A DNA stretch of 64,000 nucleotides from Charina bottae (taxonomy: Eukaryota; Chordata; Lepidosauria; Squamata; Charinaidae). Each line of letters starts with the position of its first letter. Within the stretch, counting starts at the first letter, position 1. The notes below the pieces were generated by a model. The model searched no databases. It saw only the letters and a list, made by a program, of their open reading frames with translations, and was not told the DNA's origin. The translations under genes were made by a program, and so were the position numbers. Shown here piece after piece: positions 1-64,000 of the stretch. Where the stretch lies: contig JALMGJ010000006.1 in NCBI GenBank assembly GCA_023362775.1, forward strand, positions 13,402,501-13,466,500, in the 5' to 3' direction.

Positions 1-175
1 TCTAGTTTTTAAAAATCCAATAGATAAATTTATGTGATCCATATTTTTTAAAAAAAATCTAAAGAAAGGAAAATATTAATATCCTACTTAAGCAGATTAT
101 TTGGAAAATTGGTCCTATTAACAGCAAATGTATTTATCTATCTGTTCTTTTTCAGCATTTCATGATATTCTAGTA
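1..175. other. PLCZ1 intron, left edge
   Basis: AT-rich intronic sequence to the left of the first visible exon. No coding exon or repeat boundary was recognised apart from the target-site copy ttctagta at 168-175 that precedes the hAT element. Confidence 0.5.
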
Positions 176-481
176 CAGCCTTTCTCAACTTTTTGATCCT
201 GGAGGAACCCTTGAAATAATTTTCAGGCCTCGGGGAATCCCTGCACATTCAGGCTCAAATACAGGCCAGAAGTTACAAAATTATATTCATTTCATGTCTA
301 GGCCTGTATATATGCATTAACAGTGTTCTTAAACTAAAAATAAAGAATGAAACTTACCTCTTTAATGTGAAGTTGCCCAAATTTGAAGTAATTTTTTAAA
401 TAATTCGTGATCTCCTAGGGAACCCCTAGTGACCTCTCGCAGAGCCCTAGGGTTCCATGGAACGCTGGTTGAGAAACCCTG
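176..481. mobile_element. Non-autonomous hAT transposon (MITE)
   Basis: The left end starts CAGCCTTTCTCAAC and the right end is ...GTTGAGAAACCCTG, an imperfect terminal inverted repeat. The flanks are ttctagta (168-175) and ttctagtg (482-489), an 8-bp target duplication with one mismatch, which is the hAT signature. The 306-bp interior is non-coding. Confidence 0.8.
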
Positions 482-489
482 TTCTAGTG

Positions 490-1755
490 TGACTAAGAAA
501 TGATATTCATTAATTTTATCCTGAAGTGCCTCTTTAAAATTTTATACATATTCCTTTCTTATATAGAGTAAGCATTTCTCCTACGAAACCTCATATTTAA
601 CCCTGATGCTGGGAGGCTCAGACTCTCATGATAAAAATCCCTTGAGGGTTTATAAAATGTGTATTCATGCATAGAGATACACCACATATCTATAGTACAT
701 TGCTATTTTATTTCTATATATTCTATATCAATATTGTGTGATAGAAAGGAGACAAAACAATCTTAATGGTGCTTAACTTTCATGTGTTTAAGCAAGGCCT
801 TTGAAGAAGTTTGAGATTTACTATTTACTGAGGGCAAAAATAAAGACATTTGGGTGTCAAATACAGAATGGGTGTTAAAATACCCAGTGGCTTTAGGGAA
901 TTAAATCCTTTAAGTCAAAAACAATATTTTGCAGAAATAAGAGCTGCAGCATTGTTTTAGAACCAGAGGACAGAATTCAGCTAAGAATAGAGTTTAAACT
1001 TTCATTGTGTTAGTAAAAATAATTTAAGCATGGATGGTACTTAAGACTGCAGTCCCTAGTTGAGTCCCACTGAACTATTTTCTCAATAAAATATGAATAG
1101 GCTTATACTCTGACTTGGGGGTTGGCGAAATTGTACCTGTAGGCCACAGAATCAAGCACAGCCCCGGACGCAACCATCTCCTCACAACCTCACTAAATTA
1201 AAAGAGGTAGAAATCTCATAAGATTATGAAATCTTTTGTGATTTTGACAGTTTCAAATGAGAACTTGCAAGATGATGGTGCTTTGTTTTGTTTGTTTGGC
1301 ATCCGACCCATTGAATGACAAACCACACAATGGTGCTCCAGTGAACAATCTGAAACGGTCACAGGCTTAGTACTAATGGCTTGTGTATGGAAAAAATATG
1401 GCAGGATTTATTGGTTTACAGTATATATTAATATGCACACAAGTATGCGGCATAATATATTAGCCAATGTCAAATGTAGCTTGTAATCTGACTGATATCC
1501 AAAGCTCATGAAAGACATTACTCAATTACTGAGTTGATAAATAAGTTATATGAATACATCAAATAACCTATCATATGTGATTCATTTTCTTTCAATTCCT
1601 CATCACTGAGTGCAAGAACAATTTAGATTTTCATGTGCAATCTGACATTCCATGTTACATTAATGTATTTAATCTGGAATATTTTCAGTTTCTGCTTAAT
1701 TCTGTTTATATCCATGCTGGAGATACATATGTTTTTATAATGTTCTGGCTTTCAG
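490..1755. other. PLCZ1 intron, no recognised feature
   Basis: AT-rich intron sequence. The open frame that starts at 1635 merely runs through the splice acceptor into the first exon; its first 40 or so residues do not resemble phospholipase C. A pyrimidine tract and CAG end at 1755. Confidence 0.5.
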
Positions 1756-1957
1756 CAAAGAAAAATAGAGAGATGACATTTGAAGGATTTATAAGATATG
1801 TGACTTCTGAGGACTGCGCAATATTTAAAAGTGAGCACAGAACTGTTTACCAGGATATGTCCCGTCCGCTATGTGAATACTTTATTTCATCCTCACACAA
1901 CACCTACCTCATATCTGATCAGCTAATAGGGCCAAGTCACCTATGGGGCTATGCAAG
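1756..1957 (+). CDS. PLCZ1: PLCZ1 exon: end of EF-hand region and start of X domain
   Basis: The acceptor is ttctggctttcag and the donor is caag|gtattt. It enters with two bases of a split codon and leaves with two. The peptide contains MTFEGFIRY (last EF-hand helix) and VYQDM...[11 protein letters not shown], the X-domain opening with the first catalytic His and the calcium-binding Asn, then [12 protein letters not shown]. Residue spacing follows PLC zeta closely. Confidence 0.95.
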
Positions 1958-2756
1958 GTATTTGTATCCATTTTGAATCATTAGTTTAATAGAATAAGTA
2001 GTTCAGTAAAACAGCTTCTCCTGTTTTCCTGAATCTCATTTCCAAAAGTATAAATTAAAACATTGTAAAAAATTAGAACCCACTGAAAACCACAAATAGA
2101 AAGCAAAGTAGCTAGAGTACAGTTCAATATGACAGATAAATATTTCAGTGTTGCCATCAGGTTTTGATTTAAAGGGAAGAATATACACTTTCAAAATATA
2201 AATTTACCAATGAAACCCATATAACCAGTGCCAAAGCATGCTAGGGTAAGAATGTTTACTTTGCATAAATATTCCAATGCATGATTTACAAACTCATTTC
2301 CCCATATTTATGTATATATATGGAGTACTCAGAGTTTCTAAGATTTGCTGGAGCTATTTTGAGGCAGACCATAAAAACATAATGAACAATAAGCTTCAGA
2401 GAAAAAAGGAGTGTGAGAACTTATAGGACTCTAGGGTTTCTCATTAAAGAACCAGAACTATACCATGTTATGTGCTGTGCTTTCCCAATTCCAAGCATTC
2501 TTTAATTTATGTGGACACATCCTGTGAACGGAAGGAAGAAGTGAAGAGCAGATAGCAGGAGATTGGCAGCAAGCGGGAAGAACAAGCACTTTGAGCAGAC
2601 ATTGAAAACCCAGAGTTATTGGGAGCCAATGCTGAAGATAAGGTTTAAGGAACATATGTTAATTGAGACAGGCCTCCCAAGAATACTAGTTTCCTGGGTC
2701 TGGGGACAGTATCTACAGAACATTTGTCACTTAAAAGAGAAAAAAAAATCTAATTG

Positions 2757-2965
2757 AGTCTAGCTGAACTAATAGTGACTACATGGATGCATCCATGTAA
2801 TTTTCTTGGCAACAATATGAAAGTGGCTTGCCATCAATTTCCAGGCTAGCCTAGAGCTCTAGCCTTGAGATTTCATGGCAGTCTCTTCTGCAAGTACTGA
2901 TCAGGTCTGACCACGCTTAGCTTTCTGAGATCAGCCAAGAGATGGTGAGGTGCTATTGTCCTTCT
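2757..2965 (-). mobile_element. 5S rRNA-headed SINE
   Basis: On the minus strand the segment near 2890-2950 reads like the 5S rRNA core (GCTAAGC...GGTC...GTACTTG...GAGAC). It is followed toward 2757 by a tail containing TTGCCAAGAAAA and TAGTCACTAT-like sequence. The same tail motif ends the tRNA-headed SINE at 28.3 kb. The copy is diverged and non-functional as 5S RNA. Confidence 0.55.
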
Positions 2966-3674
2966 GAAGTGTCAGTTGGGTATGATGAACACATGCATAC
3001 AAACATACAAAGCATATGGATAGCTAGCAATGTAAGGGGCTTAAAAGCAGGACAGGGAAACAAAAGTCATGAGTCAGAACACCAGTTCTTTAAAACTGTT
3101 GAAGCCTTGTCATTATTCCACAGCACAAGGCGCTGGTAAGAGAGTAGGAATATATTTGTATTAGCCCCAGATAATTCATGTTATGGGCCCGCACATGGAT
3201 CTTTATGGAAGATCACTGAGCATTGCTTAAAGGTAAAATTCAGGATATGAAGGCTTGTTTAAACAACCGCAAGCCTTTTAAATCTTTTTGTGTCTGACAC
3301 AGATTAATTTAAGAATTGAGGAATGGACCATCATTGACTGTTGTAGGACCTATCCTGTTCTGAGCTGGAGCCCCACAGAGGTACCAAAGATTTCAGGAAA
3401 GAGTAGCTAATTGCTCTCCTGGGTAGATCCTGGTGGAGTTTCAGAGGCTGGGTACAGGAAAGGAAAGCAAACTAAGGATTACTCCAGAACCTGTTTAGGA
3501 ATCAGTTGTGACTGCTAATAATCCTGCTGCTAAGAGGCTGTCTCTAGCTTTGTCTCCTCCGAGGAAAGTTGTTATAATAAATGTTTGTGCCCTAGCCATC
3601 AAGTGGTGACTACCTTGACTCTGTAGGGCTTCCTATTACATTTGTCTTTAAAATAACATTTTTAAACCATGTAC
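2966..3674. other. PLCZ1 intron, no recognised feature
   Basis: Unassigned intron sequence. Short frames here have no recognisable protein content. The first target-site copy of the BovB insertion, acagctacctt, begins at 3675. Confidence 0.4.
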
Positions 3675-3685
3675 AGCTACCTTTT

Positions 3686-5367
3686 TGTGCAAAGATGGGC
3701 ATGATAAAGGACAAAAAAGGCAGGGACCTAACAGAAGCAGAAGAGATTAAGAAGAGGTGGCAAGAATACACAGAAGAACTATACAAGAAAGATCTTAATA
3801 TCCCTGATAAATACGATGGTGTGGTCACTGACCTTGAGCCGGACATCCTAGAGAGTGAAGTCAAGTGGGCCTTAGGAAGCATTACTAACAACAAAGCTAG
3901 CGGAGAAGACAGTATCCCAGCTGAGCTATTTAAAATCCTAAAAGATGATGCTGTTAAAGTGCTGCACTCAATATGCCAACAAATTTGGAAAACTCAACAG
4001 TGGCCACAGGATTGGAAAAGGTCAGTTTACGTTCCAATTCCAAAGAAAGGCAATGCCAAAGAATGTTCAAACTACCGTACAATTGCGCTCATTTCACATG
4101 CCAGCAAGGTTATGCTCAAAATCCTACAAGCTAGGCTTCAGCAGCATGTGAACCGAGAACTACCAGAAGTGCAAGCTGGGTTTCAAAGAGGCAGAGGAAC
4201 TAGAGATCAGATTGCCAACATTCGCTGGATCATGGAAAAAGCAAGAGAGTTCCAGAAAAACATCTACTTCTGCTTCATTGACTACGCTAAAGCCTTTGAT
4301 TGTGTGGATCACAACAAACTGTGGCAAATTCTTAAAGAGATGGGAGTACCAGACCACCTTACCTGTCTCCTGAGAAACCTGTATGTGGGTCAAGAAGCAA
4401 CAGTTAGAACCGGACATGGAACAACCGACTGGTTCAAAATTGGGAAAGGAGTACGACAAGGCTGTATATTATCACCCTGCTTATTTAACTTATATGCAGA
4501 GTACATCATGAGAAATGCCGGGCTGGATGAATCACAAGCCGGAGTTAAGATTGCCGGGAGAAATATCAACAACCTCAGATATGCAGACGATACCACCCTA
4601 ATGGCAGAAAGTGAAGAGGAACTAAAGAGCCTCTTGATGAGGGTGAAAGAGGAGAGTGCAAAAGCTGGCTTGAAACTCAACATTAAAAAAACCCAGATCA
4701 TGGCATCTGGTCCCATCACTTCCTGGCAAATAGAAGGGGAAGAAATGGAAGCAGTGACAGATTTTATTTTCTTGGGCTCCAAGATCACCGCAGACGGTGA
4801 CTGCAGCCATGAAATTAAAAGACGCTTGCTCCTTGGAAGGAAAGCTATGGCAAACCTAGACAGCATATTAAAAAGCAGAGACATCACCTTGCCGACAAAG
4901 GTCCGTATAGTTAAAGCTATGGTTTTTCCAGTAGCAATGTATGGCTGTGAGAGTTGGACCATAAGGAAGGCTGAGCGCCGAAGAATTGATGCCTTTGAGC
5001 TGTGGTGCTGGAGAAGACTCTTGAGAGTCCCTTGGACTGCAAGGAGGTCAAACCAGTCAATCCTAAAGGAAATCAACCCTGACTGCTCATTGGAAGGACA
5101 GATGCTGAAGCTGAAGCTCAAATACTTTGGCCACCTAATGAGAAGAGAGGACTCACTGGAAAAGACCCTGATGCTGGGAAAGACTGAGGGCAAAAGGAGA
5201 AGGGGACGGCAGAGGATGAGATGGTTAGATAGCATCACCGATGTAATGAACATGAATTTGAGTAAACTCCGAGAGACAGTGGAGGACAGGAAGGCCTGGC
5301 GTGCTATGGTCCATGAGGTCACGAAGAGTCGGACACGACTGAACGACTGAACAACAACAACAACAAC
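3686..5367 (+). mobile_element. 5'-truncated RTE-BovB LINE
   Basis: The insert is flanked by an 11-bp direct repeat acagctacctt at 3675-3685 and 5368-5378, so both junctions are defined. It starts inside the ORF (GCAAAGATGGGCATG) and ends with the BovB-type tail of repeated ACA triplets. The endonuclease half is absent, as expected from aborted reverse transcription. About eight non-templated bases sit at the 5' junction. Confidence 0.92.
3695..5350 (+). CDS. RTE-BovB reverse transcriptase, N-terminally truncated but open
   Basis: This 551-codon frame has no stop or shift. It begins just before the reverse-transcriptase fingers (IPIPKKG, NYRTIALISHASK) and contains FIDYAKAFDCVDH, GVRQGCILSP and the catalytic RYADDTTLMAE, then the long C-terminal RTE domain ending KSRTRLND. 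The protein copies LINE RNA into DNA at the target site. Because the apurinic endonuclease domain is missing, this copy cannot mobilise itself. The ATG used is an internal Met. The intact frame suggests a recent insertion. BovB is known for horizontal spread between squamates and ruminants. Confidence 0.9.
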   Translation: MGMIKDKKGRDLTEAEEIKKRWQEYTEELYKKDLNIPDKYDGVVTDLEPDILESEVKWALGSITNNKASGEDSIPAELFKILKDDAVKVLHSICQQIWKTQQWPQDWKRSVYVPIPKKGNAKECSNYRTIALISHASKVMLKILQARLQQHVNRELPEVQAGFQRGRGTRDQIANIRWIMEKAREFQKNIYFCFIDYAKAFDCVDHNKLWQILKEMGVPDHLTCLLRNLYVGQEATVRTGHGTTDWFKIGKGVRQGCILSPCLFNLYAEYIMRNAGLDESQAGVKIAGRNINNLRYADDTTLMAESEEELKSLLMRVKEESAKAGLKLNIKKTQIMASGPITSWQIEGEEMEAVTDFIFLGSKITADGDCSHEIKRRLLLGRKAMANLDSILKSRDITLPTKVRIVKAMVFPVAMYGCESWTIRKAERRRIDAFELWCWRRLLRVPWTARRSNQSILKEINPDCSLEGQMLKLKLKYFGHLMRREDSLEKTLMLGKTEGKRRRGRQRMRWLDSITDVMNMNLSKLRETVEDRKAWRAMVHEVTKSRTRLND

Positions 5368-5378
5368 ACAGCTACCTT

Positions 5379-5954
5379 ATTTAATAAGGTTCTGTCTGAC
5401 AAAGTGACTGAACAAAGAGTGCTAATAGCAGTTAGAGTTCAATATAGAGACAAAAAAGAGAGAAGAGGACAGAGAATCTGTGTATTTTGAAGGATTGTAT
5501 ACTCAGTTGTGAGGGGTGAAAAGTTTATCTCCTGAATAGCTGCTGAGTGCAAGAGTTGTGTCTTGAGAGCTATTGATTGCTCATTGTGAGTAACTGAGTG
5601 ACTCCTTGCTAAGCAGAGACTATAGGAGGAATAAAATGGATTCAGGGTCTAGGAAATGAACTCACTGAGTGAATGGACAGAGATAGCTAAATAATACCTT
5701 TCCATGAGAAAGCAGTGGGGACTAAGGAAGAATCCCTGATAAATTTTCCCTGAAGTCAAGAGTTTATATCTACATAATCTGAAACCCTGAGATGGGATCA
5801 AGAGAAAAGACTTTTCTACTGGTTATGCCTTCAAAAACAAGAGTGAAGATGAATGTTAATTTTGACCTGTAGTGCTTGTGGCATGTTTGTGTTTCTGTTT
5901 GAAAATACCCCAACTTAACATTTGCATTAAGTATGTTTATAGCAGTCTTTGAAG
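5379..5954. other. PLCZ1 intron, no recognised feature
   Basis: AT-rich intron following the BovB target duplication. No exon, repeat terminus or structured RNA was recognised. Confidence 0.4.
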
Positions 5955-8900
5955 GAAAAAAATCAAAAGATTGGACCAGGAAGTAAAAACATTTCTGCTG
6001 ATGAAATAGGATGGAGATTTAAAAAAGGAGATGCTAGAACAAAAACTGACAGTGGAAGTAGCTCTCTACAGAGAAGACAATCAAGGGAACAAACCAGTGG
6101 ATGAGAATAACAGCAAGAATCAAGAGATATACCGTAGAAGTTACTCTGTACCACTAGAACTCAAAAATAGTTTTCAGGGTTTTTCCCCCCCCAGAAGAAC
6201 AGGTTCTGACCTAAATGAAAAGAAAAAGATACAAAGTGAATCAAGAGTCAAAATAGTAGATTTCTGAAGAATAAAGGAGATTCAGCTCTGCTTTACAAGA
6301 AGACAAAAGAAGAGTCATGGTAATTGGTAACTCACTATTAATGAAGAATTAAAACAAATATATGCTAATTGAATCCATTGATTTGTGAAGTCTGCTCTCT
6401 GCCAGGAGCAATGATCTGAGATGTGATTGAGTTGAAGCCAAGTGAATGAGTGAATCAACAAATGATGTTGATGGGAAATTTGGTTTCTGAGACCATGGTC
6501 TCAACTGTTTAGATGATGTTCTGCTGGTTCAGGATGTTTTGCATCTCACAAGGACTGGTAAAAATGTATTAGGCCAAAAGACAAATACTTGCTTAGAAGG
6601 TCTGTATATTGTGCAGGTTGGATCCAATGGAGGCAAAAACCCTGAAGTAAGGAACTCTGATAAAGAAGTAAGAGTATTGTTGTAATGGGGCCTTTTAATC
6701 CACTCTGTTAAAAAACAGATAGCAACAACAGCCCATAAAACTAATGGCCGTCATTGTCTATTGCTTCTGTACAGGAAATATACAGGATAAGCTGCAGCTC
6801 TTAGTACAGGAAGGCAAATATGATTTAATAATTATAATGGAATTCTGGTAAGATGAGTCCCTTGGTTAGAATATACAGTAGCAGTTGAGGAATACAGTTT
6901 GTTCAAAAGGAACCGAAACAGTAGAAAGGGAAGAGAAGTCATGTTTTACATTAGTATCTATTCCTGCTCAGAAATCCAGGTACCATTCAAACTTGGCAAT
7001 GTTGTAGAAAGCATCAAGGTTAAAAAAAACTGGTAGAACAAAGAAAAGCAATAATGTTAGTGATGTCTACTGCTACCTTCCATGAAGGTATAAGGCATGA
7101 AATAGTACTAAAGGTAGTCTTTGATTACCCTGACATCTCTTGAGAGAAAACTTCGCCAAACATGGTTCTGCCAGGAAAATCTTGATTTTCTTGCTTACAA
7201 CTTTATCTTTCAGAGGGTGGAGGAATGCACAAAAGCATTGGCCCTCCTACTTTAGAACACTTAGTTGAGGAAGTAGAAGTAGTAGGAACTGGGAATAACC
7301 ATTTAATATTGTTTTTCTTAATTTGAAGGGAAACTAAATTTGAATGCAACCATGTATCTTGGACTCCAGAAAAGTGGATTTCAATAAATTCATAACAAGT
7401 TGAGTAGATTCCATTGCAGAAGAAGCTAATGGAAAAATAAGTTCAAGATGGATGAGAATTCCAGGAGATACTAAAAGCATAATTGCAAACAATTCCAATG
7501 AAGAAAAAATGGAGGACACAGAAGAAACCAATATAACTACACAAAAAGCTTATCAGAGTTCTGAAAACAAAAGAGCACGTGTAAGAGAGAGGCATGTCAC
7601 TAAGGAGGAATAGATACAGATAGCTTGGAACTATAAAGGGTGCTAGAAAAATAAATGGGCTCCTTTTCAAAATAGAAGGAAAAAATACTAAGCTAACTGT
7701 TTAGTGAAAATGGCAAACAGTATAACAGGTAACAAATGAAAGGTAGAGCTATTTCTATTTCTATTTTGTTTTGTTTTTTCCAACAAGAAAGTATGTGTTC
7801 CATTAGGAAATTATGAAGAGCGGGATGGAACAAGAAGATTGAAGCTCCTTATTGATAGAAACACGGTCAGAGAAGACCTCTTTACTTTGAGTAGAAGGCC
7901 ATGAATTACATCCTAGAATCCTAAAATAATTTGCTGATGGTGTGGTAGAAATACTGGAGAACTGGTGAAGTGCAAGGTAACTAGAGAATGTAGTTACCTA
8001 TGTACCCATATTCAAACAACGGGGAAGGAAGATCTAGTGAACTGAAGACCAGTTAGTCTGCTACCAGAACAGCAGATCATAAAGGAATTGATCTGTTAGT
8101 ATCTTGAAATAATACTCTATTTACCAGAAGTCAGCATACATTTATCAAGAACAAATCTTGTCAGGGTAACTTTATCTCATTTTTAATTGGATGACTTCTT
8201 TAGTAGACTGTGAGAATACTGTAGACATAATATATATTGATTTCAGCAAGACATTTGGCAAAGTATCCCATGACATTCTAGTTAAGTGTGGGCTGAATGG
8301 AATAATAATAAAATTGATATAGAGCTGGTTCAAAAATTGTATTCAAAGAGTGCTTTTCGATGGTTCCTTCTTAAACTGGAATAAAGTATCAAATACCACA
8401 ACTCTTCCATGTAAAGGACACAAAAGGGAGTGGGATAGCTGATATCCTAGAAAACAAAAATAAAATTTAAAACTGTTGTTTGGTTAGAGAAATGGGCTGA
8501 AAATAACATAATGAAATTAAACAGACAAATGCAAAATCAAATGTACAGGTATAGAATAGGGGAAACTACTTGGTTGGTAATACTACTTGTAAATCTGATC
8601 TTGGAATAGTAGTTAATTGCAAAGTGAATATTTATTTATGCAGGCTCATATGTCATTTCAGTCACAACTGACTAAGCAGTGTGATATGTCTTTCACAAAG
8701 GTAAAGCACTGGAGTACTGTGTCCATTTCTGGGCAATTTACTTTAAAGGGGATGTAGATAAACTGGAAAAGATTCACAGATTGATAGGACTAGAAGGAGC
8801 TGGTAACATTTAGCCTCATGAAAACGGGGGGAATACAATAGTGCTCTCCAAATATCTGAAAAGATGTTTCTCAGAAGGTCAAGAATCTATTTCCAAACAT

Positions 8901-9130
8901 TTTAGAGTGCAGGACATGGAATAATGGATTTAAGTTAAGATACTTCTAGCATCCAGTTGAATGTTAAAAAAAACTTCCTACCAGTAAGAGCAATTCAACA
9001 ATGGACCGAAATACCCACAGAAGTGGTATGCTTCCTTTCCCTGGATATGTCTGGGATGCTTTAATATGGTTTCTTGCACTGATCAGGGGACAGATTCACT
9101 AGCAAAACTAGCAAAATAATTGTCTATTAG
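5955..9130 (+). mobile_element. Old, degenerate CR1/L3-type LINE (approximate limits)
   Basis: Scattered motifs appear in CR1 order. VMVIGNSLL-like sequence near 6315-6345 recalls the CR1 ORF1 esterase. IDFSKTFGKVSHDIL near 8235-8285 is a decayed RT block. The stretch at 8700-9060 resembles the CR1 3' region (GGAGTACTGTGTCCATTTCTGGGCA, then the LPTSKSNSTM-type tail). Many stops and indels break every frame. Limits are approximate and the middle part is inferred from continuity. Confidence 0.45.
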
Positions 9131-10332
9131 AATAATTGTCTGTGATTCTAAAGCTATCTTTGATTAAATTAAAACAAAAATTAAAATTAAAGCCAAAGTT
9201 GGCTAATATTCAATATATGGATTCCTCATCTGCCTTTTAAAGTATTCCAGAAAATCATGCTGTGTAATGACTTTTGCATTTGTTGGGATCTTAAGACCCA
9301 TTGAAATTAATGGAACCTAGTTTTATGTCCTTATTTTGAGGCCCAGTTCTTAGTACTCTTGTCCCTCAAGGGCTCACAGTGTGATAGTCTTTTCCTAATA
9401 GTGATACATAGTTTACTTTCCGGAAGCTGTATGAAGTACAATTTGCATAGTATGCTACAGCAGTTGTGCCACAACATTAACTTTTGGGGATACTATTGGA
9501 TAGCCCACTGTCCATTTTTTGACAGAGAAATACTTGCTTTAGAAACTAAACTTTTTCCCGAGGATTTTTTGAGTGAACTCGTCAAGTTAAAATAAACGAT
9601 CTGCAATGACCTACATATAATATGCTTTACTGTATATTTTTTCTTATGCTTGCATTTCTTAACACCACTGCAGCCAGCCAACTTTTTAATCATTTGTGGT
9701 GTTTTTGTTATGAGTGTTTTCTAAGAGTATTTTTCAAACGGAACATAGTATAGCCCAATGATGTGCCATTTCAGAATGTCTGTAAACATGTCGTAGCATG
9801 AGAATCTGTCAAAATGTAGTCAGCCATCCAGAGTTGTGAGAATGAGATGGGCGGCTGTATAAATTGTATGTACTATATGAATAAATAAAATCTACTTCCA
9901 TATGGAGCAATATCTCTGGATGTTACCAAAAGTAGGTTAAGAAACATTTGTGAAACAAATTGAATTTCTGTTGTGCAGCTGGACCGGGCACCGAGGGCTT
10001 TCTTTTGCACAAGATACTGACTATTGCCTCACAACTGCAGCAAAAGAAAGCTGGCACTGGCATGACAAAAGTTTTAATAACAATGTTGACTGAGTAGCTC
10101 TGTTTGTTTTAAATGATCTGAACCCACATCGCAATTCCTTGTGAGGTGAAATGTCCATGGCCTAGTTTTGGTAGAATTTGAAGTAGAAGTTTCTTATGCT
10201 CCTTCCCCCAGCTATGTTAGAGGACATCAATTCCATTAGCTTTGCACCAGTCTAAGAATGCCAGCAAATTGTTTTTACTTTTAGTTTCTCAGTAGCTAAT
10301 CTATGACCCCATCGCTAACTTTTTTTTTAAAG
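9131..10332. other. PLCZ1 intron, mostly unassigned
   Basis: The only recognisable piece is a LINE-type 3' tail at 9840-9890 (gatgggcggctgtataaatt...aataaataaaa), common at the ends of squamate CR1/L2 copies. The rest gives no signal. It ends in a T-rich tract and AAG acceptor at 10332. Confidence 0.45.
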
Positions 10333-10477
10333 TGCTCTAATGAAAGGATGCCGGTGCCTGGAAATTGACTGCTGGGATGGACCCAATAATGATCCTGTCG
10401 TTTATCATGGATATACACTAACAAGCAAAATTAGCTTTAAGACCGTCATCCAGGTGATCGACAAGTATGCCTTTTTG
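10333..10477 (+). CDS. PLCZ1: PLCZ1 exon: X domain catalytic core
   Basis: The acceptor follows ttttttttaaag and the donor is TTG|gtaggt. The first base completes a Ser codon. The peptide has [13 protein letters not shown] (catalytic Glu and Asp), [12 protein letters not shown] (second catalytic His) and [12 protein letters not shown]. All invariant X-domain residues expected in this exon are kept. Confidence 0.95.
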
Positions 10478-10998
10478 GTAGGTACACGTGTAACATACAT
10501 GGCAGATGTTTTAAGATACTCTATCAACTTAATTCCCCACATGCCTTCAGAGTTTTGATGGATGATGAGAATTCAGTAGTCTCCTTTCAAAATCATTTTC
10601 AGCATAAAATAGTAGGTCCCTACTGCATGAACAACAAAACTTTTGTTGGGCTGAAACTTTTCTCCTCCTAAACATGAGCAGAGCCAAGTAAATGCTCTGT
10701 CCCACCCCATGCCTGCCAGTGCCGTGGAAAGGAATAGGTGAAAGAGGGAATGAATGCTCTCTTCACCACCAAGATGGCTTTGTTCCTCCCACTGGTGCAG
10801 AAAAACCATATTGATAGGTAAGGAAGCACTTTATAGCAGAAGCACTATGAGCCGCTTACTTGGAAACACTTTAAGATGCCATCTTATGTTTTGTGTCTTA
10901 ATGAAAATATCTGTAATTGCAGTATTTCTCATTTTAGTTTTATATATTTCCTATTTGTGCAATTAAGGATGTTAATAACTTTGAAATTGCATTTCCAG
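10478..10998. other. PLCZ1 intron 10.5-11.0 kb
   Basis: A short intron between two X-domain exons, with clean splice signals at both ends. No repeat was recognised. Confidence 0.7.
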
Positions 10999-11151
10999 GT
11001 TTCTGATTATCCTCTGATATTGTCTCTGGAGAATCATTGTAGTCCTAAGCAGCAGGAAGTTATGGTGGATTATCTAAGAACTATTCTGGGTGACCAGCTG
11101 ATTACATTTACAATAGATAAGACCATGCCAACTGAATTACCTTCTCCTGAG
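10999..11151 (+). CDS. PLCZ1: PLCZ1 exon: end of X domain
   Basis: Acceptor atttccag, donor CCTGAG|gtaaca, in phase zero at both ends (51 codons). It encodes [19 protein letters not shown], which contains the Glu that ligands catalytic calcium, then a conserved helix and TELPSPE leading into the linker. Confidence 0.95.
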
Positions 11152-11236
11152 GTAACAATTTTTTTTAAAAAAAAATGTAATTGGCATGGATATTTCTTGA
11201 GAAATGCATGATATAAAACATTGCTATACCTTAGTT

Positions 11237-11660
11237 CAGAGCTTTCCAAACTTTTCATGTTGGTGACACACTTTTTAGACATGCATCATTTCGCGACACA
11301 CTCTTACAGCAGGGCATCATTTTGCAACACACTCTTACAGCAGGGCACAAGGCAAGCACTAGGACCTGTGTGGAATCACAACTGGTTTGGAGGCAGCAAG
11401 GCACAAGGCAGGCACTAGGACCTGCGCGGAAGCTAGGAGGCAGCAGCAGCCGCGACACACCCAGACACTGCAGCCGATACACTAACGCAGAGCTTTCCAA
11501 ACTGTGTGTCGCGACACCCAGGTGTGTTGCAGGGGAACCCGGAAGAGGAGGCCATGCACCATGTGGAGCCCCGCCCATCCCTTGCCGTGCCGACAGGTCC
11601 CTGCTCTGAACCCAGCTCTTCAGCTCTCGCCGCAGAAGCTGGGGCCGAGCTGAGGGAGCC
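11237..11660. mobile_element. Nested hAT-like fragments with tandem repeats
   Basis: Two copies of a hAT-type start, CAGAGCTTTCCAAACT, occur at 11237 and 11488. They are followed by GTGACACAC and GTGTGTCGCGACAC motifs typical of one widespread reptile hAT MITE. Between them lie short tandem units around ACACACTCTTACAGCAGGGC and GCAGGCACTAGGACC. No matching right end or 8-bp duplication could be found, so the copies are truncated or rearranged. Confidence 0.5.
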
Positions 11661-11727
11661 TGCCGGCGGCTCCGGACTGACGAGAGGGCTCCCGGTGTTC
11701 CGGGGAGACCCAGCGCGGGTGGCGGGG

Positions 11728-11827
11728 ATGGGGCAGAAGCAGAAGGAGAGGAGCCGCTGGCGGGAGCTTGGCACGAGGAGCGCCTTGCCGGCGCCTGCCT
11801 GGCTTCCACCGCGCTTCATCGGAGAAG
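11728..11827 (+). pseudogene. Possible captured first exon, left-arm copy (unknown gene)
   Basis: An ATG opens a frame starting MGQKQKERSR that runs to a consensus donor GGAGAAG|GTAAGA exactly 100 bp later. The other arm carries the same ATG, length and donor. The gene of origin is not recognised. The conserved frame and donor in both arms suggest a copied 5' exon, but CpG-rich DNA can mimic this by chance. Confidence 0.35.
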
Positions 11828-12411
11828 GTAAGACGGGCGGGAAGCTGATAAGCCATCAAGGATCGATCAGGCCCGGGGGCAGGGCTGGCCGAGGGGCTCG
11901 GGGGGAAGAAGGGTCCCTGTTGCCTGAGACATCCTCACGCATCCTTCCCCCCCACAATATGGCAGCAATAACAGGCAGGGCCCGAAAGAGAAGGAAAGCC
12001 CCAAGAAAGAGCGGGGATCCTGCACTTTCCACTCTCCAGAAGAGCGTCCCACACTTGGATCCATTTCTGCCAGAGCTTTTGCGGCAGGTGGTGGTCGCTG
12101 TGGTTGTTATTGCTGCCATCTTGCGGGGGGAGGGGGGAAGGATGCGTGAGGATGTCTCGGGCAACAGGGACCCATCTTCCCTCTTCCCCCCCGAGCCCCT
12201 TGGCCAGCCCTGCCCCCGAGCCTGATCGATCCTTGATCGATGGCTGAACAGCTGGGCTTGGAGCGCCCGCTGGACGGAGCGATGTCGAGTCCCCCACCGC
12301 TCCATCCGGCCCCAGCAGCTCTGGGAAGGATGGTTGGACGAGCCTGCTGCAGGCGACCCCCTGCCCGCCCGCCCGCCTCTTAGCCACCCGCCCGCTGGCG
12401 TGGCGTCTTAC

Positions 12412-12511
12412 CTTCTCCGACAAAGTGCAGTGGAAGCTGGGCAGGCGCCAGCGAGGCACTCCTCGTGCTGCGCTCCTGCCGGCGGCTCCTCTCCTTCTGC
12501 TTCTGCCCCAT
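12412..12511 (-). pseudogene. Possible captured first exon, right-arm copy (unknown gene)
   Basis: Reverse-complement partner of 11728-11827. It also starts MGQKQKERSR, has the same 100-bp length without indels and the same GGAGAAG|GTAAGA donor. Several residues differ between arms, so the arms have diverged since duplication. The origin is unknown. Confidence 0.35.
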
Positions 12512-12594
12512 CCCCACCGCCCGCGCTGGGTCTCCCCGGAGCGCCGGGTCTCCCCGGAGCGCCGGGAGCCCTCTCATTGGGCCAGAGCCGCTGG

Positions 12595-13283
12595 ATGTCC
12601 TTTTCTTCTCTTTGCTTCTACCTTTCCCAGTATTAGAGCCTTTTCCAGAGAGCTGGGTCTTCACATAATGTGTCCAAAGTAGGATTATTTGAGCCTGGTC
12701 ATTTGTGTCTCAAATGAGAACTCTTGGTTGCTTTGTTTGATGATCCATCAATTTGTTTTCTTGGCTGTCCACACCATTCTCAGGAGTCTTCTCCAACATC
12801 AAAATTCAAAGGTGTCAATACTTTTCCTATCCTGTTTCTTCAAAGTCCAACTTTTGCTTCTATAGAGTGTCACAGGGAATACCATGGCTTTCTGATCTTT
12901 GTAAGTATAGACGCATCACAACATTTGAATAACTTTACCAAGGCCTTCATGACTGCTCTACCAAGTGCTAGTCTTTGGTGTATTTCCTGTATGCTTGTTC
13001 CTTTACTGTTGATGGTTGATCCTAAAAGGCAGAAGCTATCCAGCACTTCTATATCTTCATTGTCAATTCTAAGGCTGGTTGTTCTACATGTTGTCATTAA
13101 TTTGGTCGTCTTTATATTAAATTTTAGTCCCATTTTTTCACTGTGCTCTTTGACTTAGTACTAGGGCTTGCAGATACTTTGCATTTTTGGCTATCAGGGT
13201 AGTGTCATCAGCACAGCACAGCACAGCACAGCACAGGTTATTGATGTTTCTTCCTCCACTTTTAAAACCATGCTTATCTGTTA
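12595..13283 (-). mobile_element. Degenerate RTE LINE fragment
   Basis: The minus-strand translation gives RTE C-terminal blocks in order: near 13210-13260 GGRNINNL and ADDTTLIAKN (YADD region), then MGLKFNIKTTK, LLGSTINSKG, LALGRAVMKAL, and near 12620-12690 SYFGHIM and LEKALILGKVEAKRR. A CAGCA pentamer run (13214-13238) splits the catalytic motif. The large hAT element is inserted at its right edge (8-bp copy at 13284-13291). Confidence 0.7.
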
Positions 13284-13374
13284 CTCTATCCCAAGGGTCG
13301 GAAATGGCGGCTCGCGAGCCAGATGCGGCTCTTTGGCCCCTTGAGTGTGGCTCTTCCGCAGCTGAACTCACCCC

Positions 13375-13425
13375 CGCCCCTTCCACGTGATTGACCCCCG
13401 CCCGCAAACCCCGCCCCCTGGCTCT
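13375..13425. repeat. Subterminal unit of the hAT element, left side
   Basis: One copy of the unit CCACGTGATTG.CCCCCGCCCGCAAACCCCGCCCC followed by TGGCTCTCG. The same unit in the same orientation is tandemly repeated near the right end of the element (17010-17125). Confidence 0.75.
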
Positions 13426-13560
13426 CGCACTGAGCGAGGCCCGGCGCGGCAGGGAGGCGCTGCTGGCCCGGGACGCGGCGCTGTCGGAGGCGGCGCAGGA
13501 GCGGCTGCAGGGGCTGCCGCGGCTGGAGATGGCGCTGCTCCGCGGCATCCAGGTGCTGGG
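13426..13560 (+). pseudogene. Unrecognised coding-like segment found only on the left side
   Basis: The plus frame reads REALLARDAALSEAAQERL and then GLPRLEMALLRGIQVLGE, an amphipathic helix-like peptide with regular Leu and Ala spacing. It lies outside the inverted arm, so it is a separate segment of unknown origin. It could be a third captured exon or a chance frame in GC-rich DNA. Confidence 0.3.
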
Positions 13561-14013
13561 CGAGGGCGCGGGCCCGGGACGCGAGCGGCAGGGTGGCGCA
13601 GGGCGAAGAGCAGCCTGCTCTCCCCTTGGCCGCCTCCGGTCCGAGCCTGGCTCAGTTCCCCCAGCCGCCGCAGGGTTCGGGTTAGCGGGGGGGGGAGAGG
13701 ACGCCGAACGGCGGGGTGGGGGGATTGATGGGGCAGGAGGGTGCACCCGCTGGCTGGCTGGCTTTCTTCCACCGCCCGCTCTGCACAGGAGCGGAGCGCA
13801 CTGCCAAATCACATCCGCGCCCACCCCTGCCCTTTTCCGAATACCCCCCTCCGATCCTTGGAAGGCGAGGCCCTGGTGGTGTAGGGGGGGGGTGAGGAGG
13901 ATTCTCAGTCGGGAGGGAGAAATCCCCGGGTCTGCGGAGGGCTTTCCGCGCTGCCTTGAGGCGCGCGTGGGCGCCCAGAGCAGGGGAGGAACGGGGAGCG
14001 CCAGGGGACTCAC

Positions 14014-14088
14014 CCACTGCTGCTCGGCTGCCACCTTCCTCCTCCGCTTCAGCCGCCCGCCCGCCGAGTCCCGGCCCTTCAGCCCCCG
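14014..14088 (-). pseudogene. WDR46: Captured WDR46 exon (basic C-terminal segment), left arm
   Basis: The 75-bp exon has acceptor CCCCCAG and donor GTGAGT. It encodes RGLKGRDSAGGRLKRRRKV..., matching the KGRSS...KRKRKV segment near the WDR46 C-terminus. Compared with the right arm, the last codon is TGG instead of CGG. WDR46 is a nucleolar small-subunit processome protein. Confidence 0.65.
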
Positions 14089-14216
14089 CTGGGGGGAGGG
14101 GGGAAGGGACTCAGCGCCCGCACGCCCGGAGCCCGGCAGAGCTGCGTCTCGCCCCGCCCCGCCCTCCCAGAGTGGCCAGCGGAGCGCCACCGGCGCCCAC
14201 CTGCTCGGGCAGGTAC

Positions 14217-14315
14217 CAGCCTCTCTGCATGCTCCTTCCGCTGCTGCTGCTGCAGGGAGACGGCGTCCACCCGGCCCAGCTGCCCGGGGTCCAGGGAGAT
14301 CAGCTCCGGCGGGAT
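14217..14315 (-). pseudogene. WDR46: Captured WDR46 exon (PPELISLDP segment), left arm
   Basis: This is the reverse-complement partner of 16451-16549, with the same 33-codon frame and GTACC donor. It encodes IPPELISLDPGQLGRVDAVS..., resembling [20 protein letters not shown] of WDR46 from memory of the family. Confidence 0.7.
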
Positions 14316-14787
14316 CTTTGGCGAAGAGCGGCCGTGGGGGGGGGACGAGGCAGGCGGCGACAAGCGGCACGAGGCGGGAGGCAAGCGGGTGGGGCGGAGG
14401 ACGCGTTTCTCTTCCTTCCCCCTCTTTAAAGCGGCTTACCTGGGCTTTGGGTTCCCACACCCAGCTCCCACAAACCCGCCACCGCAGCAGCGCAAACCCA
14501 CTTCTTCCTTCCTGCTCCACTGGGTGCCAAGCCCGGGCGATTCTCCTGCCGATTTGATCAAAGCGGGGCGGGGGGGTAGGGGTTGGTGAGTAGAAGCACT
14601 GGGTAGACCCGCGCGCGTGCGCGCACACCTTTGGAGAAAAATAATCGGCAAGGGATTCACGCCGAAGTTTTTTAAATCTCCCCCCACCACCCAAACACAC
14701 GCGTGCGCATACACACACCCTCCTCCCCCTCTCCCTCCCTCCCTTTCTCTCATAACCAACCCCCCATACACACACACACACACACAC

Positions 14788-15990
14788 GTTAGGAGACCGC
14801 CCACCGCACAACTAAGACCCCATTCGATTTAAAGAGAGACTGCATTCAGAGGCTGACATTCATTCAATAGATAGAGCGATCATAAGCAGGCTGTGCGACG
14901 GGCGTGCTCGCCCTTTCTTCCCCTGTTCTGGTTCCTGCCACTCGGGTTGCGCTCGTCTCTTTCGCTGGAGGGAAATAACTTAAGGATGTTAAATCAGAGA
15001 ATCTTTCCGGGCATGGTTTTATTCCTGATGTTTTTCTGCCACTTCATAGAAGATCAAACAGCGCAGGGCAAGATACAATTCACACCTTTCCCTGCCGACG
15101 TGCCTCTGTCTCTCTCTGTCTGTCACTCTACCCCTCCCACTCCAGGGTTCTTCTTCAGTCCACCCGACGCCCGCAAAGCTCCAGCCCTAAACTCAAATAG
15201 GGCTTCCCACTGAACTCCCGGGGGCTTCCGCTTGAAAGAAGAAACCCACTTAGGATCGCTTTGCGCGGGGGGCATTTTGTGGATGCGGAGGCAGGAGAGC
15301 AGGGCAACCCATGTTTGGCACCGAATTCGCTGGGCAGAGAATCCCTCTCCTCGCCAGCTTTATCATCTTAACCGCCTTCTCCATCATTAGCTCTCAAGGG
15401 CTTTTTAAAAAGCTTGTGTCGCTGCTGCCTGGCTAAACTTCCAGCATCAGCTAAGAACTTTTCCGAGTTTGGCCACTGCGGAGGTCTCACCCTGCGTGTG
15501 ATTTATCCACGTATTTACATTTCTAAAATCACTGAGCCCGCTTCCTTCTACGGGTGCAAAATAATCTTCGGATTATGCCTCACACTTCCGGGCGCGGGTG
15601 GGGGAGAGAGAAAGAGAGAAGGAAGGAGACTTTAAGTTTGGAGAATTTTCTTTGTGCTCCTGCTTGTCCTCCTCCAGTTTCATGCCATTCTGGGAAGGAA
15701 CTTCGGAGGGCTGCCTTTCACAGTTGCAAAGCATGCCTTGCAACACCAATCTAGACTAGCCGTTCCAGACGAAATAAGTCTCCCCTTCAGTGCAGTGGAA
15801 CTTGCTTCCAGGTAAGCGAGTGAAAGATCGCACCCCTGAGCTTCGTTTAAAGCACAGTAAACGAAACTCAAATATTGGCAACTGAAAAAAGTCTCCTCCA
15901 CCCCGACATTGGTTTGCAATGTCCCTCCCTCGCGGAGGGAGGCAAACAGGCAGGCAAGTGGGGGGGGCGGCCCGGGCCTCCTCCTCCTCC
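14788..15990. other. Spacer of the fold-back hAT
   Basis: Unique sequence of about 1.2 kb between the arms. It has a promoter/5' UTR-like and exon 1 segment resembling FST, followed by sequence that could be FST intron 1. A further donor-like CTTCCAG|GTAAGC occurs at about 15807-15816. The GC content drops compared with the arms. The rest is unassigned. Confidence 0.6.
14986..15067 (+). pseudogene. FST: Captured follistatin exon 1 (signal peptide)
   Basis: An ATG in good context (taaggATG) opens MLNQRIFPGM followed by a hydrophobic run VLFLMFFCHF and EDQTAQ. As I recall the family, bird follistatin starts MLNQRI.PGM and its signal peptide ends ED.TAQ, just before the exon 1 boundary in phase 1. 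Here the frame meets CAGG|GCAAGA, a GC-type donor in the same phase. No later FST exon (AGNCWLRQ...) is present anywhere in the window, so this is a copied fragment and not the FST gene. About 100 bp upstream looks like its 5' UTR. Confidence 0.75.
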
Positions 15991-16450
15991 TGTGTGTGTG
16001 TGTATGGGGGGGTTGGTTATGAGAGAAAGGGAGGGAGGGAGGGGGAGGGTGTATGCGCGCGTGTGTGTTCGGGTGGTGGTGGGAGATTTAAAAAACTTCG
16101 GTGTGAATCCCTTGCCGATTATTTTTCTCCAAAGGTGTGCGCGCATGCGCGCGGGTCTACCCAGTGCTTCTACTCACCAACCCCTACCCCCCCCGCCCCG
16201 CTTTGATCAAATCGGCAGGAGAATCGCCCGGGCTTGGCACCCAGTGGAGCAGGAAGGAAGAAGTGGGTTTGCGCTGCTGCGGTGGCGGGTTTGTGGGAGC
16301 TGGGTGTGGGAACCCAAAGCCCAGGTGAGCCGCTTTAAAGAGGGGGAAGGAAGAGAAACGCGTCCTCCGCCCTACCCGCTTGCCTCCCGCCTCGTGCCGC
16401 TTGTCGCCGCCTGCCTCGTCCCCCCCCCCCACGGCCGCTCTTCGCCAAAG

Positions 16451-16549
16451 ATCCCGCCGGAGCTGATCTCCCTGGACCCCGGGCAGCTGGGCCGGGTGGA
16501 CGCCGTCTCCCTGCAGCAGCAGCAGCGGAAGGAGCGTGCAGAGAGGCTG
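16451..16549 (+). pseudogene. WDR46: Captured WDR46 exon (PPELISLDP segment), right arm
   Basis: The exon encodes IPPELISLDPGQLGRVDAVS then LQQQQRKERAERL and ends at CTG|GTACC. Residue pattern and exon end agree with the WDR46 region after the WD-repeat propeller (AELICLDP..., EQIERL). Upstream, KIPP is preceded by a C-rich tract that may serve as the acceptor. No propeller exons accompany it, so it is a 3' fragment. Confidence 0.7.
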
Positions 16550-16677
16550 GTACCTGCCTGAGCAGGTGGGCGCCGGTGGCGCTCCGCTGGCCACTCTGGG
16601 AGGGCGGGGCGGGGCGAGACGCAGCTCTGCTGGGCTCCGGGCGTGCAGGCGCTGAGTCCCTGCCCCCCTCCCCCCAG

Positions 16678-16752
16678 CGGGGGCTGAAGGGCCGGGACTC
16701 GGCGGGCGGGCGGCTGAAGCGGAGGAGGAAGGTGGCAGCCGAGCAGCAGCGG
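16678..16752 (+). pseudogene. WDR46: Captured WDR46 exon (KRRRKV segment), right arm
   Basis: Acceptor cccccag, donor CGG|gtgagt, 25 codons in one frame: RGLKGRDSAGGRLKRRRKVA then AEQQR. The lysine/arginine-rich block corresponds to the basic tail of WDR46 before its last exon. Confidence 0.7.
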
Positions 16753-16815
16753 GTGAGTCCCCTGGCGCTCCCCGTTCCTCCCCTGCCCCGGCTCCGCCCT
16801 GGCTCCTTGGTTCAG

Positions 16816-16960
16816 AACAGCTTGGCTGCCGAGGCAGAGGCGCAGCCGGCGCCCTCCGAAGCTGGAGCCCCCGCAGCCCGCAGATCGGCGCTGGATCACT
16901 TCCGGAAATGGGGGGAAAGGCCGGCCGCCTTCTGCAGGCAAGGAGGGAGGGGCGGGAAGC
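16816..16960 (+). pseudogene. WDR46: Captured WDR46 last exon, right side only
   Basis: The acceptor is ccttggttcag and the phase continues from the previous exon. The peptide is NSLAAEAEAQ... then RRSALDHFRK, matching the WDR46 ending (ARPSALDRFVR in human, as recalled). Here the frame reads on past the expected stop (KWGERPAAF...), so the native terminus is lost or altered. No copy of this exon exists in the left arm. Confidence 0.7.
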
Positions 16961-17009
16961 CGGTGGGGGGGGAAACTGCTACATGGGCCCTCCCACGCAC
17001 CCCAATAAG

Positions 17010-17125
17010 CCACGTGATTGGCCCCGCCCGCAAACCCCGCCCCCTTCCACGTGATTGGCCCCCGCCCGCAAACCCCGCCCCCTTCCACGCGATTGGCCCC
17101 CGCCCGCAAACCCCGCCCCCTGGCT
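17010..17125. repeat. Three subterminal tandem units of the hAT element
   Basis: Unit of about 37 bp: CCACGTGATTGGCCCC followed by CGCCCGCAAACCCCGCCCCCTT, in three near-identical copies, the last with CCACGCGATT. The reverse complement of this unit forms the core of the 26.2-kb MITE. Subterminal repeats are commonly bound by hAT transposases. Confidence 0.85.
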
Positions 17126-17242
17126 CTCGAGCACTTCAAAATGTGCACGAGCATATCAAAATGGCTCCCGGCAAAAAAAGTTTGCCGACCCCTGCTCTAT
17201 CCAATAAGGTTGAAAGAGTAGGGGGAATCTAAGAGTAATCCA

Positions 17243-17870
17243 CAATTCTTGTTGTGTCCCAGTTGTGCCCCTTCCTAGACCATGAGGCTCTACTCACTGT
17301 CACTCATGCCCTGGTCACCTCCAGACTGGATTACTGTAATGCGCTCTACATGGGGCTGCCCTTGAAGAGCATTTGGAAGCTTCAACTGGTGCAGAGTGCA
17401 GCTGCGTGGACAGTTATGTGCGCCCCTAGGACTGGGCATGTTACATCTCTGTTCTGCGAGCTGCACTGGCTGCCAGTTTGTTTCTGGATGCAATTCAAGG
17501 TACTGATTTTGACCTTTAAAACGCTACATGGCATGGGACCAGGCTGTTTGAGGGACCGCCTCTTTCCAATCATATCTACCCATCCCATCAAGTCAAGCAG
17601 GACGGGTATGCTGTGTGTCCCATCTACTAAGGAGGTCCATCTGGTGGGACCCAGACAGCATGCCTTTTCTGCTGTGGCCCCCACCCTTTGGAACATCATT
17701 CCCCCTAAGATAAGGTTGGCCCCATCCCTGTCGGCTTTCTGGAAAGCCCTGAAAACTTGGTTTTTCCATCAACCTTGGGGATCCCATGGTGAGCCTGCAA
17801 GATGGTTATATGATGTGAAATGATTGTTGTTCTTCCGCACTCTTGGGTTTTTACGCTTTTTATTTATTTT
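17243..17870 (+). mobile_element. 3' end of a CR1/L2-clade LINE
   Basis: The plus frame 17254-17823 is open for 189 codons and reads LDYCNALYMGLPLKSIWKLQ, then ELHWLPV, FKVLILTFKTLHGMGPGCL and AFSAVAPTLWN...PSLSAFWKALKTWFF. This is the conserved C-terminal domain of CR1/L2-type reverse transcriptases. The RT core is absent (5' truncation). The end is AT-rich without a clear tail. Confidence 0.75.
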
Positions 17871-18424
17871 TGTTTATTTTTATTAATATACCATGATGAT
17901 GAATATATATAAGCTAAGCAATGTTAACAAAGCATGAATGTGAGTAGGTACATTTTTTCTGTATCTATATGGAGGTATGAAAGCAATACCCAATGCTGAA
18001 TGTGCCGCTCTCTTTTTCTTCTACTCTCTTCTATGCAACAAAAGTTTGTATATCAAATAAAGAAGCTTTATTCATGGAAACCTCTTTTCATACATATGGA
18101 TTTTTTTTGGAACACATATATTAACACAATAATTATGAATATATAATGTATATCTGTCTACCTTAATACAGGTAGACCATCCAGGTTGGAATTTATTATC
18201 ACAGTATTTCAATACCTGGATTTGGAAAATTAAGACATTCTTATGTTCATGGATTTGCAGAGCACCTCTAGGATAGATAGAAAAGCTTTCTTTTAAATAT
18301 TTTGAGGGGGAACTGGATGCCTTTGTACTATATATTTCAATGTTCTTGTTGAAATTAAAATTATATTCCACGTGTTGGTGGGGAGTGTTATGTGACTTAT
18401 AATAATGTCAACTTATTTTCATAG
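17871..18424. other. PLCZ1 intron end, no recognised feature
   Basis: AT-rich sequence up to the acceptor acttattttcatag at 18424. Nothing else recognised. Confidence 0.5.
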
Positions 18425-18646
18425 GCACTAAAATTCAAAATTATGATAAAAAATAAAAAAATTGGAACACTTGAAGAAACACTTGGAAGGAAAGGCCTGG
18501 ACAGCCATGGTCAAACAGGAGAGTTTGAAGAAGAGGAAACAAGTGATGATGAGCCAGATAATGAGCTTAAACGCCCTAAACAACTTCCGTTTTTGAAAAG
18601 ACGAGCGCTTTGGAAAAGCTCAGTTCCCCCCAGAAAAAAACAAAAA
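18425..18646 (+). CDS. PLCZ1: PLCZ1 exon: X-Y linker
   Basis: The phase-zero exon of 74 codons runs from ALKFKIMIKNKKIGTLEET to a strongly charged linker. An acidic run (EFEEEETSDDEPDNE) is followed by a basic segment (KRPKQLPFLKRR... PPRKKQK). In mammalian PLC zeta the linker is mainly basic and helps bind PIP2 membranes; in delta-type PLCs it is acidic and autoinhibitory. This exon has both. The donor is AAA|gtatgt. Confidence 0.93.
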
Positions 18647-20905
18647 GTATGTATGTGAAATTAAGTTTTCAAACAAAAATAGATCTTTCTTAATTGAATA
18701 ATTCACATTTGAAGATCTTTCTTGATCCTCAAAGATTAGAAAAGTTCTGCCTCAAAGGAAGATTAGTCAGCTTCAAAGTTCGTTTATATGATGGATGTGC
18801 AGTTATAAACCATGCATTAGTATTTATTTCAATTAGGTTTGCTATTTTTCATTTACCAGAGCTGATGCAACTTGCTTCTCTTAGGGCTATGAGCAGAGAG
18901 ATGTATGAAGAAGAATGTGAAGGTCAAGAAATGTTGGAAAGTTTGTATGTTCAGCATTGCTTAGTGATGAACTAATTTCAGGAATTAATAATAATAATTT
19001 CACTTTGGATCCCAGATATACAGCTTATTCTGTTCTGCATGTCTGCTGTCTTTTAAGTTCAAGGCCTTTTAGTGTACACCTAGCTTTGTATAAAATACCT
19101 CAGAATATATTAGTGGTGATTAAGTATTTGTGCTTTCTAAACCATTTAAGGTTATAGCAAGATGATTGTTGGGCTTTAATTGATTCCAGGCTTTTTTTGA
19201 TGGAATGGATTGAGAGTGTAATTTGGAAAATTGAATTCAAATAGATCCATTCTCATGGTCTAACCTTCTTCTGTACTCTAAGCTGAAGTCTATGGGGCAT
19301 TCAGGTCAGGCATGGCAAGAATTTAGGTCACACAGGAAGTTGTCAGAACCACAGGTAGCTCACTGTGTAGTTGGATACACAGATAGAGAAGACTCTTAAG
19401 TGAGCACAGAGTGTTATTTTGTCCCTTGTTTAGAGACAGACCAAGGGTGTAAGAAATCCTGGATGTATATGAAATAGCACTGGGTTGAAATATTCAGCTC
19501 AGCTTTTTTATTCATATTTGAGGCATGGGTGGTAATTTTTCACATATTGTAGAACTGGATAAATTGTGGGGTGAGGGATAGTTAGCATAAAGTAATGGAT
19601 AACTTTTTTCTTTTAAAACTGAATAATTGAAGCTGCTGTTTACATCATTGTTTGTTTTGCTGATAGTTAAAAAAAGCCTTCCTTATTGTAAAATAAGTAG
19701 CCCTCCTGCAGGTCATGAAGCCCTCCTCCTCCCCTGCCTCCAGCATTCTTTCCCCACCCTTGTGGGAAATGACTGTCAGGTGGAGTAGAGGTTGGGAAGG
19801 AGGAAGAATGCTCAACTATCATGTGAAGCCCCATTTCTTTGAAGAGAGCGTGTTTAGCAGTTAAAGGATCTTCAGGAGAGGGAGCCAAAATTCTCTGTAA
19901 TGAAACTCAAGTTGCAGTGGGTGGGAGTTCCTTGCATTAGAATTTTGCAGAGATGCAGAGCTACTCCTAAGGATCAGAACATTGGGGCCTCCATGTCCCG
20001 TTTAGCGGGATAGCTCTTCAGGCAAATGATTACTGTGGTAGCAGAGAAACCAAATCCTCGGAGTCCAAAGAGCCCTTTGTCATGGTAGATACAAATATTA
20101 CTCCATCTTTTCCAACATGCTCTGTTTGGAGTGCTTGGATATAACTCCAGCTGAAGCTACCTGCCATCAACTGCCACTGCTGAGACTGCAGAGGGAGAGG
20201 AAAAAGCAGCCCACAGTGCTTAGTTTCAGCACAGTGATCATCTGAACACTTTAACCAGAGCTCACATTTGCTTCTTTCTTTCTCCTCTCAGGCTCTTCAT
20301 TTGTATCATGCATTTGAGATTGTAAACCTGTGAACAGGCATTTTATTTGAGAACTTTGGAAGGTACTTCAGGATCTTTTTTAGGTTGAAGATTGGGGTAA
20401 AAATGCTCTAAATAAACAATAACACACACTTTTGTACACACATACATATGTGGCATTTTAATAACCTATCAACACGTTTTTGGGGCCAGTATTATAATGT
20501 CAGTATTATTGGTGGGGAAATTGAGAGACAGGACTTGCCTAATGCCACCCAGTCAAACAACTGAGATGAATTTTGAACTGGGATTTTCTGGCTCACAGCT
20601 GATGCGCTAAACCACTGTGTTACATACTACTATACATTTACTAATTCTTTATATTTTCAGTGATAAACCATTCCATTCCTTCCTTAGCATGAAGGGCCCC
20701 CATGAAGATTTGCAGAACTCTATATAGATAGTGGAAACTGGTATTATGTAGTATTAAAGAACTAGATTAGGAGTTGGGAGATGGTAGTTCAGATCGTCAT
20801 TAAATCACAAAGTCCATTGGGTCGGTCACTATCTCTGGGCAGTTGTAAGAAAAAGGAAGAGAATGATATAACTGCCCATATATACTATGTATGTATGTAT
20901 GTAAA
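18647..20905. other. PLCZ1 intron, mostly unassigned
   Basis: No exon was recognised. Near 20470-20640 a stretch (ccagtattataatgtcagtat... ctgatgcgctaaaccactgtg) may be an old SINE remnant. A TATG run precedes the BovB copy. Confidence 0.4.
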
Positions 20906-22018
20906 GCAAGAGAGTTCCAGAAAAACATCTACTTCTGCTTCATTGACTACGCTAAAGCCTTTGATTGTGTGGATCACAACAAACTGTGGCAAATTCTTAA
21001 AGAGATGGGAGTACCAGACCACCTTACCTGTCTCCTGAGAAACCTGTATGCGGGTCAAGAAGCAACAGTTAGAACCGGACTGGAATGACCGATTGGTTCA
21101 AAATTGGGAAAGGAGTACGACAAGGCTGTATATTATCACTGTGCTTATTTAACTTATATGCAGAGTACATCATGAGAAATGCCGGACTGGATGAATCACA
21201 AGCCGGAGTTAAGATTGCCGGGAGAAATATCAACAACCTCAGATATGCAGATGATACCACCCTAATGGCAGAAAGTGAAGAGGAACTAAAGAGCCTCTTG
21301 ATGAGGGTGAAAGAGGAGAGTGCAAAAGCTGGCTTGAAACTCAACATTAAAAAAACTCAGATCATGGCATCTGGTCCCATCACTTCCTGGCAAATAGAAG
21401 GGGAAGAAATGGAAGCAGTGACAGATTTTATTTTCTTGGGCTCCGAGATCACCACAGATGGTGACTGCAGCCATGAAATTAAAAGACGCTTGCTCCTTGG
21501 GAGGAAAGCTATGGCAAACCTAGACAGCATATTAAAAAGCAGAGACATCACCTTGCCGACAAAGGTCCATGTAATTAAAGCTATGGTTTTCCCAGTAGTA
21601 ATGTATGGCTGTGAGAGTTGGACCATAAGGAAGACTGAGCGCTGAAGAATTGATGGTTCCAAACTGTGGTGCTGGAGAAGACTCTTAAGACTCCCTTGGA
21701 CTGCAAGGAGGTCAAATCAGTCAATCCTAAAGGAAATCAACCCTGACTGCTCATTGGAAGGACAGATACTGAAGCAGAAGCTCAAATACTTTGGCCACCT
21801 AATGCGAAGAGAGGACTCACTGGAAAAGACCCTGATGCTGGGAAAGACTGAAGGCAAAAGGAGAAGGGGACGGCAGAGGATGAGATGGTTAGATAGCATT
21901 ACCAACGTAATGAACATGAATTTGAGTAAACTCCGGGAGACAGTGGAGGACAGGAAGGCCTGGCGTGCTATGGTCCATGAGGTCACGAAGAGTTGGACAT
22001 GATTAAACGACACAACAA
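20906..22018 (+). mobile_element. 5'-truncated, broken RTE-BovB copy
   Basis: The copy starts at GCAAGAGAGTTCCAG within the RT domain and ends with ACAACAACAACA. It has the FIDYAKAFDCVDH, GVRQGC and RYADDTTLMAE blocks, but a 2-bp loss near 21080 and a stop near 21644 split the frame. It is nearly identical in sequence to the copy at 3.7 kb. Confidence 0.9.
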
Positions 22019-22027
22019 CAACAACAT

Positions 22028-22043
22028 TATCTATCTATCATCC

Positions 22044-22094
<51 letters not shown>

Positions 22095-22104
22095 ATCATC
22101 TATC
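22028..22104. repeat. (TCTA)n microsatellite
   Basis: About 19 tetranucleotide units with two interruptions, directly at the A-rich 3' tail of the adjacent minus-strand SINE. Confidence 0.9.
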
Positions 22105-22328
22105 TCCTGCCTTTATTATTTTTATAAATAACTCAAGGTGGCGAACATACCTAATACTTCTTCCTCCTCCTCTTTTCCCCAGAAGAACAACCCTGTGAGG
22201 TGAGTTGGGCTGAGAGAGAGCGACTGGCCCAAGGTCACCCATCCGGCTTTCATGCCTAAGGCAGGACTAGAACTCTCAGTCTCCTGGTTTCTAGCCTGTT
22301 GCCTTAACCACTAGACCCATACTGGCTT
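22105..22328 (-). mobile_element. tRNA-headed squamate SINE
   Basis: On the minus strand it opens AAGCCAGTATGGGTCTAGTGG with TTAAGGC, then GTTCTAGTCCTGCC (B box-like), GGGTGACCTTGGGCCAGTC, and ends GCCACCTTGAGTTATTTATA. This is the common squamate tRNA-derived SINE type. Confidence 0.75.
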
Positions 22329-22535
22329 GGGATGTTGGAAATTGTAAGCACAAAGTCTGAAAGGCACTATGTTGGAGAGGTATAATGTAGAGGGAAGGCG
22401 CAATATGAATAGAAGTATTATTTATTCTCCTTAAGGGTTTTCAACCAAAATTATCTGACATTCCCATATAAATGTTGATAAGAATGGTGGAAAAGCAATT
22501 AAATCAATCTTCAATTGCTGTCTCATTACTTACAG

Positions 22536-22692
22536 ATAAAGAAAATAAAGATTGCCTTGGCACTGTCAGAACTTGTGATATATACCAAATCTCGGAAATT
22601 TGTAAGCTTTGAAGATTCAAGAGAAAATCAGCTTTTTTATGAAAATAATTCAATTGGTGAGGTAAAAGCCCAAAAGCTGGCAAAACTGATAG
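22536..22692 (+). CDS. PLCZ1: PLCZ1 exon: start of Y domain
   Basis: Acceptor acttacag, donor ATAG|gtaatt, 52 codons plus one base. [19 protein letters not shown] is the conserved Y-domain opening, followed by [17 protein letters not shown]. Confidence 0.95.
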
Positions 22693-24278
22693 GTAATTTT
22701 TGGCATTCAGACTGATGAAATTGATGGTGTTGCTGTTTTCTTTTGCTTAAGCTATCAGAACAAATAATATGCTTTATGAAACAACTTGTCCTGGGCTGGA
22801 AGGACATGGAATGTTTCTGGTCTTGGTTCAGTTCCCACTATAAGTTCTGTGGCTGGAGATTTGCTTCATGGTACCTCCTTGGCTGCTACAATTTGCCTCT
22901 ACTAAATAAATGGACCTTGCCTTTTTTTGTTAGTTTTAAATAATTAAACGTAAGTTATTAGTTCATAACTAATGTGATGTACTGAACAATGTTCTTTGGG
23001 CCCAGTTCAAACTGGAAACAAATCAGAACATATGGAATGTTGTCATTCCTTATGCTTCTTTCTGCATCTATTCCCTTATCCAATTTATATACTTAGAAAC
23101 TAGGTTATCATCACCTGCCTTCTGCTAACTCTGGCTAAAGTGCTTCTAAATTCAGGCTGAGAATTTCTATTTTAATTTAGTCTATGAATTTCCTTACCAA
23201 CTTCAGGACTTACTTACCTTACCAACTATTTTAATTTAGGTTTTCTTCTGAGCCAAAGCATCAAGCATGTAATGAAGATAAGACTCCATATGATATTATG
23301 GCTGTTTTGTTCTACTAGCCCTGTTTCTACTGTTTCCATAACAGTATCTGCTAGTACAGATGAGGAATACATTACATTGTGGGCTAACTGCATTACATTT
23401 TTGTACTTTTAAAAAAGCATGCTTAAATGGGCATTTTATTTTGAAGAAAAAGCATCAATAGGATTCCAAACCAGGATGTGCTCATGATTGAGATAATATC
23501 AGTCCCCTGCCAAATGGTTTTCTGTTGTTGTCATAAAAGCTGCTTGCAGTGTATAGCACCCTTTGAGGCAAATAGTGTGGGAGAGATTCAATAGGAGCTG
23601 TGAGACCATGTTCTGGATTGGAAGCAAGTTCTAGGTTGGGGTCCCAGAACTGCTACCTCTTCAGACAAATATGATTATATATGTATAGTCTCTGATGAAT
23701 CCTGCATGAGGTCAGTCTCTGATTGATTTGATGACTCATATATTTTGGCTATGGTAACCTCATGGACGGATCATACTATTATCAATTCAGAAGCATCTAA
23801 TAAAGCTAAATCATGTATTTGAGATGAATAAAATGTCTTCAGTTTTAGTGATCACATTATATTTCTTCAGGCAATTTGTGTTTATGCACAGGTGTAGATG
23901 TAGATGTACTTTTAAGCTAGTTGATTAAGTCCCTTGATTATGTTTAGATTTTAGAATATTTCATTAATGTTTAATTTTGGAGATGAAGGCACAATTATAA
24001 ATATAAAAAAAATAAATATAAATCTTGACATAGCAAGGACATGGATTGAATATTTCTATGTTGTTAATCAGTTTGTGAATTACAAATAATAGTTTGGATT
24101 CACACCAATATTTTCAATACTCAAAATTTTCACACCAATATTTTTTGTTGAATTTGCTATAAATAGGTATCAAAATATTTTAAATATGTCCATACATTTA
24201 TTTTTTAATTGGTTTTATGAAACTGGCTATTTTTCATGTCTTTTTCAATAATGTAGTTTTGAATGTTTCTCTTTATAG
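22693..24278. other. PLCZ1 intron, no recognised feature
   Basis: AT-rich unique-looking intron of 1.6 kb between two Y-domain exons. No repeat ends or coding signal were identified. Confidence 0.5.
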
Positions 24279-24395
24279 CAAATGAATTTGTTCAACATAC
24301 AGTCAGATTTATCACAAGAATATATCCTAGAGGGATCCGAACCAACTCTTCTAATTATAATCCTCAGGAATTTTGGAATGTTGGCTGTCAGATGG
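24279..24395 (+). CDS. PLCZ1: PLCZ1 exon: Y domain core
   Basis: Acceptor ctctttatag, donor ATGG|gtaagt. The peptide [19 protein letters not shown] then [17 protein letters not shown] holds the Arg-Ile-Tyr-Pro substrate-binding motif and the NP..FWN.GCQ signature. Confidence 0.96.
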
Positions 24396-25530
24396 GTAAG
24401 TGTTTTAAGATTATTATTATTTTTTACTTACATTTCTCTTCATATTGCATAGTAATTTAAATGTAGTTAAATCACTTTTCAGTAGTATGAAACAGTGCTA
24501 ACAGAGTCTTCTAGCACTCTTCTACAACCAACACAAATAAAAAAAGGGAAGGAGGGAGGGAATCTGCAGATGGAACAGGGCAACATGATGGATATATGGT
24601 AAAAATGGAAAGTTTGTTTGCTTGTACTACCCAAAATGAAAGATATGTGTTTAGAGTTTAGCTTTGCCTTCTAAACAGTGACATAATTCTGCCCCCCAAA
24701 TTGGGTTTGTTTTAGGAGGCTGTAACAACTGTGTACCTAACAGACCTATAGTCAGTTTGAACATGCCTAGTATATAGAATTCCCTGTTTGGGCACCTGAA
24801 CTTTCTAAATGGCTGGAACATCAGGAGCTTCCTTTTCCATTTGCTGTGATTTCCATGGTCATAGTTGGTACGTCTGGAGTGATTGGTCTTCCCACCAACT
24901 AGAGCCTCCTCTCTGCCTTTAGAGATCATTGGAGGGTTCCAGCACTAAAATCTAACTCCATCTAGTAGGTAATACCAGGGATTTAGAATTGCTTTCTCTA
25001 TTTATCTTTAGAGTTTTCAGAATATGCTTCTGAAAGAACATAACTAGTGCAAATATTTTGCCTAAGAAGACAACTCTCAGGCAGCCATTAGTCCTTACCT
25101 ATTTCGTCCTAAGCTTTAAAGAGTCCATTTCTTAGATTCTAATATGAAGTTGCAAGAGTTCTATATTTAAAGTAACTTTGCTGACCTCTCTCTGTGTAGA
25201 TTTATTCTTTTCTTAGAAGTGTATTGAGCAGAGAAAGGAATCTACCTTTGTTCCTGCAGCTCTCCTCTTCTGTCTAGGTTCCATAGAGCTTTCACTTCAC
25301 TTTGTAGCCTCTTCTGCCTTCTGGCAGATGAAGATCTAAGTATGGGTTCATAATGCACTGACTGCATATATAATATGGTTGAAACAAATTACATTTTGAA
25401 CATACTTATTTTTATGAAAATGTTGGCACCAGGACTACCTCTTCTCTCTCCCTCCCTCTCTCTCACTTGTTCATTCATTCAATTTATATGGCTGCCCACT
25501 CACCAAGCAACTTTAGACAATTACCATAGA
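24396..25530. other. Start of the 22.6-kb PLCZ1 intron, unassigned
   Basis: No coding signal or clear repeat. The whole intron (24396-47005) is a dense repeat stack annotated element by element below. Confidence 0.5.
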
Positions 25531-25534
25531 GCAC

Positions 25535-25752
25535 TTGACTCACTGGAAAAGACCCTGATGCTGGGAAAGACTGAAGGCCAAAGGAGAAGGGGATGGCAGA
25601 GGATGAGATGGTTAGATAGCATCACTGATGTAATGAACATGAATTTGAGTAAACTCCGGGAGACAGTGGAGGACAGGAAGGCCTGGTGTGCTATGGTCCA
25701 TGAGGTCACGAAGAGTCGGACACGACTAAACGACTGAACAACAACAACAAAA
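25535..25752 (+). mobile_element. Short RTE-BovB 3' fragment
   Basis: About 200 bp of the BovB C-terminal region (DSLEKTLMLGKTEG to KSRTRLND) and the ACA tail. Severe 5' truncation. Confidence 0.85.
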
Positions 25753-26195
25753 AGTTGCAGGAAACCTATATTCCATGAGCTATGTAGAACCTAACTAGCT
25801 TTTTTGTTGTTGTTGTTATTTTAGAAGCCCATCTCCTCATCAGTGATAAACAGAGTCCATTTTTAAGCAGAACATAAAAGCACATAAATAATCTTTTAGA
25901 CTTAACTCACACCCCAAAAATCAACATAACCCCAAACTGGCCTCCAGGAAATCTTGGCTTATTCTTGCTTATATGATGTCACAATTTACAGCCTTTGATT
26001 GTCTCCGTTTCCTTACCTGTGACCTATTTATCAGCTTTTTGTAAAACTAGTACTTGAATAAATCCCCCTACCTAGATGCAAAAATGGTTAGAATCATTTA
26101 AACAAAATATTGTAAAGAGATGCAATTGCTCGCAGATTTTTGTAGCATCAGTGTGTGCCACTTATGCTGTCATAAAGGCTCTCAGTCTTTTAGGG

Positions 26196-26467
26196 CAGTG
26201 GTCCCCAACCTTTTTGGCACCAGGGACCAAAAAAAAAAAAAAAAGAAGACAATTTTTCAACGGACCAGGGGGGCGCGGTTTGCAGGCGGGAGCCAATCGT
26301 GTACACCGGGGGGGGTGAGGTTTGCAGGCGGGAGCCAATCGCGCGCACCAGGGGGCGGGGTTTGCAGGCGGGAGCTAATCGCGTGCACCGGGGGTGGGGT
26401 AGTCGCGCACACTGGGGGACGGGGTTTGTAGGTGTGAGCCCCGCGGCCCACAGGTTGGGGACCCCTG
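26196..26467. mobile_element. Non-autonomous hAT (272 bp) with internal tandem units
   Basis: Ends are CAGTGGTCCCCAACC and ...GGTTGGGGACCCCTG. The flanks ttttaggg at 26188-26195 and 26468-26475 are an exact 8-bp duplication. The core holds about four units around GGGGTTTGCAGGCGGGAGCC, the reverse complement of the subterminal unit of the 13.3-17.2 kb element. It is inserted in a LINE 3' tail region. Confidence 0.9.
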
Positions 26468-26559
26468 TTTTAGGGGGAAATTGCTGCTTCACCACTGTAG
26501 ACCACTGTCAACCCCGCCATGTAGACCAGACCAAGAAATCAACTTGGCTGAGTATGCTC

Positions 26560-26690
26560 TCTCTCTCTCTTTTTAATTTTGTATATTTTTTGTAAGATTT
26601 TTTATTCTTTTTTACTTGTAAGCCACCTAGAGTCACTTATACAGTGAGATGGGCAGCGTATAAATTCAATAAATAAATAAAACAAAACTC
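26560..26690 (+). mobile_element. CR1/L2-type LINE 3' tail
   Basis: Contains TAAGCCACCTAGAGTCACTT, GATGGGCAGCGTATAAATTC and AATAAATAAATAAA, the standard end of squamate CR1/L2 copies. Confidence 0.6.
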
Positions 26691-26739
26691 CACAGGAAGG
26701 CTAAAACTACTTTTATTGAGATTGGCTCTAATAACAGAA

Positions 26740-27270
26740 TCTAGCAAGTCTAATTGTGGTGTAACTCCTCCTACATATACTGTAGTTTATTGAATTAGGG
26801 AGGTGTCTATCCGAGTCGCTTCCAAATATTATATGTCTGTTGTGGGCTTAAAATATGTTTCACATCCTGTTGTCCTGGCAACAGATCTTAGATATCTCTG
26901 TCAAGGTCATCTCTACAACCACATATTGGTAATTTTATATTTGGATTACTGTTTTGTGCTTTATGTGGTGCTAATGTTATCCTTGGTTCAGGAATTGCAA
27001 CTGATGCAGAATGGGGTGCCAAGAGTGTTGAGAAAGGTACCTCAGTATACCATATTATACCAGCATTGAAGAATCTATGCTGACCATTTACTAGGAGCTA
27101 CCAGTTTAGCTTTTTGCTATTGGCATAACAGGCATTTTCATTCTTTTAACTGAGTAACCATTTTGAAATACATTGTTTTATTGTTCCCATAATATTTTAA
27201 GACTTTTTTAAATTGTAAGTTACCCTGACCATTAAGTGAGTAGCATGCAAATATTCTAAAAATAAATTTA
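26740..27270 (+). mobile_element. Degenerate CR1/L2 LINE 3' region
   Basis: Fragments of the C-terminal domain survive (YLDYCFVLYVVLMLS, LQLMQNGVPRVL), parallel to the better copy at 17.2 kb. The end is TAAGTTACCCTGACCATTAA with A-rich tail. Frames are broken. Confidence 0.5.
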
Positions 27271-27481
27271 AAAACCAAAGCATTTTGGAACCAAATTGCC
27301 TGGTAGAATATTTTTCTGTTTACTTAGTATTTGTAGTGTCACCTTTATATGCTCTCTGGCAGAAACTTGGTGGCGCCCACTCTGTAGAATGCTTCTGGAG
27401 ATGTCAAACTTGATGGAGTTTAGTTTAGATCCATCTCTGTACCCAGGCCTTCTTTGTGTGAGTGTTGTGTAAGGATATCTG

Positions 27482-28010
27482 TGGTGTGTGTGTGTGTGTG
27501 TGTGTGTTTGTTTTACAAACGTTTATCATTTTTAAACACCTTTTAATTGTCTTCATCTAATTATTTATTTATTTATTTATTAATCAAACTTCTATCACCG
27601 CCCATCTCCCTCCACCGGATAATTATAATATATAAATTATACTTTATTAGAAACAATGTATACGCTTCAAGATTTTTTTTTAACACGGGAAGTGCAGTAA
27701 CGAATGAATGAACAGGTGGTAAGTGTACACTACTCATATGGCCCTCATACTGCTTTTTATAGATAATAAAAACAACCAGATCTTTTAATTTATACTGTTA
27801 AAATTTAATGTTCAGAAATCACTGGTCTGGCCTACATTTATGCTCCTGTGTGCTCTGAAGTCTCTTTTGAATATCAAATCTGAAATGCTGCACAGCCCTA
27901 TTGGGTATTTATTTAGAAAATTTATATGGCCGCCCATCTTCATACATAAATCTGGGTGGCAAGCAATCAATATACTGTACAAAATGAAATAAAATAACCC
28001 CCATGACCAA
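27482..28010. repeat. TG microsatellite and two TTTA-headed LINE-tail repeats
   Basis: (TG)n at 27484-27507. Two copies of a TTTATTTA...CCGCCCATCT repeat lie at about 27560-27625 and 27905-27975 (minus-orientation LINE/SINE tail fragments). The rest is unassigned. Confidence 0.55.
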
Positions 28011-28340
28011 AATTAAGTATGTCCAATACAGAGAAAAAATAACCAATTTCACAGATCAAACACAAGTATATTAGGCTCCCCCATTTGTAGTCTGCAGTGG
28101 GAGCTTCCCCAAGCTTCCCTGACTCTAAATCACATGAAGAACAATCATAGTAGAGAAGGTTTCCAGCTGCTGCCAGTCAGTGTCTTCATGTGTAGGATGA
28201 CAGAAAGAGAGCAGAACTAGCATATTTGTTCTTTCTTCCACTTTGCCAGTAGAGATGTCTGAAGAAGAATCTAAACTTGTTTGTTCAGAAGCCGGAAATC
28301 CTATTGAATTTATCAAGGCTTCTCCCTAGTAAGAGAAACT

Positions 28341-28570
28341 GGAGAGCCAGTTTGGTGTAGTGGTTAAGGCACCAGGCAAGAAACCGGGAGGCCACGAATT
28401 CTAGACCCACCTTAGGCACAAAACTAGCTGGGTGACCTTGGGCCAGTCACTTTCTCTCACCCCAGGAAGGAGGCAATAGCAAACCACTTCTGAAATCTTG
28501 CCAAGAAAACTGCAGGGATTTGTTCAGGCAGTCACCAGGAGTCAACACTGACTCGAAGGCAAAAAAATAG
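28341..28570 (+). mobile_element. tRNA-headed SINE with LINE-like tail
   Basis: Starts GAGAGCCAGTTTGGTGTAGT with GGTTAAGGC (A box-like), GAATTCTAGACCC (B box-like) and GGGTGACCTTGGGCCAGTC. It ends TTGCCAAGAAAACTGCAGGG ... AGTCAACACTGACTCGAAGG. The tail matches that of the 5S-headed SINE at 2.8 kb, suggesting one LINE partner. Confidence 0.75.
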
Positions 28571-29279
28571 AATCTGATAATCAAATCTTCAAGAAACTAT
28601 ATTGGGCTTATTTTTTAAAGTAGTTTATAACTTTTTTTGCTTTTTATGTTTGTGTGATATAAACTATAATTTTATATGTAACAATTGTGCTCAACGGCCT
28701 TATATAAATATTGATCTACCTACTTATAGCTGTGTGTTTATTTATGAAAAAGATTTATATACCACTTACTGTTTTAGAAACGTAGAAGCCATTTATAGTA
28801 ATTGTAACACTGGAGGGTAAAAATGGAATAAATATGGTCCATAAAAAGACAAATATGTGATGCTGAAGATATTTCAGACACATTAAAGCTTTCATATCAA
28901 CAATAATACAAACAGAACCATAATATATACTCTGAAAATTAGTGTGTGGAAATCATAAACATTAAAAAACACTTTTTGTTAGAAAACTCTTGGACAATAA
29001 CATCCCTAACTATTAACTGTAAAACCTTATAGTCAACACAAATAAATACGCTTCCCACATGCAATTGTAATATAAGTTGCAGACATCTAAATGAAATGCT
29101 TTTCATTTATTTATGAAGTAGAATTAAAAGTGATTTATGCACAAGGCAAAAATTCAAGATAATCATTTTAAGTACTATAGTAGATATCATTACCTGATGT
29201 AAAACAAAAACTTTCATAACATTCAAAATATTTTTTGAGATATTCCCTAAATTTTAAACAAATAGCTACTCCTCACTAT
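28571..29279. other. Intron, no recognised feature
   Basis: AT-rich sequence between two SINEs. No coding or repeat signal recognised. Confidence 0.4.
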
Positions 29280-29470
29280 AAGAACCAATGTGGTGTAGTG
29301 GTGAAGATGCTCGAGAGACCCAGGTCCAGGTCTATCTGCTGCCGTGGAAGCTTCATGGGTGACTTTGGACCATTCACTGTCTTTCAATTGAGCCTACACC
29401 ACAGGGTTGTGTGGCAAAATAGGAGGAGGAAGTACTATATATACTGCCTTGAATAAAAGGAAAGATATAA
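29280..29470 (+). mobile_element. Diverged tRNA-headed SINE
   Basis: AACCAATGTGGTGTAGTGGT, then GGGTGACTTTGGACCATTCA, CACAGGGTTGTGTGG, AGGAGGAGGAAG and CTGCCTTGAATAAAAGG follow the SINE order of the 22.1-kb copy, with many changes. Confidence 0.6.
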
Positions 29471-29574
29471 TTCAAATAAACTGCAACAGTGTTAAAGAAT
29501 TAGTATGTGTTAAGTATTTTTATAGCAAAATTCTAATATAAACATCGTTAGAAATACAATTGTACTATATATAT

Positions 29575-30990
29575 ACAGTATATATATAGTATGTTGCCTG
29601 ATAGGACTTTCCATGTTGTGGGGAGGCAGGTTATTGGCCGGTAGTTGGACGGTATTGTTCCCTTGCTGGGGTCTTTCATGATCAGCACTGTCCTACCTTG
29701 TGTTAGCCAGTCTGGGTGGGAGCCTGCTGCTAGCAGCTGGTTCATCTGTGTTGCTAGGCGTTCATGCACTGCTGTTAGTTTCTTTAGCCAGTAGGTGTGG
29801 ATCATGTCTGGGCCAGGTGCTGTCCAGCTCTTCATGTTCTTGACACACTGTTGGATATCTGCTACTGTGATGGTGACTGGTTCCTGCTCTGGGAGATTTC
29901 TGTGGTCTGCTCTCAGGTCCTGCAGCCACTTCGCACTGGTGTTATGTGTCTTCTCTTTCTCCCATATGTTCTTCCAGTACTGTTCCATTTCTGCTGTTGG
30001 TGGCTCTGCTGTTACTATGTTGTTGCACTGCAGCTGGGAGTACACCTTGGCTGGTTCTTTGGTGAACAGGGCGTTTATCTTCTTGGCCCCTGCTTCTCTA
30101 GTGTATCTCCTTAGCCTGGTAGCCAGTGCTGTGAGCCTTTGTTTAGCAGTCTCTAGGGCTTCAGATGGAGTCAGGCCCTTGTATTTTTTCAGTAGCCGAG
30201 TCTTATACTTAGTCTTCACACCCTTCTGTAGTTCTACCAGCTGACTAACTTCTCTCTGAGTTGCCTTGATCTTAGCCTCCAACCTCATTTTCCAGGGGGG
30301 GGTATGTAGTGCTGTTCTTCTTGATCACGTAGCCAAGCATCTCCAGGATTACAGTGGCTGTAGTGTATACCAGTTCATTGGTTTGAGTTATAGTGGTAGT
30401 AGGGATTGTCGTGAGGGCTCTGTTGACATCTTCTAGCATACTATCTGATGGTACTTCTCCACTGAGCCTTGGTAATCGGTCTCGAGAGTTGACTGTAGCT
30501 AGTTTATCCATGATCTTTTGCCTCATATAAGCTGCTGTGCTCTGTAATAGAGGGGGTGGCAGTGACGTTCCAGCTTCAGGTGTTGGCTGCACCTCCAGTT
30601 GTTCTTCCGGGTCTTCTTGAATCTGGGATATAATGTGTAGTTGGTCTATCTCAAGTTGTGAGAGCAGCTTCCTCTTCACTATGTTGAAGCATTGGGTAAC
30701 TAGCTGTTTCTCAGTTAGTGTGGATGCAGGTCTTCTGTCCATCCATAGTTCCCTCATACATTTCATATATCCCCTCTCATTAGGTCTACTGTTGTAGTAG
30801 CATTCCATCAGTTCCAGGTTCTCTTGTCTCGTCCATGTATGGTTTGTTCCAGTAGCCCACTTATCGTCGGTTGCCCTGGTTCCCCAACATCTAATGCGGA
30901 CCTTGTTAATCCAGGTAACGTCCGAGCCGGCATGACTCTCTTAGTTCATTCACTCTCATATTTTGAGGTAGGCAGGTGAAGCGTTAGGGG
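29575..30990 (-). mobile_element. Non-LTR retrotransposon fragment, probably R4 clade
   Basis: Two minus-strand frames, 30272-30808 (MECYYNSRPNERGYMK...) and 29548-30288 (KINALFTKEPAKVYSQL, EQYWKNIWE, VKNMKSWTAPGPDMIHTYW, NYRPITCLPTTWKVLSG), form the N-terminal half and RT fingers of one ORF, split by a frameshift near 30285. The element stops before the palm motif, so the 3' part is missing. The N-terminal WT..EN..LM.CYY style recalls R4-type elements of lizards. The clade call is from memory. Confidence 0.6.
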
Positions 30991-31057
30991 GTCTTTGCCC
31001 AAGGACCCCTACTGGTAAGGTAGGTACAGCCGGGATTTGAATAGAATATATATATAT

Positions 31058-33816
31058 AGAGATGTCAAGATTAAATATAGACATTTTAGGTGTCAGTGAA
31101 CTGAAATGGACTGGGATGGGCCACTTCACATCAGATGACCACCAGATCTACTACTGTGGACAAGAGGACCACAGAAGAAATGGAGTAGCCTTCATAATTA
31201 ATAATAAAGTGGCTAAAGCAGTGCTTGGATACAATCCAAAAAATGATAGAATGATCTCAATTCGAATTCAGGGTAAGCCATTTAACATCACAGTGATCCA
31301 AATACACGCCCCAACCACAGATGCTGAAGAAGCAGAAGTAGATCAGTTCTATGAGGATCTGCAGCACCTACTAGATAATACACCAAAAAGAGATGTTATT
31401 TTCATTACAGGAGACTGGAACGCTAAGGTGGGTAGTCAGACACCTGGAATTACAGGCAAGCATGGTCTGGGAGAACAAAATGAAGCAGGACATAGGCTGA
31501 TAGAATTTTGCCAAGACAACTCACTGTGCATAACAAACACTCTCTTCCAACAACCTAAAAGACGACTTTATACATGGACTTCACCAGATGGTCGACACCG
31601 AAATCAGATTGACTACATCCTTTGCAGCCAAAGGTGGCGGACATCTATACAGTCGGTAAAAACAAGACCTGGAGCTGACTGTAGTTCAGATCACAAACTT
31701 CTTATTGCAAAATTTAGAATCAGACTAAAGAGAATAGGGAAGACCCACAGATCAGTTAGATATGAGCTCACTAATATTCCTAAGGAATATGCAGTGGAGG
31801 TGAAGAATAGATTTAAGGGACTAGATTTAGTAGATAGGGTCCCAGAAGAACTATGGACAGAAGTTCGCAACATTGTTCAGGAGGCGGCAACAAAAAACGT
31901 CCCAAAGAAAAAGAAAACCAAGAAGGCAAGATGGCTGTCTGCTGAAACACTGGAAGTAGCCCAAGAAAGAAGGAAAGCAAAAGGCAACAGTGATAGGGGG
32001 AGATATGCCCAATTAAATGCAAAATTCCAGAGGTTAGCCAGAAGAGATAAGGAATTATTTTTAAACAAGCAATGTGCGGAAGTGGAAGAAGACAATAGAA
32101 TAGGAAGGACAAGAGACCTCTTCCAGAAAATTAGAAACATCGGAGGTAAATTCCAGGCAAAAATGGGTATGATCAAAAACAAAGATGGTAAGGACCTAAC
32201 AGAAGCAGAAGAGATCAAGAAAAGGTGGCAAGAATATACGGAAGATCTGTATAGGAAGGATAATAATATTGGAGATAGCTTTGACGGTGTGGTCAGTGAG
32301 TTAGAGCCAGACATCCTGAAGAGTGAGGTTGAATGGGCCTTAAGAAGCATTGCTAATAACAAGGCAGCAGGAGACGACGGTATCCCAGCTGAACTGTTTA
32401 AAATCTTGCAAGATGATGCTGTCAAGGTGATGCATGCCATATGCCAGCAAATTTGGAAAACACAAGAATGGCCATCAGATTGGAAAAAATCAACTTATAT
32501 CCCCATACCAAAAAAGGGAAGCACTAAAGAATGTTCAAACTATCGAACAGTGGCACTTATTTCACATGCCAGTAAGGTAATGCTCAAGATCTTGCAAGGT
32601 AGACTCCAGCAATTCATGGAGCGAGAATTGCCAGATGTACAAGCTGGGTTTAGAAAAGGCAGAGGAACTAGAGACCAAATTGCCAATATCCGCTGGATAA
32701 TGGAGAAAGCCAGGGAATTTCAGAAAAACATCTATTTCTGTTTTATTGACTATTCTAAAACCTTTGACTGTGTGGATCATAACAAATGGTGGCAAGTTCT
32801 TGGTGGTATGGGGATACCAAGTCATCTTGTCTGCCTCCTGAGGAATCTGTATAACGACCAAGTAGCAACGGTAAGAACAGAGCACGGAACAACGGACTGG
32901 TTTAAGATTGGGAAAGGAGTACGGCAGGGTTGTATACTCTCACCCTACCTATTCAACCTGTACGCAGAACACATCATGCGACATGCTGGGCTTGAGGAAT
33001 CCAAGGCTGGAGTTAAAATCGCTGGAAGAAACATGAACAATCTCAGATATGCAGATGATACCACTTTCATGGCTGAAAGCGAGGAGGAGTTGAGGAGCCT
33101 TATGACGAAGGTGAAAGAAGAAAGTGCAAAAGCTGGGTTGCAGTTAAACCTCAAAAAAACCAAGATTATGGAAACCAGCTTAATCGATAACTGGCAAATA
33201 GAGGGAGAAAAAGTGGAGGCAGTGACAGACTTTGTATTTCTAGGCGCAAAGATTACTGCAGACGCTGACTGCAGCCAGGAAATCAGAAGACGTCTACTTC
33301 TTGGGAGGAGAGCAATGGCAAATCTTGATAGATAGTTAAGAGCAGAGACATCACACTGACAACAAAGGTCCGCATAGTTAAAGCAATGGTATTCCCTGTA
33401 GTAACCTATGGCTGCGAGAGCTGGACCTTAAGGAAGGCTGAGCGAAGGAAGATAGATGCTTTTGAACTGTGGTGTTGGAGGAATATTCTGAGAGTGCCTT
33501 GGACTGCAAGAAGATCAAACCAGTCCATACTCCAGGAAATCAAGCCAGACTGCTCACTTGAGGGAATGATATTAAAGGCAAAACTGAAGTACTTTGGCCA
33601 CATAATGAGAAGACAGGATACCCTGGAGAAGAAGCTGATGCTAGGGAAAGTGGAAGGCAAAAGAAAGAGGGGCCGACCAAGGGCAAGATGGATGGATGGT
33701 ATTCTGGAGGTGACGGACTCAACCATTGGGGAGCTGGGGATGGTGACGGCCGACAGAAAGCTCTGGCGTGGACTGGTCCATGAAGTCACGAAAAGTCGGA
33801 AACGACTGAACGAATA

Positions 33817-33825
<9 letters not shown>
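31058..33825 (+). mobile_element. Near-complete RTE LINE (BovB relative, second subfamily)
   Basis: Contains both endonuclease and RT. Endonuclease motifs: ILGVSELKWTG, IHAPTTDAEE, TGDWNAKVGS, NQIDYILCSQRW, CSSDHKLL. RT motifs: PIPKKGS, NYRTVALISHASK, DYSKTFDCVDH, GVRQGCILSP, RYADDTTFMAE. The 757-codon frame 31062-33335 is followed, after a single 1-bp loss near 33331, by the C-terminal frame 33386-33817 ending KSRKRLNE. It differs clearly from the BovB copies, so it is a separate subfamily. The 3' end is ACAACAA then an AT run. Confidence 0.9.

Positions 33826-33872
<47 letters not shown>
33826..33872. repeat. (AT)n microsatellite at the junction of two LINEs
   Basis: Pure AT dinucleotide run between the 3' tail of the plus-strand RTE and the 3' tail of the minus-strand BovB. 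Confidence 0.95.
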
Positions 33873-33879
<7 letters not shown>

Positions 33880-34439
33880 CGGTCGTTTAGTCGTGTCCGA
33901 CTCTTCGTGACCTCATGGACCATAGCACGCCAGGCCTTCCTGTCCTCCACTGTCTCTCGGAGTTTACTCAAATTCAAGTTCATTACATCAGTGATGCTAT
34001 CTAACCATCTCATCCTCTGCCGTCCCCTTCTTTTTTTGCCTTCAGTCTTTCCCAGCATCAGGGTCTTTTCCAGTGAGTCCTCTCTTCGCATTAGGTGGCC
34101 GAAGTATTTGAGTTTCAGCTTCAGCATCTGTCCTTCCAATGAGCAGTCAGGGTTGATTTCCTTTAGGATTGACTGGTTTGACCTCCTTGCAGTCCAAGGG
34201 ACTCTCAAGAGTCTTCTCCAGCACCACAGCTCGAAAGCATCAATTCTTCGGCGCTCAGCCTTCCTTATGGTCCAACTCTCACAGCCATACATTACTACTG
34301 GAAAAACCATAGCTTTAACTATACGGACCTTTGTCGGCAAGGTGATGTCTCTGCTTTTTAATATGCTGTCTAGGTTTGCCATAGCTTTCCTCCCAAGGAG
34401 CAAGCGTCTTTTAATTTCATGGCTGCAGTCACCATCTGC
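33873..34439 (-). mobile_element. 5'-truncated RTE-BovB copy
   Basis: The minus frame gives DGDCSHEIKRRLLLGRKAM through KSRTRLND without a stop. The element is cut at its 5' side exactly where the TG run begins (CCATCTGCG|TGTG). It lies tail-to-tail with the preceding RTE. Confidence 0.9.
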
Positions 34440-34443
34440 GTGT

Positions 34444-34490
<47 letters not shown>
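34440..34490. repeat. (TG)n microsatellite
   Basis: TG repeat of about 50 bp fused directly to BovB sequence. A matching (AC)n run lies at 35851-35877 beyond the next element. Confidence 0.95.
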
Positions 34491-34492
<2 letters not shown>

Positions 34493-35846
34493 GTCTCTTC
34501 ATCCTAAATATTCATATTCTTCTTCTTCTTTCTGATTCTTGGCGATCACTCGTAGCCGAGTAAGATTGTCTTCCAGGGGTAAAATCTTAACAGTGGATCC
34601 GTAAGTGGCTGTAAAGGCCAATTCTGGATCCGCACAACTTCCCACAATGAGGGCATAGGTTTCCAGGTGGAAGATGGTCACAATGAGGGTTTGCTTGACG
34701 TGCCTTCCTCTTAGCTCGTTTCTCCCTTTCGCCCTGTACTCGTGCTTCTTCAAAGTCCGTAGCACCTTTAATAAAGGCTGACCTCCAATTGAAACGCTCA
34801 TGAGTTAGGGCTTCCCAGTTCTAAATGCTGATATTAATTTTTTTAAAATTAGCTTTGAGAGTATCTTTGACTCTTTTTTGCTGTCCACCAATATTCCATT
34901 TTCCATTCTTAAGTTGGGAGTAAAGTAGGTGCTTTGGAAGATGATGGTTAGGCATTTGAACAACATGGCAGGTCCAGCGAAGTTGATGTTGGATGATCAT
35001 TGTTTCAACGCTGGTGGTTTTCGCTTCTTCTAATATGCTAACATTAGTCCGCCTATCTTCCCAAGTAATTTGCAGAATTTTTCAGAGGCAGCGTTGATGG
35101 AATCTTTCAAGAAGTTGGAGGTGGCGTTTGTGGAGGGTCAATGTTTCACAGGCGTACAATAGGGTCGGTAGTACAATAGCTTTCTAAACAAGCATTTTGG
35201 TCTCCCTGCGAAGGTCCTGATCCTCAAACAGTCTACGCTTCATTCGGGAGAAAGCTACAGTCGCAGAGCTCAGACGATGCTGAATTTCAGCATTGATGTC
35301 GGCTTTTGTAGATAGATGGCTGCCGAGATAAGAAAAGTGGTCAACATTTTCTAGTAACACACCTTTAAGCTGGATTGATGGCGCTGCAGAGGGATTGGTT
35401 CGAACTTGCTGGTAAAGCACTTTGGTTTTTTTAATGTTAAGTGAGAGGCCGAGCTTTTCATATGCTTCTGCAAAGATGTTTAGGATAGTTTGTAGATCTT
35501 CCTCTGAGTGTGCACAGACTACGTTGTCACCAGCATATTGAAGTTCTATAACAGAAGTTGTAATTACCTTATTTTTTGCTTTCAGCCTACTAAGATTAAA
35601 AAGATTTCCATCTGTTCGATATATAATTTCTACACCAGTAAGAAGTTTCCCTTCAACAAGGTGTAGTATCATAGCGATGAAGATAGCGAATAAGGTTGGA
35701 GCAATAACACATCCCTGTTTAACGCTGGATCCCACTTTAAATGGATCGCTTTGAGAGCCATTATTATTCAGGATTGTTGCCATCATGTCGTCATGGAGTA
35801 GCCGCAAGATGTTCACATATATGAATATTTAGGATGAAGACTATAG

Positions 35847-35848
<2 letters not shown>
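34491..35848 (-). mobile_element. Non-LTR retrotransposon 3' half of unresolved clade, flanked by inverted repeats
   Basis: The minus frame 35184-35816 has RT palm blocks: SSVKQGCVIAPTLFAIF, IELQYAGDNVVCAHSEE, LSLNIKKTKVLYQ, VDHFSYLGSHLS, INAEIQHRLSSA. The catalytic YADD is YAGD, so the copy is dead. Downstream the C-terminal region continues with shifts (CLRKILQITWEDRRT-like, LRWTGHVVQMP-like). The borders carry the inverted sequence CTTCATCCTAAATATTCAT (34497-34515) and its reverse complement (35821-35839). A direct copy of the same 19-mer follows at 35884-35902. Confidence 0.75.
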
Positions 35849-35877
<29 letters not shown>

Positions 35878-36304
35878 AATATTCTTCATCCTAAATATTC
35901 ATTTCTAAATGAACAAGCAATAAATCCAGAGGGTACTTAAATACTGTACATGAAAGTTTCGAAGTTACGTGGAACTTTGCATTTTTATCCAACTTTGGAT
36001 TGTTTGACAACTGCATTGTACTTAATGAGATCAGACCTGTCCACAAAAACATAAGCCTTACTAGTATTTTGATTGGAATAGGCAATGTTTTTATGTGGAC
36101 CTTTTTTTTTTTAAGAGTTCAGGTGGTCCAGAATGCTGCAATAGGAAATTAGCTGGCCTTCACTACTGAGAATCACACTCTATCTAAGCTGCATGATCAA
36201 CATCCTGATTGCAGACATGTGGTTACTTTGCAGCCATAAATAACATGGTTCCAGGGTTCCATGGGACAACCTTGAATACTTTGGTGTCCTCCAGATGTGT
36301 TGGA
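35849..36304. other. (AC)n run, target-like repeat copy and unassigned intron
   Basis: (AC)n at 35851-35877, then CTTCATCCTAAATATTCAT at 35884-35902. The rest has no recognised content apart from a possible LINE scrap near 36115-36270. Confidence 0.5.
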
Positions 36305-36515
36305 TACTATTCATTCAGTCGCTTCCGACTCTTTGTGACTTCATGGACCAGCCCACGCCAGAGCTTCCTGTTGGCCATCGCCACCCCCAGCTCCCCCACG
36401 ATCAAGTCCGTTACCTCCAGAATATCATCCATCCATCTTGCCCTTGGTCAGCCCCTCTTCCTTTTGCCTTCCATTTTCCCTAGCATCAGCTTCTTCTCCA
36501 GAGTATCCTGTCTTC
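36305..36515 (-). mobile_element. RTE 3' fragment, same subfamily as 31.1-33.8 kb
   Basis: The minus strand reads the C-terminal end (MLGKMEGKRK.RG, DGILEVT, GRVHEVTK-like) matching 33610-33800. It is followed at its truncation point by a CTACTTCT-type minisatellite. Confidence 0.8.
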
Positions 36516-36605
36516 TCTACTACTGTCTTCTCTACTATTTCTCTACTACTTCTACTTCTTCTCTACTACTTCTACTTCTACTTCTCTACTACTTCTCTAC
36601 CTACT
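36516..36605. repeat. CTACTTCT minisatellite
   Basis: Irregular tandem units of CTTCTCTACTA / CTACTTCTA over about 90 bp next to the RTE break. Confidence 0.85.
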
Positions 36606-36931
36606 GGTCCATTTATGATGAGGATTTAACTGATTGTTGCAGGAGACATGGTCTCTATGATTATGCTCAAATTCTACAGAGTTCTATTTCTGTTGAAGCC
36701 ATATATTCCACCAGATTGTAAAAATATCTTCATTTGTTTAGGTTTTATTTTTAATTATCCATAATTTTCTATCCAGTTTCTTTGTTTATGTGCTAAAATT
36801 TTATGGAATGTTGCTGTTTTTTCTAATTTCTTTTAATTGCTGTCAGTATCCCTGGAAGACATCTAAGCATGGGACAGATAGAAATAAAGTAGAATAAAAC
36901 AATTGTTTTTGTATTGTAAGCCTCAAGTGTT
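36606..36931. other. Intron, unassigned (possible LINE tail)
   Basis: Contains GATGAGGATTTAACTGATTG and an AT-rich end with AGAAATAAAGTAGAATAAA at about 36880-36900, compatible with an old LINE 3' end. Too diverged to place. Confidence 0.35.
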
Positions 36932-39650
36932 CTTGTTGTTAATTGCCATCGAGTCGTTTACGACTCATAGCGACCCTATGTATAATAGAACGAAATGCTA
37001 AACGGTCTTGCGTCAATTGCCTGACTGTTCCAATGTTTGCATCCATTGTTGCAGTAATTGTGTCAATCCATCGCAATGAAGGTCTTCCTGTTTTCCACTG
37101 GCCCTCGACTTTACCAAACATTTATTTATTTATTTGTTTGTTTGTTTTTTATCACTGCCCATCCTCCCCTGAAGGAGGGACTGTCCACTTCCTTGGGCCC
37201 AACAGAGTCAAACCGTTCCCAGATAACTAGGTAAATACGAACCCTGGGTATCTCCCCCAAACATGATATCCTTTTCAAGTGATCGGTCTTTCCTGACAAT
37301 GTGTCCAAAGTATGAGAGCCTAAGCCTAGTTATCCTCGCCTCTAGTGAACATTTTGGTTGTATTTTTTCTAAAACTGATTTGTTTGTTCTTCTGCCAGTC
37401 CATGGTACTTTCAGTAATCTTCGCCAACACCACAATTCGAACACATCAATTCTTCTTCTACCCTTTTTAATGTCCTTCCTTTCTATCTTCCTTTTTTTAA
37501 TTTCACAGGCTTATGTGGCAATTGAGAAAACCATAGCGTGAGTTAGACGCATCTTTGTTTTTAGACTGACGTCTTTACTTCTGAAAACCTTAGATAGGTC
37601 TTGGATGGCAGATTTTCCCAGCGCGATACATTGTCTGATTTCTTGATTACTACTACCCTTGGCATTGATTGTTGATCCGAGCAGAATCAAATCATTGACA
37701 ACTTCAATTTCTTCTCCATTAATTGTGACATTACTTATTGGTCCATTTGTGAGAATCTTCATCTTCTTCACATTCAGATGTAGTCCATATTGCTGACTAC
37801 AGTCTATGATTTTCATCAGCAAGTACTTCAAGTCTTCTTCATTTCCAGCAAGCAAAGTTGTGTCATCTGCATATAATAGATTGTTAATGAGTCTTCCACC
37901 AATTCTGATACCCCGCTCTTCTTTGTACATTCTTGCTTCTCGAATTATTTGTTCAGCGTACACATTGAATAAATAGGGTGAAAGTAAACAACCTTGCTGC
38001 ATACCTTTTCCAATTTTGAACCACTCGGTATCACCGTTTTCTGTTCTAACTACTGCCTCTTGATCCGTGTACAGGTTCCGCATGAGTACAATTAAGTGCT
38101 CTGGGATTCCCATTCTTCATAATATTAACCATAACTTGTTATGGTCCACACAGTCAAACACATTTGCGTAATCAATGAAGTAGAGGTAAACATCTTTCTG
38201 GTATTCTTTGCATTCAGCCAAGATCCATCTTACATCAGCTATGATATCTCTCGTGCCGTGTCCTCTTCTAAATCCAGCTTGGACTTCAGGTAGTTCTCTG
38301 TCGATGTAAGGCTGCAAACGTTGTTGAATTATTTTCAGCAAAATTTTGCTAGCATGTGAAATTAATGAAATTGTTCGATAATTTCCACATTCAGTTTGAT
38401 CTCCTTTCTTTGGAATGGGTATGAATTCGGATCTCTTCCAGTCAGTTGGCCAGGTCTCTGTCTTCCAAACTTCTTGACATAGAAGAATAAGTGCTTCCAC
38501 TGCTGCATCTGATTGTTGAAGTATCTCATTTGGTAATCCATCAATTCCTGGAGCCTTGTTTTTCACCAGTGCCTTCAGTGCAGCTTCTCCCTTCATTACC
38601 AATGGTTCTTGATCATATTTTACCTCCTGGAATAGCTGAACATCAGCTAACTCTTTTTTATACAGTGATTCTGTATATTCCTTCCATCTTCTCTTAATAC
38701 TACCTGCATAATTTAATGTATTGCCCATAGAATCTTTAAGGATAGCAACTCGGGGCTTGAATTTTCTCTTCAGCTCTTTCAGTTTGAGAAATGCTGATCG
38801 TGTTCTTCCTCTTTGATTTGCTAACTCTAGGTCTTTGCATATTTCATCATAATATTTTTCCTTATCTATTCTAGCTGCCCTTTGATATTTTCTATTTAGT
38901 TCTCTTACTTCATTCTTTCTTCCTTTAGCTTTAGCTGCTCGGCATTTAAAAGGAAGTTCCAGAGTCTCATCTGACATCCATTTGGATCTTTTCTTCCTTT
39001 CCTGCCTTTTTAATGATCTTTCGCTTTCTTAGCATATTATGTTCTTAATATCTTCCCACAACTCTTCTGGTCTTCGATCATCAGTATTTAGTGCCTCAAA
39101 TCTATTTTTGAGGTGATCTTTAAATTCAGGTGGGTTGTTTTCAAGGTCATACTTTGGCAGTCTTGATCTTACTATATTTTTCTTCAGCTTCAGCTTGAAC
39201 TTGCACATAAGCAGTTGATGATCTGTCCCGCAGTCCACTCCTGATTTTGTCTTAACTGATAGTATTGAGCTTCTCCATCGTCTCCTTCCACAAACATAAT
39301 CAATTTGGTTTCTGTGTAATCCATCTGGTAAGGTCTATGTGTATAGTCGTCAGCTGTGTTGTTGGAAAAAAATGTTGCAAATAAATAAATCAGTGGTCTT
39401 ACAGAATTCTATCATACGGTCTCCAGCCTCGTTTCTGTCACCAAGGCCATATTTTCCAACTACTGATCTTTCTTCTTTATTTCCAACTTTTGCATTCCAG
39501 TCGCCAATAATTAACAAAGCATCTTGGTTGCATGTTCGATCAATTTCAGATTGCAGCATTTCATAGAAGTCTTCAATTTCTTCATCTTCAGCATTCGTGG
39601 TTGGTGCATAAATTTGAATAATAGTAACAGCCTCAAGTACAAGATGCAAA
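36932..39650 (-). mobile_element. Third, older RTE LINE with a nested insertion
   Basis: Minus-strand pieces in order: endonuclease (39350-39649, IQIYAPTTNAEDEE, GDWNAKVGNKEER; 39029-39238, CGTDHQLLMCKFKLKLKK), linker and RT fingers (38117-38977, PIPKKGDQTECGNYRTISLI, DYANVFDCVDH), palm (37511-38113, GKGMQQGCLLSPYLFN, LLYADDTTLLAG) and C-terminus (37260-37444, FELWCWRRLLKVPW; 36939-37110, KTGRPSLRWIDT). Frameshifts or stops separate the pieces. A foreign TTTATTTG... repeat of about 140 bp splits the C-terminal part at 37118-37258. Confidence 0.88.
37118..37258. mobile_element. LINE/SINE-tail type repeat nested in the RTE copy
   Basis: TTTATTTATTTGTTTGTTTG, CACTGCCCATCCTCCCCTGA and a following 80 bp interrupt the RTE coding sequence. 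ACCAAACAT and CCAAACATGATA at the two borders (about 37112-37121 and 37256-37265) look like a short target duplication (ccaaacat). Confidence 0.6.
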
Positions 39651-40156
39651 ATGGGATTCGTTTTTGATTTTTAGTCGTGTATGTTTGCATTTCCCTTCTT
39701 TTCTATCTTAGCTTGTAAGGTGAAAGGGAGGATTAGGGTCCTTTATCTTGAACAGTTGCATAGTTTTGAATTTAAGTAGACTGCAACTTTTCATGTATCA
39801 GGTGAAACTTCCTTTTCTGCAGCACTGTTAAAATGTTAGGAAACCAATTGCCTGCCTTAAAGGCAGCTTCTAAACAAATTAAGGAAGAAGTAACGGTGCT
39901 GTTGAGGCCCTCTAGGCTGGGTTTCATCTTACTCATGAATTCTGACCCTATTGGAGATTCCCAGTTCAGTGATATTCAGGAAGGCCTTTTCTTTGTTATG
40001 ATAATGAACCAAAGACAATAAACATCATCTGTTCCTGCATCAGATATTAGATGTGATGTTGACTTATGTTTAGTCAGTACGCTTGCATTTGTTTCATATA
40101 AACAGAATAGGACTTCTTGTGAGTTACTGTTAAGCATAACTTGTATTTCTTTCTGG
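39651..40156. other. Intron, no recognised feature
   Basis: No coding or repeat signal recognised between the RTE 5' break and the palindromic element's first target copy. Confidence 0.4.
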
Positions 40157-40171
40157 CATACCATAAAGTAC

Positions 40172-40391
40172 CAATCGAAGGGAATATTTGTAGCTCAGGG
40201 TTGAACTGTGGAGTCCTTGGTGCTCTCTGAGCCTTGTTGTTTTCTTGCAGACGTTTCATTGCCAGGCTAGGCAACATCTTCAGTGCAAAAAGTTTTCAGT
40301 GCGAAATAAGTTTTCACACTGAAGATGTTGCCTAGCCTGGCAATGAAACAAATGCAAGAAAACAACAGGGCTCAGAGAGCACCAAGGACTC
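40172..40391. mobile_element. Palindromic mobile unit, copy 1
   Basis: Flanked by an exact 15-bp direct repeat cataccataaagtac (40157-40171 and 40392-40406). The unit has a unique head (GAATATTTGTAGCTCAGGGT) and two inverted arms of about 75 bp (GGAGTCCTTGGTGCTCTCTG ... TTGCCTAGCCTGGCAATGAA) around a roughly 40-bp loop. The long target duplication points to target-primed insertion. The minus-strand peptide RAPRTPQFNPELQIF suggests a Penelope-like element end, by recollection only. Confidence 0.7.
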
Positions 40392-40406
40392 CATACCATA
40401 AAGTAC

Positions 40407-40924
40407 ATTTGCTTTTTAAAATTATTGTTCTATTTTAGACATACTGTGTTTGTGCTTTGCTGGGCTGACTAGTGGATTTTCAGTTCTAAAATACCACACT
40501 CCTAAAGAATAGAAGATTTAAAGTCATAGCAATAGATTCAGTGTATTTTCCCGTGAATCATAATATCCCTTTTTGGTTTTTTTCCAAACGATGTCAGCTA
40601 AACAGCAGAAAGTTCCAAACAGCTGAGCAAAGAAACTCCCAACAGTTTTCTGCTCAATATAAAGACCAAATTTAAGCAAGGTTTTTAAGGAGAAAAAGAA
40701 TTTGACCAAAGAACTGAAATCAGAAATACATGACAATTTTACATGTTTACAAATATTGTATATCAGCCAGAGTACAACAAAGGGGAAGTTAGAAACAAAA
40801 TAGTTACCTATATTGTTTTTAGTAGTTTTCCTGCTTTCTACTTTTTTTGTTCAATTTTTGCATTCTTAAATAACAAAATAGTGGAGACTTTGACACTGAA
40901 GTCTCCAAAACGGGGGGGGGGGGG
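40407..40924. other. Intron, no recognised feature
   Basis: AT-rich, ending in a 13-bp G run at 40913-40925 next to the LTR-like segment. Confidence 0.4.
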
Positions 40925-40925
40925 T

Positions 40926-41245
40926 TGGTTTCGTTGAATCCCGCACGATTAGTCCAATTAATCACACAGGATTAGGAGAATTCAAAGAAATCATTTTTAT
41001 TTTGTAGATCTACAAAGTAAAGGCGGGCCCCTCCTATCTCTGCACTACAAAAGCAGGGAGGGAGCCTTGAGCATCCCCTGCAGTTAGCTTTTATAGCCCA
41101 CTAAAGTTGTTATCTCAATTGCCATCCTGCCATAAAACTTCTAATTGGTTACTCTGTTAGCGCCTGCGCAAATGCTGTACATATAAGATACTAACCCATA
41201 ATATTCCCTAAGCATGTTCTGTGTTTTCTAAAATCCTCCACCTAT
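40926..41245 (-). mobile_element. Possible solo LTR
   Basis: On the minus strand it shows a TATAAAAGC promoter-like box at about 41090, AATAAAAATG about 70 bp before the end, and an end at ...AACGAAACCA. Start TGGAGGATTT near 41245 is a guess. No target duplication was confirmed because a G run abuts one end. Confidence 0.4.
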
Positions 41246-42041
41246 GGGAGTAAAAATTAAAATGTAAATGAGCTAAAGGTTACTTCAGTTTGGTCATCAT
41301 CATCTTTATCTGCATTCCACATGGCCAACTGTACTCCTGAATTCCTTCCTGTTCCTAAACTTGCAAGTTTAGGAACAGTGAGTCTACATCTAACAAAAGA
41401 GCTAATTGTTTACATATGCGTAAAGACCTTCATCTCACTATCTCCTCTTCAGTTACACACTCTAATAGAAAGGGCTATTCAGGACAGTAGTTAGAACAAT
41501 TATCACAGTAGCACTTTTCTTCAATCACATTCAGTTTTTCCCTCCTGTTGCTATCAACACTCAGCTCAAAGATTCAAAAAGATCTCTACAATCCTTTTTC
41601 TTACTGTAAAAATAATTTAATGTATTTTATTTTTTGTGATTAATTTTCCTTCAATGATATACTGAGCACTAACTGTACAACCTCAGTAACTTCTTTGTCC
41701 ACTAATTAATACTTTTTCTCTGCATCAATTCATGTTTTCCTTTTTTCATTTGTTTTCTCTTTTTTCCCCCTTTAAAATGAATAATAAAATTAATAATAAT
41801 AATAATAATAAGTAAAGCCCAATTAAATTGCAGGGGGAACTGATACCACTGTTCAGTTTAACCATAAGTCCATAAGTAATTATACAAATGAGTGGCCCAT
41901 TTCCACATATATGCTCTCAAACATATTTTTGGAGAAAATCCTATCTATAATTTGGTTGTTAACACTTGTGGTTAAATTGGAAGAGTAAATAAATTATTTT
42001 TAATATATCACTTAATAGCCTCTGAAGAATAAGCAGAGTCT
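41246..42041. other. Intron, no recognised feature
   Basis: AT-rich; a short TAA run at 41785-41812. A 13-bp local hairpin AACTTGCAAGTT sits near 41357-41370. No coding signal. Confidence 0.4.
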
Positions 42042-42215
42042 GTCAGGTATGCTTTATAATTGGAATTTATTAGGGATTCTGCATAATCATTAATTCAGAG
42101 CCCAGTACAGTCCACAAGTATGAAATTCACTTTTATATTGATGGTCCTCAGTGTAGATCATGAGAGAGGCAGCTGAGACATTTCGAGCCTCTACAGTTGG
42201 GCTCCCACTTTCTGA
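42042..42215 (-). mobile_element. Possible LTR fragment
   Basis: The minus strand carries ATATAAAAGTG, AATAAATTCC about 40 bp before the end, and a terminus ...ACCTGACA. The layout recalls the confirmed solo LTR at 52.4 kb, but the other end and target repeat were not found. Confidence 0.35.
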
Positions 42216-43949
42216 TCACAACATTTGCCTTCAGGGTGGTCCAGGGTTTGCTCCCCATTTCTTTAGGTTTTGAATGTGGCGATTACAGGGATTGTGGCAG
42301 AGAATGTGGCAATTCTCAGTATTGTAGTTTGGCAAGATTAGAATCCAGAGAACTTCTGTAGGGAATGGGATGTAGGCCTGGATTCCATTTCTGGCAGCTC
42401 TTCATCCAAATGACATTCAGAAATGTATATAGATATTTCAGAGAGGCAGAATTCAGTTATAAGACACCTGTTCTCCAATTTGATTGAGAATAACAAATTA
42501 CTTAAAATCTTATTTTCATAGTACAAGGTATATATTTATATGTACACCTGCCCAGCTCAATTACATTTGCAAGAGTTAATTTTACTTTCAATTACATTTG
42601 TTTTTTTTTTATAAAGACACAGCATATGGCAGTAGCTAGTGAACCTTGACTGATCTCTAAAAATCTAAATACAATTAGATCTCATAAGTTTTGGGAACGG
42701 AGATCACCTGGAAATTCCAGAGCTGTAGACCAGACTGGGAAGTTGAAAAAATTTCCTGGAAAAGGCCATAGTATCCCACTTGCATATGACTGCCAAGAAA
42801 ACCACATGTAAATGTTCCTGTAATCAACAGGAAGGACATTTTATTTTAATCTTTAGCAATTTTAGAAAAAAAATATCAATTCTGAGAATATATATCAGTC
42901 TATCAATCTACCTACCTACCTACCCCACCCTCAGAATGGACCAGATAATAGGTATGCTATTCAGATGATGGCATCTGAACAGGTTAGTCACCAGCACTGA
43001 AAGTTGTGTCCAAAGATCCCAAACTAAGACAAGATGATAATTGACATTTTGTATACATTCTATTGACGATCTGTTATCTGGCTTTCTGTATTTGATCTCA
43101 AAATTGTCCCAGTCTCCTCCTTACATATTGATTGGAAAATAAAGTTTAGCATTAAGGGGATTTTCCCAATTTTTAAATAATAAAAAAATAGCAGTATGGT
43201 TATTATTGTTATAATTATAATTATGATTATGGTCCATAAGTATTATGAATCTTATGCCATCTGTGCCTACTGATTTCAAACAGTTTCTACAGGGATTTTA
43301 TAAGAGGGATGTTGCTTTTTCCAGGATCTTTTTCTCTTACTACACCTTTTCATTTCCATGGCCAGAGATATGCAGAGAATAGTAAAAAAAATAATGTTCC
43401 AAAGATGTTTGGTTGCCAGCCTTCGATTTTTTTTTTTTGATTTATCATATTTTAAGAGCACTGTGGTTGTAGTAAGCATAAAAATGATTATGGATGTAAT
43501 TTATGTCTACTGTTTTGTAAAAACAAAATTGTGTGAGAACAAAAAGATAAATTCTGCCTTCAATTTTAGGCATTTCAGGGAAAAGCATTTCTGGAAGCAA
43601 CAAAACATACAAGCACACAGACATATCCACGCTATCCTTTTTTTAAAAAAACAAGCAAACAAATCCTTAACAAGTATAAAAATACAGTACATCCTTCTAT
43701 CCTACATGTCATCCCCTCTCTGTGTATTGGAATTGTTGTGTAGACAATTGTTTTGAAAACTATTAAGAAATTTGTTTACCATATCTGGATTTTAATAAAA
43801 TACTCTTCTAAATGCTCTCTCTCTCTCTCTTTCTACAATGGTCACAATAACAGAGAATGGATTTTAAGGGACGGAAAATCAGTTTGCTTTTCAGTGTTTC
43901 ACAAACAGCACATCTTCCTTAGTAAATTTTGGGAATGCTGTAAATGCAA
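42216..43949. other. Intron, mostly unassigned
   Basis: Low-complexity patches only (CTAC units near 42905-42922, AATTATAATT palindromes near 43200-43230, CT run near 43815-43832). No exon signal. Confidence 0.4.
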
Positions 43950-45740
43950 TGTATTTTGATTTCCGAAAAGTATTTGACAATATACCAGATGACATGCAAA
44001 TTAGCAAGCTACTGAATGTGGGCTAGATGGCATGAAAACTAAGTGCAACTGGCTTGAAAATTATACTCAAATTTTGTGTCTTGCCAATTTCCTTGAATAG
44101 AGTGCCCCAAGGTTCATTCTGTGGGCCCTGCGCTCTGCAATGTCCTTATCAGTGTCTTGGGTGAAGAGGTAGCAGGAGTGCTTATCAGCTCTGCAAGTGG
44201 TACAACATTTGGTGGAATAGTCAGTCTCTGAAGAATCTTGAAAGGTTAGAGCAACATTGCTCAGATTGTGGATCATGACTCCTGGGGAGGGTCACCACAG
44301 AGTGCCCTCCCTGCACCTCTTTCCAAGCAGACATATCAGTTTGATCTGCAAGTGACAGTTCTAGAGCTCTGTATAAAGCCTGGGTGGTCATGGTCCTCTG
44401 CTTCCTCCTCCTGAACATGTTATTTGCATTTCAGAGGAGAATTAATCAGTCCTAGAGGAGATGAGGCTTCTATGCAGACCTGAAACTGTCTGTAGAGCAG
44501 GCCTGCACAGCTCATAGAGGGGAAGGGGCCACAATGATAAATTAAAAATCCTCACGGGCTGCAAAGGACTAGTTGGTGTGCCGACCAGCTGTTCAGTGGC
44601 TAGTGGAGCAGCGGTAGCGATGGAGCTGGTGGTGCTGGTGAGGCTCAGAGGCACCTGGCAGCATGTCTTTTGGGGTGCCAGGCCCTTCCTGGCCGGGTGA
44701 TACTTGGCAGTGGTGAATTTACTTATTTTTTTAAAATGCCAGTGGGATGTACAAGGCTGCTTGTTGTAGAGAGAATTACTACTGAGGGGAAGCGAGGAGG
44801 GCTGCAAGGAAATTGCAAGCGTAGGGAGAGGGATTTACAAGGAGCAACAGTGGGAGGAGAAGAAGGTGGGCTATGATTGTTGTCACAGTGCACCTGCACT
44901 GGGAGGCAGAGCACCAGATGCAGCTGACGGCCTGCCAGTGTTCTGCAAGCTGCAGTGTTTTAAACATGGTTTAAGACATGCTGACTAAAGGGGAAGAAAC
45001 ACCCCCCCTTTTTTTCCCCTTTGGTGAATGACAGAGGCTGTCTTCAAAATGAAACCCAGATTTCAGGAACTACACAGAAGCAAGCATGCTCACCTTTCTC
45101 ATTAAGAATATGGTTTTAAATTTTATTGGGAGGAGGTTACTTATTTCCAATGAAACTGTTTTCTTTTATAAAATTGTATAGTTATATCATTTTTATATTT
45201 GATACATAGCTTAAATTTAATTATTCAAAGTACTATATTTATTTCTTGCCTAACCCTAAACCCAATGAAATCATTAGTTTTATTTAAGAGGCAGTTGCAT
45301 AAATTCATTCCAGCGTTTTAGGGGGTTACCATCTGAGAACCCCTAAGTTAAAAAAATGGGGTGAAAATAACAAATTTAATAAAACACAAATGCAGTTATA
45401 TACATAGGAAATAGAAATCAATTGCACAGGTATAAAATGGAAATATTCACAGGTGTATTATTGGCAATAATACTGGTGAAAAAATTCTTAGAGATGTATT
45501 TGGTTTCGAGCTGTATATGAATTAGTACTTTGATGTAGCTGCAAAAAAGGCAAATGCAATTTTAGATTGCATCAACAGAAATATAGCTTCCAAATCATAG
45601 GAAGCAATAATTCTACATTTTGCATTGGTCAGAATCCACCTCAACGATTCTATCTATTTCTGGGCAATGCAATTTAAGAAGGATTTGGGGAAACTGGAAG
45701 GTTCAGGACAGTGAAGATGATCAGGGGACTAGAAACTTAG
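43950..45740 (+). mobile_element. Decayed CR1 LINE, interrupted
   Basis: At 43955-44220 the plus strand gives a worn RT block (LDFRKVFDNIPDDM, then GVPQGSFCGP and ISSASGTTFGG). At about 45400-45740 CR1 3' sequence resumes (ATTGCATCAACAGAAATATA, GGTCAGAATCCACCTCAACG, AATTTAAGAAGGATTTGGGG). The 1.1 kb between is foreign or unalignable; it begins like a hAT end near 44499 (CAGGCCTGCACAGCTCATAG). Confidence 0.55.
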
Positions 45741-46394
45741 GCCACATTCACACAGATGCCAGCAGGAAATCATGCTGCCCTAAATGTTGCTGCCCCCAGA
45801 ATGCATCCTTACTGCACACTCAGATTGAAACTGTCCTGCTTTGCTGTCCATACAGCTTTAATGTACAACATTCTGAGGGCCTTGATTTGTGGTTCCTTTG
45901 ACAGACATGTCAACTCTACCCAACATAATTCACTATGTGAAAATGTGGCATGCATAATACTTTGGTCATTCCATGCACTGCTTTTTTTTTTTTCTTTTTC
46001 TTTCCCATCATACCATCACCTAACTGAACTTTTGTTTTTTATACCTTGAAATTATGGCTTGACTGGTTGACTGTTCACCCTATCAACCACTAGATGGCAA
46101 CAGAGAATTGAAGGCCCCCCCCCCTTCCTCCCAATATCTCTTGGCTGTCATCCAGTGGTTATCCAAGGTTCAGCTGTTGAAGAACTGGGATATGAGAAAG
46201 GATTTAGCAGTGGAGATTAGTGTGAGAGCTGTAACTATGCTATGAACCTTAAGAATATTATGTGAGGAGAGGAAGCAGCAGCCATTAGGAGAAAATCCCC
46301 TGCTATGCAGGCCATAAAAGTACAAGAGATTAGTTCTTTCCATTATATTTCTGATTACATGGGTTAAGTCAGGGACAGGCTAGTCAATTTCAGG

Positions 46395-46500
46395 GCTTCA
46401 CCCACACTAGAATAGAGATTTTCGAACATTTTCTGACCATGGAACCTGTTAAAAAAAGTTCCCAGAGCCCCTGATTAAAAGTCAAAGCCCTAGTGACAGA
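46395..46500. mobile_element. Possible hAT remnant
   Basis: GAGATTTTCGAACATTTTCTGACC, ATGGAACC and CCCAGAGCCCCTG resemble the 176-481 type of hAT MITE. No duplicated target was found, so the assignment is weak. Confidence 0.3.
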
Positions 46501-47005
46501 AACAGAACAAACAAAACTTGTGCTTGTTATAATTTATTCATGCAAATGTATATATGAAACCTATTTCACAAAAATGGATAGTGCAATTACAAGCACCGGA
46601 ATTTGTTTTACTTCTTTTGTTTTCACTTGTTCTGCACTGTTTGCAATTATATTAGTTTGTAACCAATGATCCACATCTGGGAAAAATGTACCCATTACAT
46701 AAGAATTTATTGGCCCTAATCAAAAAAACAAAATAAAAATAATATGCATATTCTGAGAGGTGTATATTTAGGATGGTTATGTAGGAAAATCACTATATAT
46801 ATAAGATTGCCATATTTCATTATCATCATCCATACGTGGTCTGTAGTTTTAAGCACCTCATTCATAAGCTGCGAGTAATACCAGGCCTTTAGTCCATTGA
46901 ATCACTGGGGTCATAAATTTGTGTTTCCAATGTTGAAGAATAAGTCAATATTTAAAATTGTATTTTCTAATTAACCAATTTTTGTAAATGCTCATCTTCA
47001 TACAG

Positions 47006-47178
47006 TCGCCTTAAACGTCCAAACACCAGGAGAACAAATGGATCTTCACACTGGGAAATTTTTGGATAATGGTGGCTGTGGCTATATATTAAAACCAGAA
47101 TTCTTAAGAAATAGAGACACACAATTTACTCCATATAATATATCTGCAGACCATCAACCAGTTACACTTACAATTAAA
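47006..47178 (+). CDS. PLCZ1: PLCZ1 exon: end of Y domain, Y-C2 link
   Basis: Acceptor cttcatacag, donor AAA|gtaagt. [19 protein letters not shown] then [16 protein letters not shown] is the invariant end of the Y barrel. The exon ends PVTLTIK, the first C2 strand. Confidence 0.96.
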
Positions 47179-47732
47179 GTAAGTTTATTTTGGTTATATT
47201 ATTCTTTTCGCTGATTTGCTTTTACAAGTGCTTATTACTGCAGCTTTCTCAGTTTCCTGCCTGAATTCTTAATAAGCAGTTCAAGGAAATCAAGCTCAAA
47301 AATTTGTTGACATCATTGTCCCAGCATGATCCCCATATTATTTATTTGCTTACACTTGCTATCTTCTTCAGAGAGTTTTATGGTAATACATAATAGCATG
47401 TTTCTGAAGTATAAACTTGATTCAGTGTTTACATTTAAAAATGAGCCATGAGAAGATAGGGATGGTTGCACATATAATCCTGCTGATTCCATTAACATTG
47501 CATTCAGAAGCAGCATTTGAACTTGCTGCTTAGGAATATGTATTGGTGGATGTAATTGAGTAGTTGAGAGGGCCTACTACATTATCAAGTTTTAGAAGCT
47601 GATTAAAATTTTTAGTGCTTGCTTAGGGAACCACTGGTGTTGGATCTGACTATTTGCTTTGCTTTGTTATTTCTGTATACTGGCTGCTGGCTGTTACTTT
47701 ATTTGTATAAATATTTTTTATTTAAATCAGTG
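47179..47732. other. PLCZ1 intron, no recognised feature
   Basis: AT-rich intron 3' of the Y-C2 exon; nothing recognised. Confidence 0.4.
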
Positions 47733-47885
47733 CCGTCTTTTCCCAACCTGGCATTTTGAAGGTCTTGACTTCCAACTTTCAGAATTTGCAGCCAGTACAG
47801 CCAAAAGCCGCACTTGGCTAGGAGTTCTGGGAATTCAAATCTCAATACAGTATATTTGTCAAGTGGCAGATTGAGGAAGGCTGCT
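47733..47885. mobile_element. Diverged hAT MITE of the CTTCAACTCCCAG type
   Basis: CAGTGCCGTCTTTTCCCAAC, CTTGACTTCCAACTTTCAGA, GGCTAGGAGTTCTGGGAATT and AGATTGAGGAAGGCTG follow the order of the well-preserved MITE at 57.5 kb with an enlarged middle. No clean target duplication. Confidence 0.5.
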
Positions 47886-48909
47886 TTACACACCTAAGAT
47901 ATAAATGCAATTGAAAAGAATGAGATTTAAGGCAGACACAGGTAGTACTATACATTCATTGGGTTGCTTTAAATATGCTGTTGGCTGCTGGATAAGATGA
48001 GTCCTGACTAAGATAATGCAGCATGGATATAAATATATAACCCAAGCAGATCATCAGTTAAGCTTTGTAGCCTCTAAACTAGAGCTATCATATCTGGGCT
48101 ATAAAAATCTGGATGACTCGATAGCAAGAAAGAGGTAACATTTTTGGTATCTTTTTGCTAAGGATAGTCTGGATTCCACCACCCCTTCTATTTATCCTAA
48201 ACTGTATTTATGATATCACTCGGACGCAGATTCTGTTGTGGAATAGGTCTAGGATCAAAGATGGTACTTACTATGTTCTGGATGTGATGAAGTGTGCATG
48301 TGTCTCTGTGTGAGTATGAATACTGTCGGGTTGATGTGTTCACAGAAGCCGTCTCAGTTCTTTGATTCATCCTCAGACTATTCCAACAAATAAAAAATGG
48401 ATGGATGGCCAGGCTTCTAAACTGGTGGTGTGCTGTGTCTTATGCATAAGGATTCAGATGGAAAGACTTGTGCCTCTCAGCACTGTCTCATTACCTTGTT
48501 CACTTTGCCTTTGCCTTTACAAAGTCCCACCTTAGAACTGTACACTGGAGAGCCTTGGTGGCTAGAACATTCAATTTGGATATGAAAAATCTGATGTAAT
48601 GACCTGTGAACTACACTGACTTTATTTGTTGTGAGGTTAAATTAGCACTTTGATCTCTGGAGGAAAAAAAACACGATACATGTCTAGGAAGCAATACTCT
48701 CAAATAAGTACAGCAATTCCTGTAATTAGTCTTGGCTTGGAATAGTCCCAGAAGATATTGGTTGAATGTGCAGGGTACCAGTTAAGAGCATGAATTCAGG
48801 GTAACATGGTGGTCTCAATTCGATATCATATTTTTCAGAGAACAGAGTGGTACTCTTACCCTTTATTGTTTCCTTATGTTGGCTTATTATTCTTAATATA
48901 TAAATTCTG
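47886..48909. other. PLCZ1 intron, no recognised feature
   Basis: No coding or repeat signal recognised. Confidence 0.35.
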
Positions 48910-49437
48910 GCAGAGAGAAAGTGAGAGAGCTTGTAGCAGTTTGATCACTGGTTAAGACACTGAACTAGGAGCTGAAAAGCCCAATTTTTAGTCCTGCCTT
49001 AGGCATTGAAGCCAGTTGGGTGACTTTGGGCGGTCGCTCTCTCTCAGTGAGTTCTTATTGCAGTTCAAAGAGGTTTAGAGATCCGCACCCTTATCCATTT
49101 CACATACTCCCAGTGAGGCACCCTCTGAAGCAGGTGCGCAAGACATTTTGGGAGGTTGGGGGGGCACAGCCCATAAGTGTTGTTTTTCAGTGATGGGGCC
49201 AGCTCTCAGGAGTGACCTCCCATTGGAGATTCATCTGTCTCCAACACTGTTGGTCTCCCCCACAAAAACCCTGAAGACAGAGCTTTTCCAGAGGGCTCTT
49301 GGGGCCTGATGCCATGCTCTGTGTTGAACTTTTGTTCTATGTCTATGTTTTATACTCTATTGTACAGTTTTACTTTGTAAGCCACCAAAAGTTCTGTGAT
49401 TGTGGGGGGGATACAAGTTTGATTAAAAATAAATAAA
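48910..49437 (+). mobile_element. tRNA-type SINE remnant followed by a CR1/L2 3' end
   Basis: About 48930-49060 has CACTGGTTAAGACACTGAAC and GGGTGACTTTGGGCGGTCGC from the SINE type. From about 49090 the sequence reads as a LINE 3' end (GCTTTTCCAGAGGGCTCTTG, TGTAAGCCACC, A-rich AATAAATAAAT). Confidence 0.5.
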
Positions 49438-49652
49438 TTGCAGTAAAAAAACAGCAATGTACAGAGTTTAATGCACTGATTTTCCCCCCCTCTTTATTCT
49501 GGAGGCTATATAGTTCTCCCCCCCCCCCGCCTCCCCACTGCATAATAGGCTTTGATATACTGTCTTAGGAAAAATATTAATGCCAGTAATAATGATAACC
49601 TTAAGGCTTAGTGTCCTAGTTAATACTGATATCTTTTTCTGCGTCTCTGCAG

Positions 49653-49785
49653 CTGATTAGTGGCCATCAGTTACCACCTAGCAACCTCTCCAGGACTAAC
49701 AAAGCCGACCCTCTTGTTGTACTAGAAATTTATGGCATTCCAGAGGACCAGGCAAAACAACAGAGTTGTGCTATAAAGGGCAATG
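49653..49785 (+). CDS. PLCZ1: PLCZ1 exon: C2 domain, first part
   Basis: Acceptor cgtctctgcag, donor AATG|gtaagt. It encodes [11 protein letters not shown], then [17 protein letters not shown], the strand with calcium-loop acidic position and the domain's second strand. Confidence 0.95.
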
Positions 49786-50877
49786 GTAAGTAGATCATGC
49801 TGCTTCTGTCAGGCAGCGTTCTTTAGCCTGATACCTTCCAGATGGTTTGAATCCAAAATTCCCCAGAATTTCAACTCATCTGATTTGCACCAAATTTGGG
49901 AAAGTATAGTATACGGTCCTAATAATTTCAGCATTCTACAGAGATTACATAACTCCCTGATCAAGAGGCAAAGCAATAATTTTCCATGAGCACAAACATC
50001 CTCTGGGGTGTTGGGGCTTCTGAATGTCATCTTGACAAGCCCTGCCTTTCTGCTGTACTTTAGAGAAATTGTTATGGTTGCCCATGGCTGTGTTCAAGTT
50101 AACTTTTTTCTTTTTTTCCCCCTTAGTCTGTCATGGTACTCCCTCAAGTTCTCGTGGAACCCTAATGGTTCTGTAGGACACAGTTTGAAAAATCTGCTCT
50201 AGACCTACAGAGAAACTGGGGAAATGTTCTCAGTTAAGAGACTGCATACTGTGTTCATTGAGGGGCTCATGCAGATATTTTATTCAGTTCCTATACTTCA
50301 GCACTGATTTTTTTTCGCAGACTTTACCTTTGTAAATCTACCACACAAGCAATTTGATAAATTTGAGGAAAATTATGTCTGAGGGTAGGGATTTGGTGTA
50401 TGTTACCATATTTTTCATTAAGGATATATGAGTGAACGATCCATAAGGCAGGGTGGAGTAAGCCGATCAGTAGACTTGTGGAAATATACTCTTGAGGCAT
50501 TGCTAATATATATTAAACACAGTTTCTCTTCCCATCAGCAGCATTTATATTTTACAACTGCAAACAGTGATGGGTTTTCAGCAGAAGTGCAGTAGGCAGA
50601 TGGCCATTGCAAAGGTGACATTAATTTTAGATCTCCACGTGAACGTCACCATGCCTTCTAAAGAGAATACCTGAGATTGTTTTCCTCTTGCTTTCGTCAA
50701 AGGAGTCAGCTTTGTTACATTATATATTTCTTGTTCATTTTGTGAATGGTTCAGTTTCGTATTCCTGTAGTCACTTGGAATAACCAGAAAAAGAAATGAG
50801 AAGAAATTATGACTAAAACTCAGGCAGGTAAAGCTTTTTAGGGATCATTTGTCTTATACTGCTTTTTTTTATTGCAG
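49786..50877. other. PLCZ1 intron, no recognised feature
   Basis: No confident repeat. Near 50130-50200 ctcgtggaaccctaatggttctg recalls hAT MITE ends but lacks a partner. Confidence 0.4.
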
Positions 50878-51027
50878 CTTTGTGTCCTAGGTGGAATGAA
50901 ACATTCACATTTGATGTTCGTGTTCCAGAGCTTGCCTTAGTTCGTTTTGTGGTAGAAGATCAGCTTTCTCTGGCTTCCAATGATTTCCTTGGTCAATATA
51001 CTTTGCCACTTTTAAGCATAAATAAAG
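50878..51027 (+). CDS. PLCZ1: PLCZ1 exon: C2 domain, middle
   Basis: Acceptor ttattgcag, donor AAAG|gtattg. [20 protein letters not shown] then [20 protein letters not shown] are classical C2 strands of the PLC family. Confidence 0.96.
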
Positions 51028-51462
51028 GTATTGCATAGATGGTATTTTGTGTACAAAAAAGTGTTCCAAATCTTACATCTGTTATGATTAATATATAAGA
51101 TACAGCATTCAAGACATTGTAATATTGGTTCTATTATTGCTGACATCAGAATTGTTCAAATAACTGCCCTACCCTTAATTTATGGCAAAGCATGATTGAA
51201 TGTTGTGCTAACCTTCATATTTTTTGAACTTTCAGATGTTAAAGTTGAGAGCTATGCACTTTTCCTTTCTATGTAAATAAAAATGCTAGTGTTCACGTGC
51301 AATCCTTCAGTGTCTGGAAGCTACTCACTTTTATGTTAATAACAGGAATGTTAATGCACACTTCCACATATTACTTACTGTTTCTCTTTTCTACATCAGT
51401 TTAAGGGTCAAACCATGCATATACGGACCATCACAGTGCATACAATCTGTTTGGAGATTCCA

Positions 51463-51886
51463 ATAGAAGAGAATATATGTAGCTCAGGGTTGAACTGTGG
51501 AGTCTGTGGTGCTCACTGAGCTTGGTCGTTTGTTTGCAGACATTTCATTATCCAATTAGGTAACATCATCAGTGCTGATGATGTAGGCTGACCATATGTC
51601 CCGTTTTGAATGGGACTGTCCCATTATTTCACCATTTCTGGAGCGTCTCATCGTTATAGTAAAAATCTCAATTTTGTCCCATTTTTTAAAGTTCCCTGGC
51701 GAAGCGTGCATGCACGCCCCCCACCCCCACACGCACGCGCGCACGCCCCCCACCCCCACAAACATGCCCACTTTGTCCGGCGACGTTTTTGCCTCAAGGA
51801 AATATGGTCAGCCTATGATGATGTTACCTAGTTGGGTAATGAAACGTCTGCAAGCAAACAAACCTCAGAGAGCACCAAGGACTCCA
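51463..51886. mobile_element. Palindromic mobile unit, copy 2, with nested hAT
   Basis: Flanked by an exact 15-bp direct repeat ctgtttggagattcc (51448-51462 and 51887-51901). It has the same head (TGTAGCTCAGGGTTGAACTG) and arms as the 40.2-kb copy. The loop between the arms hosts a 232-bp hAT element, so the palindrome was in place first. Confidence 0.8.
51584..51815. mobile_element. Non-autonomous hAT (TAGGCTGACCATAT family)
   Basis: Ends TAGGCTGACCATAT and ATATGGTCAGCCTA; 8-bp duplication tgatgatg at 51576-51583 and 51816-51823. The core has CGTCCCGTTTT-like sequence and a GC-rich patch of CACGC/CCCCCACCCCCAC repeats. Confidence 0.88.
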
Positions 51887-51901
51887 CTGTTTGGAGATTC
51901 C

Positions 51902-52346
51902 TTTGGAAGGACCAGTAGCTCCATATAGATAGCTGATTGTCGTCTTGATTCCCATGATAGCAGTAGGCATTTTTTCAACACTGAAACTCCAGTGATTACC
52001 CTGTGGGTTCCTGAGGTTACTTGGATCTGTGTAGGGCAGTATGCTTACTGCTTTCCTTTTTCAGTTTTACCTCTGAAATTATGGATCAGGAGAAGGAAGT
52101 TTTAGAACTAAATGGGAAGAGTGAACAAAGGAGTCTGGATCAGGCGTTCAAAGATGTCACTAAGAAGCATGGGATGAAGACCTTTGCCTAATTGGTAACA
52201 CTGGAAGTTGCCCTATATCAAGTCAGATATTGTCCATAGTGCCTAGCATGATTCTCCAAGGATCTTTTCCAATCCTACATAAAGTTTTCATAGATTGAAC
52301 GGAGGACTTTTCTTATGCAGGACACATTCAAACCATCAAACTGTGT
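51902..52346. other. PLCZ1 intron, no recognised feature
   Basis: No coding signal. Partial match to a LINE 3' style near 52205-52330 (TAGTGCCTAGCATGATTCTC) is too weak to call. Confidence 0.35.
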
Positions 52347-52351
52347 ATCTT

Positions 52352-52601
52352 TGTCCTGACTTCGAGTGAAGGAAAACACGCTGAGACTTGGTGTACAGGC
52401 TCTAGTGTTTTATTGTTCTACTCTGCTAGACAGAATCCAGCTAAACTAAAATGAACTAGTAATGCTCAGAGAAAGGGCCCAAGAAATCAGGGTGGGGCCT
52501 TCTTTAGCCTTTTGGGAGGAAAGCAAAGCGATTCAGTACTGCGCATGCGTTTATCCCCCTGGAGGGAGCCCCCTCTTTCTTCACCAGTTATCTCCCTGAC
52601 A
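52352..52601 (-). mobile_element. Solo LTR of an LTR retrotransposon
   Basis: A 250-bp minus-strand unit starts TGTCAGGGAGATAAC and ends GAAGTCAGGACA. The flanks are a 5-bp duplication atctt (52347-52351 and 52602-52606). AATAAAACAC lies about 60 bp before its end, as a polyadenylation signal would. No internal coding region remains, so it is a recombination product. Gypsy or retrovirus-like origin cannot be told from this. Confidence 0.8.
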
Positions 52602-52606
52602 ATCTT

Positions 52607-53274
52607 CCAAGGTTGTCTATAACCACTGAACTACTGTAGTAGTTTGTGACTACTGTACATGTTAAACTTTTCTACAAATATCTAACCATATTGCATTGTA
52701 AAATCCATTACAACACCTTAAGAGGAGAGAACAAAATTCCAGTCTCTACGGTCATGTTTGAAAAATCTCTGTCATCCATAGAGAGTAGATTTTCACAGCT
52801 CTATTTATTGGTGAAATGACTTCTGAGTAATACTGCGTGAGACATTCTGCCATTCTTTGACAAGTGACCAAATCCAGACAACATAAACAATTGTGCAAAA
52901 CTCTGTACCAATATAGTATATTCACAGTTGAAATTGCACTGCTTTGTTTTTCCTATAAAATGAATGACAGTCATTCTCTTACACTGGAGCAAATAAGAAT
53001 TTGTACTAAAAATACAACTGTGATAGAACCAAGCTTTCACCCTGGTTTTGATGTTTCCAATTCTTTGAGGAACAAGTTTGACACTTTCAAACAAATGCTT
53101 TACAAGATGCAGCCTAACTTAGTGGGCATATTGAGGACTCAAAAAAGCTTCATCCCAGCTTCTGTTTCTTGATATTTATAGAAAGTCACAGACCACAGAG
53201 CTATGTTATATGTGTATTATTGTGCATGTATCATGGTGTATACAATATATTAATTGATTGCTATCACATTGCAG
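52607..53274. other. PLCZ1 last intron, no further feature recognised
   Basis: Unassigned sequence up to the acceptor atcacattgcag. The frames here do not resemble known proteins. Confidence 0.4.
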
Positions 53275-53372
53275 GTTATCGTCAAGTTCCACTTTTCTCC
53301 AAACTTGGTGTCAACCTACGTCCTGCTTCACTCTTTGTACATGTATCGTACTCAAGAAATAATGTCTGTTAG
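53275..53372 (+). CDS. PLCZ1: PLCZ1 terminal exon: end of C2 domain and stop
   Basis: Acceptor cattgcag; peptide GYRQVPLFSKLGVNLRPASL then FVHVSYSRNNVC and TAG. It matches the PLC zeta ending (GYR..PLFS..G..L.PASLFV.V.Y) with a few extra C-terminal residues. Confidence 0.95.
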
Positions 53373-53391
53373 GAATTATGCCTATTTCCTC

Positions 53392-53397
53392 AATAAA
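53392..53397 (+). terminator. PLCZ1: PLCZ1 polyadenylation signal
   Basis: AATAAA lies 20 bp after the stop codon, giving a very short 3' UTR if used. A T/G-rich stretch follows from about 53425. Confidence 0.75.
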
Positions 53398-53828
53398 GAT
53401 TCAGTGGTTTAATTATATTAAGCATTCAGTGTTACATTTTTTTCTTCTTGAATTAATAGTATTCAGTATACATTAAAGCCACATACCTTGTTGAGTAAGA
53501 ATAACAGACACCTTTCAAAAGATTGCACTAAAAAGTTGAGAAGTTTCCTTGATATTTGTCACTTCCCGTGAGATGGGCATTTGTATAAATTTGACAAATA
53601 AATAAATATTTGCCCCTAGCAATTTAGCATTCAGATAAATCCTGAAATTCCATAAATATATTGCATAAATACATGCAAGCCTCATTTGATTATCATGACT
53701 AATTGCTACTGAAAGACTTGTCCTCTATAAATTGTTTTGCTTTAAATCAAAACCAATTATCAATTATGTATCTTCAGTTTTAAAATTCAATTAGTTAATA
53801 ATGTGGTTTTATATAAGTTTTTATTAAC

Positions 53829-53855
53829 TATCGTATCTATCTCTATCTATCTATC

Positions 53856-53902
<47 letters not shown>

Positions 53903-53928
53903 ATCATCTATCTATTTTTCTATCTATC
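53829..53928. repeat. (TATC)n microsatellite
   Basis: About 24 tetranucleotide units with a few interruptions (ATCATC). Confidence 0.95.
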
Positions 53929-54254
53929 TTTTCCACATACATCTCGAATGTGTATTAGGATACTGTGTATACCTTATAGGTGATGGAATACAAGTGATAT
54001 CACTTTGGCTTGTAAACTGGTCCCTAGATTACAGATCTTAATTTGCTAGGCTTTGGCTGTGCTTATTATATACTGGACAATATGTGCCAAAACTGACCAG
54101 GAAATCTGCATATGGTGCAGCTAGAACTAAAGCTTGCAACGTACACTTTATCTTACTCAAAAGTGTTATATGACAGCCTTGATTAACCGGCAACAGAGAT
54201 CAGTAGCTATAGGCCCATATGGCAAGAGATTCTGCAACAGAATGGGGGAGGGGG
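53929..54254. other. Intergenic, no recognised feature
   Basis: Sequence between the microsatellite and a CR1 tail. Nothing recognised. Confidence 0.4.
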
Positions 54255-54530
54255 CAAACTATGATGGGTGACTACTCAGAACTAGTAAATTAAACTACAA
54301 GGAAGAAGGTTCAGGCTAGACATCAGGAGGAACTTCCTGTCTGTATGAGCTGTCAGCTGGTGGAACAGGCTGCCACATGACCTGGTGAACTCTCCTCTGC
54401 TAGAAGTTTTCAAATTGAGGCCAGATGGTCATCTCTCAGAGGTGCTCTAGTGGATCCTGCACTTAGCAGGAGTTTGGGCTAGATAACCTTTGTGGTCACC
54501 TCCAATTCTATGATACTGTAAAATGCCATG
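54255..54530 (+). mobile_element. CR1 LINE 3' end
   Basis: TTCAGGCTAGACATCAGGAG, GAACTTCCTGTCTG, GGTGGAACAGGCTGCC and GGGCTAGATAACC...CAATTCTATGATACTG reproduce the classic CR1 3' terminus order. Confidence 0.85.
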
Positions 54531-54814
54531 GTGTTGGCATGCATGTACATAATAGCAGCATTTGTGTGATGACATTACTGTCCGTGTGTCTTCATTTTCA
54601 CATTATTATAATTTATTGCTAACATGGCTGCCATCTAGTGACAATCATGGCATATGAAAGATTATGAATGGGAATGGAAGTGGAGTAAATGATAAGCACC
54701 ATGAGATAACAAATGAAATTAATGGGGGGAAAAACAGATACTGTATGACATGTACCTGTGAAACTTTGAGAAAGGTTAAGGTTGTAAATAAAGGTGGTCT
54801 AATTTTGTGGAGTT

Positions 54815-55075
54815 GATGAATAGATGCTGGAAAGTGAAGGTGTAGGTTTAATTATAAATGAAAGGACTAAAATGTATGTCAGAAAGTATGGGTTGATGTC
54901 ATATAGTTGGGTTTGTATGAAAATAGGAATCCATTGGTTAGTGATAGTTGCATGTTATATTCCTGTGAATGGTGATAACAGAAGAATCAGATGTGAGTTT
55001 TGGGGAAACGTGTGCAACATCCTTAATGTGATCCAGGAGAAAAATATTCTGTTAGGTGGGTGGGGAACAAGATGA
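54815..55075 (+). mobile_element. LINE endonuclease scrap
   Basis: The plus frame at 54824 reads EGVGLIINERTKMYVRKYG, VACYIPVNGDNRR and NILLGGWGTR, shaped like the GVG..N / Y.P / GD.N blocks of a non-LTR endonuclease. Isolated and decayed. Confidence 0.4.
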
Positions 55076-55394
55076 AAGAGTATAGGAAAAGTGATTGGAT
55101 CATTCAGAGGCTCAAAAATGAATGAGAATGATGACTCGTAAGAACCTGCTTAGAAAGCTTTGTCCCAGGCAGTTTACAATCAAAATGTTGGTCTCTTCTT
55201 TATTTACTATTAGTAAATAGTTCATGACTTCATCAGCTCTGTTGAGGCACATTAATGTTCAACTAGCTTTTCTCAGGGAGACTTTAGTTTCAAGAGTAGA
55301 CTAGGGTGACAGAAATGTCTCCTCAGTTCTGTCATGACAAAACATTCTTTATCTGTTTTCTTTTTCTCTTCCTTCATTACAATTGCCCTTCAGC

Positions 55395-55625
55395 TCCTAT
55401 AGCTCCAACAGAATATTCATATTGTCCCAAACCCACACCATACCTCTTGCACACCCTTGCCCACACTCCCCAACCCACACTATGCCTCTCATGCACCCAC
55501 TTGCACCCTTGTGCACCCTCCCCAAACCATGCCATGCCTCTCACACACACCCTCACACCCTCAGGCACCCTCCCCGACCCACGCTGCACTTCTCATGCAT
55601 CCCTTCACTCCCTCCCCACCCAGTA
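55395..55625. repeat. Pro-coding style CACCC-rich minisatellite
   Basis: Imperfect units of about 45 bp around CCCACACTATGCCTCTCATGC. The open frames across it are repeats of His, Pro and Thr and are not a gene. Confidence 0.7.
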
Positions 55626-55639
55626 GCAGCCACTCACCT

Positions 55640-55858
55640 GCTGGCCAGCCTGGGACTTGCAACTTCCTGCCAGCTTCCCCACTGACTTTGTTTGTGGGAA
55701 GCTGGCAGGAAGTTGCCTTGCCTAATGACTGTGGGATTCGGTTAACGATGGCAACCAGGGATTGCCATTGCTAAGCAATGCCGTTGTGCTTTACGACTGC
55801 ATCACGTAGTGATGGAAATTCCGGTCCCAATTGCCGTTGTAGGTTGACTACCTGTAAC
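55640..55858. mobile_element. DNA-transposon MITE (squamate ACAGGTAGTC type)
   Basis: Right end ...GGTTGACTACCTGT follows AATTGCCGTTG and TTCCGGTCCCAATTG; an internal hairpin CAACTTCCTGCCAGCTTCCC / GGGAAGCTGGCAGGAAGTTG lies at about 55661-55715. The left end was not located. Confidence 0.55.
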
Positions 55859-56769
55859 AGAAATAGTTTTCAGACATAGCAAATCTATATTATTTTCTGA
55901 GGAGTAAAAGAACAAAATTTGTTATGATCAAACAGAATTCTTCCGTTTTCAGAAAGGTTGTTGTTACATACTACTTAACATTTTCCTCACCCTCATGTGC
56001 CGGCTAGAGGTGGACTGAGTTTATGTATTTGGAAATAGTCCTCTAGGAAGAGAAATGTTGCCTATTGTAAGAGAAAGGTTGCTACTTTTGAAATTTCATG
56101 CTGCAAAATATATACAGATGGCTTTTTAATGTTGAAGCTAATGAGAACCATTTGCAAATAGAAGAGTAGTAATTCTATGAAGATAACTAAATGACAATGG
56201 GCCATGAAAAACTTGTTATAATATCCTTGCGATTAGTGGTCTACTCTCTGTACTCAGTGGCATTCCTCACATACATATTCTCCAAGGCAAACACTCAGCA
56301 AATGTAGCAGAAGTGCTAGTAGGAAAAGGGGAAAAGAAACTAATGAATAAATAATTCAATTGTCTAAGACAATGTCCTTATTACACTATTCACCTTTGGG
56401 TATCACTTTTCTTTGTCTAACTGAATATTGTTCATCTGACTGTTAATGACTCTTACAAATGTTCCGCTACTTTCCATGATGAACCATGAACCATGTATTT
56501 AATATGTGTGACAATGACCCAATTCTTACTGAAGAGGTAAGATGATAGATGTTCAGATGCTCCTACTGTATATACAAAAAATAAAATTTAATGTGTAAAA
56601 ATCTATTATTCAAGAAGAATTGGCAAGGCTAGGCCCTGCTTATTTAATCTGATACTTCTCTGAGAAAGTTTTACCATGCAGTAACATTAGGCCTGTATCA
56701 TTCAATTAATCAATATGCCAATATTTGGACATACATGATTAATCAAGAAGGTATGGCAAAAGTAGTAGT
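55859..56769. other. Intergenic, no recognised feature
   Basis: AT-rich; no coding or repeat signal recognised. Confidence 0.4.
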
Positions 56770-56960
56770 AGTATTTATTCATTCATTCATTTATTTATTT
56801 AATTATTTAAATTTATATGACCGCCCAACTCCCCCAACGGGAGACTCTGGGCGGTTTACAATAAAATTGAAGTTAAAATATAAATATAAAATTACAAATT
56901 AATAACATGACATAAATAAATACAAAATCCAATCCGGCAAGTATCTCAAATAATAGGGAG
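56770..56960 (-). mobile_element. LINE/SINE-tail repeat (TTTATATGACCGCCCAACTC type)
   Basis: A TTTATTCATTCATTTATTTA head followed by ATATGACCGCCCAACTCCCC and CTGGGCGGTTTACAATAAAA. Related copies occur near 27.6 and 27.9 kb and inside the RTE at 37.1 kb. Confidence 0.65.
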
Positions 56961-57374
56961 GATGTATGTATTTATTCGGTCAATGACCAGCAAAGGTACG
57001 GCAAAAAGAAAGCAAAGAAGCTAATTGCAAGGATTTGATTTTGAAACCTTAGGATTTAAATTCCTATCAGACTGCCCTATTCTAAATGTATTTACTTATG
57101 TAATTTATAATCTATCTTTCTGCCAACAGCCAGCACTCAATGTGGCAGACAAGAAAATGAAATTAAAATGCAGCTAAAAACAATTCAAATATAATTTTCA
57201 ACACCATAAAAACATCTCAAACACCTAGCATGCCTCAAATTGCCAAAAGTCTGCCAAAATAAAGATGCTTTTGCTGGTCAGCAGGAAGACATCACAAGAT
57301 AACCTCCTTGATTAACTTTGGTACAGAATTCCAAGGCTTAGAAGCACTCCACTGTACCCCACACCCCAATACAA

Positions 57375-57375
<1 letters not shown>

Positions 57376-57411
<36 letters not shown>
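57376..57411. repeat. (CA)n microsatellite
   Basis: About 17 CA units. Confidence 0.95.
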
Positions 57412-57412
<1 letters not shown>

Positions 57413-57481
57413 CCCATGCTCCCTGAAAACTACTACTAATAACCCTAGACGAGAGGGAATTTGTGATTTGAGGCCCTAGGT

Positions 57482-57582
57482 CAGTGTTTCTCAACCTTGG
57501 CAACTTTAATGAGCATCCTGGCTGGGGAATACTGGGAGTTGAAGTCTACACATCTTAAAGTTGTCAAAGTTGAGAAACACTG
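57482..57582. mobile_element. Short hAT MITE (101 bp)
   Basis: Ends CAGTGTTTCTCAACCTTGGC and ...GTTGAGAAACACTG; flanks ccctaggt (57474-57481) and ctctaggt (57583-57590), 7 of 8 bases equal. The centre GGGAGTTGAAGTCTACACA is typical of an abundant reptile MITE. Confidence 0.88.
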
Positions 57583-57590
57583 CTCTAGGT

Positions 57591-58310
57591 ACTTCAGTTG
57601 TTTGAAGTGCTAGAACAGTTGATAAGTGAAAAAGTTTTGCGTACTGTATGCTTTCTCCTAGGAAGGCTACCTCCCATTATCCTTTGAATGCCAGACAAAA
57701 CATGATTTCCCCCCTAGGAATTTGAGACTTACTAATATTTTAATTTAGAATAGTTTTAATTTTACTGCCTATTTGAATTAGCTGTTGTTATCATATTTTA
57801 CTGATTGGTATTCTCTTATTTTCAAAATCCATTTAGAACAATAACAGTATTAGGCCAATTCAAAGCTGACACTCCACCTGTTTTTAAGGTTTAATAAAGC
57901 TATTACCCAAATACAGATTTTTAAATTTTACTCCTGTCCAATATAGCTACCTTTGTTTTTCTTCAAAAATGAATTATATTAATGGTCATTCATAAGTCCT
58001 TTGGGTTGTTTGTTTTATTGTGGTATAAATATAGAGCCACCTTTTTCTTTGACACCATATTAAAGAAGCTCCTGTCTTTTGCTTCATGTTCAAAGAAAGA
58101 AATGAAATACTCACTAACCTAGACACCACTGACCTGGATACTGTTCATTGTGAAGGACTGCATGTTTTCATGAACTATCGGGCGATAAATCAAAGAGATC
58201 AGCTGGAATGTACTACACAACTGTTGTTTTATTTGACCATTATTTCATTCACACAGGCATTGCAGCAACTATAATGATCCATCATTTCCAGATGCCTTCA
58301 CCTCCTTTCT
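57591..58310. other. Intergenic between PLCZ1 and CAPZA3-like, no recognised feature
   Basis: AT-rich. On the minus strand this is the 3' flank of CAPZA3-like. AATAAA-type signals are frequent because of base composition, so none is chosen. Confidence 0.4.
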
Positions 58311-59176
58311 CTAAGTCATCATCAGTATATCCCAAGAGATTGAAGTGCGAGTGACTGGGAGCCTTCTCCGAAATTGTCTCCATGTTTCACCTGACAAATC
58401 GTGGAGGCTTTCCACCATATCCATCTGAAATTGGTTATCTTCAACTTCAATAAATTTCTCAAAATCCAAGGCAAATTGGTCCCGATGAATTAAATATATG
58501 GAACCGTCAACAGTTTTACTTGCTGTCCAGTGAAGGTTAGCTATTCTGAAATAATGTAGCTTCACATTAAGGTACCCTCTGATTTCTGAAACAGGTGGAG
58601 TTACTGCAATTATCCACTCTGATTTCCAGAGAACATTCCAGAATTTCTTATACTGATGGCTTTCCATGCAGACCACAAGAAATGGTCTATTTCTAATAGT
58701 TTTTCTGTAGACACGACAAGTTCCTGAAAGGAAATGTCTCTTCATGTAGGTTTCCAAGGTCACATTAAGGGTTTCTCTCCATAATTCTGCCTTATCTTTC
58801 CTAATATTACAATAAAGCAGAATTTTGTCAGGTCTTCTGTTCAGGTGATCCAATGTGAAGGAAAGCTTGATCTGTGGATCAAAGTAGCGATCCCCTCCCA
58901 TGTCATTATGGCGAGTCACCAGAACACTGTCCCCTTTTATGTTCACAGCTGTGAAGTTCTTCTTGCAGTTATTGGCACACACCTGAGCAGTCCCATGCTT
59001 CATGAGTGTATCATCACAAACCAGAAAGCGAAGGTCTTCAAAAACATTCTTGAGTTCACCTGGAGGAGACTGTTTTAGCAAATTGCATATGAATTTTATT
59101 TTCATTGCTTTAGCTGCTTCTTCTTGGGATATTTCAGATTCTGTAGGGGGTGATGGTTCTAAATCAGGAAATGAGA
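58311..59176 (-). CDS. CAPZA3: CAPZA3-like: F-actin-capping protein alpha-3, main exon
   Basis: The product caps actin filament barbed ends as the alpha partner of a CapZ beta subunit; alpha-3 is the male germ-cell form in mammals. The frame reads LLKQSPPGELKNVFEDLRFL, FDPQIKLSFTLDHL, YMKRHFLSGTCRVYRKT, VCMESHQYKKFWN, WKSEWI, LHYFRIANLH and RRLPVTRTSISWDIL. HYFRIANLH and the QFALDFEKF...FQ...L..LS spacing fit alpha-3 better than alpha-1/2. The only in-frame Met is at 59105, but similarity and open frame continue 23 codons upstream (SEISQEEAAKA) to an acceptor CTTCTTCTGCAG ending at 59177, so a short 5' exon is expected upstream. The protein stops early (WDILMMT), losing roughly the last 25 residues, the actin-binding tentacle; a 1-bp shift near 58318 could explain this. 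Tail-to-tail with PLCZ1. Confidence 0.85.
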
Positions 59177-59494
59177 CTGCAGAAGAAACAAGAGCTCTTT
59201 TAAATGTTTGTTTTATGAATTAAACTCTACACTGCTTACTGACATTTCTTCCAAAATAGAATGAAGTAGTTTTTCATTTTGGATCATTCTTAATTGTCGC
59301 TTCCAGAAATCAGTCTAGAACTTCCCAGGATTAAGCTAAATCTAAAATTGAACATGAGCTTATCTGGAGTTTCAGTAGAAGTTATAAGATCTTTGAATAG
59401 TAGTTCATTGCAAATTAAATATGAGTCAGCAGTGTGACTGAAAAAATCCCTCCAATCCTAAAAATGAAATGCAACTTATGTTGCATTAACTGAA
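59177..59494. other. Upstream flank of CAPZA3-like exon, unassigned
   Basis: If the acceptor at 59177 is used this is intron. No first exon was recognised. Confidence 0.35.
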
Positions 59495-60035
59495 ATATTA
59501 CTTGTTTATTTATCACATTTGTACGGCTGCCTGACTCCATAGCAACTCTACATGGTGTACATATTAAAAACATACAATAGACTTCCAGAGAAAATAACAC
59601 CAGCATCTTCTCAATCACACTGCATTCTCCCAAAGGGCCTACTACTCAACCTAATCCAAGGCCTGGGGGCAGAGTCAGGGTTTAAGGGCCCACTTGAACA
59701 AAGCCATGATATGGGCAATGCACATCTCTGGAGGGATGCTGTTCCAGAGGGAAAATGCCACAACAGAGAATGAAACTGTTTAATTGATGGGACACAAAGC
59801 ATACCAACTCTGTCAGATTGAATAGGATGGGCAGACACTGAAGGAGATATACGGTCTCTCAGGCAGGTAGGCCCTATGAAGGGTTTTATGGATATAGAGG
59901 GAACTGGGAATGGCCTTAAAGGACAGGAGGAAGAGCCTCTGGCAAGGCAGTAATCGGACAAGTGGGACTTGACTCCATTCCAAGAAACTGGTTTGAGCAA
60001 ATGTCTCAGATAGACCTTCCCTAGTTCACACAGGG
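59495..60035 (-). mobile_element. Degenerate CR1/L2 LINE 3' region
   Basis: On the minus strand SVSAHPIQSDRVGMLCVPS, HSLLWHFPSGTASLQRC and, toward the left, LINE-tail-like ACAAATGTGATAAATAAACA parallel the 17.2-kb copy (SSRTGMLCVPST, AFSAVAPTLWN). Confidence 0.55.
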
Positions 60036-60322
60036 AGGGAGGGAGGAAGCACATTCAGACTTGCAAGATTCTGTTACTATAGCTGTTACAATAAAGGAAG
60101 TAATGAGTTACATGGTGTGGGTTTCTTAGTCTGGTCTACCTTAAAGGGATAACACCACTCTTGCAAGTCTCCTATTCTCTTTCTAGAGAGGCAGACAATC
60201 TCATCTTGGTGACTAAAGATACCCTCTGATCCTTAGGGCATATGCTATCCACTGAGCATCCCTCTGCAGCATTGTTGGGTGTACCAGCAGCAAGTGGATA
60301 TACGAATAACCAATTTACAAAA
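60036..60322. other. Intergenic, no recognised feature
   Basis: Nothing recognised apart from a GGGAGGGAGGGAGG run at 60042-60055. Confidence 0.35.
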
Positions 60323-60740
60323 TGTGGAGTCCTTGGTGCTCGCTGAGCTTGGTTGTTTGCTTGCAGACATACCATTACCTAACTAGATAACATCATCAGT
60401 GTGAGTGAGTGTGGGGTTTGTTTATATAGAGTAGCTTGTCCTGCCAATTTTGGTGGGGGTGTCATTTTCTCTTTGGTAGCTCCTTGATTAGGGTATTGTT
60501 CTCTGCTTGATTGTTTGCCTGGTGTTAATCCCTGATTATCTGGGTGTTGGTTGCTGGAGAGGATGTGTTCTTGTATTTTTGTTTCCTTCTTGCTGCTTTT
60601 TTACTGTCTCTTTTGGTGGTAAATATGGTGTGTAAATTTATGGTGTGCAAATATATGGTGACAGCAGGCAAGCATACTTTATTGTTTCTATTACTCTTTG
60701 TTTAGATTCAAACTAGAGAATAGAACTCTCTGCTCTTCTG
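60323..60740. mobile_element. Related copy of the palindromic unit, one arm plus longer body
   Basis: GGAGTCCTTGGTGCTCGCTG, AGCTTGGTTGTTTGCTTGCA and AGATAACATCATCAGTGTGA match one arm of the palindromic units. It then continues about 330 bp into sequence absent from the short units (GTGGGGTTTGTTTATATAGA, GTAGCTTGTCCTGCC, TTGATTAGGGTATTGTT), probably the parent element's body. Confidence 0.6.
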
Positions 60741-60750
60741 GACTCAGGGT

Positions 60751-61236
60751 TAGGCTGACCATACATCCTGTTTTGAACGGGACTGTCCCGTTTTTTCACC
60801 ATTTCTGGAGCGTCCCGTCATTATACTAAAAATCTCAATTTTGTCTGTTTTTTAAACTCGGAGGGAACCCGGAGGAGGAATTGCCCCCACCCACCAGCGC
60901 AGCAAAGGAGGTGGGAGGGGCGGGCCGAGCAGCGCGACAGGCGGAGGTGATTCCCCTTCTGGGTTCCCTCCAATCAGCTGCTCTGCCCCCACCCATCGCG
61001 CTGCCCAGACCTGTGCGCTGATAGGTTGTGGCTGGTTGGGGGGCAGTGGGGAGTCGCCTCTGCCTATCAGCACTTGGTAGGGGAGGGGCGGGCAGCACAG
61101 TGGGTGGGGGCAGAGCAGCTGATTGGAGGGAACCCGGAAGGGGAATCACCTCTGCCCACTGCCCCGCCCACACCGCCAACAGGAGGAGGCAACCACCCCT
61201 GTCCTGTTTTTGTCTCAAGGAAATATGGTCAGTCTC
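60751..61236. mobile_element. Longer hAT of the TAGGCTGACCATA family
   Basis: Left end TAGGCTGACCATACATCC, right end ATATGGTCAGTCTC (two end changes), with 8-bp duplication ctcagggt at 60743-60750 and 61237-61244. The first 100 bp matches the 51.6-kb element. The GC-rich core contains an inverted repeat: GGAGGGAACCCGGA...ATTCCCCTTC against GAAGGGGAATCACC. Confidence 0.85.
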
Positions 61237-61244
61237 CTCAGGGT

Positions 61245-61629
61245 TGACCACTAATTTCATAGATAAAGCTACAGGACAAAGATTAAAGTTGCCAATCCAG
61301 TGGTTGTTGTGGGTCTTCCAGGCTGCCAATCCAGACTTTTGAAAGACCAATGATGATTGAGATAACAAATGGACAGCCACTGAAAATGGGGCTGGTTTTG
61401 CAGTGCACTGATCAATTGCTGCTAACAATCCAAGATCACACAGAACTCATACCATTCTATGTACAGTAACTGCTTCCTTGCAAGTACCCATAGTCTTGGG
61501 AACCAAGTGGCTGTAGTTACATAATGCAGATGTGGGCTGGACACAAGGGACAATTTCATTACCATCCCCAAAATGCCAGCAACACTGATAGCAAGCACTG
61601 CATGTTCCCTCCCCCACCCCCAGCCCAAT
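61245..61629. other. Intergenic, no recognised feature
   Basis: Could be an unaligned part of the Gypsy element to the right; no motif seen. Confidence 0.3.
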
Positions 61630-63640
61630 ATGGCACAATGAAGTGACTACCTTGCCAGAGAAATACTCAGACTTTGCAGATATATTTGGGGAAGAAGAGG
61701 CAACTGTGATGCCTCCCAATCGAGCATATGATTGTACCATCAATTTGAAGCCAGGAGCCCAGATTCCCACAAAGAGGCAGTATCCCATGTCTACTCATGT
61801 GTTTGCCACTCTGAAAGAATATGTGGATGTCAGCGTAAGAAAAGGATTATTTGCTCTTCCAAATCCCAAGTATCCACACCATTTTTTATCCCCCAAAAGG
61901 ATGGCAAAATGGGGTGGGGGTAGGGGTAGGAAATAGGGACTGGTGGTGGTGGGTTGACAGGGACTGGCAGGGGGTGTCAAGAGTTCATGACTACAAAAAT
62001 CTGAACAAGGTGACTATTAGAGACCATTATCTGCTACCCCTTATTTCACATCTCCTACGCCATCTCCAAAAGGCATGCATTTTTACAAAATTGGACTTAA
62101 GAAGTGCTTCCAATTTGATCAGAATGAAGGAAGGACATGAATACTTAATCACATTTGATACAAGGTATGGCAAATGGATGAATCACAAGCAGGAGTTAAG
62201 ATTGCCGGGAGAAATATCAATAACCTCAGATATGCAGATGATACCACCCTAATGGCAAAAAGTGAAGAGGAACTAAAGAGCCTCTTGATGAGGGTGAAAG
62301 AGGAGAGTGCAAAAGCTGGCTTGAAACTCAACATTAAAAAAACTCAGATCATGGCATCTGGTCCCATCATTTCCTGGCAAATAGAAGGGAAAGAAATGGA
62401 AGCAGTGACAGATTTTATTTTCTTGGGCTCCAAGATCATGGCAGATGGTGACTGCAGCCATGAAATTAAAAGATGCTTGCTCCTTGGGAGGAAAGCTATG
62501 GCAAACCTAGACAGCATATTAAAAAGCAGAGACATCACCTTGCTGACAAAGGTCCGTATAGTTAAAGCTATGGTTTCCCAGTAGTAATGTATGGCTGTGA
62601 GAGTTGGACCATAAGGAAGGCTGAGCGCCAAAGAACTGATGCTTTCGAGCTGTGGTGCTGGAGAAGACTCTTAAGAGTCCCTTGGACTGCAAGGAGGTCA
62701 AATCAGTCAATCCTAAAGGAAATCAACCCTGACTGCTCATTGGAAGGACAGATACTGAAGCTGAAGCTCAAATACTTTGGCCACCTAATGCAAAGAGAGG
62801 ACTCACTGGAAAAGACCCTGATGCTGGGAAAGACTGAAGGCAAAAGGAGAAGGGGATGGCAGAGGATGAGATGGTTAGATAGCATCACTGATGTAACGAA
62901 CATGAATTTGAGTAAACTCCAGGAGACAGTGGAGGGCAGGAAGGCCTGGCGTGCTATGGTCCATGAGGTCACAAAGAGTCGGACATGACTAAACGACTGA
63001 ACAACAACAACAAAAATGGCAAATGGAATACACTGTGATGCCTTTTGGTTTGGTTAATTGTGGGGCTGTCTTATCTAGATTAATGAATGAAATATTTTTG
63101 GACAAGTATGTAGTGGTGTATTTAGATGACATATTGTTTTTTTCTGAGGATCCTTCCTGGAATGAGATGCATTTCAGTAACGTCTTAAAAAGGCTCCATG
63201 AACCCAAGCTTTTTGCCAAGTTAGAGAAGTATGCATTTGACCCCTCAATTAGACTACAGAATGAAGGCATACAGATGGATCCTACAAAGGTACAATCCAT
63301 GCTATCATGGTGCGCGCGCGCGCGCACACACACACACACAATATGAAAGATGTGCAACATTTTCTAGGCCTTGCTAACTTCTATCAGAAGTTCATTCCTA
63401 ATTTTGTAGATCACATAAAGCCACTTTCTCAGCTCCTAAAAAAGGGTCATCAATTCTTACGGTCTACTCAACAGCAAAAAACATCTCAAGAGTTGAAATA
63501 ACTCTTTGTTTCACAGCTGCTGTTCAAACACCTAGACCCTACCCACCAATTCATAGTACAGACTGATACTTCAGATGTGGCAGTAGGAGAAGTTCTCCAG
63601 GCAGGGGAGGAGGAGTGGGAGGACAGATTAGTTGCCTGGG
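61630..63640 (+). mobile_element. Broken Ty3/Gypsy pol fragment
   Basis: Plus-strand blocks in the order of Gypsy pol: FADIFGEEEATVMPPNRAYD and CTINLKPGAQIPTKRQYPM (before the RT), YKNLNKVTIRDHYLLPLI, FTKLDLRSA, then after the BovB insert MPFGLVN, YVVVYLDDILFFSED (catalytic core), and LGLANFYQKFIPNF, then an RNase H start (HLDPTHQFIVQTDTSD). Frameshifts, a (CG)(CA) microsatellite at 63312-63341 and the nested LINE break it. No LTRs, integrase or gag were seen. Confidence 0.8.
62179..63015 (+). mobile_element. RTE-BovB copy nested in Gypsy pol
   Basis: The insert is bounded by a 12-bp direct repeat atggcaaatgga (62167-62178 and 63016-63027). It starts in the RT palm (DESQAGVKIAGRNINN) and ends with the ACA tail. 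A 1-bp loss near 62578 shifts the frame at MVFPV. It carries RYADDTTLMAK. Confidence 0.9.
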
Positions 63641-64000
63641 GCAGACTGATTTAATAGGTCCATCTCCTTGTTTGTGTGTGGTGGTGGTGGTGGGGAGCCA
63701 GCAAGTCAAAAAAGCAATCACAGTATTCCAACCATGGGAAAGGGCTGATGACAATGTCCTCCACTACCAGATCACATTGCAACTACCCCAAACAAGATCC
63801 AGATCTACTGTGTGCATGTGTTGGACCTTCTATAATTTAGGTCACCATGGTGGTCATGAAGTCCTTAACTGTTTCAAAACAGGAATTTCAAAACCCCTTA
63901 GCAGTTTGATGTTTGCAGGGCTCACAGAAATCTCAACTCACTGTTAATTAACCCTTTCTTTCTAGAGTAAATGCATTTTGGTATTTTATTTATTTATTTA
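63641..64000. other. Right edge of window, unassigned
   Basis: TGG repeat at about 63677-63693, then unassigned sequence. The final bases (TATTTTATTTATTTATTTA) look like the start of another TTTA-headed repeat. Confidence 0.4.

Follow-up and report, generated by a model that had tools for sequence, protein, structure and literature searches.

In one genome of the snake Charina bottae, a complete copy of a non-autonomous hAT transposon carrying DNA from several host genes occupies positions 13292-17194 of the analysed stretch of 64,000 nucleotides (hereafter the window). The features identified are given below in window coordinates, where L053 and L057 denote the parent loci of WDR46 and FST, and L049 to L052 and L054 to L056 denote other WDR46 carriers in the same genome.

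13284..13291, no strand: left target-site duplication ctctatcc, exact match with 17195-17202
13292..13427, + strand: left transposon end, terminal CAAGGGTCGG, followed by one ~38-bp GC-rich minisatellite unit at 13383-13419
13430..13597, + strand: 5' coding fragment of a SCAN-domain zinc-finger gene (LSEARRGREALLARDAALSEAAQERLQ...), from protein matches
13600..13641, + strand: 42-bp piece, 95% identity to a piece in the 2,289-bp carrier L049+L054
13980..14780, - strand: left arm of the palindrome, in which the 3' part of WDR46, inverted, adjoins sequence from upstream of FST
14390..15918, + strand: continuous FST piece running from ~600 bp before the ATG through exon 1 into ~850 bp of intron 1
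14986..15067, + strand: FST exon 1 (signal peptide MLNQRIFPGMVLFLMFFCHFIEDQTAQ), peptide identical to snake follistatin P0001 at 26 of 27 residues
15928..15990, + strand: GC-rich piece, 83-87% to the WDR46 carriers L049-L052
15991..16371, - strand: inverted copy of the FST upstream region, L057 positions 530 to 133, 93.7% identity
15991..16786, no strand: right arm of the palindrome, pairing with 13980..14780
16427..16927, + strand: WDR46 3' end, consisting of exon, intron, exon (partly lost), shortened intron and last exon (stop codon changed)
16927..16999, + strand: WDR46 downstream sequence from ~480 bp past the stop codon, 80.5% to L053 2198-2274
16988..17021, + strand: junction between the WDR46 piece and the right transposon end (34-letter pattern)
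17010..17194, + strand: right transposon end, three minisatellite units, terminal ...GCCGACCCCTG
17195..17202, no strand: right target-site duplication ctctatcc, exact match with 13284-13291

A first-pass annotation of the sequence had described an exact 8-bp flanking repeat, hAT-like inverted ends, a GC-rich interior and the absence of a transposase. The repeat was indeed exact, and both characteristics of the hAT superfamily, an 8-bp target duplication and short terminal inverted repeats, were present, with ends that we take to resemble those of hAT elements. The inverted match itself comprised 9 of 10 positions over about 10 bp only (CAAGGGTCGG and, reverse-complemented, CAGGGGTCGG), no extended terminal inverted repeat being found when longer stretches of both ends were aligned, and the description of the ends holds to that extent. 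The GC content of the element was 63.5%, while 1-kb bins elsewhere in the window mostly lie at 31-50%; the bins at 11001-13000 adjoining the element reach 55-56%, and a separate palindrome lies close by at 11652-12573. We also confirmed that, as in Pack-TIR and Pack-TYPE elements, a transposase of its own is absent: a Pfam search with five translated stretches returned no family above the cut-off, the sole match being a sub-threshold one to YdjM (E 0.11).

Captured gene fragments

The element contains fragments of at least three genes, namely the WDR46 and FST fragments that the first-pass annotation had recognised and that of a SCAN zinc-finger gene, which it had not counted. For WDR46, the peptides quoted as resembling the C-terminus were found in the translations, which matched human WDR46 in the PDB (E=5e-8) and Liasis WDR46 (P0028) at 72%. 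At the DNA level, 16427..16927 aligned to the parent in two blocks of 82-84% and 81-91% identity, depending on the alignment settings, and was without about 615 bp of the last intron present in the parent, while positions 13975-14339 in the left palindrome arm were 90-94% identical to the same locus. The likeness to follistatin exon 1 was borne out by the near-identity of its peptide to the snake protein, although a PDB search with this peptide alone gave no match, and the continuous FST piece aligned to its parent with 97.3% identity (1541 aligned bp, 30 mismatches, 12 gap positions). Exon 1 is followed by GC in 37 of 37 copies, in place of the splice donor GT of the parent. In the right palindrome arm, the inverted FST upstream copy lies innermost, and it starts at a (GT)n tract. 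The SCAN-gene fragment matched P0042 and P0043 (Liasis, SCAN) at 70%, P0046 (Naja) at 87% over 46 residues and four further proteins at 55-63%, with only three weak matches in the PDB (E 0.5-1.4); the SCAN domain proper (residues 357-430 of P0042) is absent from it.

Both parent genes are still in the genome, WDR46 on contig C110 and FST on contig C24, while the window is on C234, so that for both captured genes host DNA lies between transposon ends with the parent retained, the arrangement that distinguishes a Pack-TIR. Alignment of the element to these two loci, which had been proposed as a check, gave intron-level matches to both. Because introns were kept and, for FST, ~600 bp preceding the start codon came along, the capture took place at the DNA level, as had been suspected.

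Copies, target sites and palindrome

The other check proposed, a search for further full-length copies with the same ends, yielded at least 37 (26 of ~3.9 kb and 11 of ~4.37 kb), which are those scored among 3,848 first-look candidates. A perfect 8/8 target duplication flanked all 37, compared to 0/37 at a shifted control position, and these duplications, 35 of them distinct, were spread over 12 contigs; together with five other carriers (see below), 42 of 42 elements read had 8-bp target duplications. The terminal 14 bases were unchanged at the left end of 35 and the right end of 36 of the 37 full copies. The target pattern was nnCTAGnn, with T at position 4 in 37/37 and A at position 5 in 35/37, and by the consensus nnnTAnnn given for Buster elements in the available text of two reports (PMC3499496, PMC3517528) the element would be a hAT of the Buster type. 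Apart from the parent gene, FST exon 1 was found at no fewer than 75 places, with 118 of 137 candidates scored; 37 of these places were read, all 37 full-length copies read fall among them, and 26 of the 75 places have two inverted copies of the exon. The junction pattern between WDR46 and the transposon end (≤3 mismatches) occurred 995 times in the genome and its reversed control 0 times, a figure that counts occurrences of the pattern, the elements read being 42 and chosen non-randomly.

Copies differed from the majority sequence by 0.12-0.88% outside CpG and by 1.7-6.2% at CpG sites, with a mean pairwise divergence of 1.1-2.0% among full copies, and judging from these values the bursts of transposition appear to be recent. 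Neither the copy number nor the large inverted repeat had been noticed in the first-pass annotation. The palindrome arms (801 and 796 bp) matched at 778 positions, with 14 mismatches and 5 gaps. The same change was seen in both arms 48 times, compared to 13.7 (sd 3.3, maximum 26) for arms paired across copies in 500 shuffles uncorrected for the relatedness of copies, which suggests that the arms convert each other. The inverted run of FST sequence in the 4.37-kb form extends from parent position 530 to 426 and then restarts from 867 to 130, which looks like slipped re-copying. The 105-bp direct repeats of this form would permit deletion to the 3.9-kb form; the two polarisable diagnostic sites point in opposite directions as to which form is older, and we dropped the 4.37-kb form as a necessary ancestor of the 3.9-kb form, the point differences being contradictory.

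Order of captures and origin of the chimera

Among the five other carriers, each with an 8/8 target duplication, L051 (1,141 bp), L052 (1,470 bp) and L056 (1,487 bp) carry WDR46 and lack an inverted repeat, while L049+L054 (2,289 bp) and L050+L055 (2,754 bp) have WDR46 together with extra pieces and inverted repeats. Across the latter two, the extra pieces are from a SCAN gene and, weakly, BCL2L10-like; the BCL2L10-like piece of the 2,289-bp carrier, which presumably resembles chicken NR-13, had a single weak PDB match (E=0.36). The inverted repeat of the 2,289-bp carrier is one ~294-bp palindrome (arms of ~147 bp, 86%), that of the 2,754-bp carrier consists of separate inverted arms of ~258 bp (97.7%). 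The window copy and all five carriers share an identical right-end junction and, when compared with the WDR46 parent, an identical pair of gaps, and the junction is the stronger evidence because the gaps could partly be later insertions in the parent. As all carrier structures read have one WDR46-transposon junction, a single WDR46 event is indicated, and since WDR46-only carriers are without inverted repeats whereas multi-piece carriers have them, WDR46 would have been taken up first, in a single older event, with more captures, palindromes and recent bursts coming afterwards. The FST step would be younger because FST is much nearer its parent (97.3%) than is WDR46, whose gene blocks in L051, L052 and L056 reach 88-94%. 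CpG decay may inflate this age gap.

Very probably, 13292-17194 is thus a copy of a multicopy non-autonomous hAT of Buster type, i.e. a Pack-hAT, with serially captured WDR46, FST and SCAN-gene DNA, presumably mobilised in trans. WDR46 would have been captured once, before everything else, and FST and the other pieces acquired later, presumably by copying through template switches while an element was being replicated or repaired. Such switches may also have produced the palindromes, and a transposase acting in trans would then have spread the chimeras. Each FST-bearing copy could serve as a portable upstream region and signal-peptide exon, its splice donor being GC.

An alternative source of such a structure is gap filling at a single locus, where a fixed hAT copy is broken in place and filled with nearby gene DNA, and the chimera never transposes. 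This is how Tan et al. account for most single-copy animal Pack-TIRs in the accessible part of their survey (PMC8277862), and a variant of it may have created the first chimera. For the family as a whole it is refuted by the copies, 37 of 37 with their own perfect duplication, most of them distinct and on 12 contigs, and with the parents on contigs other than that of the window it is highly improbable here. Retroposition, i.e. exon capture via RNA, can claim the presence of exons and nothing more; against the introns kept in WDR46 and an FST piece that is mostly upstream sequence and intron 1, we give it next to no credence. It is almost as improbable that the palindrome is an assembly artefact: near-identical inverted arms are difficult to assemble, but the arm matches recur in full-length copies on 12 contigs, and these copies fall into two distinct size classes, differ individually and are flanked by target duplications that match.

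How the pieces were joined is less clear-cut. As against copying with template switches, the ligation of broken DNA by end joining (filler DNA) is a serious though rather unlikely competitor. Several junctions have little or no shared sequence, and the WDR46 gaps could be such joins. However, both parents still occupy their own loci, which makes the captured pieces copies, and the interrupted and restarted FST run of the 4.37-kb form also speaks against joining. Read by eye for the microhomology that characterises FoSTeST-type multicopy Pack-TIRs, the junction borders share few bases or none at all, or have a (GT)n tract, and for this reason template switching is proposed here with caution. 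That the captured exons are functional new genes under selection is improbable. The FST signal-peptide frame is open in 37/37 copies and identical in 31, which does not imply selection because the copies are too young. Moreover, some copies have disrupted WDR46 and SCAN frames (6 and 3 of the 37, respectively, being left out as the exact anchor was absent), the window copy carries an altered WDR46 stop codon, and FST has a GC donor in place of GT. A search for chimeric proteins in other species, with one chimeric frame against proteins (7,981 best candidates), matched four proteins, all relatives of the SCAN gene, over only 11-14% of its length.

Going beyond template switching as such, we tentatively suggest, while considering it somewhat doubtful, that this hAT lineage is a serial collector of genes, in which fold-back template switching would add a gene piece and a palindrome together, the arms would interconvert and the FST branch would spread its exon. 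If so, an FST upstream region, signal-peptide exon and splice donor would be placed at dozens of sites (on both strands in the longer form), and the FST-bearing branch would be a ready supply of new secreted fusion proteins.

Relation to known gene-capturing transposons

Multi-gene and intron-retaining captures are familiar from plant Pack-type elements. The first-pass annotation had regarded the element as an animal analogue of these, which stands insofar as host gene DNA lies within a transposon, but it is not new as a kind, animal Pack-TIRs having been surveyed by Tan et al. in 2021 (PMC8277862). As described in the available text, plant Pack-MULEs and Pack-TYPE elements are likewise DNA transposons of the non-autonomous kind, by which coding DNA is captured and shuffled in plants (PMC8903248). 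In the accessible portion of the animal survey, 370 Pack-TIRs are listed, 208 of them hAT; multicopy cases are rare (four), tend towards GC-richness and include one example with three copies and another with five, and hAT-N8_XT has a 291-bp piece of the CAPSL 5' UTR on three chromosomes (PMC8277862). These Pack-TIRs and Pack-hATs share with the snake element the TIR-transposon ends and target duplication around copied host DNA. The snake family goes beyond them in its 37 full copies, its FST exon 1 at 75 or more places and its 995 WDR46 junctions, and in having three or more genes within a single element, a large palindrome and serial capture across subfamilies. Because of its three or more gene fragments, large palindrome and large family, the element is more than a two-gene Pack element, and the family is a much larger, serially capturing and palindromic variant of the known animal type.

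Among individual systems, and as far as the consulted text of each source extends, Ssk-FB4 of Drosophila is similar in being multicopy with a captured gene and long inverted repeats, and is explained as template switching followed by transposition (FoSTeST), but it carries a single gene, has four copies of which one is a tandem duplicate, is flanked by target duplications of 9-10 bp and is assigned to MULE (PMC8277862). Turmoil-1 of C. elegans is a DNA transposon with long inverted repeats and two unrelated gene fragments; it differs in belonging to the Harbinger superfamily, encoding its own transposase and having one full copy and eight fragments, with gene pieces of 205 and 131 bp (PMC2572040). 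Mar MITEs and TcBuster share the Buster target consensus nnnTAnnn, whereas host gene capture is not described in the available parts of the respective papers (PMC3517528, PMC3499496). Among the matches listed in our literature search, which covered mainly openly accessible papers, there was no Pack-hAT family bearing WDR46 or FST, or of comparable size, a scope that falls short of proving absence.

The origin of multicopy Pack elements is debated. Because a single genome has simple carriers and multi-gene palindromic derivatives, clean duplications at 42 of 42 elements and two parents in place, it allows a direct reading of the sequence in which captures occurred, of how capture is linked to inverted duplication and of how young the bursts are. 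In the snake genome, the spread of the transposon has dispersed gene fragments and a signal-peptide exon, which suggests that a vertebrate DNA transposon may multiply gene pieces, including a secretion-signal exon with its upstream sequence, far past the few copies reported in the accessible text of the animal survey (PMC8277862).

Gene pieces and structure of the element

The element is a chimera: its WDR46 and FST pieces are copies of parent genes that persist at their own loci, and such chimeras then transposed. Its main parts and the parent genes are as follows.

13292-17194: whole element, 3,903 bp, flanked by exact ctctatcc on each side
13430-13597: SCAN gene piece, coding, 70% identity to the N-terminal part of two Liasis SCAN-domain proteins
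13980-14780 and 15991-16786: arms of a large interior palindrome (778 matches, 14 mismatches, 5 gaps)
14390-15918: continuous FST piece, 97.3% identity to the FST parent DNA (L057) over 1,541 aligned bases
15991-16371: second FST piece, inverted, 93.7% identity to L057
C110:591687-595218: parent WDR46 gene, covered from residue 152 on
C24:10879198-10896913 of the searched genome (G000): parent FST gene, whole protein covered in order
C24:10896830-10896913: parent FST exon 1, from a protein search of the genome

The first-pass annotation was right about the identical 8-bp flanking repeat. Its inverted ends hold for the short termini (CAAGGGTCGG at the left; CAGGGGTCGG at the right when inverted) and not for the sequence inward of them, where both ends carry, in one shared orientation, a minisatellite of ~38 bp, with one unit at the left end and three at the right. 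The WDR46 origin with introns was confirmed, the match to the parent gene extending over three exons, the final one included, and the two introns between them; relative to the parent, two stretches are missing from the piece, ~615 bp within the last intron and ~480 bp downstream of the stop codon. The hand-spliced WDR46 peptide matched human WDR46 in the PDB (E = 5e-8) and Liasis olivaceus WDR46 at 72% (77/107 aligned positions, one query residue supplied by hand). The database proteins closest to the element's peptides are from snakes, with Liasis and Python leading for WDR46, which points to a snake host. The left, inverted arm of the palindrome contains the WDR46 piece again, minus the last exon.

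The proposed FST origin was likewise borne out, as the continuous piece runs from ~600 bp upstream of the ATG through exon 1 to ~850 bp inside intron 1. Exon 1 codes for MLNQRIFPGMVLFLMFFCHFIEDQTAQ, of which 26 of 27 residues agree with a snake follistatin (P0001, named Protobothrops mucrosquamatus), and is followed by GC in 37/37 copies versus the donor GT in the parent. A third fragment, the SCAN gene piece, was absent from the original two-gene description; over 46 residues, its peptide shows 87% identity to a putative Naja zinc-finger protein.

The gene pieces were probably added by template switching while DNA was being replicated or repaired, along the lines of the FoSTeST model (Tan et al., PMC8277862), and fold-back copying would have made the palindromes; microhomology at the piece junctions is slight. 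In the window copy, 12 of the 14 arm-to-arm mismatches are transitions and 10 are at CpG. Because the same change occurs in both arms of single copies 48 times versus 13.7 expected (shuffled pairing; inherited changes counted repeatedly), the data suggest that the arms convert each other. Overall, the first-pass annotation was right on fact and largely right on meaning: this kind of element is already known in animals, and its scale, gene number, palindrome and readable capture order make it a marked variant of that kind.

Copies, target sites and the two forms

A search of the 1.80-Gb assembly, which placed the window at C234:13402501-13466500, found the further full-length copies that had been proposed as a check: at least 26 (the window's counted) and at least 11 of a longer form (37 scored of 3,848 first-look candidates). 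All 37 were read and each has its own matching 8-bp target duplication (35 distinct), while moving the test by ten bases gave 0/37. The target motif nnCTAGnn fits the Buster consensus nnnTAnnn (PMC3499496, PMC3517528). Beside the insertion, the flanks of copies L009, L024 and L034 are 92-94% alike over 110-214 bp and those of L028 and L042 88% over 236 bp, with targets alike in both sets. Since each set has a shorter and a longer form and its flanks diverge more than the elements, we read these as probably independent insertions whose target sites lay in copies of the same repeat family. Copies diverge from the majority sequence by 0.12-0.88% at non-CpG positions and by 1.7-6.2% at CpG ones, and this low divergence makes the burst a recent one.

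With 118 of 137 candidates scored, the protein search saw FST exon 1 at least 102 times at at least 76 loci, parent among them, and two inverted exon-1 copies 1,152-1,165 bp apart at 26 of the 75 non-parent loci. All 37 read copies fall among those 75 (sequence read at 37/75). The junction at which WDR46 meets the right transposon end was counted 995 times at up to three mismatches, and the reversed pattern 0 times; a listed junction at zero mismatches adjoins, by eye, 9 of 12 WDR46 matches on C1, C24 and C35. Its 20-base core is exact in 34 of the 37 read copies.

In the longer form (4,368-4,385 bp) the arms are ~1,150 bp long and each carries FST exon 1, in opposite orientations; in FST parent coordinates this form reads forward 130-1670, inverted 530-426, inverted 867-130. 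Deletion between its 105-bp direct repeats could have given the shorter form, or slipped re-copying of the shorter form could have given the longer. The longer copies form one clade; two of six form-diagnostic sites are comparable with the WDR46 parent and the simple carriers, and these point opposite ways.

Other carriers and the order of captures

Five other WDR46-bearing carriers of the same transposon were read, all with 8/8 target duplications.

L051, 1,141 bp; L052, 1,470 bp; L056, 1,487 bp: simple carriers with transposon ends, GC-rich piece and WDR46
L049+L054, 2,289 bp: extra BCL2L10-like coding start (weak match), palindromes of ~294 and ~128 bp
L050+L055, 2,754 bp: extra piece coding for RWAVKLDKPPDLERFRAQLSEA, inverted arms of ~258 bp at 97.7%

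WDR46 was most likely captured in a single event, because the window copy and all five of these carriers share the right junction as well as the two WDR46 gaps. FST was probably captured later, since it is 97.3% identical to its parent versus 88-94% for the WDR46 gene blocks of the simple carriers (downstream piece 81-91%). Self-comparison found no inverted repeat in the simple carriers; inverted repeats were found in the gene-adding ones, and in this small set (five carriers and two FST-element forms) the cases in which added genes go with inverted repeats are too few for a rule. Besides its arms, L050+L055 has several palindromic stretches, and by eye its RWAVKLDKPPDLERFRAQLSEA piece appears to continue the SCAN gene upstream. 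Short repeats of a ~40-bp motif, GCTCCAAAAAGACCGGCGCGGGGCCTCGCTCAGCTGCG, some direct and others inverted, also crowd this carrier; the motif overlaps the SCAN-gene-like piece.

Neighbouring sequences

A phosphatidylinositol phospholipase C X-domain exon lies at 10999-11154 (Pfam E = 6e-14), and the element may therefore be intronic to a PLC gene. A second GC-rich inverted repeat at 11490-12594 (gapped arms 11652-11973 and 12105-12573) adjoins another hAT-like end (CAGAGCTTTCCAAACTG...) and is possibly another gene-capturing element. Both of its arms have a start codon and a GTAAGA donor, together with an open frame (MGQKQKERSR...) for whose peptide a protein search returned no relatives. A short hAT-like element with CAGTGGTCCCCAACC ends lies at 26199-26471; its GC-rich minisatellite resembles that of the Pack-hAT. 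Repeat copies in both orientations at 3689-5366, 20903-22038, 25537-25753, 32157-34440 and 62068-63016, many pairs of which are 93-99% identical and others 65-79%, are perhaps a young retroelement family.
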